A program made the translations under genes and the position numbers. This document shows positions 1 to 32,398 of a stretch of 32,398 bases of DNA, piece by piece. The stretch comes from Candidatus Alloenteromonas pullistercoris (GTDB taxonomy: Bacteria; Bacillota_I; Bacilli_A; RFN20; CAG-826). A model generated the notes under the pieces. That model saw only the letters and a list, made by a program, of their open reading frames with translations. It was not told where the DNA came from and ran no database searches. The stretch is from contig JADINA010000029.1 of assembly GCA_017694295.1 (NCBI GenBank), positions 1 to 32,398 of the forward strand. The letters run 5' to 3'. Within the stretch, counting starts at the first letter, position 1, and every line of letters starts with the position of its first letter.

Positions 1-675
1 CCGCGGCTGGTGGAGGTGCCGTTATTGTAAAGCATCGGGACATAGCCGTCCCCGGATGTCCCGGTCGTCCCGATGTCAAGCTCATAGTAGACGGTGTCGC
101 CCCCGCATCCGGTTATATCCGGGAGGATGGGCTCGTAGGGGTAGCTAGATTGCGAGCCGGAGAAGCGGCTATGGTTGAGCCGAAGGTATTCCCCATATGA
201 GCTTTGGGTCGGACGCATCGACTTTGATTTAACCTGGTTATCGGGGATGTCGCCAAAAGCCTGCAAATAGGCGGCGACCTGCTCAAGCGTTATATAGGCC
301 CCGCCTTCATAGACGGCATCAACCATCCGGCCGTTGTGGTCATAGATTATATACGTTCCCCCATCGTCATAGGTTTGCACCGAAGCGTTTTTCGCGTAAA
401 GCCCGCCCTGGGGTGAGGCCGATGATCCGATCGCCTTCGATATAGGCGACGGATTCGTCGCTAGAGAAAAAAGAGAGCCCCGAGGCGCTTGATTCATAGG
501 GGATGGTGGCGGAGGACCCGCTTGCGATGGTAAAGCGGGAAGCGGAAAAGGAAAAGTTAAAAGAGGAGGAGCTTTCAAGCGAGGATTGCGAGCTTAAAGC
601 AGAGGAAGAGAGAAAACGGGTATCGCAGGAAGAAAGCAAAAACGGCAAAAGGAAAAGCGAAAGGCCTCGCCTCAT
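1..675 (-). pseudogene. Frameshifted, partial lipoprotein with Big2-like segment
   Basis: The gene starts at 675 (ATG overlapping the gpsA stop as ATGA, with a GGGGGAG site upstream). It encodes a type II signal peptide with lipobox LSSC near residue 17, a Ser-rich tether, and a short segment (SDESVAYIEG then GLTPG) resembling the core of bacterial Ig-like group 2 domains. The frame hits TGA near 367. The +1 frame continues without a stop from about position 405 to the window edge, reading LYAKNASVQTYDDGG, then YIIYDHNGRM and a Ser/Tyr-rich region. Removing one base from the GGG or CCCC runs at 402-413 joins the two frames. I do not recognise the C-terminal domain. It is the last gene of the MATE-gpsA transcript and is truncated by the window. 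Either a true pseudogene or an assembly indel; the downstream frame shows no sign of decay. Confidence 0.6.
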
Positions 676-1634
676 TCGCTCTCCCCCTTCAAATCGCGCA
701 GCATCAGCTTCTCTATCGCCTGCTCGAAGGTCAATTCGCCGCGGACGAGGGAGGAGATGACGTGGGCGATCGGGAGAAGGGAGGGGAAATCGGGCAGGGA
801 GCTTTCAAGCGAGGAAAGGGTATAGACGCCCTCGGCGACTCCGTTGGTCTTATATCCCGGCTCAAGGAAGTGGTAGCCGAACTGGAAGTTCCGCGATAAA
901 GGCGAGGTGCAGGTCATGAAGAGGTCGCCGACCCCGGAAAGGCCATAGACCGTCTCCTTCCTCCCACCCCGCAAAGCCACTAGGCGCGATATCTCATGCA
1001 GGGCCCTAGTCAAATAGGCGGCCCGCGCGTTGGCGCTCCCGAGCCGCCTTTCAATAAGCCCCGCCCCGATCGCGTAGACGTTTTTAAGCGCCCCGCAAAG
1101 CTCAAGGCCCTTGACGTCCTCGCTTAGGTATGGGCGGAAGAAAGAGGAGGAGAAAAGGCTTTGGAAGAAAGCGGCGTCGCCCTTGCTTTCGGAGGCGATG
1201 CTCACGCAGGTCGGCTTCCTTTGAACAACCTCAGCCGCAAAGCTTGGGCCGGACAATACCGAGATCGAAGTATCTTCAAGAAGAGGGGAAAGGACGTCGC
1301 TTAGTATTTTCTCCCCCACCATCCCCTTTCCTGTCAAAAGGAGCTTTTTGCCTTTGATTAGGCCCCCTCTTTCCTTTAGGTAGCCAAAGCTCACCTGGAC
1401 GGGGAGCGAGAGCACGGCGACATCGGAATAGCCTTCGGCCATCCCCTCATCGTCGGTCATCTTCATATTGCCGGGGAAATGGGCGTCTGGGAAATAGGGG
1501 TGAGTGCCGAGGTCGTTAAGCTGTTTTCCTTCGGCTAAGTCGCGCGAAAGCAGCAACACGTCATGGCCGTTTCCGGCAAGGGCGGATGCGAGAGCCAACC
1601 CCCATCTCCCGGCCCCGATGAACAAAACCTTCAT
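672..1634 (-). CDS. gpsA: NAD(P)-dependent glycerol-3-phosphate dehydrogenase
   Basis: Cytosolic enzyme that reduces dihydroxyacetone phosphate to sn-glycerol 3-phosphate, the backbone precursor of phospholipids. The 320-residue product is normal in size for GpsA. It has an N-terminal Rossmann motif (GAGRWGLALA, residues 7-16), the conserved LSGPSFAAEV segment, the LKNVYAIGAG segment carrying the catalytic lysine, and GVGDLFMTCTS near residue 245. A longer frame begins at 1766, but ATG at 1634 starts exactly at the Rossmann strand and has a GGAGGAGAAGGA site just upstream. The start overlaps the MATE stop by 4 bases and its stop overlaps the next lipoprotein start by 4 bases, so the three genes are translationally coupled. 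Confidence 0.95.
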   Translation of the reverse strand: MKVLFIGAGRWGLALASALAGNGHDVLLLSRDLAEGKQLNDLGTHPYFPDAHFPGNMKMTDDEGMAEGYSDVAVLSLPVQVSFGYLKERGGLIKGKKLLLTGKGMVGEKILSDVLSPLLEDTSISVLSGPSFAAEVVQRKPTCVSIASESKGDAAFFQSLFSSSFFRPYLSEDVKGLELCGALKNVYAIGAGLIERRLGSANARAAYLTRALHEISRLVALRGGRKETVYGLSGVGDLFMTCTSPLSRNFQFGYHFLEPGYKTNGVAEGVYTLSSLESSLPDFPSLLPIAHVISSLVRGELTFEQAIEKLMLRDLKGESE

Positions 1635-3010
1635 TCCTTCTCCTCCTCCGTTTTCCCGTCTTGCTTCTCCAAAACAGAGCTTTTCCTTTTTCGAAGAAGC
1701 AGGAAATAGAATAGCAGGAAAGCGAGGATCGACCCAAGGGCGTAGCTGATGGCCGAGTTCATCCAAATGCCGTCAAGCCCGATGGGCGAGAGGGCTAAGC
1801 AAAGAAGGAGGGGGAAGACGAGGGAGAGGGAAAAGGTGATGAGGATCGAGGGAAGCGGCTTGCCGGTCGCCTGGAAGAGGTTGGAGATCGCGTAGGGGAA
1901 GCTGCGGACGAGATAGAGGAAGGCGAAGATGAAGGCGGCGTGCCTAGCGAGGTCAAGCGTGGCGGAATCGGCGCTGCTAAGGAAGGGGTAAGTGAGCCCG
2001 CCGGGGAAGGAAAGAAGCAAGATAAAGACGACGAGGCAAAGCGAAAAAGAGGAAAGGAAAATGTAGTTTTGCAGCTTTTTGACCCGGTCATGGCGCCCGG
2101 CCCCGTGGTTATAGCCAAGGCAAGGCTGAAGCGAATCGGTCATCCCGTAAAGAAGGGGATAGACGAAGGCGTCGATGTACATAAGCGACCCATAGACGGA
2201 AACCGCTCCTTCCCCGCCATAGGCAAGGAGAAGGGAATTGAAGACGATGGCCGTCACCCTACCGGCGATGTTGGACAAAAAGGCGGGAAGCCCGCTTCGG
2301 AGGGTGAAGAAAAACTCCTCCTTGCTTATTTTGGGCTTGGCAAAGCGCAGCACCGTCTTCCTCGCGAAGAAGGGAATGAAGCTGATGATGACGAAGACGG
2401 AAAAGGAAAAGCTCGAAGCCAAGGAGGCGCCCCAAATGGGGAAATCGCCGACCCCGAGGAAAAGGAATTCGAGTAAGACGACGAGCAGGCTCGAGCCGAT
2501 GTTGACGATCATCGAGTATTTCACATAGCCGCAAATACGCAGGAAATTGTCACAGGAGAACAAAAAGCCGGCCAAAGGAAGGGAAAGGAAATAGGGAAGG
2601 CAGTATTGATAGGCGAGGGAGGATATCTCCGGCGTGGTGTCCATAAGCGAGAACACATACGGGCAAAGCAGGCTGAAGGACACGGATACCAAGACGTTGA
2701 AAACAAGGACGAGCAAGACGGCCGAGGTGAATATCCTGTTGGCCTCAAGGTTGCGCTTCTCCCCAAGCCTAATGGAGATGACGACGCTTGAGCCGACGCC
2801 GATAAGATCGGAGAAGGCGTAGGCGGCGATGATGAAGGGGAAGGCCAAATTGACCGCGGTGAAAGCCTCCCCGCCGAGGAATTCGTTGATGAAGATGCCG
2901 TCTATTAGCTGATAGATGGCCGACGCCAGCATCCCGATTGATCCGGGGATAGCGATGCGCATGAAGAGCCGGCCGATGTTTGGCGACTCGAAGAAAGCGT
3001 TTTTTTCCAT
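1631..3010 (-). CDS. MATE-family multidrug/metabolite exporter
   Basis: Polytopic membrane protein of 459 residues with about 12 hydrophobic segments in two homologous halves. The N-terminal half has RIAIPGSIGMLASAIYQLID followed by FINEFLGGEAFTAVNLAFP, typical of MATE/NorM-like exporters, which use Na+ or H+ gradients to expel cationic compounds. The second half repeats the pattern (GLPAFLSNIAGRVTA, QPCLGYNHGAG). The C-terminus is Lys/Glu-rich. I chose ATG 3010 because GGGAGG lies 11 bases upstream; an upstream TTG at 3031 is less likely. First gene of the MATE-gpsA-lipoprotein transcript; a promoter lies at 3033-3060. Substrate cannot be predicted. Confidence 0.88.
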   Translation of the reverse strand: MEKNAFFESPNIGRLFMRIAIPGSIGMLASAIYQLIDGIFINEFLGGEAFTAVNLAFPFIIAAYAFSDLIGVGSSVVISIRLGEKRNLEANRIFTSAVLLVLVFNVLVSVSFSLLCPYVFSLMDTTPEISSLAYQYCLPYFLSLPLAGFLFSCDNFLRICGYVKYSMIVNIGSSLLVVLLEFLFLGVGDFPIWGASLASSFSFSVFVIISFIPFFARKTVLRFAKPKISKEEFFFTLRSGLPAFLSNIAGRVTAIVFNSLLLAYGGEGAVSVYGSLMYIDAFVYPLLYGMTDSLQPCLGYNHGAGRHDRVKKLQNYIFLSSFSLCLVVFILLLSFPGGLTYPFLSSADSATLDLARHAAFIFAFLYLVRSFPYAISNLFQATGKPLPSILITFSLSLVFPLLLCLALSPIGLDGIWMNSAISYALGSILAFLLFYFLLLRKRKSSVLEKQDGKTEEEKE

Positions 3011-3032
3011 TGTTGTGCCGACCTCCCGCAAG

Positions 3033-3060
3033 ATTTTACCGATTTTATAAATAAAGGCAA
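3033..3060 (-). promoter_or_regulatory. Sigma-A-like promoter for the MATE-gpsA operon
   Basis: On the minus strand there is a TTGCCT -35 (3055-3060), a 16-base spacer and a TAAAAT -10 (3033-3038). The -10 lies about 22 bases before the MATE start, leaving room for the GGGAGG ribosome binding site. Called from sequence only. Confidence 0.5.
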
Positions 3061-3069
3061 ATCACGATG

Positions 3070-3098
3070 TTCCCATTTTCCCCCGCCCCTTGTATCCT
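3070..3098 (+). promoter_or_regulatory. Putative leaderless promoter of the DUF368 gene
   Basis: TTCCCA (3070-3075), a 17-base spacer and TATCCT (3093-3098) are followed after only 9 bases by the ATG at 3108. There is no Shine-Dalgarno sequence. The spacing implies transcription starting at or beside the start codon. Confidence 0.45.
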
Positions 3099-3107
3099 AT
3101 TTCCATT

Positions 3108-4079
3108 ATGGAAGAAAACGAAAACAACGAATTGGAGGAGGCCAAGCAAGAGGCTTCCCCCGACCTTAAGTACCGCTCCAAAAAGGAAATCGCCCTCTCC
3201 GGGGCGCTAGGCTTCTTCATCGGCCTCGCCATCATCGTCCCCGGCATAAGCGGCTCGGCGGTCGCCATCATCTTCCGCCTTTACGAGAAACTGCTTTACG
3301 CCCTTGGGAATATATTGAAAAGGTTTAAGTATTGCGTCCTTTTCCTCCTCCCGATACTGCTAGGGGCCATCCTGGGGCTCGTTCTCGGCTTCATCGGGGT
3401 GCAGCAGCTATTGAACCTCATCCCCCTTTCGATCGTCTTTTGCTTCGCCGGGCTCATGGCCGGGGCCTATCCGGCCATCACCGACCAGCTTAAGGGGGAA
3501 AAGCCCTCGATTGGGCGGATTGCCCTATTCGCCATCGGCTTATTGGTCCCAATCGCCCTATCGCTTTCCGGCGTTTTCCTCGGTAGCGGGTTCCCGCCGC
3601 TAGAGGGCCTTGCCTGGTATTGGTACCCGGTGTTTGTTTTGCTTGGCTTCATCGTCGCCATCACCCAGCTCGTGCCGGGCTTAAGCGCCACCGCCATCCT
3701 CATGATGGTCGGCTGCTTCTCTTCGCTCGTCGATTCGGTCAGTTTAAGCTATTGTAAGGAGAACCCCTATGTCCTCCTCGTCTACGCCTGCTTGGCCATC
3801 GGCTTGCTCATCGGCTTAGTCGCCGTCTCCAAGGGGATGTCGAAATTGCTTTCTCGCTTCCATGGCCCCTGCTTTTATTGCATCGCCGGGCTTTCCCTTG
3901 GCTCCATCGCCTCGATGTTCTATAACCCCGACATGGTCGACATATACTCATCCTTCGTTTTCGACGCCAAGGGGATAACCGACCTTAGCCTCGGCATCGC
4001 CTTGTTCATCGCCGCCGCGATTGGGGCCTATATGCTCGTGAGGGTCGAAAGGAAGAAAGGCCAAGATGGGCGAAACTGA
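3108..4079 (+). CDS. DUF368 family membrane protein (undecaprenyl-phosphate transporter type)
   Basis: A 323-residue polytopic membrane protein. It has an acidic N-terminal cytosolic stretch and two copies of the DUF368 hallmark: IIVPGISGSAVAIIF near residue 45 and ITQLVPGLSATAILMMVG near residue 190, consistent with an inverted repeat. DUF368 members (PopT) are known to recycle undecaprenyl phosphate across the membrane for peptidoglycan and teichoic-acid synthesis. By inference this organism makes a wall polymer. ATG 3108 is preferred over TTG 3090; no ribosome binding site is visible and a -10 box sits 9 bases upstream. The 3' end overlaps the XRE gene by 14 bases. Confidence 0.88.
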   Translation: MEENENNELEEAKQEASPDLKYRSKKEIALSGALGFFIGLAIIVPGISGSAVAIIFRLYEKLLYALGNILKRFKYCVLFLLPILLGAILGLVLGFIGVQQLLNLIPLSIVFCFAGLMAGAYPAITDQLKGEKPSIGRIALFAIGLLVPIALSLSGVFLGSGFPPLEGLAWYWYPVFVLLGFIVAITQLVPGLSATAILMMVGCFSSLVDSVSLSYCKENPYVLLVYACLAIGLLIGLVAVSKGMSKLLSRFHGPCFYCIAGLSLGSIASMFYNPDMVDIYSSFVFDAKGITDLSLGIALFIAAAIGAYMLVRVERKKGQDGRN

Positions 4080-4383
4080 AAGCGGCGTCCTCTTTCGCCT
4101 CCGCCGCCTCATCGAAGGGAAGGGATTAAGCCAAAGGGCGTTATCGGAAAAAACCGGCATCCCCCAGTACCGGATATCGCGTTTGCTTTCCGGCTCCCCG
4201 TTCCCGAGCCTCGACGAGCTTTTCCTTTTCGCTAGTTGCCTCGGCGTCTCGCTTTATTACCTGCTTGGGGTTGAGCCGGCTAGCAAAGCCGAGCTTAGCG
4301 ATAAGGAGAAAAAGCTGCTTGACTCCTATGCCAAGGCAAGCCTTTCGGTCAAATCGGTAGTCGACAAGATATTGGATATCTAA
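4066..4383 (+). CDS. Small XRE-family helix-turn-helix regulator
   Basis: A 105-residue protein with a Cro/C1-type helix-turn-helix at residues 10-65 (LRRLIEGKGLSQRALSEKTG, then IPQYRISRLLSG). A short helical C-terminus (LSDKEKKLLDSYAKASLSVK) follows, as in many one-domain XRE regulators. It starts inside the DUF368 gene (14-base overlap) with AGAAAGG upstream, so it is co-transcribed and probably coupled. By inference it may regulate its own transcript or wall-stress genes; nothing in the sequence identifies the ligand. A strong terminator follows at 4396-4434. Confidence 0.85.
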   Translation: MGETESGVLFRLRRLIEGKGLSQRALSEKTGIPQYRISRLLSGSPFPSLDELFLFASCLGVSLYYLLGVEPASKAELSDKEKKLLDSYAKASLSVKSVVDKILDI

Positions 4384-4395
4384 TCCCATCATGGC

Positions 4396-4434
4396 AAAAA
4401 GAAATGCCGGCCGGCGAACCCGGTCGGCATTTTC
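4396..4434. terminator. Bidirectional intrinsic terminator
   Basis: A 13-bp stem (4402-4414 with 4420-4432, one G-U pair) and a 5-base loop, flanked by A-rich and T-rich tracts. It lies between the converging XRE gene and the minus-strand lipoprotein and can serve both. Confidence 0.85.
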
Positions 4435-4444
4435 ATTAATGCGA

Positions 4445-6453
4445 TTAATAGGTGAAGGTGGCGAGGATCATCCCGTTGAAGTCCCACTCGATCTCGACTG
4501 TGTAGACGTCGGCGGTCAAGACGGTGTTGCCATCGGAATTGGTCGAGGAGGCGTATTCGGTGCGGGTTCCATCGATTATCGCCCCTTCGGTGAGCAGCTG
4601 ATCGATGAAGAGGTCGACACAATCCTGGGTGGCTTTGATGTAGAGGAGGTTGCTCACGTTCACCGCGCCGAACTCCTCGTAAAGCTCAACGGCCTCATAG
4701 GGGAAGGTGGGCTCAGAGGGGCAGGCAAGCCCCATGCCGGAGGAATAAATGGTGGTCTTTTCCCAATCGGCTTTCAGCTTGTCCCAGCCTTCAAGGACGA
4801 CCGGGGCATCCGGGGTGACGGTAAGTGCAAGCTTCGCCTCGGTCTGCCCGTAGTCATCGGGGCCAAGGACGTAGGAGGAGGTTAGGGTGATGGTGGTCTG
4901 CCCGACTTCTAGCGGGGTGACGGTCAGGACCAATCCGTCTTCGCCTTCTGCAAGCGAGGCGGTGGCGATGCCTTCCTCCGAATAGGAGATGGCGATGCCG
5001 GAGACGTCGAATGGCGGCTCGCAGTAATAGGAGACGGAGACGTCGATGGTGTCGGGGCCAGAGGGAAGGGGCAGCGAGACGTTGGTGATCTCGTTCTCGT
5101 AATCGGATTCGAGCATGACTCCGTTGCCGGTTTCATAGGCGAAGGGGTATTTGGAGCTGAAATAGGGGACGACCGGGGCCCTTTCCTGGACCTCGACCTC
5201 GACTTCGACTAGCCGCGGCTCCACGACATCGCCGAAATAAAGGGTGAAGGTGCCGGCTTTGTTAAGGGTGTCGGCGGTTGCGCTCCAATCGTATTCCTTG
5301 ATCAGGGCCTCGGGATCGTTGGCCCCGGTGAGGGTGATGTTGGAGGAGTTGCCGGCGGTCGAGGGGAGATAGGTTGACTCCTCCCAATCGATGGAGGGCT
5401 TATCGCCGATCTGGAAGATGGGCTTGCCGTCTTTGGTCCCCGATTGGCCAGAGAGGATCGCGGGATTGACTTCCTCGATGTAATAGGCGTTTATGTCGCC
5501 GATGATTGAGGTGGCTTCGGTGGTGTCGATCGGGGCGGTGTAGTCGATTTCATCGACGGTGACGGTCGTCGCCCGTCCGGTTCGGCGTCCGTAGCCGGGG
5601 CCCCGGCGTCGGCGTCCCAATCGGCGTTAGCGTAAAGCGAGATTGTCCCAACGACCTTAACAAGGGTCAATTCTTCGTCGAAGGAAAGGACGCCTTCGTA
5701 GGTATAGGGGCTATCCCAGGTGTATTGGGGGTTCATGTAGGCGGAGACGGCGACCTCGTAAAGCTCCGCTTCGGCGTTGATGGACGCCTCATAGGAAATC
5801 GAGGTGGCTTTGCGCGAATCGCCAAACCACGGCGTACCGACGCCGTCATATTCAGTTAAAGCACCCGCTAAGCCGGCACTTTCCTTAAGCGAATCGACAT
5901 AACCCTGCGCACCCTCACCCGTGACGTATCCCGGCACGTAGTCGGCGCCGAGCTCATCGTCGATCAATTCGCGGGTGGCGGTGAAGCTATAGCCGGCGTT
6001 GATGTTGTAATAGACTTCGCCCAAGACCCCGCGGTAGGAGGTGACGTTGCCCTCCCCGTCTTTGGTGAGGATTTCGTTGTTGGCGATTAGGGAAACCTCG
6101 GTTTCGTCAACCGGATCGCCCCATGAGTCGGTCCCGGTTTTGCTTACCTTGGCGCCTGAGGTCTTCGCCTCAACCGCGCCTTGGAGGAGCGATAGCACCT
6201 CCTCGGGGTCCTCTAGCTGAGCCAAGACGGCTTCATCGCCCCAGGCCTCTTCGCTTGATTCCTCAGAGCTCGATTCGGTTGAATCGGTGGTTTCCGAGCT
6301 TGATTCGCTCGAGCTCGATTCTTCGCTTGAGGTAAGCGAGGAATCGGGGGTTGATTCCCCATCCGTTTCCGATGAATCGGATGAGTCGGTCGGGCCGCAG
6401 CCGGCTAAAGCCAAGACCGCCGCCAGGCCGAGAAAGAGATTTTTCTTTTCCAT
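4445..6453 (-). pseudogene. Large tethered lipoprotein split by one frameshift
   Basis: Starts at ATG 6453 behind AAAAGGAAAG. The signal peptide has lipobox ALAGC (Cys near residue 19), followed by a long Ser/Glu/Thr tether (residues 20-70) and a beta-rich extracellular region. The first frame runs about 290 residues into a TDAEPDG segment and then becomes arginine/proline-rich nonsense ending at 5491. From 5572-5574 the other frame resumes as ATTVTVDEIDY and continues to the stop at 4445. Restoring one base to the GGG run (minus strand) fuses the halves into about 668 residues. The C-terminal part resembles that of the divergent lipoprotein at 6657-8954. Predicted to be anchored on the outer face of the membrane; function unknown. 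Could be an intact gene with an assembly error, because codon use on both sides is coding-like. Confidence 0.7.
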
Positions 6454-6528
6454 GTTCTTTCCTTTTCCTGGAGATGACTCCGGGGCCTATTTTCACTAAG
6501 GGACGAAAAGTGTAAACAACCAATTTGA

Positions 6529-6542
6529 TGTAAGCGCTTACA
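6529..6542. promoter_or_regulatory. cre-like (CcpA/LacI-type) operator
   Basis: TGTAAGCGCTTACA is a perfect 14-base palindrome matching the catabolite-responsive element consensus bound by CcpA in Bacillota. It is central in the 203-base region between the two divergent lipoprotein genes. It could control either gene; no clear core promoter was resolved on either strand. The rest of the gap is AT-rich with no other recognised feature. Confidence 0.6.
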
Positions 6543-6656
6543 AGAATTTGGACGCAAGTCAATCAAAACGGCCTCTAGCCACTAGGCTCCTAGAAACAGT
6601 TTCGATTTTCCTTTTTTAGTCTTATTATTCCCTTCGGCTAGCCAAAAGGAGGCCGA

Positions 6657-8954
6657 ATGAACATGAAAACGAACAAACCGATCTGGCTATTGGGAATCGC
6701 CGCCTGCGCCTTGCTTTCTTGCGCTCCAGGCGCCTCAACTTCCACCGATTCCAACACCCAGGGGGGATCAAGCGAGGGATCCTCAAGCGGATCGCAGGAA
6801 GCGACTTTGTCCGCCCAAGACGTCCTTAACGCCCTTAATCCGGAGGATGGCCTTGCCTTCTCCCTTTCCCTAACGGTCGTCAACCCATATGACCAAAGCA
6901 ACAACATCTATTCCGAGATAAAAGGGTATGAAGGCGAGGGGGAAACCTACCTTGAGGAAAACGGAGCGCTTACCCACCATTACCACGAAAACGGGGAAGG
7001 CAATGCCGTCGTCCCGACCCTAACCAAGGATAACGAGGTCATCGAGGTCGAGGTCATGACCATCGATCAGGACACCCTCGAATACGTCAACGTCCCCTAC
7101 GCCGATTTAGTCGACAACCCCTTCAAGGAGCTTGAGCTCTCCGACATCGATGAAAGCGAAACCGGCTTTGCCATCGAGCTAAGCGATGAGGACGGGCTCC
7201 GCTATGGCTATTTCCTCACCGGCTACGAGGACATCGAGGTCGACAAGCTGACCATCGAGGTCGAAAACGGGAAGATCGGGCAAATAAAAGGCGAATGCGC
7301 CGACATCGGCACCGCCCTCGAGCAAAACCTCCTCTTCCCCGAATTCACGATGTCGCTCATTGCCAAGGAAGAGGCCGTCAATGAGCCAACCCCCTATCCC
7401 GAGAGGGAAGAGCAGCAAGCCATCGCCGAAGCTTTTGAGAAGCTTAAGCAAGGCAATTACACCGCCAACCTCATCGACGTCGACTCAACCGGCTATTACG
7501 CCGACGTCCATGGCACCCTCGAGGTGAGCGAAGGGCTGGTCTACGCCACCTATTCCCAAGGGATCGAGGACAACGAGGACAACGGCTACATCGTCACCAA
7601 AGAGGGCTACATCGCCCCCTATTTGGAACAAGGCGGGGGGATAGTCGGGACCGCCAGGGAGCAAGAAGGGACCCTTCAGGACATATTGGTCGCCGATTAC
7701 TCGATCGACCCGGCGCTTTTCATCCCGCAGGATGAGAACACCTTCGTCTTGGCAAACGAGGTGACCGACTACGCCTATTTGGCCAACCCGGCTTATTACA
7801 TCGACCTAAGCTACGACATAGTCACCCCGGGCACCTTCACCTTCGAAATCGGGCCGGATGGGTATTCGATTTCCTACGATTACTATTACGCCGACGTCAT
7901 GGGCAACTATTTCGACGGCTCGGTCTCGATCAAGATAACCGAAATCGGGACCACCGAGCCAGCCTACACCATCGATGACTTCACCCCCTACGTGGCCCCG
8001 GGAAGCTTTGAGGAGCTTGGGGTCGCCGAGGCCCTGTCGCCTTGGCTTAACGGCGACGTCTCCGCCCTCCCCTATCCAAGCGAGGAAATGGGCGTTGGGC
8101 TCGTCGAGACGCAGGAAACCAGCGAATACTTCGGCATCTACGCCACCCCGCTTGGGGAGACCGAGGAGGACCTAACCGCCCTCATCGAGGCCTATAAAGC
8201 GGCCTTGGAGGCGGCGGGCTGGGTTTACGCCGGGCTCGATTTCTGGGGCATCCCCTACTACACCCTCGCCATCGGCGATGCCATGGCCTCGGTGTCGATC
8301 GGCTCCAATTACGGGGCGCTAAGCATCTCGGTCAACCCCCCATCGATGAACAACAAGCTCACCAAGCTATTCACCGACGTCCTTATCCCCAACCCCAACT
8401 CGACCATCGAGATGGTGATAACCGAATCAACCTATAGCGGCTTCAACACCACCGAGCCGACCCTTGAGTCCTCCTCAACCATCGAATACTCGATCCGCTA
8501 TGGCGAGGAAAACGCCTTCGTCAAAGCCAAAGACGGGGACATCGACGAGGAGATATATTACATCTACGACGAGGCCGAGGACCTGCTCAACATGTATAAG
8601 CTCGTCGACGGGGAATACGTTTACGACGACTCCCTCCCGGGCGACATGAAAAAGACCATCTTCACCTGGAGCGACATGACCGGCCATACCGGCAACATCG
8701 AGGAAGGGGAAGGGGGCGAGTACATAATAAGCGGCGACACCCTCTCGCGGATGATATTCGTCCTTCGCCGCGGGGAGGAGAACATCGACGCCTCCGACTT
8801 CGATTCCGCCATCGCCACCTATGACGAAGGCAAAGGCGAGGTCATCATAACCGCCACCAAGGAAAGCGCGCTATCAGGCGGGCTCACCAAGCTATTGACC
8901 CTAAGCATCACCATCTCCGACATCGGGACCACCGAGGTCAGCTTGCCGGAATAA
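6657..8954 (+). CDS. Large secreted lipoprotein of unknown function
   Basis: A 765-residue protein. It has a signal peptide with lipobox LLSC (Cys near residue 22), a Ser/Thr/Gly tether (residues 27-47), and then a long acidic region rich in Tyr, Glu, Asp and Ile typical of beta-sandwich surface proteins. A segment at about residues 470-560 (IYATPLGETEEDLTALIEAY, then a GWVYAG motif) resembles the C-terminal part of the neighbouring lipoprotein at 4445-6453, suggesting paralogy. AAAGGAGG precedes two in-frame ATGs (6657 and 6663); either could be used. No catalytic motif was recognised. By inference it is a surface ligand-binding or substrate-capture protein, possibly under catabolite control through the 6529-6542 palindrome. 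Confidence 0.85.
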   Translation: MNMKTNKPIWLLGIAACALLSCAPGASTSTDSNTQGGSSEGSSSGSQEATLSAQDVLNALNPEDGLAFSLSLTVVNPYDQSNNIYSEIKGYEGEGETYLEENGALTHHYHENGEGNAVVPTLTKDNEVIEVEVMTIDQDTLEYVNVPYADLVDNPFKELELSDIDESETGFAIELSDEDGLRYGYFLTGYEDIEVDKLTIEVENGKIGQIKGECADIGTALEQNLLFPEFTMSLIAKEEAVNEPTPYPEREEQQAIAEAFEKLKQGNYTANLIDVDSTGYYADVHGTLEVSEGLVYATYSQGIEDNEDNGYIVTKEGYIAPYLEQGGGIVGTAREQEGTLQDILVADYSIDPALFIPQDENTFVLANEVTDYAYLANPAYYIDLSYDIVTPGTFTFEIGPDGYSISYDYYYADVMGNYFDGSVSIKITEIGTTEPAYTIDDFTPYVAPGSFEELGVAEALSPWLNGDVSALPYPSEEMGVGLVETQETSEYFGIYATPLGETEEDLTALIEAYKAALEAAGWVYAGLDFWGIPYYTLAIGDAMASVSIGSNYGALSISVNPPSMNNKLTKLFTDVLIPNPNSTIEMVITESTYSGFNTTEPTLESSSTIEYSIRYGEENAFVKAKDGDIDEEIYYIYDEAEDLLNMYKLVDGEYVYDDSLPGDMKKTIFTWSDMTGHTGNIEEGEGGEYIISGDTLSRMIFVLRRGEENIDASDFDSAIATYDEGKGEVIITATKESALSGGLTKLLTLSITISDIGTTEVSLPE

Positions 8955-8960
8955 AAGTTA

Positions 8961-8996
8961 AAAAACGGGCTGAGGCAGTGGCGCCTTGGCCCTTTT
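8961..8996. terminator. Bidirectional intrinsic terminator
   Basis: Ten-base-pair stem (8967-8976 with 8983-8992, two G-U pairs) and a 6-base loop, with TTTT on the plus-strand side and a run of A residues (T on the minus strand) on the other. It separates the converging lipoprotein and glycosyltransferase genes. Confidence 0.75.
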
Positions 8997-9003
8997 CCTT
9001 TGC

Positions 9004-10560
9004 CTAAACCCGTTCGTAAACCATGACCAGGCCTTCGACGCTTAGGTCTTCCCGAAGAAGGAAGTTGGATTCCTTAAGGGCCTCGTCGAATTCGGCGAAT
9101 TCGTAAATCGGGGTCACGTCCTTATGCTCGTAGGGGGCGTCGTTGACCAATACCCAGGTGGCGTCGGTCTCGATATAATCGACGATCATCTCCATCATCT
9201 CGGGGACATATTGGGTCGAGTGGATCGAATGGTAGGCGGCGAAGGGGAAATCGGGGATGGCCTCGATCTCGAAATACACCCCAGATGGCATGTCGATGGC
9301 CAAAACCCCGCCCTCGAAGCGATCCTCGGCCGGTATTTGGGCCCCGATCTCGGAAAGCTCGTCGTTGACCCAATCGCCGTTCCTAGTGTCGGTTAGCTTG
9401 GTAAAGGAGACGAAGCCGATGCAAAGGATGAGCAAGGCCGGATAGGGGAAGATGGAAACGGCAGACGCCGTTTTCGCCTTCCACCGTTTCCCCAAATCGA
9501 ACACGGACACGGGGAAGGAGGCAAGATAGACGAAGCATGGGAGGGCGAAGCGGAGGTGGCGCATCGAGACGTAACTCGCCAAAGCGGCGATGATTTGGAC
9601 GAAAAGGAGAATATAGGCCAAAACGAGGTCATCTTTGGCGAAATGGGAACGCCACCTGATGAGGGCGAAGAGGAAATAGGAAAGCAAGAAAAGGCAAATG
9701 ACGAAGCAGGCGATCCGCTCCGCGCCCCAGGAATGGGAGCCGAGGTAGGCAAACTCCCGGACGAAGTTCCATTCGATCAAGGCGTCGAGGTGCCCTATCG
9801 CCCCGTAATAGGCAAACGGGGGGATAAGCAAAAGGGCGATGCCAAACAATCCACAGGCCACGCCTAGGGCGAGGCGGCCATATTGCCTTCGCCTTAACCC
9901 AAGGTAGGCCATGGCGAGGGCGCAGGCCCCGGGGAAGGCGATTAAGTTGAATTTGACGAAGAAGAGGAAGCCGACGATCATCCCGTCTAGTAGCCCGGAT
10001 AGACAATAGGAAAGGAAGGAATCGCGGTCGCGGAGGGAAAGAAGCAAAAGCAAGGAGCAGGTCGGCAGGAAGAGGAAAAGATCCTCGCAGACGTTCCCCT
10101 CCATGACGGCGAAGGCGAAGACGACGTAGACGGCAAGAAGCAGGAAACGCTTCCTAAGCGGCTTGACCAGCCGCCTTATAAGCAACCATATGCAAAACAA
10201 TCCAAGCCCGCTTAAAAGGCACTGAACGAAGTAAAAGCCCCAAACGGGGTGGATGAAGGCGCATAAGGCCTCCAGCCAAAACAAATAAGGGCCTTTGATG
10301 TCAAAGAAATCGACATAGGGTATCTCGCCCTTTTCGACCATGGCGTTCCCCATCAAGGCGAAATAGGGGCCGTCGTAGGACATGAGGTTCATTTGGTTGT
10401 AAAGCGGGGAGACGGCATAGGCCTCCAGGGTAACCAAAAGCAACCCGGCGCATAGGCTGAAAAGAAGAAGAGGCAAAATATGGGAGGAATCGGAGCGGAA
10501 AACCTCGGCTATGTTCCTCCCGAGGTTCTTGAATCTTTCCTTCACGGCGCCTTTTTCCAT
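9004..10560 (-). CDS. GT39/ArnT-like membrane glycosyltransferase
   Basis: A 518-residue protein with roughly 11 hydrophobic segments. The first extracytoplasmic loop contains SYDGPYFALMGNAMVEKGEI then PYVDFFDIKGPYLF. This is the acidic-residue loop pattern of GT-C fold glycosyltransferases (PMT/ArnT/GT39), which transfer sugars from polyprenyl-phosphate carriers on the outer face of the membrane. The last 120 residues form a soluble extracellular domain. The donor and acceptor cannot be told. It starts at ATG 10560 with no ribosome binding site; a -10 box lies 8 bases upstream. It may use the polyprenyl-phosphate pool served by the DUF368 protein at 3108 (inference). Confidence 0.75.
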   Translation of the reverse strand: MEKGAVKERFKNLGRNIAEVFRSDSSHILPLLLFSLCAGLLLVTLEAYAVSPLYNQMNLMSYDGPYFALMGNAMVEKGEIPYVDFFDIKGPYLFWLEALCAFIHPVWGFYFVQCLLSGLGLFCIWLLIRRLVKPLRKRFLLLAVYVVFAFAVMEGNVCEDLFLFLPTCSLLLLLSLRDRDSFLSYCLSGLLDGMIVGFLFFVKFNLIAFPGACALAMAYLGLRRRQYGRLALGVACGLFGIALLLIPPFAYYGAIGHLDALIEWNFVREFAYLGSHSWGAERIACFVICLFLLSYFLFALIRWRSHFAKDDLVLAYILLFVQIIAALASYVSMRHLRFALPCFVYLASFPVSVFDLGKRWKAKTASAVSIFPYPALLILCIGFVSFTKLTDTRNGDWVNDELSEIGAQIPAEDRFEGGVLAIDMPSGVYFEIEAIPDFPFAAYHSIHSTQYVPEMMEMIVDYIETDATWVLVNDAPYEHKDVTPIYEFAEFDEALKESNFLLREDLSVEGLVMVYERV

Positions 10561-10568
10561 TAGCGGTT

Positions 10569-10598
10569 ACATTAGACTCTTTGCTATAGCAAAGTCAA
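10569..10598 (-). promoter_or_regulatory. Leaderless promoter with a palindromic operator in its spacer
   Basis: Minus strand: TTGACT (10593-10598), an 18-base spacer and TAATGT (10569-10574), then 8 bases to the ATG at 10560. The perfect 16-base palindrome CTTTGCTATAGCAAAG (10579-10594) fills most of the spacer, where a bound repressor would block RNA polymerase. Confidence 0.6.
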
Positions 10599-10718
10599 CA
10601 TCGGCCAAGCCCAAGGCAATTGCCCTTTTTGCCAACAATAAGCGAAAAAATCCGCAATAGGGGCATATTCAGAAACGATTTCGATGAATTCATGCCGATG
10701 GTAGGCCATAATATGGGC

Positions 10719-11567
10719 ATGACCTACTTCGCGGTTTCCGACATCCATGGCTTCCTCCTCCCTTTAAAGGAGGCTTTAGCCAACGCCGGGTTTTCCAAAG
10801 AGGACCCCAATCATTTCCTCATAGTCCTAGGCGACGTCTTCGACCGCGGTGAGGAGCCGCTAGAAGTATACGAATTCCTTTCTTCCATGCCGGAAGATCG
10901 CCTAGTTCTTGTAAAAGGAAACCACGAGGACGCCTTTATCAAAATGCTTCGCCGCGGCTATCCGACACCCGCCGATTTCCATAACAAAACGGCATTGACG
11001 CTTTGTCTGCTGGGGGCAAAAGACAAGGAAGAAGCGAGGGAATGGCATGAGGAATTGGCCGATGAGTGCAATCTCTGCTTCACCGCGCCTATGATGGAGA
11101 AGGCTGCGCATCAGGCCAAGATGGAATCGCTTTTTTCTTCTATTAGCCATAGCGGCCGCGTCCAAGATGTCGCGTCTTGGCTTTCCTCGCCCGTTTGGAA
11201 AAACTATTTCGAGACAAAAGGCTTCGTCTTGGCCCACGCAGGGATTCCAAGGTATAGCGGCTTCCGCCACGGGGACAGAAGGCAATGGGAGGAGGCGAGG
11301 TGGGCCAACCCGATATTCGAGTATCGGCACCGCTACTACGACCCGGTGTTCAACCAAGGGAAAAAGATGGTGGTCGGCCATTTCCACACCTCGGCCATGT
11401 TCGAGGAGCTTGACCCCCACCGCCTATTGCCAAATCAGCCTCAGCCCCTGGAAGGGTGCCCTTGGCGCATGGATTGCCCGATTTTCGATAACGGATATTT
11501 GGTGGGGATCGACGCCTGCACGGCCCTAACCGGCAAGGTCAACGTCTTTTCCTTCCTCGAGCCTTAG
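10719..11567 (+). CDS. Calcineurin-like metallophosphoesterase
   Basis: About 282 residues from ATG 10719. Metallophosphoesterase motifs are in order: SDIHG (motif I, residues 7-11), LGDVFDRG (II), KGNHE (III), a late AHAG and a VGHFHTS (metal-binding histidines). The architecture matches bacterial serine/threonine-protein-phosphatase or diadenosine-polyphosphatase-like enzymes. The middle carries an insertion of about 90 residues (from the MLRRGYPTPADF segment to the WLSSPVW segment). In-frame ATGs at 10692, 10698 and 10713 are alternatives; 10719 is preferred because the fold begins there (MTYFAVSDIHG). No good ribosome binding site was found. The stop overlaps the converging HAD gene's stop by 4 bases. 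Confidence 0.8.
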   Translation: MTYFAVSDIHGFLLPLKEALANAGFSKEDPNHFLIVLGDVFDRGEEPLEVYEFLSSMPEDRLVLVKGNHEDAFIKMLRRGYPTPADFHNKTALTLCLLGAKDKEEAREWHEELADECNLCFTAPMMEKAAHQAKMESLFSSISHSGRVQDVASWLSSPVWKNYFETKGFVLAHAGIPRYSGFRHGDRRQWEEARWANPIFEYRHRYYDPVFNQGKKMVVGHFHTSAMFEELDPHRLLPNQPQPLEGCPWRMDCPIFDNGYLVGIDACTALTGKVNVFSFLEP

Positions 11568-12352
11568 ATAACCCCAAAATGGAATAAGGCCTTGCTTAAC
11601 CCGTCCTCATCGATTGGGTCGGTGACGTAGTAAGCCGCTTCCTTGGCTTCCTTTTTGCCATTGCCAAGACAAACGGAGTATTTGACTGACTCAAACATCG
11701 GGATGTCGTTTAGGTCGTCGCCGAAGGCCATGGCCTCCTCCTTGGATAGCCCCATCGCCTTGAAGATGGCGTCGACCCCTTTGCTCTTTTTGAATTCGAT
11801 CGGGGTCAATTCGACGGCGTTTTCCGCAAAGCGGTTGTAAACCAGACCAAGGGAGGCGGAAAGCTGCTTAAGCGGACCTTCATCCTTTTCGTAGGCGAAG
11901 ACCTGAATGGCAAGGGGCCTTTCGCCACTGTAGGCGGCTATGTCGAATGGGCGCGGCTCATAGAAGACGCGGTAGAAATCCTCGATTATCCTTTCCTCGG
12001 CATTCCTAAGGAAGCTGTCGTGGAGGGTTATGAGGTTATAGGAAAAGCCATTCGAGTCCAAATAGGCTTTGATGGCCGAAGCCTTCTTTTCATCGATATA
12101 ATCAGCGTAAAGAACGCCCCCGTCAAGCAAGGCGGCCCCGCCATTGGAAACGACGAACCCGTCAAACGGGATGACGTCAAAGGTCCTAAGCCCCCGAAGC
12201 GAATGGTAGCTCCTCGCCGAGTTGATGATGAGCTTGACGCCTTTTTCGTGGGCCTTGCCAAGTCCCTCAACGCCTTTGATGTTGAAGCTCCTGGTCTTAT
12301 GGTCAAATAGCGTCCAATCGAAATCGCAGAATATCGCCTTTATCTTTTCCAT
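11564..12352 (-). CDS. HAD-superfamily (Cof-type) sugar-phosphatase-like hydrolase
   Basis: A 262-residue cytosolic enzyme of HAD subfamily IIB (Cof). Motif I is DFDWTLFD, where the usual Gly after the second Asp is Trp; both catalytic aspartates are present. Motif II is near INSAR, a C2-type cap occupies the middle (about residues 85-185), motif III Lys lies in the FKKSKGVDA region and motif IV is GDDLNDIPMF. Such enzymes dephosphorylate sugar phosphates or FMN-like compounds; the substrate is unknown. ATG 12352 is chosen because GGAGGAAAGA precedes it; a longer frame from 12487 runs through promoter sequence. Confidence 0.88.
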   Translation of the reverse strand: MEKIKAIFCDFDWTLFDHKTRSFNIKGVEGLGKAHEKGVKLIINSARSYHSLRGLRTFDVIPFDGFVVSNGGAALLDGGVLYADYIDEKKASAIKAYLDSNGFSYNLITLHDSFLRNAEERIIEDFYRVFYEPRPFDIAAYSGERPLAIQVFAYEKDEGPLKQLSASLGLVYNRFAENAVELTPIEFKKSKGVDAIFKAMGLSKEEAMAFGDDLNDIPMFESVKYSVCLGNGKKEAKEAAYYVTDPIDEDGLSKALFHFGVI

Positions 12353-12369
12353 TCTTTCCTCCGCAGGCA

Positions 12370-12397
12370 ATACTAGCAAAAATAAAGGCGTGGGCAA
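12370..12397 (-). promoter_or_regulatory. Sigma-A-like promoter of the HAD gene
   Basis: Minus strand: TTGCCC (12392-12397), a 16-base spacer, TAGTAT (12370-12375), followed by the ribosome binding site of the gene at 12352. Confidence 0.45.
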
Positions 12398-12479
12398 AGC
12401 GAGGTTTAAATTAATACCAAATGCGTAGCTGAGAATATCGATAACGGCTAGAAATATCTTTTTTCCGTTAACTTCCCCC

Positions 12480-12507
12480 TTGTCCAAAAAAGATGGCCTG
12501 TTATCAT
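12480..12507 (+). promoter_or_regulatory. Sigma-A-like promoter of the YccF gene
   Basis: TTGTCC (12480-12485), a 16-base spacer and TATCAT (12502-12507) lie just upstream of the TTAGGAGG site and the ATG at 12526. Confidence 0.5.
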
Positions 12508-12525
12508 TTCTTAGGAGGCAAACAA

Positions 12526-12891
12526 ATGAAAACTCTTGGCAACATCATTTGGGTCGTTTTCGGCGGTTTCTTCTCCGCCATCGCCCTCTTCCTCGAGGGG
12601 CTTTGCTGGTGCATCACCATCATCGGCATCCCCGTCGGCGTCAAGCTCTTCCAGCTCGCCGGCTTCGTCATCTGGCCGTTTGGCAAATCCGTGGTGGCCA
12701 CCAAGCCATCGGGATTCAAAACGGTATTGAACGTCATCTGGGCGGTCCTTTTTGGCTGGATCAACGCCTTGGCGTTCCTTATCGTCGGGCTGCTTTATTG
12801 CATCACCATCATCGGCATCCCCTTCGGAAGGCAATACTTCAAGATGGCCCATTTCGTCTTGCTCCCGCTTGGGAATAGCTTCCAAAAGTAA
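12526..12891 (+). CDS. YccF domain small membrane protein
   Basis: A 121-residue membrane protein built of two tandem YccF-type units. Each unit carries the signature CITIIGIP (residues about 27-34 and 87-94) with flanking hydrophobic helices, and each ends in a Phe-rich stretch (VIWPFGKSVV and VLLPLGNSF). YccF proteins are small integral membrane proteins of unknown role, sometimes linked to drug or envelope stress. TTAGGAGG sits 8 bases upstream of ATG 12526, so the longer reading from 12493 is rejected. Monocistronic with its own promoter. Confidence 0.9.
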   Translation: MKTLGNIIWVVFGGFFSAIALFLEGLCWCITIIGIPVGVKLFQLAGFVIWPFGKSVVATKPSGFKTVLNVIWAVLFGWINALAFLIVGLLYCITIIGIPFGRQYFKMAHFVLLPLGNSFQK

Positions 12892-12997
12892 CCATCCTAT
12901 AAAGCACAACCGGGTAGCGTTTACCCCAGGCCTTCGTCCAATCGATTTTGCCCTCCTTCCGCTCATCGATGTTGGCTATGGTTTGTTCGATCTCGCG

Positions 12998-13201
12998 TTA
13001 CTCGGAATCCAAATCGAAGAAGTCGTCGATCGCCATATGGTAAAGGGAAGAGAGCTTTTTGGATTGGAGGATGTCTGGAAGCGTTTCCTCATTTTCCCAT
13101 TTGGAAACCGTTTGGCGGCTCACGCCGAGCTTGTCCGCCACCTCCTCTTGCGATAATTCGCTCCTTTTCCTCGCTTTAAACAAGTTGTTCCCGAAAGACA
13201 T
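12998..13201 (-). CDS. Single-domain XRE-family repressor
   Basis: A 67-residue protein that is nearly all helix-turn-helix (SQEEVADKLGVSRQTVSKWE, residues 17-36), followed by LPDILQSKKLSSLYHMAIDD. Proteins with this head usually carry a C-terminal membrane or sensor region; here the frame stops just after DFFDLDSE. It is thus either a natural short regulator or a shortened member. ATG 13201 with AAGAAGG upstream is chosen over TTG 13222. An inverted repeat overlapping its probable promoter (13227-13261) suggests autoregulation. The 106-base gap to the converging YccF gene holds only a weak 5-bp hairpin (GGGTA/TACCC). Confidence 0.8.
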   Translation of the reverse strand: MSFGNNLFKARKRSELSQEEVADKLGVSRQTVSKWENEETLPDILQSKKLSSLYHMAIDDFFDLDSE

Positions 13202-13226
13202 GGCGGTTGCCTTCTTTATCAAAGCG

Positions 13227-13261
13227 TTTATAGCCGATATCCGCTTCCGATTCTAGGAAGC
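13227..13261 (-). promoter_or_regulatory. Promoter and inverted-repeat operator of the short XRE gene
   Basis: TATAAA on the minus strand (13227-13232) follows the inverted repeat GCTTCC-N7-GGAAGC (13243-13261), which covers the -35 position (TAGAAT, 3/6 match). This layout fits repression by the XRE protein itself; inference from position only. Confidence 0.4.
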
Positions 13262-13322
13262 CGGAGTTACAGTTTCGCCCGTATTGTCGACATGGCAAGA
13301 ACTCTTATGGCAAGATTGGGCA

Positions 13323-14669
13323 TCAACTTTCGACTATCTCCCAATGCCCGGTTTTCCTTGAGCCCATTCTACGAATGGCCCCGGCGGACAATAGGCTCCT
13401 CAAATGCCGATAAACCGTCGGAACAGATTTACCAAGATCGCGGCTAATCTCACCTATCGTCGCATATTTGTTCTTCCTCAATTCAGACAATATCTTCTCA
13501 TCTAGGCCGTTTATTTTATCATTTATCTTATCATTTATTTTATCACCGACTAATTCGCGTTTCCGGTGGAAGATGAAAGTGAAGCCAAACTCGTCGTTTT
13601 TGTATTCGTATTCGACTCCCTCGCGATTGCATAAGGTAAAAGTCCGGTCAAATCCCGTTCCAAAAGCATCGATATATCCGCATTTATACAAAACCGAGGA
13701 GATAAGCACGTTCCTTATTTTGCTGCCGACCTCCCCCTTGGCGAATTCAAGCGGATCCACGCCCTTATAAATCGAACCGGGATTGTAAATCCTGACGGAA
13801 GACCGGTAGACGACGAATTGGTTGAAGTCGCCTATGCAGGCATATTTGCTGTGGGCAAAGCTGTTGATTACGATTTCCCTGATGGCCTGAACAGGTATTT
13901 CCGGCGTTTCAACCCGGTTAATGCCGACGATATCCGCTTTGTAGGTAATATGATTAAGGATGTAGGAAGTGGCTTCCCTTATGCATTCGAATATGTTGCC
14001 TTTGAATTCTTTGATCTCGCCAAACTCAGTTCTCGAATCGGTTGGGTAACTCGCCTCTTTTATCAAAAGGGGCTTGCCCTTTCCGAACAAGTAATAGCCG
14101 GCCCTTTTTATTTTCCCCTCGTCAGTCACCAAGCCCAATTTTGTCAAAGCCTTCGCTGCATCATCGTATACATAATTAAGCCTTCCTTTTTCGTTGGCCA
14201 TCCTTATGACTTCGATGAGCAAATCCTCATCGATGTCATCATAAGAATAATCGGTTGGGGCTTCTTCCCATTTTAAATACGTGCTCTCCTTCGATTCGAA
14301 GAAATCCTGCAATTGGCTATTGGTCATCGGGATGTCGCCATCATCGATTCTCGTATAATAACGGCCATAGGCGGAATATGGGGTATCCGAGCCTTCGGCA
14401 TAAATTCTTATGACATCGGCGCCTTCGACTTTGACGACGTCGATATCCATCCTAGTGGGCATTGGCTTAAGGTTCATGCGAACCTCATTGGAGACGTCGG
14501 CTAAAGTCTTCTTGGAAATGGCGAATGGATATACCTGCTTATTCGGCGCAATCCCGAAATAAAGTTCGCCCCTGTTGCTTTTGTTTAGCATCGACGACAA
14601 AGAGATCACCCCTTCTTTTAGTTGAGCTAAAGATTTTTTATATTCCAATACGACGCTCTCGTCTTCCAT
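13323..14669 (-). CDS. AlbA_2/Schlafen-type ATP-binding transcriptional regulator
   Basis: A 448-residue protein. The N-terminal AlbA_2 (divergent Schlafen AAA_4) domain occupies residues 1-130 (VLEYKKSLAQLKEGVISLSS, then the GELYFGI motif). A HATPase-like central domain (residues about 240-370) contains IPVQAIREIVINSFAH, RIYNPGSIY and the GTGFDRTF glycine motif. A Lys/Asp linker of DKIN repeats (about residues 376-388) precedes a C-terminal winged helix (GEISRDLGKSVPTVYRHLRS). The family is assumed to regulate transcription or act in defence; no substrate is established. GGAGG lies 8 bases upstream of ATG 14669. It is richer in A+T than its neighbours and its linker DNA is repeated upstream of its own start, both hints of horizontal acquisition. 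Confidence 0.88.
   Translation of the reverse strand: MEDESVVLEYKKSLAQLKEGVISLSSMLNKSNRGELYFGIAPNKQVYPFAISKKTLADVSNEVRMNLKPMPTRMDIDVVKVEGADVIRIYAEGSDTPYSAYGRYYTRIDDGDIPMTNSQLQDFFESKESTYLKWEEAPTDYSYDDIDEDLLIEVIRMANEKGRLNYVYDDAAKALTKLGLVTDEGKIKRAGYYLFGKGKPLLIKEASYPTDSRTEFGEIKEFKGNIFECIREATSYILNHITYKADIVGINRVETPEIPVQAIREIVINSFAHSKYACIGDFNQFVVYRSSVRIYNPGSIYKGVDPLEFAKGEVGSKIRNVLISSVLYKCGYIDAFGTGFDRTFTLCNREGVEYEYKNDEFGFTFIFHRKRELVGDKINDKINDKINGLDEKILSELRKNKYATIGEISRDLGKSVPTVYRHLRSLLSAGAIRRMGSRKTGHWEIVES
13510..13545 (-). repeat. In-gene 12-base tandem repeat (DKIN linker)
   Basis: About three tandem copies of a 12-base unit (GATAARATAAAT on the minus strand) encode DKINDKINDKIN in the AlbA_2 protein. 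The same unit recurs at 14691-14755 upstream of the gene in the same orientation. Confidence 0.85.
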
Positions 14670-14690
14670 GCAACGCCCTCCTTCAGTCGA

Positions 14691-14755
14691 TATTTTATCA
14701 TTTATCTTATCATTTTCAATTTTATCTTATCATTTATTTTATCATTTATCTTATC
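14691..14755 (-). repeat. Upstream copy of the DKIN tandem repeat carrying the promoter
   Basis: Two imperfect blocks of the GATAARATAAAT unit lie directly before the AlbA_2 gene. On the minus strand a promoter can be drawn inside them: TTGAAA (14714-14719), a 16-base spacer made of repeat units, and TAAAAT (14692-14697). A change in repeat number would change promoter spacing. Confidence 0.65.
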
Positions 14756-14767
14756 AATGGCCTTCTT

Positions 14768-14803
14768 CGCAAAATAAAAATGCCGAGCAATTCGGCATTT
14801 CTT
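14768..14803 (-). terminator. Intrinsic terminator of tRNA-Trp
   Basis: Hairpin AAATGCCGAA/TTCGGCATTT-like stem with a short loop at 14780-14800, followed on the minus strand by TTTTTATTTT. It ends the tRNA-Trp transcript before the repeat region. Confidence 0.8.
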
Positions 14804-14810
14804 TCTTGTT

Positions 14811-14884
14811 TGGCAGGGGCTGAAGGAATCGAACCCTCATCAAAGGTTTTGGAGACCTCTGTTCTACCATTGAACCAAGCCCCT
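14811..14884 (-). tRNA. tRNA-Trp (anticodon CCA)
   Basis: Cloverleaf on the minus strand: acceptor AGGGGCT pairs with AGCCCCT, then discriminator G and an encoded CCA (14811-14813). The anticodon loop is CTCCAAA (anticodon CCA) and the T-loop TTCGATT. Reading only UGG agrees with TGA being used as a stop codon in this genome. Confidence 0.95.
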
Positions 14885-14889
14885 AAGGG

Positions 14890-14941
14890 GCAACCAAACG
14901 GTTGCAAAGCGAATATTACCACCAACTAAGGCGGATGACTA
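14890..14941 (-). promoter_or_regulatory. Promoter and leader hairpin of tRNA-Trp
   Basis: Minus strand: TAGTCA (14936-14941), a 17-base spacer, TAATAT (14913-14918). A perfect hairpin GCAACC-GTTT-GGTTGC (14890-14905) lies between the promoter and the mature tRNA end and may be part of the processed 5' leader. Confidence 0.5.
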
Positions 14942-14954
14942 GGACTACTTGCCC

Positions 14955-15371
14955 TTAACACCCTTTGGCGATTTTACTCACCATCCCCATGTCAACCTGA
15001 CCGGAATAATTGGCCTTGAAATGCTTCATGACCGAGGGGATCGACTTATCGGGAAGCGAGGCGATGATGGCCCTGACCTCATCTTCGCTTAAAAGCTTTG
15101 GGAGGAATTTGGCGATCGCCTCCTTCTGTTTGGCGATGGCTTCGGCCTCTTCGAGGCGGTTGGCCTCAAGATAGCCTTGCCTTTCCTCATCAAGTTCTTT
15201 GGAGAACTTCATGATGATCTTCACGACGTCGGCATCCCCCACTTCGCCCGCTTTCCCGGAGGTCAAAAGGGCTTGGTAGGAGGAGATGACCATCGAAAAG
15301 GCGGTTCTGGCGTTTTGGTCATGGTCCTTCATAGCCTGGATGTTGGCCTTCTTGATTTCATCGATAAGCAT
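14955..15371 (-). CDS. yqeY: GatB/YqeY domain protein
   Basis: A 138-residue cytosolic protein of the YqeY family. The helical N-terminal part (IDEIKKANIQAMKDHDQNAR) is followed by ELDEERQGYLEANRLEEAEA and the LPKLLSEDEVRAII segment, and the C-terminal part contains GQVDMGMVSKIAK. The family resembles the tRNA-binding tail of the GatB amidotransferase subunit; its exact role is not settled. AAGGAGG precedes ATG 15371 by 7 bases. It sits 12 bases after trkH, so it is the last gene of the potassium-uptake transcript and lies upstream of tRNA-Trp. Confidence 0.92.
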   Translation of the reverse strand: MLIDEIKKANIQAMKDHDQNARTAFSMVISSYQALLTSGKAGEVGDADVVKIIMKFSKELDEERQGYLEANRLEEAEAIAKQKEAIAKFLPKLLSEDEVRAIIASLPDKSIPSVMKHFKANYSGQVDMGMVSKIAKGC

Positions 15372-15383
15372 AGTTTTTCCTCC

Positions 15384-17033
15384 TTAAATGGTTTCCTGCC
15401 GGAAAAGGTCCTTCGTCGCGCGGACGACGCAATAATACATAGGCAATATCTCAAGGCGCCCGAGGAACATCGACAAGGACATAAACCACAATACGTAATT
15501 ATACGCCCAAAGCGGGTTTGATTCGCCATAGGCGAGGAAATCGACGACGGTATTCCCTGTGCCGGAAAGCGCGGAGGCGGTAATGTAGAGCGAATTCTCC
15601 GCCGACATGTTGGGCACGGCGAGCACCAAAACCGATATGGTCACCAACGTGATGAGGTAGATGACGAGGTAAATAGAGTTCTCCTGGAAGGTCTCCGGCG
15701 TCACCTCGACCGATTTGCCAGCCCGCCAAATGTTGTGGGGGCGCATTTCCCGGCGTGGGGAAAGCTTGAACTTAATCGACCACCATACCTCTTTGAGGAC
15801 GACGACGACGCGCAGCTGCTTGGAGGCGCCCGCGGTCGAGCCGGCCCCGCCGCCTATGACCATGGCGAGAATGGAGATGGCGATGATGCCAGGCCCAAGG
15901 ATATTGATGCTCGGGGCATTGCCAAAGCCGGTCGTCGTCAGGCATGAGATGACCTGGAAGCCGGAGTAACGGAAGGCGGTGAAGCCATCGATGCCGGCCC
16001 CGCCATTATATTGGAGGGCGACGAACAATGTGCCAAGCCCGATCGACATGGCGAGGAAGACGGCGACGAAGCGGACCTCGCAGTCGTGGATGAAGTTTTT
16101 GAATTTCCCGGTGATGAGGTTGTAGATGAGCAAGAAGGAGGTCGCGCCAAGGAGCATGATGATGCACATGGTCGTCTCGGCCCCGATGTAGTTATATGGC
16201 AAAACCCCATTTCCCGGATAGGCGTCGGTGAAATAGTAATAGAAGCCTGAATAACGGGTCGCGAAGCCGCCGGTCGCCATGGCGCAGGCGCTTTGGCAGA
16301 TGGCCTCGAAGAAATCCATCCCGAACAGCCAAAGCACGAAAGAGCCTAGCAGGATGATGCCGCAATAGATGGAGAATGTGACCTTGGCGGTTTTGGCGAG
16401 GTTTGGCAAAAGGCGGTCGTTATGGCCCTCGGCAAAGAAAAGCTTAAGCCCGTAGCGGTCCGAGATGGCGCTGGTGACGATAAGGACTAGGCCAACGCCC
16501 CCGAAAAACTGGGTGAGGGCCCGGTAGAAAAGGAAAATGTGGGCACAGGAGGAGGCGTAATAGGCGTCGTCTAGGGGGACTTCGATCCCGGCTAGGAAGT
16601 TCGCTTCCCTGGTCACGGAATACCCGGTCGCCGAAAAGCCCGAGACCGATTCGAAGACGGCTTCGGAGAAGCTCATCGAAAGCTGGGCCCGATCGGCCGG
16701 CCCGACGACCAGCTTATCGGCCAAAAAGAAAGGCAAAGCCCCGATGAAGACGGCGCTAAGCCAAATGGCAACGAGCAAGACGGCGTCTTGGTGTTTGCCT
16801 AGCCGGCTCCTATCCCCTTTGCGAAGGAGCAAGGCGGCCAATGCCGACCCAAGCACAAGCGCCGCCCCACCTGGGACCAAAAAAGCTGGATAGGCGCCCC
16901 ATTCGGTCGGGTAGAAGGCGATTAAAAGCAAAGGCAAAAGCAATATCCCGCCGACGAAGGCGATGAATATCGACAAATAGCCGATGATTAGCCTATAAGG
17001 GGCGTTTCCCCGGCTTTTGGCTTCCATCGTCAT
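15384..17033 (-). CDS. trkH: TrkH/KtrB-type potassium uptake membrane subunit
   Basis: A 549-residue polytopic membrane protein of the Trk/Ktr/HKT superfamily. Four membrane-pore-membrane repeats are recognisable by their filter glycines: SGFSATGYS (near residue 130), MATGGFATRY (about 245), SCLTTTGFGN (about 365) and SALSGTGNT (about 490). It imports K+, gated by the RCK proteins encoded just upstream. GGAGG precedes ATG 17033, and only two bases separate it from the preceding TrkA stop. About 70 residues longer than the shortest TrkH proteins, mostly in an N-terminal extension with extra membrane segments. Confidence 0.93.
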   Translation of the reverse strand: MTMEAKSRGNAPYRLIIGYLSIFIAFVGGILLLPLLLIAFYPTEWGAYPAFLVPGGAALVLGSALAALLLRKGDRSRLGKHQDAVLLVAIWLSAVFIGALPFFLADKLVVGPADRAQLSMSFSEAVFESVSGFSATGYSVTREANFLAGIEVPLDDAYYASSCAHIFLFYRALTQFFGGVGLVLIVTSAISDRYGLKLFFAEGHNDRLLPNLAKTAKVTFSIYCGIILLGSFVLWLFGMDFFEAICQSACAMATGGFATRYSGFYYYFTDAYPGNGVLPYNYIGAETTMCIIMLLGATSFLLIYNLITGKFKNFIHDCEVRFVAVFLAMSIGLGTLFVALQYNGGAGIDGFTAFRYSGFQVISCLTTTGFGNAPSINILGPGIIAISILAMVIGGGAGSTAGASKQLRVVVVLKEVWWSIKFKLSPRREMRPHNIWRAGKSVEVTPETFQENSIYLVIYLITLVTISVLVLAVPNMSAENSLYITASALSGTGNTVVDFLAYGESNPLWAYNYVLWFMSLSMFLGRLEILPMYYCVVRATKDLFRQETI

Positions 17034-17035
17034 GA

Positions 17036-17698
17036 TTAGGCCTCCTGGCGAATGAAGGCCATGACCTTCCGCTGATCGGCGCTTTTGCAGATGACGAAAA
17101 GCTTATCCTTGGGCTCAATGTAGGTGTCGCCCTTGGGGATGATGACCTCCGGGAAGCGCTCGATGCAGCAAATCGAGGCGTAGTTGGGGAAGCGGATGTC
17201 CTTGAGCATCTTGTTGGCGATCTTGAACTTCGATAGCACCACCGCCTCGATCATGACAATCTTCCCGTTTTCAAGCGAAAGGGTCTTGAACAGGTCCTCG
17301 ACGCTCGATTCGTTTTTGATCGACTGGCCAAGCAAATACGAGGAGGAGATGACCGAATCGATGCCAAGCTCGGTGTAGATCTGGACGTTTTTCGGATTGG
17401 AGACGACGCAGACGCATTTCTTCGCGTTGAACACGGTCTTAGCCAAAAGGCAGGAGGCGTAGTTGTCGGCGTCGTTGTTGGAAAGGGCGATGAAGGCGTC
17501 GGCATCGTAGGCATTGGCCTCCTCAAGGGCGTATTTCCGCCAAGGGGAGCCGACGTATACCGGGGTCTTAAGGCGCTTGACGATGCCCGAGGCCACTTCC
17601 TTTGAAGGGTTTATGACGATGAGCTCGTTCTCCTTGCCCCGGAGCATGGAGACGATGTATTCGGCTTCGTAGGAGCCGCCGGCGACGACGATCTTCAT
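17036..17698 (-). CDS. trkA: TrkA-family RCK regulatory subunit, second copy
   Basis: A 220-residue protein: an RCK_N Rossmann fold (residues 1-130) followed by an RCK_C domain (about 135-220, containing IPKGDTYIEPKDKLFVICKS). The nucleotide-binding glycine motif, normally GxGxxG, reads VAGGSYEAEYIV and lacks two of the glycines. NAD(H)/ATP binding may therefore be weak and the subunit may be structural. Its start overlaps the upstream TrkA by 4 bases. Paired TrkA subunits of this kind (CeoB/CeoC-like) form mixed gating rings under TrkH. Confidence 0.87.
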   Translation of the reverse strand: MKIVVAGGSYEAEYIVSMLRGKENELIVINPSKEVASGIVKRLKTPVYVGSPWRKYALEEANAYDADAFIALSNNDADNYASCLLAKTVFNAKKCVCVVSNPKNVQIYTELGIDSVISSSYLLGQSIKNESSVEDLFKTLSLENGKIVMIEAVVLSKFKIANKMLKDIRFPNYASICCIERFPEVIIPKGDTYIEPKDKLFVICKSADQRKVMAFIRQEA

Positions 17699-18120
17699 CT
17701 TTCCTCTCCTTTGCCGCTGCCTTCGCGAAGAAGCGAGAACCGGTCGCGCGAAAGCTGGAAGGGATAAATGGCCTTGACGGCCAGTCCTTGAATCAGAAGC
17801 CCTTTATCGGGGTCGTTGAAACGAACGTAAATGTAGGGGTTTTTGAATTTTTTCGCGCAAAGGTGGGCTAAAAACAAGTTAACGTTGTCATCCCCCGTCG
17901 TGATGAGGATCTCGCGGGCCTCGTTGACCCCGGCGTCGATTAGGGCGTCGACGTCGGTCGCGTCCGCGGTTTTCGCATAGCCGGAGAAGACGTCGTCGAG
18001 GCGGTCGAAGCTATCCTTCTCCGCGTCGATGACAATTACGTCTTCGCCGGATTGGGAGGCATAATTGGCGATCGATGAGCCAAGCCTTCCGCATCCGATG
18101 ACCACAATGGTGTTCTTCAT
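17695..18120 (-). CDS. trkA: TrkA-family RCK_N protein, canonical nucleotide-binding subunit
   Basis: A 141-residue protein consisting only of an RCK_N Rossmann domain: VIGCGRLGSSIANYASQSGE (residues 7-26) with an intact GxGxxG, then VIVIDAEKDSF, TADATD and ITTGDDNVN. It lacks the C-terminal RCK_C domain, unlike its partner encoded immediately downstream. First gene of the trk transcript with AAGGAG 5 bases before ATG 18120 and a strong promoter upstream. It gates TrkH in response to NADH or adenine nucleotides by analogy with the family. Confidence 0.9.
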   Translation of the reverse strand: MKNTIVVIGCGRLGSSIANYASQSGEDVIVIDAEKDSFDRLDDVFSGYAKTADATDVDALIDAGVNEAREILITTGDDNVNLFLAHLCAKKFKNPYIYVRFNDPDKGLLIQGLAVKAIYPFQLSRDRFSLLREGSGKGEER

Positions 18121-18146
18121 AGTCGCTCCTTAGGATTGACCCGGCA

Positions 18147-18174
18147 ATTATAGCGGGCCGAATATAAAACTCAA
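18147..18174 (-). promoter_or_regulatory. Sigma-A promoter of the trk operon
   Basis: Minus strand: TTGAGT (18169-18174), a 16-base spacer and a perfect TATAAT (18147-18152), followed by a short leader with AAGGAG at 18126-18131. Confidence 0.65.
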
Positions 18175-18180
18175 CCCCGG

Positions 18181-18807
18181 CTACATCCTCTTATGGGGCG
18201 AGTTGAGGGCAAAAGGCGGCAAATCGACGTGTTCGGGAAGGGAATCGATGAACTCAACTTTCGGGTTCGCCGCGACGATTTCCGCGTACTTAGCCTTCGT
18301 GTCCTTTTTCCTAAGCCCTTTGAAGCCGAGGTCGCGGTATCTAGTAAGGCACCAGGTGACGTAAAGTTTCGTGGCCTCGGTCATGAAATAGCGATCAACC
18401 CGGGCAAGAAAATAATCGAGGGCCGTCGAGGGGCCGAAATTTTTCGGGTCGTAGGTCTTGGAAGCCGAAAGCATGTCGCAGACGTATTCGGTGGCGTAAA
18501 CCCAAGGCATCGTGTGAACAACGATCCGGCCCATGAAGAAATCCGTCCAGTATTCCCAATGGTGTTTGTTGCGCCTTGTGTGGTGTTGGCAGATGTAGGA
18601 GAAGCCGTCGTTTGTCTTCCTTTCCTCATACACCGGCGAATGGTGCCCGTTGTAGTTTTTGGCGGAGTTGAAAAACTCGGTTGGGCTCATTTTAGAAAGG
18701 TCATGCTTCAAACAATGGAGGAAGATGCCGCAATGGAAGCCGTTTCTTATCACCTGGTGGCGGTGTTTGGTGATGGTTCGCAAATGCCCAAGCCATTTAA
18801 TCATCAT
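18181..18807 (-). CDS. DUF5662 family protein
   Basis: A 208-residue His-rich, soluble, helical protein. The hallmark is H...CLKHDLSKMSPTEFFNSAK (residues about 29-50), followed by HHSP, HHTRRNKHHWEYW and a C-terminal CLTRYRDLGFKGL. The HD-like HDLSK and many conserved histidines suggest a metal-dependent HD-type phosphohydrolase; this is inference, as the family is uncharacterised. The start (ATG 18807 or 18804) lies within the end of the sirtuin gene, so translation is coupled. Last gene of the clc-GDPD-sirtuin-DUF5662 series. Confidence 0.8.
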   Translation of the reverse strand: MMIKWLGHLRTITKHRHQVIRNGFHCGIFLHCLKHDLSKMSPTEFFNSAKNYNGHHSPVYEERKTNDGFSYICQHHTRRNKHHWEYWTDFFMGRIVVHTMPWVYATEYVCDMLSASKTYDPKNFGPSTALDYFLARVDRYFMTEATKLYVTWCLTRYRDLGFKGLRKKDTKAKYAEIVAANPKVEFIDSLPEHVDLPPFALNSPHKRM

Positions 18808-19549
18808 TCCATTCCCCTTCCCCGAGAATATAGGGGAGTATGCGCGTCAAATCACCGTGGATGACGTAATCGCATTGCCCGTCAAATGCAGTCGGCTCGG
18901 CGTTGACGATGACTTTGACTCCGGAGATCATGCACTCTGGCAAACCGGCAACCGGGTAAACAGCCATCGAGGTCCCGGCGATGAGGAGGAAATCGCAAAA
19001 GCGCATCTCCATCGCGGCGTCCTCAATGGTTTGCTGTTCAAGCGGCTCGCCGTATAAGACGACGTTTGGCTTGATTAGGCCGCCGCACTGGCAATGTGGT
19101 ACGCCTACATGGGGGATCTCATCCAAGCCATAATGCCTTCCGCAGGAAAGGCAATGGTAGGAAAGGGTCGAACCATGCATCTCATAGACGATCTTCGACC
19201 CGGCCTTTTGGTGCAACCCGTCGATGTTTTGGGTGATGATAGGCAGACGGCGCTTCCATCCAAAGGAAGATAAAGCCAAATGGGCGGGGTTGGGCTTGGC
19301 CGAGAAAGCGACCATCCTCTTCCAATAGAAATCGTAAAATTCCTCGGTGTGAGCGAAGAAATACCCTTCGCTTAGCATCGTCTCATAGCCGACGCCGTAT
19401 TCGGATTGAATCGAATATAGCCCCGAATTCGAGCGGAAATCGGGTATCCCGGAAGCCGTGGAGACGCCGGCACCTCCCAAAAACAAAGGCCTTTGGGCTT
19501 TTAAAAGGAGGGCTTTTACCTCGTCTAAGGTTTCCTTAGTTGGCTTCAT
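18797..19549 (-). CDS. cobB: Sir2-family NAD-dependent protein deacylase (sirtuin)
   Basis: A 250-residue protein with all sirtuin motifs: GGAGVSTASGIPDFRS (NAD binding, residues 25-40), TQNIDGLHQKAG, the catalytic His in YEMHGS, a zinc ribbon with two Cys pairs (CLSCG, then CQCGG), and the NAD-binding tail ending in a VNAEPT strand. It would remove acyl groups from lysines using NAD. ATG 19549 is preferred because MKPTKETLDEV matches family N-termini; an upstream ATG at 19588 in the same frame is possible. Overlaps the preceding GDPD gene by 14 bases and the next gene by about 11. The gene symbol is by family only. Confidence 0.87.
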   Translation of the reverse strand: MKPTKETLDEVKALLLKAQRPLFLGGAGVSTASGIPDFRSNSGLYSIQSEYGVGYETMLSEGYFFAHTEEFYDFYWKRMVAFSAKPNPAHLALSSFGWKRRLPIITQNIDGLHQKAGSKIVYEMHGSTLSYHCLSCGRHYGLDEIPHVGVPHCQCGGLIKPNVVLYGEPLEQQTIEDAAMEMRFCDFLLIAGTSMAVYPVAGLPECMISGVKVIVNAEPTAFDGQCDYVIHGDLTRILPYILGEGEWNDD

Positions 19550-20288
19550 CGGGGGAACTAGGCTCTTGCAAGAGGCGGTTAAGCGCATCCTCAGGCAGGA
19601 ATTGGAAGGTCAGGATATCGGCTTTGTCGCGGAATGAGGCGATTTCCTCCTCGCTTTGCAGCGTCCAGATGTCGAGCACCCCGCCTTTTTTGCGATACCT
19701 CGCCACCCGGCGGTCGAACAATAGCCCTTCCTCAGGGCAAAGGAACTCGAAGAGGTGGCGGAAGAGGAGGACGTAGGTTCTCTCTCGCCCCACCAGCAAG
19801 CCGCGGTTTACCCCCAATCCCTTAAGGGGGAGCAAAGCCCGCGGGTCGAAGGAGATGATGGCGTATTTCCTTTTATCTTTTATAAGCGAAAGCTCGTTTT
19901 TCAGGCATTTGGCCAAAAGGCGATGATTGCCCTTATACGGCTTAAGCTCAATGACCACGGGGACGGCCTCGTCGTTTTCCGCGAGCACCTCGACCAAAGT
20001 CGGGACCTCCTCCCCGTCAAGGAGGCGGTAATCGCTTTTGATTTGGCTGACCTTCAGCTCCTCGATGATGCCTTCCTTCCCGGTGGTACGAAGAAGCGAG
20101 GAGTCGTGGCAGACGACCAAATGCCCGTCTTTGCTTAAATGGACGTCGAGCTCGAACGGCAGGCTCTTTTCCCGGGCAAGTGCGAATGAGCGCAGCCCAT
20201 TCTCCGTCACCCCCTCACCATGAAGGCCCCGGTGGCAAAGAAGGGGGAACATCCGGGGGTCGAAACTTTCTTTTTTTGCTTTTCCCAT
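19536..20288 (-). CDS. Glycerophosphodiester phosphodiesterase
   Basis: A 250-residue GDPD-family enzyme. CHRGLHGEGVTENGLRSF (residues 18-35) carries the first catalytic His and a metal-binding Glu, FELDVHLSKDGHLVVCHDS (about 47-65) carries the metal-binding Glu-Asp pair and second catalytic His, and VVIELKPYKG holds a late conserved Glu. It hydrolyses glycerophosphodiesters to glycerol 3-phosphate and an alcohol. No signal peptide, so probably cytosolic. The start (ATG 20288) is 6 bases after the CLC stop with no ribosome binding site; a -10-like box spans the CLC stop codon. Translation may be coupled or leaderless. Confidence 0.88.
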   Translation of the reverse strand: MGKAKKESFDPRMFPLLCHRGLHGEGVTENGLRSFALAREKSLPFELDVHLSKDGHLVVCHDSSLLRTTGKEGIIEELKVSQIKSDYRLLDGEEVPTLVEVLAENDEAVPVVIELKPYKGNHRLLAKCLKNELSLIKDKRKYAIISFDPRALLPLKGLGVNRGLLVGRERTYVLLFRHLFEFLCPEEGLLFDRRVARYRKKGGVLDIWTLQSEEEIASFRDKADILTFQFLPEDALNRLLQEPSSPDEAN

Positions 20289-20294
20289 ACCCGA

Positions 20295-21737
20295 TTAGTC
20301 TACGCCTTTGCCGCCTTCTATTAAAGGGGCGCGGGAAGCAAGGCGCAAAATGGCGATCGAGGAGGAATACGGGAAAAGGAGGAAGCGCGAGGCAGCGTAG
20401 GAACGGTGCCCGATGTCCTTGCTGGCCAAGGAACGGGAAAGCGAGGAAAACCCCTTTATTCGGTTGAAGCCGAGGAACGGGAGGATGGCGGTTGGCAGCA
20501 AAACGATGAAAAGAGCAGGCGAAAAGCCGAAGGAAAAGACGAGGGAAAGGGAAAGGAGGGGGTTGAAGGTGACGAAGCCGAAAAAGGAAAGGGCGAAGGA
20601 CATGGCGAAAAGCTGCTCATACCCTTCGACCGGGAAAACCCTCGCCAAGACAATGCCGATAAGCGCCCCAATCCCCAATGTGGGGATGATGTTCCCGCCG
20701 GAAAAATGGGAGGAGAAGGAGAAAAAGGTGAAAAGGAGGCGAAGGAAAAGCAATAGGAGCAACGGCCCCATCGCCATCTGCAAATAGCCCTCGACCTCGA
20801 AATAGTTTGCCCCGGTTCCAAGGGCGCTAGGCAAAAACATGGCCAAAAGGAAGCAAAACAAGACCCCAAGGATGAGGCTAAGCCAATAGGAAAGGGCGTT
20901 ATCGCGCCAAAGCCAATCGCGGAAAAAGGAGGCGGCTTTTACGTAGATATAGGCAAGTGGGAATGTTATAAGGGGCAAAACGAAAAGCCAAAAACAAGAG
21001 GAGAGGGAGGCGAAGCCGAATTGGCTTAAGGAGAAGGAATAGTCGTTCCAAAGGAAGGCCCTAAACCATTCTGGCCCGTAATCGGCTTGGTAAGCCAAAA
21101 GCTTAAGGCAGGAATAAAGCAGATAGCAAAACAAGACGGTGAGCAAAGAGGAGCAAACGACCCGCCACTCGCCCTTCTTATAGCTTCTGGCGAAGATGTT
21201 GCCGGCAAAAGAATTGGCCAGGCCCGCAAGCGGGTTTTGGAAAGCCAAGGCGAAGCCGATCGCCCCGCCGATGCGAATGCCGGATTTCGACATCGCCTTC
21301 GAATGGTAGAGCAAATCGAAGACGCCGCCGAAGATAAGGCAGGACATGAAGACGCTTGGGGCCTCCGCCCCCAAAGCGAAGCCGGAGGCGAAAGAGCAAA
21401 GGCAGCAAAGGAAGACGAGGGCCACGTCCTTGCCGTATTCGACCTTCACCCCAACCGAGACGAAGGTCGATAAGACGTCGGCGGATTCGTTTCTATCCCT
21501 CATGCAGGTTATGGCGAATAGCTGAAGAAGGCAAAGCAAAAGAAGGATAAAGAAATATAGCGCCCCGCCCTCCGGGGTCTCAAACCAGGGGTAGCGGTAA
21601 AGCCAGGATACCTGCCTCATCAGGTAATGGAAGGCAAAAAGGACAATAGTGGCGATCAATCCGGAAAGCAGGCTCCGCCAAAGCAGGGGCAGGAAGCGGT
21701 AATCGGCGTAATTGTCGTTGCAAACTGGCCTATTCAC
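20295..21737 (-). CDS. CLC-family chloride channel/antiporter
   Basis: A 480-residue polytopic membrane protein of the voltage-gated chloride channel family. Signatures: SGFALGAEAPSVFMSCL (about residues 118-134), equivalent to GxxxGxEGPxV with the gating Glu present but Gly replaced by Ala; then SGIRIGGAIGFALAFQNPLA, and SHFSGGNIIPTLGIGAL (about 344-360), the GGxFxP-like selectivity segment with Phe replaced. No CBS domains. GTG start at 21737, 8 bases after a perfect TATAAT and without ribosome binding site. Whether it is a channel or H+ antiporter is unknown. Confidence 0.82.
   Translation of the reverse strand: MNRPVCNDNYADYRFLPLLWRSLLSGLIATIVLFAFHYLMRQVSWLYRYPWFETPEGGALYFFILLLLCLLQLFAITCMRDRNESADVLSTFVSVGVKVEYGKDVALVFLCCLCSFASGFALGAEAPSVFMSCLIFGGVFDLLYHSKAMSKSGIRIGGAIGFALAFQNPLAGLANSFAGNIFARSYKKGEWRVVCSSLLTVLFCYLLYSCLKLLAYQADYGPEWFRAFLWNDYSFSLSQFGFASLSSCFWLFVLPLITFPLAYIYVKAASFFRDWLWRDNALSYWLSLILGVLFCFLLAMFLPSALGTGANYFEVEGYLQMAMGPLLLLLFLRLLFTFFSFSSHFSGGNIIPTLGIGALIGIVLARVFPVEGYEQLFAMSFALSFFGFVTFNPLLSLSLVFSFGFSPALFIVLLPTAILPFLGFNRIKGFSSLSRSLASKDIGHRSYAASRFLLFPYSSSIAILRLASRAPLIEGGKGVD
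20297..20325 (-). promoter_or_regulatory. Possible leaderless promoter inside the CLC 3' end for GDPD
   Basis: Minus strand: TTTAAT (20320-20325, weak), a 17-base spacer and TAGACT (20297-20302), then 8 bases to ATG 20288. The -10 overlaps the final Val-Asp-stop codons of the CLC gene. Weak -35, so read-through from CLC is an equal possibility. Confidence 0.35.
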
Positions 21738-21745
21738 GATGGGCG

Positions 21746-21773
21746 ATTATATCCCGGCTATACCAATAAACAA
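21746..21773 (-). promoter_or_regulatory. Leaderless promoter of the CLC gene
   Basis: Minus strand: TTGTTT (21768-21773), a 16-base spacer and a perfect TATAAT (21746-21751), followed by 8 bases and the GTG start at 21737. Confidence 0.6.
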
Positions 21774-21781
21774 GGAAAAAA

Positions 21782-21810
21782 TGGTCAAAGCGTTGCTTTC
21801 GGGCTAATAT
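21782..21810 (+). promoter_or_regulatory. Leaderless promoter of cysK
   Basis: TGGTCA (21782-21787), a 17-base spacer and TAATAT (21805-21810), followed by 9 bases and the ATG at 21820. It lies back to back with the CLC promoter; only 82 bases separate the two starts. Confidence 0.55.
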
Positions 21811-21819
21811 AAGCCCGCC

Positions 21820-22740
21820 ATGGAAAAGCGTTGCCAAAACATCTTGGAAGCCATCGGGGGCACCCCGTTAGTCGAGCTTAAGGCGATCGAAGCCGAATTC
21901 GGCCTTCGTTTCCCCCTATTCGCCAAAATCGAGCGCTTCAACCCAACCGGATCGATCAAAGACCGGACCGCCTACTGGCTGCTTAAGGAAGCCAAAAGGA
22001 AAGGCGAATTGAAGGATGGGGCGCTGGTGATCGAACCGACTTCCGGGAACACCGGGATCGGGCTCGCCATGTGCTGCGCCGTCTTAGGCCACCCATTGCA
22101 TATATACATGCCCTCAAGCGCCTCCAAGGAACGGATTTCCATGATGGAGGCCTTTGGGGCCAAGGTCATCCTCACCCCATCCGAAAAGGGGATGGCCGGC
22201 TCAGTAGAGGCGGCGGAGGCGGAGAAAAAGGCGACGCAGGGCTCCTTCATACCGGGCCAATTCTCCAACAAAGACAACCCCAAAGCCCATTTCGAGACGA
22301 CCGGGCCGGAGATATATGAGGCGATGGAAGGGAAAATCGGGGCGATCGTCGCCGGAATCGGGACGGGGGGCACGATAACCGGAATCGCCCAATATCTGAA
22401 ATCGCGCGGATCGAATGCCAAGATCATCGGGGTTGAGCCGCTCTCGTCCCCGCTTCTTAGCCGCGGCATAGCCGGGCCCCACCTAATCCAAGGCATCGGC
22501 GCCAACTTCGTGCCGGAGGCGCTTGATAGGTCGCTATTAGACGAAGTCATCGACATAAGCGATGAGGAGGCCTACGAGGGAACGCGGCTATTGGCCCATA
22601 AAGAGGGCATTTTGGCAGGCATCTCATCAGGCGCCGCCTTAATGGCCGTTAAAAAAGCCGTGGCGATAGACGGCCCGGCGGTCGTGATCTTACCGGATAA
22701 CGGAGAACGCTACCTAAGCGTCGAGGGACTATTCAAATGA
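21820..22740 (+). CDS. cysK: Cysteine synthase (O-acetylserine sulfhydrylase)
   Basis: A 306-residue PLP enzyme that makes L-cysteine from O-acetylserine and sulfide. FNPTGSIKDRTAYWLL (about residues 44-59) holds the Schiff-base Lys, PTSGNTGIGLAM the substrate loop, GIGTGGTITG the PLP phosphate cradle and SSGAALMA the C-terminal pyridoxal contact. Full length for the family. No ribosome binding site before ATG 21820; a -10 box ends 9 bases upstream. The stop overlaps the serine acetyltransferase start as ATGA, giving a compact two-gene cysteine operon. No T-box or S-box leader fits in the short upstream region. Confidence 0.95.
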   Translation: MEKRCQNILEAIGGTPLVELKAIEAEFGLRFPLFAKIERFNPTGSIKDRTAYWLLKEAKRKGELKDGALVIEPTSGNTGIGLAMCCAVLGHPLHIYMPSSASKERISMMEAFGAKVILTPSEKGMAGSVEAAEAEKKATQGSFIPGQFSNKDNPKAHFETTGPEIYEAMEGKIGAIVAGIGTGGTITGIAQYLKSRGSNAKIIGVEPLSSPLLSRGIAGPHLIQGIGANFVPEALDRSLLDEVIDISDEEAYEGTRLLAHKEGILAGISSGAALMAVKKAVAIDGPAVVILPDNGERYLSVEGLFK

Positions 22741-23537
22741 GCAAATACCTTTTCCTAATCGAAGAGCTTAACGCCAACGCCTTGCCCCACCGGGCGACCG
22801 GGATATGCGCGCTGCGGATAAGCTCGTTCTTTGAGAAAATCAAAGAGCTGCTATTTTATTCTTGGATCCATTCCAAGCTAAATTCGGAAAAAATCGAAGA
22901 GTTGCTTAAGCAAGCCGAGGACGATTTTTGCGTCGCGATGCGCGATTACCCCGAATGCTCATATTGCTTCGATGACTTCATGGGGTTCCTGCCAAGCCTA
23001 AAGGAAATGCTCCAAAAGGACATTGAGGCCATCTTCGAGGGCGATCCAGCCGCCGATTCGGTGGAGGAGATCGTCTTATCATATCCAGGCTTCTTCGCCA
23101 TCTCGGCCTATCGGGTGGCCCATGAGCTTAGGAAAAACGGCATAACCTACCCGGCCAGGGCCCTTTCCGAATACGCCCACTCGAAAACCGGAATCGACAT
23201 CAACCCGGGAGCCGAAATCGGTGAATCCTTCTTCATCGACCACGGAACCGGGATCGTCATCGGGGAGACGACCGTCATCGGGAAGCACGTGAAGATCTAC
23301 CAAGGCGTCACCTTGGGGGCTTTGTCGCTAAGGAAAGGACGGCAGCTTAAGGATAGGAAAAGGCACCCAACCATCGAGGATAACGTCACCATTTATTCCG
23401 GGGCCTCGATATTCGGGGGCGAAACGGTAATCGGCCATGATTCGACCATCGGGTCGAATGCCTTCATAACGGAATCGATCCCGCCGAATTCGCTAGTCAA
23501 GGTCAAGCCATACGACCTCGAGATAAAAAGGAAATGA
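22737..23537 (+). CDS. cysE: Serine O-acetyltransferase
   Basis: A 266-residue hexapeptide-repeat acetyltransferase converting serine and acetyl-CoA to O-acetylserine, the CysK substrate. The N-terminal helical region (residues 1-165) is the EpsC/long type. The left-handed beta-helix from about 155 on includes GIDINPGAEIGESFFIDHGT, VIGETTVIGKHVKIYQGVTL, and the loop RKGRQLKDRKRHPTIEDNV. The catalytic His is in the DHGTG motif. It overlaps cysK by 4 bases and ends before a strong terminator at 23604-23640. A CysK-CysE complex is likely by analogy with known enzymes. Confidence 0.95.
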   Translation: MSKYLFLIEELNANALPHRATGICALRISSFFEKIKELLFYSWIHSKLNSEKIEELLKQAEDDFCVAMRDYPECSYCFDDFMGFLPSLKEMLQKDIEAIFEGDPAADSVEEIVLSYPGFFAISAYRVAHELRKNGITYPARALSEYAHSKTGIDINPGAEIGESFFIDHGTGIVIGETTVIGKHVKIYQGVTLGALSLRKGRQLKDRKRHPTIEDNVTIYSGASIFGGETVIGHDSTIGSNAFITESIPPNSLVKVKPYDLEIKRK

Positions 23538-23603
23538 AAAAACCGGAGCCCAAGCAATGTGGACCCCATGTCAAGGACACATTAAGAAAACCGGGATCTA
23601 TTG

Positions 23604-23640
23604 AGAAACGGGAACCCCTCACTCGGGGTTCCCGTTTTCT
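23604..23640 (+). terminator. Intrinsic terminator of the cysK-cysE operon
   Basis: Thirteen or more base-pair stem (23604-23618 with 23625-23639) and a 6-base loop, ending in TTTTCT. The rest of the 196-base gap to 23734 shows no other clear feature; a weak CGGG/CCCG hairpin lies at about 23703-23717. Confidence 0.85.
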
Positions 23641-23733
23641 CTCGCCGCGACGAGGGGGACGGGATTACCTTAGCTCAAAAGTAATACGAAGATTCTGGTT
23701 ACTCCCGGGTCAACCCCGATGTTAAATGAACAA

Positions 23734-24456
23734 TCAAAGCGCGGAATATTGACTATCGTCAACCTTCTCTAGCCACTCGGTTTTGCACTCTTCCCCGGGC
23801 ACCTCGATGGAAAGGTGGCTGAACCAGCTATCGCCGCTCGCGCCATGCCAATGTTTGACGCCGGGAGCGATGAAAACGACATCGCCCGGTACGAGTTTGC
23901 GGGCTTTTTGCCCTTCTTCCTGATACCAGCCCTCCCCATTGGTGCAAAGGAGAATTTGGCCTCCGCCTTTTTTGGCTTGGTGGATGTGCCAATTGTTGCG
24001 ACACCCCGGCTCAAAGGTGACGTTGGCGATCGAGACGCCTTTGGTCGGAAGGGAGTTAAGATAGCTTTGCCCGACGAAATAGGCGGCATAGGCGTCGTTT
24101 TTCTTCCCAAGGCCGAACAAAGGTTCCTTGGTTATCGCTTCGTCTGCATAAACCTCCCGGACCATGGGGAAGACGGCCCAGGCGTTGGGCCAGCCGACGT
24201 AGAAGGCGATGTGGGTAATGGCCTCGACCATCTCGATTTTGCTCACCCCATGGGCTTTGGCGTTGCTTAAATGGTATTTAAGCGAATTGTCACTAATGCC
24301 CTTGGAGACGAGGGCGATGACGGTGATGAGGCAGCGATCGCGCAATGAAAGCCGATCGGTCCTCGACCACACCTCGCCGAATAAGACGTCGTCGTTAAGC
24401 TCGGCGAACTTCGGGGCCAAATTCCCAAGCCCGTCTCTTCCTGCTGTTTGTTTCGT
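23734..24456 (-). CDS. Carboxymuconolactone decarboxylase/cupin fusion, apparent ACG start
   Basis: About 240 residues: an N-terminal carboxymuconolactone-decarboxylase (AhpD-like) domain (TAGRDGLGNLAPKFAELNDD then SLRDRCLITVIALVSKG, without a CxxC pair) and a C-terminal cupin (NNWHIHQAKKGGGQILLCTN, then VKHWHGA with metal-binding His). The recognisable family N-terminus extends upstream of TTG 24420 to about 24456, with only a stop before that and no ATG or GTG. AAGGAG (24465-24470) lies 8 bases before an ACG codon at 24456, so translation appears to begin at ACG, or that base is an error. Follows the flavodoxin gene by 15 bases; such pairs are common under MerR control in Bacillota. Likely a cytosolic redox or detoxification protein; substrate unknown. 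Confidence 0.78.
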   Translation of the reverse strand, partial: TKQTAGRDGLGNLAPKFAELNDDVLFGEVWSRTDRLSLRDRCLITVIALVSKGISDNSLKYHLSNAKAHGVSKIEMVEAITHIAFYVGWPNAWAVFPMVREVYADEAITKEPLFGLGKKNDAYAAYFVGQSYLNSLPTKGVSIANVTFEPGCRNNWHIHQAKKGGGQILLCTNGEGWYQEEGQKARKLVPGDVVFIAPGVKHWHGASGDSWFSHLSIEVPGEECKTEWLEKVDDSQYSAL

Positions 24457-24471
24457 TTTTTTCTCTCCTTC

Positions 24472-24927
24472 TTATTTGTATTTGGCGAATTCGCCTTCCT
24501 CAACCCCGAAATTGAGCAATTTGGAGCCGATGATGTTGATGCTTGGGTAAAGGGAGCGGAAATGGGAGGCGGCGGTGTCGATTGGCGAGCCGCCGCTGGT
24601 GGCGAAGAGGTAGACCTCCTTGCCTTTTAACTGGCAAGAATCGAGGAAGGTGTCGACCACGCGCGGCTCAACGCCCCACCAAATGGGAAAGCCGATGAAT
24701 AGGCGGTCATAGCCCGTTATGTCAAGCGGGGATATTTCCGGGCGGCTATGCTCATCCTGCATCTCGACGCTTAAGCGGCTATGGCGGTCATGCCAATTGA
24801 GGTCTTCATCGCTATAGGGGATGGTCGGCTTTATCTCAAGTATGGGGCAGCCAATGATCTTTGAAAGCTCCTCCGAAACGTGCCGCGTATTGCCCTCGGC
24901 GGAGAAAATGACGATTGCGTTTTTCAT
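24472..24927 (-). CDS. Flavodoxin
   Basis: A 151-residue flavodoxin-like protein. The phosphate-binding loop is FSAEGNTRHV (residues 8-17), where the usual SxTGxT reads SAEGNT, and IGFPIWWGVEPRVVDTFLDS (about residues 78-97) and FATSGGSPID line the isoalloxazine ring. It carries electrons on FMN. GGAGGTG lies 7 bases before ATG 24927. Co-transcribed with the CMD/cupin gene and preceded by a MerR-like promoter with a 19-base spacer. Confidence 0.92.
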   Translation of the reverse strand: MKNAIVIFSAEGNTRHVSEELSKIIGCPILEIKPTIPYSDEDLNWHDRHSRLSVEMQDEHSRPEISPLDITGYDRLFIGFPIWWGVEPRVVDTFLDSCQLKGKEVYLFATSGGSPIDTAASHFRSLYPSINIIGSKLLNFGVEEGEFAKYK

Positions 24928-24971
24928 TGGATCCCACCTCCTGGCTTATGTTAAATGCCAAAACTTGCAAC

Positions 24972-25002
24972 CGTCTACATTGGATACTACTCCAGGTTTT
25001 AA
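24972..25002 (-). promoter_or_regulatory. MerR-type promoter with dyad in a 19-base spacer
   Basis: Minus strand: TTAAAA (24997-25002), a 19-base spacer and TAGACG (24972-24977). The spacer carries the dyad TGGAGTAGTATCCA (24981-24994), resembling TGGAGT/ACTCCA half-sites of MerR-family operators, whose overlong spacers are the hallmark of activation by DNA twisting. The regulator gene is not in this window. Confidence 0.4.
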
Positions 25003-25028
25003 AGTTTTCGCTTAACCAAGAAATAAGG

Positions 25029-25562
25029 CTATTTGGCAAGATCGAGGTAAAGGTAAATGTCGCCCTTCCCCTCCTGCTTGCCGTGGCTATAAACGCGGTT
25101 ATCGAAACCGCCGATGGCAAAGCCGGATTTGAGGTAGAAAAGGAAAGCGCCGACGTTATTGTCCTGCACGATGGTATATATGCCCCGATACCCGTTTTTC
25201 ATGGCTTCCTCTTTGGCCTTTTCGATAAGCAAGGCCCCGATGCCCATCCTTCTATACGCCTTCTTGACCTTAAGGTCATCGAGGTAGATGTAAGCAAAAG
25301 GGGCTTGTTGAAGGCAAGCCAAACCGACGCAGCGCCCGTCCTCATAAGCCCCAACATACACGTTTCCCCCATTCAAATCGAAATCGCGTTTCTCATCGGG
25401 GAAGGTCATCTCGAGGCGATTGTCGGGTGGATCGAATTCGATTTCGTACCCCCAAACGCCGTTTTCCAGCCTTGGTTTTACGCATCCAAGAATCGAAAAA
25501 GGCTCATTTGCGAGGTTAACGTCCTCTTTTTCCTCTGCCCCAATCGTCTTTATCTCAATCAT
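25029..25562 (-). CDS. SatA-like GNAT acetyltransferase (streptothricin acetyltransferase family)
   Basis: A 177-residue GNAT protein. The core motif A is LKVKKAYRRMGIGALLIEKA (about residues 105-124), preceded by GGNVYVGAYEDGRCVGLACL and followed by GIYTIVQDNNVGAFLFYLKSG, with GGFDNRVYSHGKQEGKGDI near the C-terminus. The overall pattern is that of bacterial streptothricin acetyltransferases, which inactivate the antibiotic by N-acetylation using acetyl-CoA. Many chromosomal homologues have other substrates, so resistance is unproven. Start taken as ATG 25562 because the fold begins there; the frame open to 25709 overlaps a tRNA and terminator. No strong ribosome binding site (GGGAAGG 12 bases upstream). 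Confidence 0.75.
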   Translation of the reverse strand: MIEIKTIGAEEKEDVNLANEPFSILGCVKPRLENGVWGYEIEFDPPDNRLEMTFPDEKRDFDLNGGNVYVGAYEDGRCVGLACLQQAPFAYIYLDDLKVKKAYRRMGIGALLIEKAKEEAMKNGYRGIYTIVQDNNVGAFLFYLKSGFAIGGFDNRVYSHGKQEGKGDIYLYLDLAK

Positions 25563-25637
25563 ATATAAGGATGCCTTCCCAATATTATTCCACTTTAAAG
25601 GCTTCCGAAGAACCATTGGTTGGTATTTCTTAGACAC

Positions 25638-25670
25638 AAAAAAAGTTTGAGGAGTAACCCTCAAACCTTT
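25638..25670 (-). terminator. Intrinsic terminator of the tRNA-Asn/tRNA-Glu transcript
   Basis: Eight-base-pair stem (25645-25652 with 25659-25666) and a 6-base loop, followed on the minus strand by seven T residues. It lies downstream of tRNA-Glu. Confidence 0.85.
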
Positions 25671-25681
25671 ATTTGGATTTC

Positions 25682-25758
25682 TGGTGACCCGTACGGGATT
25701 CGAACCCATGAATGTATCCTTGAAAGGGATATGAGTTAAGCCGCTTCTCCAACGGGCC
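25682..25758 (-). tRNA. tRNA-Glu (anticodon TTC)
   Basis: Cloverleaf on the minus strand: acceptor GGCCCGT/ACGGGTC, discriminator A, encoded CCA at 25682-25684, anticodon loop CTTTCAA (TTC), T-loop TTCGAAT. Immediately downstream of tRNA-Asn, 5 bases apart, and followed by a terminator. Confidence 0.93.
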
Positions 25759-25763
25759 AGAAA

Positions 25764-25838
25764 TGGCGCTTGCTATAGGGCTCGAACCTACAACCGATCG
25801 GTTAACAGCCGATTGCTCTACCATTGAGCTAAGCAAGC
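25764..25838 (-). tRNA. tRNA-Asn (anticodon GTT)
   Basis: Cloverleaf on the minus strand: acceptor GCTTGCT/AGCAAGC, discriminator G, encoded CCA at 25764-25766, anticodon loop CTGTTAA (GTT), T-loop TTCGAGC. First gene of a two-tRNA transcript. Confidence 0.95.
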
Positions 25839-25863
25839 ACCTGCGCCTTAAAGCGCGGTACCT

Positions 25864-25892
25864 ATGATACTTAGCCCCCATTTAAAATGCAA
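25864..25892 (-). promoter_or_regulatory. Promoter of the tRNA-Asn/tRNA-Glu transcript
   Basis: Minus strand: TTGCAT (25887-25892), a 17-base spacer and TATCAT (25864-25869). A GCGC-bounded dyad (GCGCTTTAAGGCGC) is in the leader before the tRNA. Confidence 0.65.
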
Positions 25893-25945
25893 CATTTTTC
25901 CGCCCTTGCTTGGGCAAAAATCCGCCAAGCGGTTTTAAAGATAAC

Positions 25946-25966
25946 AAAAAGCCCCGAAATCGGGGC
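25946..25966 (-). terminator. Intrinsic terminator of acpP
   Basis: Six- to seven-base-pair GC stem (GCCCCGA/TCGGGGC, 25951-25966), followed on the minus strand by TTTTTG. Confidence 0.8.
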
Positions 25967-25986
25967 GAAATCATCGAATATTTGGA

Positions 25987-26217
25987 TTAGCCGATCTTCT
26001 TTTCGATGGCCTTGAATAGGTCGCCGACGGTTTTGAAGGAGGCCAGCTCCTCGTTGTTGAATTGGATGTTGGCCTTATCCTCAAGATCGAGGCACATCTC
26101 GACGACGTCAAGCGAATCGAGGCCGAGATCCTTCAGCCCCTTCGATTCATCGACGCTTTCTAGGTTAAGCCGCTCGGCGAACATCGAGCGGATTTCGTTC
26201 ATCGTAATCTTTGCCAT
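25987..26217 (-). CDS. acpP: Acyl carrier protein
   Basis: A 76-residue acidic protein with the phosphopantetheine site LGLDSLDVVEM (Ser near residue 36), standard for fatty-acid-synthesis ACP. It carries growing acyl chains for FASII and phospholipid acylation. ATG 26217 is chosen (AAAGGA 7 bases upstream); an upstream in-frame start at 26307 would add a hydrophobic extension not found in ACPs. Monocistronic: own promoter with TATAAT at 26257-26262 and own terminator. Confidence 0.96.
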   Translation of the reverse strand: MAKITMNEIRSMFAERLNLESVDESKGLKDLGLDSLDVVEMCLDLEDKANIQFNNEELASFKTVGDLFKAIEKKIG

Positions 26218-26256
26218 ATTCGTTCCTTTATCCGTTGGGGCTTTCCGCCCTTTGCT

Positions 26257-26284
26257 ATTATAGATAAGGCAAAAGCAAAGAAAA
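26257..26284 (-). promoter_or_regulatory. Promoter of acpP
   Basis: Perfect TATAAT on the minus strand (26257-26262) with a weak -35 (TTTTCT, 16-base spacer). The -10 sits within a CTTTGCT...AGCAAAG inverted repeat (26250-26280), whose half-sites also occur in the palindrome at 10579-10594. Confidence 0.45.
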
Positions 26285-26319
26285 ACAAAAAAAGGAATAG
26301 AGCCCATCCCCCATTCCTT
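26284..26319 (-). terminator. Intrinsic terminator of the Tad-like operon
   Basis: AAGGAAT/ATTCCTT stem (26292-26298 with 26313-26319) and a 14-base loop, followed on the minus strand by a run of T residues. It lies 24 bases beyond the stop of the pilin-like gene. Confidence 0.7.
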
Positions 26320-26342
26320 CTTTCGCTTCCTATCCTTTTCGC

Positions 26343-26498
26343 TTAGTTAAGCGTGGCGATGAGCGAGACTTCCTCGTTGACTTTGCTTTCGATCGCGTCG
26401 CCGGTGTTGGTGAGGGCGCTCATCATGACCCCGCCAACGGCCGCAAACGCGATAAGGGTCAGCAAAATCCCAAGCAGCTGTCCTTTTAGCTCTGACAT
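26343..26498 (-). CDS. Pilin-like small membrane peptide of the Tad-like locus
   Basis: A 51-residue peptide with a short charged head (MSELKG), a single hydrophobic segment (residues 7-29, QLLGILLTLIAFAAVGGVMM) and a short polar tail (TNTGDAIESKVNEEV). Size, position and design match Flp/Flp1-type pilins of Tad systems. However, the Glu at +5 after a G cleavage site, standard for class III prepilins, is missing; G6 is the only plausible processing point. The ribosome binding site is very strong (AAAGGAGGTGACACG), as expected for the most abundant subunit. Last gene of the operon. Could also be an accessory membrane peptide. Confidence 0.65.
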   Translation of the reverse strand: MSELKGQLLGILLTLIAFAAVGGVMMSALTNTGDAIESKVNEEVSLIATLN

Positions 26499-26515
26499 CG
26501 TGTCACCTCCTTTCT

Positions 26516-26854
26516 TCAGACGATATATCCGACGACGGCCGTCCCTTTGACGGTGATGACCATCGTGTCGTCGGCGATGATTAACGGGACGAAGTCGCGG
26601 CAAAGGGTGTAGATGACCGTATCCCCATAGGCCGGGCTTTCGTCGGTGATGAAGCCAAGATAGCAATTGGCGGATGAGATGACCCGCATAAGCTGGTCGG
26701 AAAGATAGCCGTCCCTGGAAAGCCGATAGGCGACTGTGAGGGAAAGGTTATCGAGGCTGGAACGGATGGAGGAGATGCACATGATGTCGCCGCCTATGAG
26801 GAAGGAAAACACCAAGAACATAAGCGAGAGCATCATCCCGAATTTATACGCCAC
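26516..26854 (-). CDS. TadE-like pseudopilin
   Basis: A 112-residue protein with one N-terminal hydrophobic segment (residues 6-22, GMMLSLMFLVFSFLIGG) followed by an extracytoplasmic alpha/beta domain containing two Cys (CYLG and LCRD). This is the TadE/TadF-type pseudopilin plan (short N-terminus, one helix, small exterior domain). The start overlaps the TadC-like gene by 11 bases and its stop is 17 bases before the pilin-like gene. Assigned from context and topology; no residue-level signature. Confidence 0.6.
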   Translation of the reverse strand: MAYKFGMMLSLMFLVFSFLIGGDIMCISSIRSSLDNLSLTVAYRLSRDGYLSDQLMRVISSANCYLGFITDESPAYGDTVIYTLCRDFVPLIIADDTMVITVKGTAVVGYIV

Positions 26855-27512
26855 CGAGAATACCCCCTATGATCTGCCCAACCGCGAGGGCGAGCATGAG
26901 CAAGCTCATCATAGCCCCCAGAAGGGGGAGAAAACTTAAGGCATCGAGCTTGCTTAGGCGCCTTTTCGCCTCATCGGAGCGTTTCTCCTCGCTAAGCTTC
27001 CCAAAAAGACGGTGGAATTGGACAAGGTAACGCGAACGCGAACCCTCCTCGACCATCTGATAGATGCTAACCATGACCTCTTTGATTTTTGGATCTGGGA
27101 AATACGCGGCAAAGTCGGCGAAGGGCAAAACGCTTTTGTCGACGTCTATTCGAGCAAGCAGGGCCTGCAGTTTCCCGGATAAGGAGGGGCTGGCGAACGG
27201 GATGGTGCTTTCAATGGCTTTGTAGACATTGAATCCGTTGTCTATGTAGATTGAGAAATAGGTGAACAGCTTGACGAACTCCGCCTGATCCTTTTCCTTT
27301 CTTTGGCGGATGCAGGCGCCATAGGAGGAAAAGAGGAAGAAGAGGAAGAGGGCGTACCCGGCAAACGGGACCAAAAGCAAATACCCGAACCCGTATAAGA
27401 TGGCGATGGCCACGCCAATCCCGACGAATAGAAGCGTCCCAATGGCCAATTTGGCAATTTCAAATGATAATTTCTTCCCGGAAAGCTCGATTTTGCGGCG
27501 AAGCGATGTCAT
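26844..27512 (-). CDS. tadC: TadC-like inner membrane platform protein
   Basis: A 222-residue protein with an N-terminal pair of membrane helices (about residues 22-62), a cytosolic helical domain of the type II secretion F (GspF/T2SSF) kind (FVKLFTYFSIYIDNGFNVYK and IKEVMVSIYQMVEEGSRS) and a final helix (SFLPLLGAMMSLLMLALAVG). In Tad systems two F-domain proteins, TadB and TadC, form the membrane platform below the pilus. It overlaps the TadB-like gene by 4 bases (ATGA), confirming ATG 27512; a longer frame from 27809 is a shadow. Confidence 0.78.
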   Translation of the reverse strand: MTSLRRKIELSGKKLSFEIAKLAIGTLLFVGIGVAIAILYGFGYLLLVPFAGYALFLFFLFSSYGACIRQRKEKDQAEFVKLFTYFSIYIDNGFNVYKAIESTIPFASPSLSGKLQALLARIDVDKSVLPFADFAAYFPDPKIKEVMVSIYQMVEEGSRSRYLVQFHRLFGKLSEEKRSDEAKRRLSKLDALSFLPLLGAMMSLLMLALAVGQIIGGILGGV

Positions 27513-28231
27513 TTTCCCTTCCTCCTTTTGGCGATTTTGATTGAGCTTAGCTTCCCTTCGGAGAAGCGATAGGCGTAGACGAGGACGGAGCAAAGCAGCA
27601 AGGCGAAATAGACGACCCCGGCGATGAGGAAAGAAGGCGATTCGCTTAAATAGGCGTTGAGGGAGGAAAGCGAAAGCCTCATGAAAACCATGACGAGCAG
27701 CGATAAGCCCCACATCAAGGCGAATTGGGTGAAAAGCCTCACCCCGTTTTGATGGTAGAAGGCATCGGATTCGACGATCCTGGTCGATTCCTCCTCGACC
27801 GTTGAGCAAAGGCTCAGGATGTCGCCGCCCTGCTCAAGGTAGATGCGGAAGACGGAAACGAACATCGGGTAGATGGAATCGTCGAAATACGATTGGAAAT
27901 AGGCGACCTTCTCCTCAGCCGACAACTCAAGCAATCCCTCGGCGAGTTTCTGCCCTTCCTTGGAGCAATTGGCCAAGGCGGACTCGAAGGCCTTCTCGAT
28001 CGAGTTGGTGACGCTTAAGCTCAAAATGAAGGAGGAGATGAAGGAGGCGCATTCCGAGCGACGCATCTTCCTCTTCCCGTAATCCTCCAAAAGGGGGCAG
28101 ACGGCGAATAGGAAGATGGCAAAGCCGACGACGAGTATGCCAACCGCGGCATACAAAGAGGAGGTAACGTAGTACCCGGCGAGGCTTAAAAGCAGGCTTA
28201 GGGCAAGGGATAGAATTATGTTGCTGGCCAT
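27509..28231 (-). CDS. tadB: TadB-like inner membrane platform protein
   Basis: A 240-residue T2SSF-domain protein with two N-terminal helices (LSLALSLLLSLAGYYVTSSL and VGILVVGFAIFLFAV), a cytosolic helical domain (SECASFISSFILSLSVTNSI, then FVSVFRIYLEQGGDILSLCS) and two C-terminal helices (about residues 170-225). It forms the membrane platform with TadC and docks on the TadA ATPase. It starts 11 bases after the tadA stop and overlaps tadC by 4 bases. Some 60-80 residues shorter than proteobacterial TadB. Confidence 0.78.
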   Translation of the reverse strand: MASNIILSLALSLLLSLAGYYVTSSLYAAVGILVVGFAIFLFAVCPLLEDYGKRKMRRSECASFISSFILSLSVTNSIEKAFESALANCSKEGQKLAEGLLELSAEEKVAYFQSYFDDSIYPMFVSVFRIYLEQGGDILSLCSTVEEESTRIVESDAFYHQNGVRLFTQFALMWGLSLLVMVFMRLSLSSLNAYLSESPSFLIAGVVYFALLLCSVLVYAYRFSEGKLSSIKIAKRRKGK

Positions 28232-28242
28232 ATCTAGCTCCT

Positions 28243-29196
28243 TTAAAAAATGGGTTTGACCGAGGCGGAGGCCTCATCGGCATAGCCAATCGACTCGATG
28301 GAGCGGAAGATCTTCCCGTCTTTGACCTTCTTGCCGACGTAAACGTAAAGCTGGAAGTGATGGATGATGTCGCTTAGCAAAGCCTCCATCCCGAGGTTCT
28401 TCCCGCCCATCATCGCCATCCTGGCCATCCGCGAGGGGATGGAGGCAAGGTCGAAGGAATGGAGCGTCGTGATGATGGGACGGCCCGACATGGCGCAATT
28501 GAGGGCATCGAGCATCTCCTCGCCCCGCGATTCGGCCAAAATCAGGTAATCCGGGTCGTTGCGGAGGGCGTTTTTTATCAAAGCGGAATAGGAGGCTTTG
28601 GGGTTGCGCTCATCGACGAGCCAGCTCGTGAGGTCAAGGGAGCCGGAACGGGTAAGCTCAAGCTCCTCGACGTTGTCTATCACAATGACCCTAGTCGACT
28701 CCGCAAGGTGGCTAAGCAAATACTTCTGCAATTCCGTCTTCCCCGCCCCCGTTTCCCCGCCGATGACTATCGAATGCCGCTTTTCCAATGCATTCAGAAG
28801 GATTTTGCGGCTGTTTTTAGGGAAAAAGGACGGGGAATTCTCCAAAATCGGCTCCTCGGAGGCAACACGGAGGGAGAAGGAATATGACTTGCGGCCATTC
28901 ACCCGGGAAATGGAATGGAAGGCGGCGTTTAGCCGGTATAGGCCGAAGCTGATGTCGAGAATCGGGTCCAAATAGGAAAACTGCTTTTCGGATAGGTTGG
29001 CCAATTGGCGAAGGAATGCCCCCACCTCCTCCGGCCCTACCTCGATTTCGGCTTTCTTCCTTCCCTCAAGGTTGGTTTTGAAATAGATCGCTTCGCCGTT
29101 ATAGGCGATATCCGTCACGCCCTCGACGCTAAGCAAAGGGGAGAGAAAGGAGGAGTGGAGTTCCTCAAGCAGACGCTTATCGGAATCGTTTAGCAT
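28243..29196 (-). CDS. tadA: TadA/CpaF-type secretion ATPase
   Basis: A 317-residue ATPase of the VirB11/TadA/CpaF family. Walker A is GGETGAGKTELQ (about residues 146-157); the Walker B/Asp box is LILAESRGEEMLDALNCAMS (about 218-237); THSF (about 244) follows the His box. The N-terminal region (VEGVTDIAYNGEAIYFKTNL) is the CpaF-type sensor domain. It powers assembly of the pilus through TadB/TadC. Shorter than proteobacterial CpaF (about 420-490) because the extended N-terminal part is missing. Starts 13 bases after the TadE-like gene; ATG 29196 is the only good start. Confidence 0.85.
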   Translation of the reverse strand: MLNDSDKRLLEELHSSFLSPLLSVEGVTDIAYNGEAIYFKTNLEGRKKAEIEVGPEEVGAFLRQLANLSEKQFSYLDPILDISFGLYRLNAAFHSISRVNGRKSYSFSLRVASEEPILENSPSFFPKNSRKILLNALEKRHSIVIGGETGAGKTELQKYLLSHLAESTRVIVIDNVEELELTRSGSLDLTSWLVDERNPKASYSALIKNALRNDPDYLILAESRGEEMLDALNCAMSGRPIITTLHSFDLASIPSRMARMAMMGGKNLGMEALLSDIIHHFQLYVYVGKKVKDGKIFRSIESIGYADEASASVKPIF

Positions 29197-29209
29197 CCTT
29201 ATCCCCCCT

Positions 29210-29596
29210 TCATTGCAACCTTATGGCCGTGAAGACCGCGGTCTTGTCGAAATCGAAGAAGGCCCCGCTAGTCCAAAGCCGGACGGAAACGTGATCAGGC
29301 TGCTGCTTCAATTCCGGATAAGCCAGGTTCCAATAATCCATCGTGATGTAAACCGTTGGCGTTGAGAATGGTATTTGCCCCCGGACGTATTCGCGGACCT
29401 TCTTTTGGAAGGAGGAGACGTCGAAGTAAAGCAAGGGCATCGTTGAGCCGGAGGAGGAATAGGCGATGAGGCTCGACTCGGCGATCCCGTTGTAAAGCCC
29501 AAGGAAGCAGCGGTTGAGGGAAGATGTTATATAGGTGTGGTTGAACATCCCCAAGGAGAAGATCAAGGCGAGCCCGCCCAAAAGGAAATTCATCAT
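29210..29596 (-). CDS. Second TadE-like pseudopilin upstream of tadA
   Basis: A 128-residue protein with an N-terminal hydrophobic segment (residues 3-17, NFLLGGLALIFSLG) and an extracytoplasmic beta-rich domain (FSTPTVYITMDYWNLAYPEL and DHVSVRLWTSGAFFDFDKTA). This fits TadE/TadF-like pseudopilins by plan and place. It overlaps the secreted-protein gene by 4 bases and sits 13 bases before tadA. No recognised cleavage motif. Alternatively a small membrane-anchored partner of the secreted protein. Confidence 0.5.
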   Translation of the reverse strand: MMNFLLGGLALIFSLGMFNHTYITSSLNRCFLGLYNGIAESSLIAYSSSGSTMPLLYFDVSSFQKKVREYVRGQIPFSTPTVYITMDYWNLAYPELKQQPDHVSVRLWTSGAFFDFDKTAVFTAIRLQ

Positions 29597-30642
29597 TTGC
29601 TTTCACTCCCCAAGACGACGCATACGTCTCCTTTGGCGTTGCAATGGCCCAATTTGCCGGGGATCGGCACGTTCGGGATTTGATAGGCGAAGGTATCGCT
29701 GCTGCCGTCGATGCCATCGATGACCACCGTGGCGTTTCTTTTCCCGCCGTCATGGGCGAGGGCGGCCGGATAAAAAACCTCGTCGACCAAGGCCTCATTC
29801 ACCCCAATCGACCCGCCTTTGAACTCCCTCATGGAAAGGTCGCGGCGGTCAAGAACGTATTTTTTCGTTGTCTTGAAGCCATAGATGGTCGTCGTGCCAT
29901 TGCGCGTTCCGGTCACCTCCCCCTTCAAGTCGATCACCCTCGTCTTCGTACCGTCGATCGATTCGATTTTCCCAATCTCGAAGTTATCAGGGTAATCGCG
30001 AAGCCAAAGCTCGGCGTCGAGCTCATTGGGGGCAACCCCGTCAGGCGTCCTGAATTCAAGGGTAAGGCAATCGATGCCGACGATGCGGCGCGACTTAAGC
30101 AATGACTGGAAGGTCAAGGCGGATTTCAAGGTCATATAGCAATATTCCTTCACCCCGTTGGTGACCCGGTAACGATCGAGGTTAAGCTCCTCCCCGATGA
30201 CCAGTTCCTCCATATGGAACGGGGAGGACATCGGCCCATAAAGCTGAATGCCGGACCAGAAATAGCCGGCGTCGACGTGGATTCCGTCCTTATACCCCCT
30301 TATTTGCCAATCGAAACGGAAGTTCGACACTTTGGTATAGGCGGCGGGGATGGTGAAATTCATCTCCACGATGCCGGCGTCCTTATCGAATTCCATGGGG
30401 GTATCTATTTGATAACGGACGATGTCCTCGTCGTAATAGTCGACGGCCCTCACCAAAAGGTTGAATTTGTTTTTCCCGTTGGCGGTGTTGAAGGTGAAGC
30501 GGACTTTCATCGGCTCGCCCCGAACCCAATAAGAGGTCCGATAGGAGAAGCCGTCTATGGTCTCGGGAAGGGGCGGCTCGGATGCGGAAAGGGCGGACAA
30601 AACCAAAGGGATGCCAATAAGAGCGGCTTTTGCGTTTATCAT
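29593..30642 (-). CDS. Large secreted beta-rich protein in the Tad-like locus
   Basis: A 349-residue protein not recognised by family. Residues 1-21 are a short hydrophobic signal (INAKAALIGIPLVLSALSAS). The mature part is beta-rich, starts PPLPETIDGFSYRTSYW, has many aromatic residues and four Cys (YCYM, DCLT, then HCNAKGDVCVV near the C-terminus, a likely disulfide pair). There is no transmembrane anchor at the C-terminus, no lipobox and no sortase motif. It is immediately followed by the TadE-like gene (4-base overlap), so it is most likely the exported substrate, tip protein or adhesin of the pilus (inference). The upstream gene is 24 bases away, so it belongs to the same transcript. Confidence 0.6.
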   Translation of the reverse strand: MINAKAALIGIPLVLSALSASEPPLPETIDGFSYRTSYWVRGEPMKVRFTFNTANGKNKFNLLVRAVDYYDEDIVRYQIDTPMEFDKDAGIVEMNFTIPAAYTKVSNFRFDWQIRGYKDGIHVDAGYFWSGIQLYGPMSSPFHMEELVIGEELNLDRYRVTNGVKEYCYMTLKSALTFQSLLKSRRIVGIDCLTLEFRTPDGVAPNELDAELWLRDYPDNFEIGKIESIDGTKTRVIDLKGEVTGTRNGTTTIYGFKTTKKYVLDRRDLSMREFKGGSIGVNEALVDEVFYPAALAHDGGKRNATVVIDGIDGSSDTFAYQIPNVPIPGKLGHCNAKGDVCVVLGSESK

Positions 30643-30666
30643 TTATTTCGCTTTTTGGAGCGAACT

Positions 30667-31041
30667 TCAAAATTCGGCGGCAACCCGATCGTAAATCGAG
30701 TGCAGGTCAAGCTGGAAATCCGGCGTGTCGTAGTAACTTAGATACCAAAACTTGTAATGCCGGCCATGCTCAAGGCACTCGTTGACGAAGATCGCGCCCT
30801 CGAGGGGATCGAGGCGTAGGCTGAATTCCTTCACTTTGCGAAGGAACGAGCCGGCCGCCCCACCGGCGTGGGCTAGAAAATCATCGTCAAGCTTGTCGAG
30901 ATGGTAATCGGGGCTCTTGCCGGTTTGGATTAGGCTTTGGCGGAACAATGCGCCAACTAGCAAGGATTTGTCGCGATTTCCCAAAGAATTGAAATCCAAG
31001 ATGATCGGATTTTCGGCTGGACCGTGAAGTTCGTTCATCAT
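30667..31041 (-). CDS. Uncharacterised cytosolic protein, first gene of the Tad-like operon
   Basis: A 124-residue soluble protein not recognised by family. No signal or membrane segment; alpha-helical, with FNSLGNRDKSLLVGALFRQS, LDKLDDDFLAHAGGAAGSFL, RLDPLEGAIFVNECLEHGRH and a C-terminal LDLHSIYDRVAAEF. AAGGAGG lies 5 bases before ATG 31041; the TTG at 31062 is rejected. It is 24 bases before the secreted-protein gene. Candidate roles are chaperone or regulator of the pilus (inference), since it heads the operon behind the main promoter. Confidence 0.7.
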   Translation of the reverse strand: MMNELHGPAENPIILDFNSLGNRDKSLLVGALFRQSLIQTGKSPDYHLDKLDDDFLAHAGGAAGSFLRKVKEFSLRLDPLEGAIFVNECLEHGRHYKFWYLSYYDTPDFQLDLHSIYDRVAAEF

Positions 31042-31071
31042 TTTTACCTCCTTGCTTACCAAATAGACCCC

Positions 31072-31128
31072 TTAAGCGAAACAATCACTCGCTTTAAGAT
31101 AATTTTACAGCCAAGAGCAAATTTTCAA
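31072..31128 (-). promoter_or_regulatory. Possible promoter and leader inverted repeat of the Tad-like operon
   Basis: Minus strand: TTGAAA (31123-31128), a short 15-base spacer and TAAAAT (31102-31107). An imperfect inverted repeat, TTAAAGCGA/TCGCTTAA, lies just downstream (31072-31097), where it would be an operator or a leader hairpin. The unusual spacing lowers certainty. Confidence 0.35.
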
Positions 31129-31148
31129 CATTGAATGCATATCCAACT

Positions 31149-31176
31149 TTGCCCCTTGAAAAGCCGTCTTTACATT
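31149..31176 (+). promoter_or_regulatory. Possible leaderless promoter of the guanylate-kinase-like gene
   Basis: TTGCCC (31149-31154), a 16-base spacer and TACATT (31171-31176), followed by 10 bases and ATG 31187. An AAGGA adjoins the ATG directly, too close to act as a standard ribosome binding site. Confidence 0.45.
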
Positions 31177-31186
31177 GGACAAAGGA

Positions 31187-31756
31187 ATGAAACATAATAA
31201 AAAAGATATGATAATCCTAGTCGGGAAAAGCGCCTCGGGGAAAACCGAGATCGCAAAGCGCCTTCGCTCCCTTTATGGCATAGTCAAAGCCGTCACCCAC
31301 ACCACCAGGCCGATGCGCAAAGGCGAAAAAAACGGCGTCGATTACCATTTCGTCACCAAAGAGGAGTTCCTCCGCTTAGCCGAGCAGGGGGCTTTCGTCG
31401 AGACGACCGAATACAACGGCAACTACTATGGTTGCTCGAAAAAGGAGATAGCCGAAGGAAAATGCGTGGTCGTCGACCCATCTGGATTACGCGCATTCAA
31501 GGCCTTGGGGGATAAACGCATCGTCAGCTTCGCCCTGCTTGCGAATGAGGAAACGCGGCGCAAGCGGATGGAAAGCCGGGGGGATGAGAGGGAAAGCATA
31601 CTTAGGCGCATCGAAAACGACGAGGCGACATTCTCCAACATCGAAGGGGAAACCGACTTCGCAATCGCCACCGACGACAAGGATATCGACGAGCTGGCCA
31701 AGTCAGTCAAAGAGGATTACGAGGCCGAATTGCGCAAAAGAGGCCTTCGCCATTGA
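31187..31756 (+). CDS. Guanylate kinase-like P-loop protein
   Basis: A 189-residue protein. The P-loop is LVGKSASGKTEIAKRL (residues about 10-25), the GMP-binding lid THTTRPMRKGEKNGVDYHFV (about 38-57), then FVETTEYNGNYYG, and the C-terminal LANEETRRKRMESRGDERES LID-like region. The family phosphorylates GMP to GDP. The P-loop (GKSASGKT) departs from the usual GPSGVGKG/S, and the protein has a basic N-terminal head. It may be a diverged paralogue rather than the housekeeping Gmk. Divergent from the Tad-like operon and ending before a terminator at 31793-31822. Confidence 0.75.
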   Translation: MKHNKKDMIILVGKSASGKTEIAKRLRSLYGIVKAVTHTTRPMRKGEKNGVDYHFVTKEEFLRLAEQGAFVETTEYNGNYYGCSKKEIAEGKCVVVDPSGLRAFKALGDKRIVSFALLANEETRRKRMESRGDERESILRRIENDEATFSNIEGETDFAIATDDKDIDELAKSVKEDYEAELRKRGLRH

Positions 31757-31792
31757 ATCCGCGCCCCGGTTAACCCGGTGTTTTAAAATAGA

Positions 31793-31822
31793 AAAAGGCA
31801 TCTAGTCGCCTAGATGCCTTAA
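31793..31822. terminator. Bidirectional intrinsic terminator
   Basis: Eleven-base-pair stem (31795-31805 with 31810-31820) and a 4-base loop, with TTTTTC on the minus strand and A-rich DNA on the other side. It ends the minus-strand gene at 31844 and could also stop the guanylate-kinase-like gene. Confidence 0.8.
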
Positions 31823-31843
31823 AAGGGGGGGAAAAGGAACTAA

Positions 31844-32398
31844 TTAATCGTCATCTTCCTCATCGGAAGCACCGCCGCCGGTCGGGACATAGTCCTTAAG
31901 GTCGGCCGCATAGTTATGGGGGATGATCTTCCCTTGCTCAAGGCCATGCTTGTCCATGACGTCGGCGATAAGCTGCTTCGCCCGGCGCATGGAGAGCTCG
32001 CTTTTGACCTTGAACACCATCGGGATGTCCTTATAGATGTTCTTGTGGCTCACATCCTGGACCGGATAGGTCGAGTTGGCGTATTCCTTCGGGTCGAGGG
32101 CGAAATAGAGCTTGAGGCTCTTGCCGGCGATCGTGATCTTCACGAAGGTGATTTTGTGAAGGCGGAAGGTGTCGCCGCTATTGGAGACGCGGGATTTGAC
32201 GCCATAGGATAGGATCTCGGACTTAAGCTCGTTGTAATTCGACTTCATGTCCTTGTCGGCATCGACCATCCTGGTCGGGAAGGGGATGCGGATGATCTTG
32301 TCATGCGGCGGCAAGTCAGGATTGACGGCCCCCACTACCCGCTTAACGGGTTCGGGCTTCTCCTCGACCGCGGCGGGAGCTGGGGTCGGGGCGGGAGC
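31844..32398 (-). CDS. Partial protein with Pro/Ala linker and conserved C-terminal domain of unknown function
   Basis: Only the C-terminal 184 residues are present; the frame is open to the window edge, so any start is upstream. It begins with a Pro/Ala/Glu-rich linker (APAPTPAPAAVEEKPEPVKR), followed by a basic domain of about 120 residues: IPFPTRMVDADKDMKSNYNE, then SYGVKSRVSNSGDTFRLHKI, GKSLKLYFALDPKEY and YKDIPMVFKVKSELSMRRAK. I recall similar domains in uncharacterised Bacillota proteins but cannot name the family. The tail is acidic (ASDEEDDD). Followed by the terminator at 31793-31822. Confidence 0.75.
   Translation of the reverse strand, partial: APAPTPAPAAVEEKPEPVKRVVGAVNPDLPPHDKIIRIPFPTRMVDADKDMKSNYNELKSEILSYGVKSRVSNSGDTFRLHKITFVKITIAGKSLKLYFALDPKEYANSTYPVQDVSHKNIYKDIPMVFKVKSELSMRRAKQLIADVMDKHGLEQGKIIPHNYAADLKDYVPTGGGASDEEDDD

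Follow-up and report, generated by a model that had tools for sequence, protein, structure and literature searches.

A conserved Tad-like pilus operon lacking an A24 prepilin peptidase in a clade of gut Bacilli

Cleavage of prepilins by a peptidase of family A24 is regarded as a universal first step in the assembly of type IV filaments (PMC10191384). A locus of Candidatus Alloenteromonas pullistercoris, located in the analysed window (32,398 nucleotides; positions 1 to 32,398 of contig JADINA010000029.1), raises the question of how a Tad-like (type IVc) pilus operon could work with no such enzyme. A preliminary description of the window had proposed that, were the peptidase absent genome-wide, the locus would encode a reduced pilus or secretion device with a different maturation route. 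The reading favoured here, with a probability of about 0.6, is that the locus encodes a reduced type IVc (Tad-type) filament machine which makes no use of A24 and whose pilin most likely stays uncleaved; the same estimate jointly covers the vertical retention of the operon in gut Bacilli (the genus that includes Candidatus Alloenteromonas pullicola). Neither this operon nor any peptidase-free Tad system was found described in the literature searched.

The operon consists of eight minus-strand genes at 26343–31041 (Table 1). Read from 31041 downwards, the intergenic spacings are +24, −4, +13, +11, −4, −11 and +17 bases, which confirms the close same-strand packing (overlaps or gaps of 25 bases or less) described previously. 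In most loci of the family, the acyl carrier protein (ACP) gene begins about 6–125 bases after pil. Repeats, promoters and terminators scanned across the window were found at about chance level (terminator-like sites in the pattern scan, 11 observed vs 7.8 expected).

Table 1. Features of the operon and its downstream flank (window positions).
Feature	Position	Strand	Description
H	30667..31041	(-)	124 aa, cytosolic, probable divergent member of the MG284/MPN403 family
S	29593..30642	(-)	349 aa, Sec signal sequence, at least 2 Ig-like beta domains
E2	29210..29596	(-)	128 aa, pseudopilin-like
A	28243..29196	(-)	TadA/CpaF-type assembly ATPase, 317 aa, Walker A GGETGAGKT
B	27509..28231	(-)	TadB-like platform protein, 240 aa
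C	26844..27512	(-)	TadC-like platform protein, 222 aa
E1	26516..26854	(-)	TadE/TadF-type pseudopilin, 112 aa, GTG start
pil	26343..26498	(-)	Flp-like pilin, 51 aa, N-terminus MSELKGQLLG
Terminator-like hairpin and T tail, immediately 3' of pil	26283..26329	(-)	pattern scan, weak
Acyl carrier protein (ACP) gene	25987..26217	(-)	kept downstream neighbour, outside the machine

The synteny comparison suggested in the preliminary description revealed that the operon is ancient: the order H-S-E2-TadA-TadB-TadC-E1-pil is kept not only within the genus and the family but also in four other families of the order (f2, f6, f7 and f8). The same order and gene lengths recur in about 40 loci, thus the operon is more than a chance arrangement. 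In close pairs, dN/dS is far below 1 for every operon gene for which it could be computed; the genes are under purifying selection.

Profile searches revealed that the ATPase (A) matches the TadA model TIGR03819 (E-value, 2.7e-30) ahead of VirB11 (4e-26), ComGA (4e-16), PilB (4e-6) and GspE (5e-5), with a TIGR03819 score of 105.7 bits that lies under the equivalog cut-off of 373. Its structure matches are CpaF and VirB11, and its catalytic columns K153, E222 and H246 are invariant. The window copy of TadC matches T2SSF weakly (E-value, 0.0034), and a T2SSF match is found in 8 of 22 relatives (best E-value, 2.3e-5). TadB has no good model match, its relatives yielding one weak match to T2SSF, and its profile aligns with the TadC family in hhalign (E-value, 5e-8). 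These results bear out the earlier identification of TadA, TadB and TadC homologues and the earlier preference for Tad over ComG pili; they support the assignment of the ATPase and platform to the Tad type, and not to ComG or T2SS. A complete tad set elsewhere, which would have spoken against the preliminary description, was not seen: the own genome and the relatives each hold one TadA-like ATPase, and no second T2SSE ATPase above cut-off was found in the own genome. RcpC/CpaB was absent from all 61 genomes (own and 60 relatives) searched with the Pfam model, which is insensitive in monoderms (1/14 controls), yet scored an outgroup RcpC at 1.6e-6. No TadZ-like gene was found within the operon.

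Both proteins described earlier as TadE-like pseudopilins match pseudopilins of outgroup Tad operons. For E1, the hhalign E-value is 1.2e-7, and one relative matches TadF (PF16964; E-value, 2.5e-4); for E2, compared with the first pseudopilin of these operons, it is 2e-5. The AlphaFold2 model of E2 (pLDDT 93) has an N-terminal helix (2–33) followed by helix and sheet, and no match below an E-value of 0.02 was found in a fold search of PDB. The large secreted protein of the preliminary description, S, indeed starts with a Sec-type signal sequence, as read from the sequence, and matched no Pfam family. Its AlphaFold2 model (pLDDT 77) is all-beta, and Foldseek (E-value, 4e-5) points to the tandem Ig-like domains of transglutaminases, RbmA and Cpe0147, with low TM-scores that indicate a general Ig-like likeness only. 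The dN of S is several times that of the ATPase, and S is probably a fast-evolving tip adhesin or surface protein. The protein H, previously called unknown, is cytosolic. The window copy scores 13 bits against NF045770 (cut-off, 37.3), whereas its homologues at the same operon position in related families score 51–71 bits and match ArpU (TIGR01637) with E-values of 0.001–0.09. By way of these homologues, H probably belongs to the mycoplasma MG284/MPN403 family as a divergent member, and the weak ArpU similarity suggests that it is probably a DNA-binding regulator.

Like Tad/Flp systems, the operon has a TadA-type ATPase, split single-domain TadB and TadC, TadE/TadF-like pseudopilins and a pilin of about 50 aa without a globular domain, and it belongs to a monoderm, with no secretin. 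In contrast to them, it has no TadV, RcpC was not found, the pilin is without Glu5-Tyr6, S and H are extra, and the pilin gene stands last instead of first. A strict Tad definition, which includes TadV (A24) and a Flp pilin with a cleavable leader and Glu5-Tyr6, therefore excludes it on both the peptidase and the pilin motif. The Tad-like operons of outgroup Bacilli (f25, f20, f17; L232–L239) share the A-B-C core, counterparts of E1 and E2, and a Flp that is also short and has no long leader (MKAFFEEYGL...), but they carry RcpC/CpaB (PF16976) and, in f17, also a TadZ-like protein, their pilins keep the Glu, and their genomes mostly have A24.

A24 was sought in 196 genomes of the family as well as in the own genome, in 60 relatives and in a sample across the class, with Pfam A24 and with a second profile (A8) derived from peptidases of the clade itself; both detect the true A24 of the clade at E-values of 1e-9 to 1e-41. 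No Peptidase_A24 was found in the own genome (a metagenome bin, 86.7% complete), and no peptidase gene was found inside the operon. In the family, a solid match to pil (E < 1e-8) was present in 160 of 196 genomes (any hit, 105 of 116 good-quality genomes), and a solid A24 in only 7 of 196 (3 of 116 good-quality). Thus, the genome-wide absence on which the preliminary description had made its proposal depend holds in the own genome, and the lack of A24 is a property of the clade, not of one genome. Loss of the gene to incomplete assembly was rejected, since 153 of the 160 genomes with solid pil are without A24, including G291 (L251), a single contig that is 99% complete and holds the whole operon. 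Two extra matches to A8 (E-values, 0.0017 and 0.008), considered as candidates for a divergent A24, proved to be fragments in frames of 54–78 codons, one of them with stops. In the closest outgroup operon (f9, L240), an A24 gene directly follows TadC, so the ATPase tree is most simply read as loss of A24 in the clade.

In A24-positive members of the genus, the peptidase gene lies 2–7 kb from a PilB of 560–590 aa, in a separate classical T4P locus (6/6 checked), and classical prepilins (G/A↓FTLIE) adjoin it in all five T4P loci read. The pil protein is the same in A24-positive and A24-negative genomes. Borrowing of the peptidase from another pilus applies at most to the 7 genomes with A24 and was rejected for the rest. 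MSHA-type loci likewise have no peptidase gene of their own, but MSH genomes always hold another peptidase-bearing system (Denise et al. 2019, PMC6668835), whereas more than 90% of the operon-bearing genomes have no A24 to borrow from. The Flp of Mtb was weighed as a possible precedent for a peptidase-free system and rejected, as a pilD gene is reported beside it (PMC9531140). Since the operon is conserved and A24 is almost never present, the pilin probably follows a different maturation route. A family-wide peptidase-free system would make the need for cleavage, a free N-terminus and Glu5 testable.

The pilin-like peptide of the preliminary description was upheld as a small Flp-like protein, with the Glu5/EY signature being absent. 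The assignment of pil as a putative pilin draws on its size, its place and a profile match to Flp peptides of the outgroups that is weak yet specific (E-value, 8e-4; 24%). Across the family, pil is 45–73 aa long and starts with MSE[ILF]K[GA]Q; E3, K5 and G/A6 occur in 86 of 86 distinct sequences, in which the expected Glu5 (precursor position 11) is replaced by I, M, V or L. A longer upstream leader was rejected because a ribosome-binding site directly precedes the ATG (110/111 loci). The K-G/A at positions 5–6 is what a prepilin peptidase would cut, possibly a non-A24 or very divergent enzyme.

Ordinary maturation, with such an enzyme cutting the pilin after G/A6 (MSEIKG↓Q), would explain the invariant K5 and G/A6 and the similar MSxKxG start of E1, and a six-residue leader fits classical type III leaders. 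On the other hand, Pfam A24 and the clade profile are empty in most genomes, no peptidase lies in the operon, the would-be leader is invariant and Glu5 is absent; we regard this explanation as unlikely. Cleaved-off leaders are usually variable, thus the invariant N-terminus counts for an uncleaved pilin. In the favoured filament machine without A24, pil (and E1) would be inserted with a short cytosolic N-terminus (MSEIKGQ...) and most likely remain uncleaved apart from Met removal, with the conserved E3/K5 pair perhaps standing in for Glu5 and the N-terminal amine. Together, the TadA-like ATPase and the TadB/TadC platform would extrude pil from the membrane, a process initiated by E1 and E2 as minor pilins. 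S would leave the cell via Sec and signal peptidase I and sit on the fibre as an adhesive cap or decoration, and H would probably regulate the operon.

A DNA-uptake pilus feeding ComEC appears improbable. Tad-type pili serve DNA uptake in Micrococcus luteus and Liberibacter (PMC4322843, PMC8513845), and 41 of the 61 relatives, including many without A24, encode ComEC-type proteins; however, ComEC does not track the operon, f4 and f5 have it without the ATPase, and it was not found in the own genome. The ComG competence pilus is, like the product expected here, a monoderm type IV filament, and ComEC is often present in these genomes, but the operon differs in its Tad-type ATPase and split platform, with no ComGC-like pilin or ComC at the locus.

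Reduced versions of the locus were found within the order. In families f3 and f4 the locus reads H-S-E2-X(TadC-like)-E1 and lacks both the ATPase and pil; X, matched in its C-terminal half only (E-value, 3e-5), may be a TadB-TadC fusion. In G213 (L246), a member of the own family, both Walker A and the catalytic Glu of the ATPase are broken, and pil is missing, while S, E2, B, C and E1 are kept. These loci could be taken to mean that the products form a static complex in the membrane, derived from a pilus and working as a pseudopilus or as a secretion device, which would present or export S and for which ATPase and pil are optional. We consider this doubtful, given that an intact ATPase is accompanied by a strongly conserved pil, as a dynamic filament predicts.

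Alongside the uncleaved-pilin, peptidase-free filament, a decay series is tentatively proposed, at somewhat less than even odds: from the full operon, via loci without ATPase and pil in sister families, to H and two genes by ACP in mycoplasmas (MPN403–MPN405). No paper on MPN403–405 or MG284/285 was found in the literature searched. The middle genes were also compared with S and E2, but the profile comparison gave nothing (0.05% and 1–2%), so the proposed link is confined to H and the gene neighbourhood. The mycoplasma region (MG284-MG285-MG286/MPN403-MPN405) probably shares the H family and has two genes between H and ACP, but is without ATPase, platform or pilin. Together with the ATPase-less members of the order, it could hint at the origin of three uncharacterised mycoplasma genes; H, two genes and then ACP follow one another in 5 of 7 mycoplasma loci.

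Eight same-strand genes with inter-gene spacings of -11 to +24 bases make up the operon (table), in agreement with the position given in the preliminary description; all lie on the minus strand. The gene for acyl carrier protein (ACP) is the next one after the operon, and a divergent guanylate-kinase-like gene lies on the opposite side.

Genes of the Tad-like operon in the window
Gene	Position	Strand
H	30667-31041	minus
S	29593-30642	minus
E2	29210-29596	minus
TadA	28243-29196	minus
TadB	27509-28231	minus
TadC	26844-27512	minus
E1	26516-26854	minus
pil	26343-26498	minus

Profile searches revealed that the operon ATPase best matches the TadA model TIGR03819 (E-value, 2.7e-30), followed by VirB11, FlaI and TrbB, with ComGA, PilB and GspE far lower, which bears out the earlier assignment to Tad rather than ComG pili. 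The top-ranking solved structures were VirB11, an archaeal T2SSE-type ATPase and CpaF. Platform protein C contains a weak T2SSF domain, and profile comparison identifies B as its homologue (E-value, 5e-8). Pseudopilins E1 and E2, described before as TadE-like, specifically match those of Tad operons from three outgroup families, f25, f20 and f17 (E-values, 1e-7 and 2e-5), and the pilin candidate pil matches, weakly, Flp alone among the proteins of these operons (E-value, 8e-4). The f25 and f20 operons are ordered pseudopilin-RcpC-A-B-C-Flp-pseudopilin (RcpC, PF16976; E-value, 1.6e-6), their Flp being about 49 aa long and starting with MKAFFEEYGL; f17 has a TadZ-like protein in addition. The operon would work like a Tad-type filament machine. 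It departs from Tad pili in two tested features, TadV and the Flp motif, and is best described as a variant of the Tad type.

The window, contig 19, belongs to a metagenome genome (1.42 Mb, 86.7% complete) whose genus comprises uncultured Bacilli of the gut and rumen. No A24 prepilin peptidase was found in this genome by a search that was positive in 12 of 14 control genomes. A24 was present in 8 of 61 relatives, all eight also having a PilB-type ATPase match of ~560-590 aa; in the six A24-positive members of the genus, the two lie 2-7 kb apart, both away from the H-to-pil operon. In a class-wide sample, A24 occurred in most f17, f20 and f25 genomes, whereas in the window's own family (f1) 43 of 45 genomes had the ATPase and only G010 and G385 had A24. 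As a check for divergent A24, a profile of the clade's own A24 proteins was run on 196 f1 genomes and yielded two fragments besides seven solid matches (E-value, 5e-16 or better); in these same genomes, matches to the pil profile numbered 167, 160 of them with E-values < 1e-8. Since all seven A24-positive genomes carry pil, 153 of the 160 pil-bearing genomes are without A24. The absence considered in the preliminary description thus holds at genome level. Single-contig genome G291 (99% completeness) has all eight genes complete and no A24.

The ATPase is found in 41 of 61 relatives (a few of these matches being PilB only), and in the public genome set its relatives are encoded by 180 stretches. 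Synteny is kept: among 38 neighbourhoods, H-S-E2-A-B-C-E1-pil recurs in the genus, in other f1 genera and in families f2, f6, f7 and f8 of the order. For closely related pairs, most operon genes have dN/dS values of 0.00-0.16, exceeded only by S and E1 in a single pair; pil has the lowest values where the pairs are closest. As expected of exposed parts, S and E2 evolve fastest. S is predicted to be all-beta with an Ig-like resemblance; the high-confidence E2 model combines an N-terminal helix with a sheet and gave no significant PDB fold match. H is probably a member of the MG284/MPN403 family and, from a weak likeness to the phage regulator ArpU, is perhaps a regulator.

At 110 of 111 pil loci, the start codon (ATG or GTG) lies 5-18 bases 3' of a Shine-Dalgarno core; therefore, pil has no long leader. 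Among 86 distinct sequences (length, 45-73; median, 54), E3, K5 and G/A6 are invariant, and S2, Q7, L9, G10 and F18 nearly so. In A24-bearing genomes pil is unaltered, while the prepilins adjoining A24 are textbook G/A|FTLIE proteins, indicating that pil and A24 are not partners. An uncleaved pilin is the favoured reading. Its main rival, cutting by an unrecognised enzyme, can point to K5-G/A6, which might be read as a classical cleavage site; however, the segment ahead of it is itself invariant, and an aliphatic residue replaces the would-be Glu5. Some genomes carry pil in tandem or as a second copy (L053, L057, G560:C70:614-954). Outgroup Flp (loci L232-L239) also begins almost at the mature part (MKAFFEEYGL, MKEATGEVSM); thus, it may be usual for monoderm Tad systems to have a short leader or none.

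The ATPase tree places the order in a single clade (support, 98/95), adjoined by the f9 and f13 copies. In the f9 A-B-C operon (L240, G061), TadC is directly followed by a 122-aa A24 peptidase, and a 678-aa secreted protein is encoded upstream. On the simple reading, the peptidase would have been lost at the base of the order. The f13 locus (L241, G065) resembles a conjugative element, its TadA-TadB-TadC and two pseudopilin-like genes lying directly upstream of VirB6-, PrgI- and VirB4-like genes.

Five genomes of the same order (four from f3, one from f4), each 95-98% complete, had no TadA match. They carry contiguous H-S-E2-X-E1 (L219-L223), an ATPase-free remnant of the machine that also lacks pil; its H, S, E2 and E1 are matched to the window families by hhalign (E-values, 4e-19, 4e-6, 2e-7 and 2e-8), and X matches TadC in its C-terminal half (E-value, 3e-5). 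An intermediate step is seen in the f1 genome G213 (L246), where the ATPase is broken (GKK for GKT in Walker A, with loss of the catalytic Glu and the His box) and there is no pil; the remaining operon genes are kept, with a 320-aa secreted protein next. Mycoplasmas (family f22; loci including L213-L217) show the same H-to-ACP frame: H (hhalign E-value, 3.5e-12) precedes two genes of unknown function (~380 and ~140-180 codons), with ACP next in five of seven. Neither middle gene matches S or E2 in profile comparison, so that the last step of the decay series is here a conjecture from position. In M. pneumoniae, H is, going by the family name, MPN403, and ACP is MPN406 (PMC4766277).
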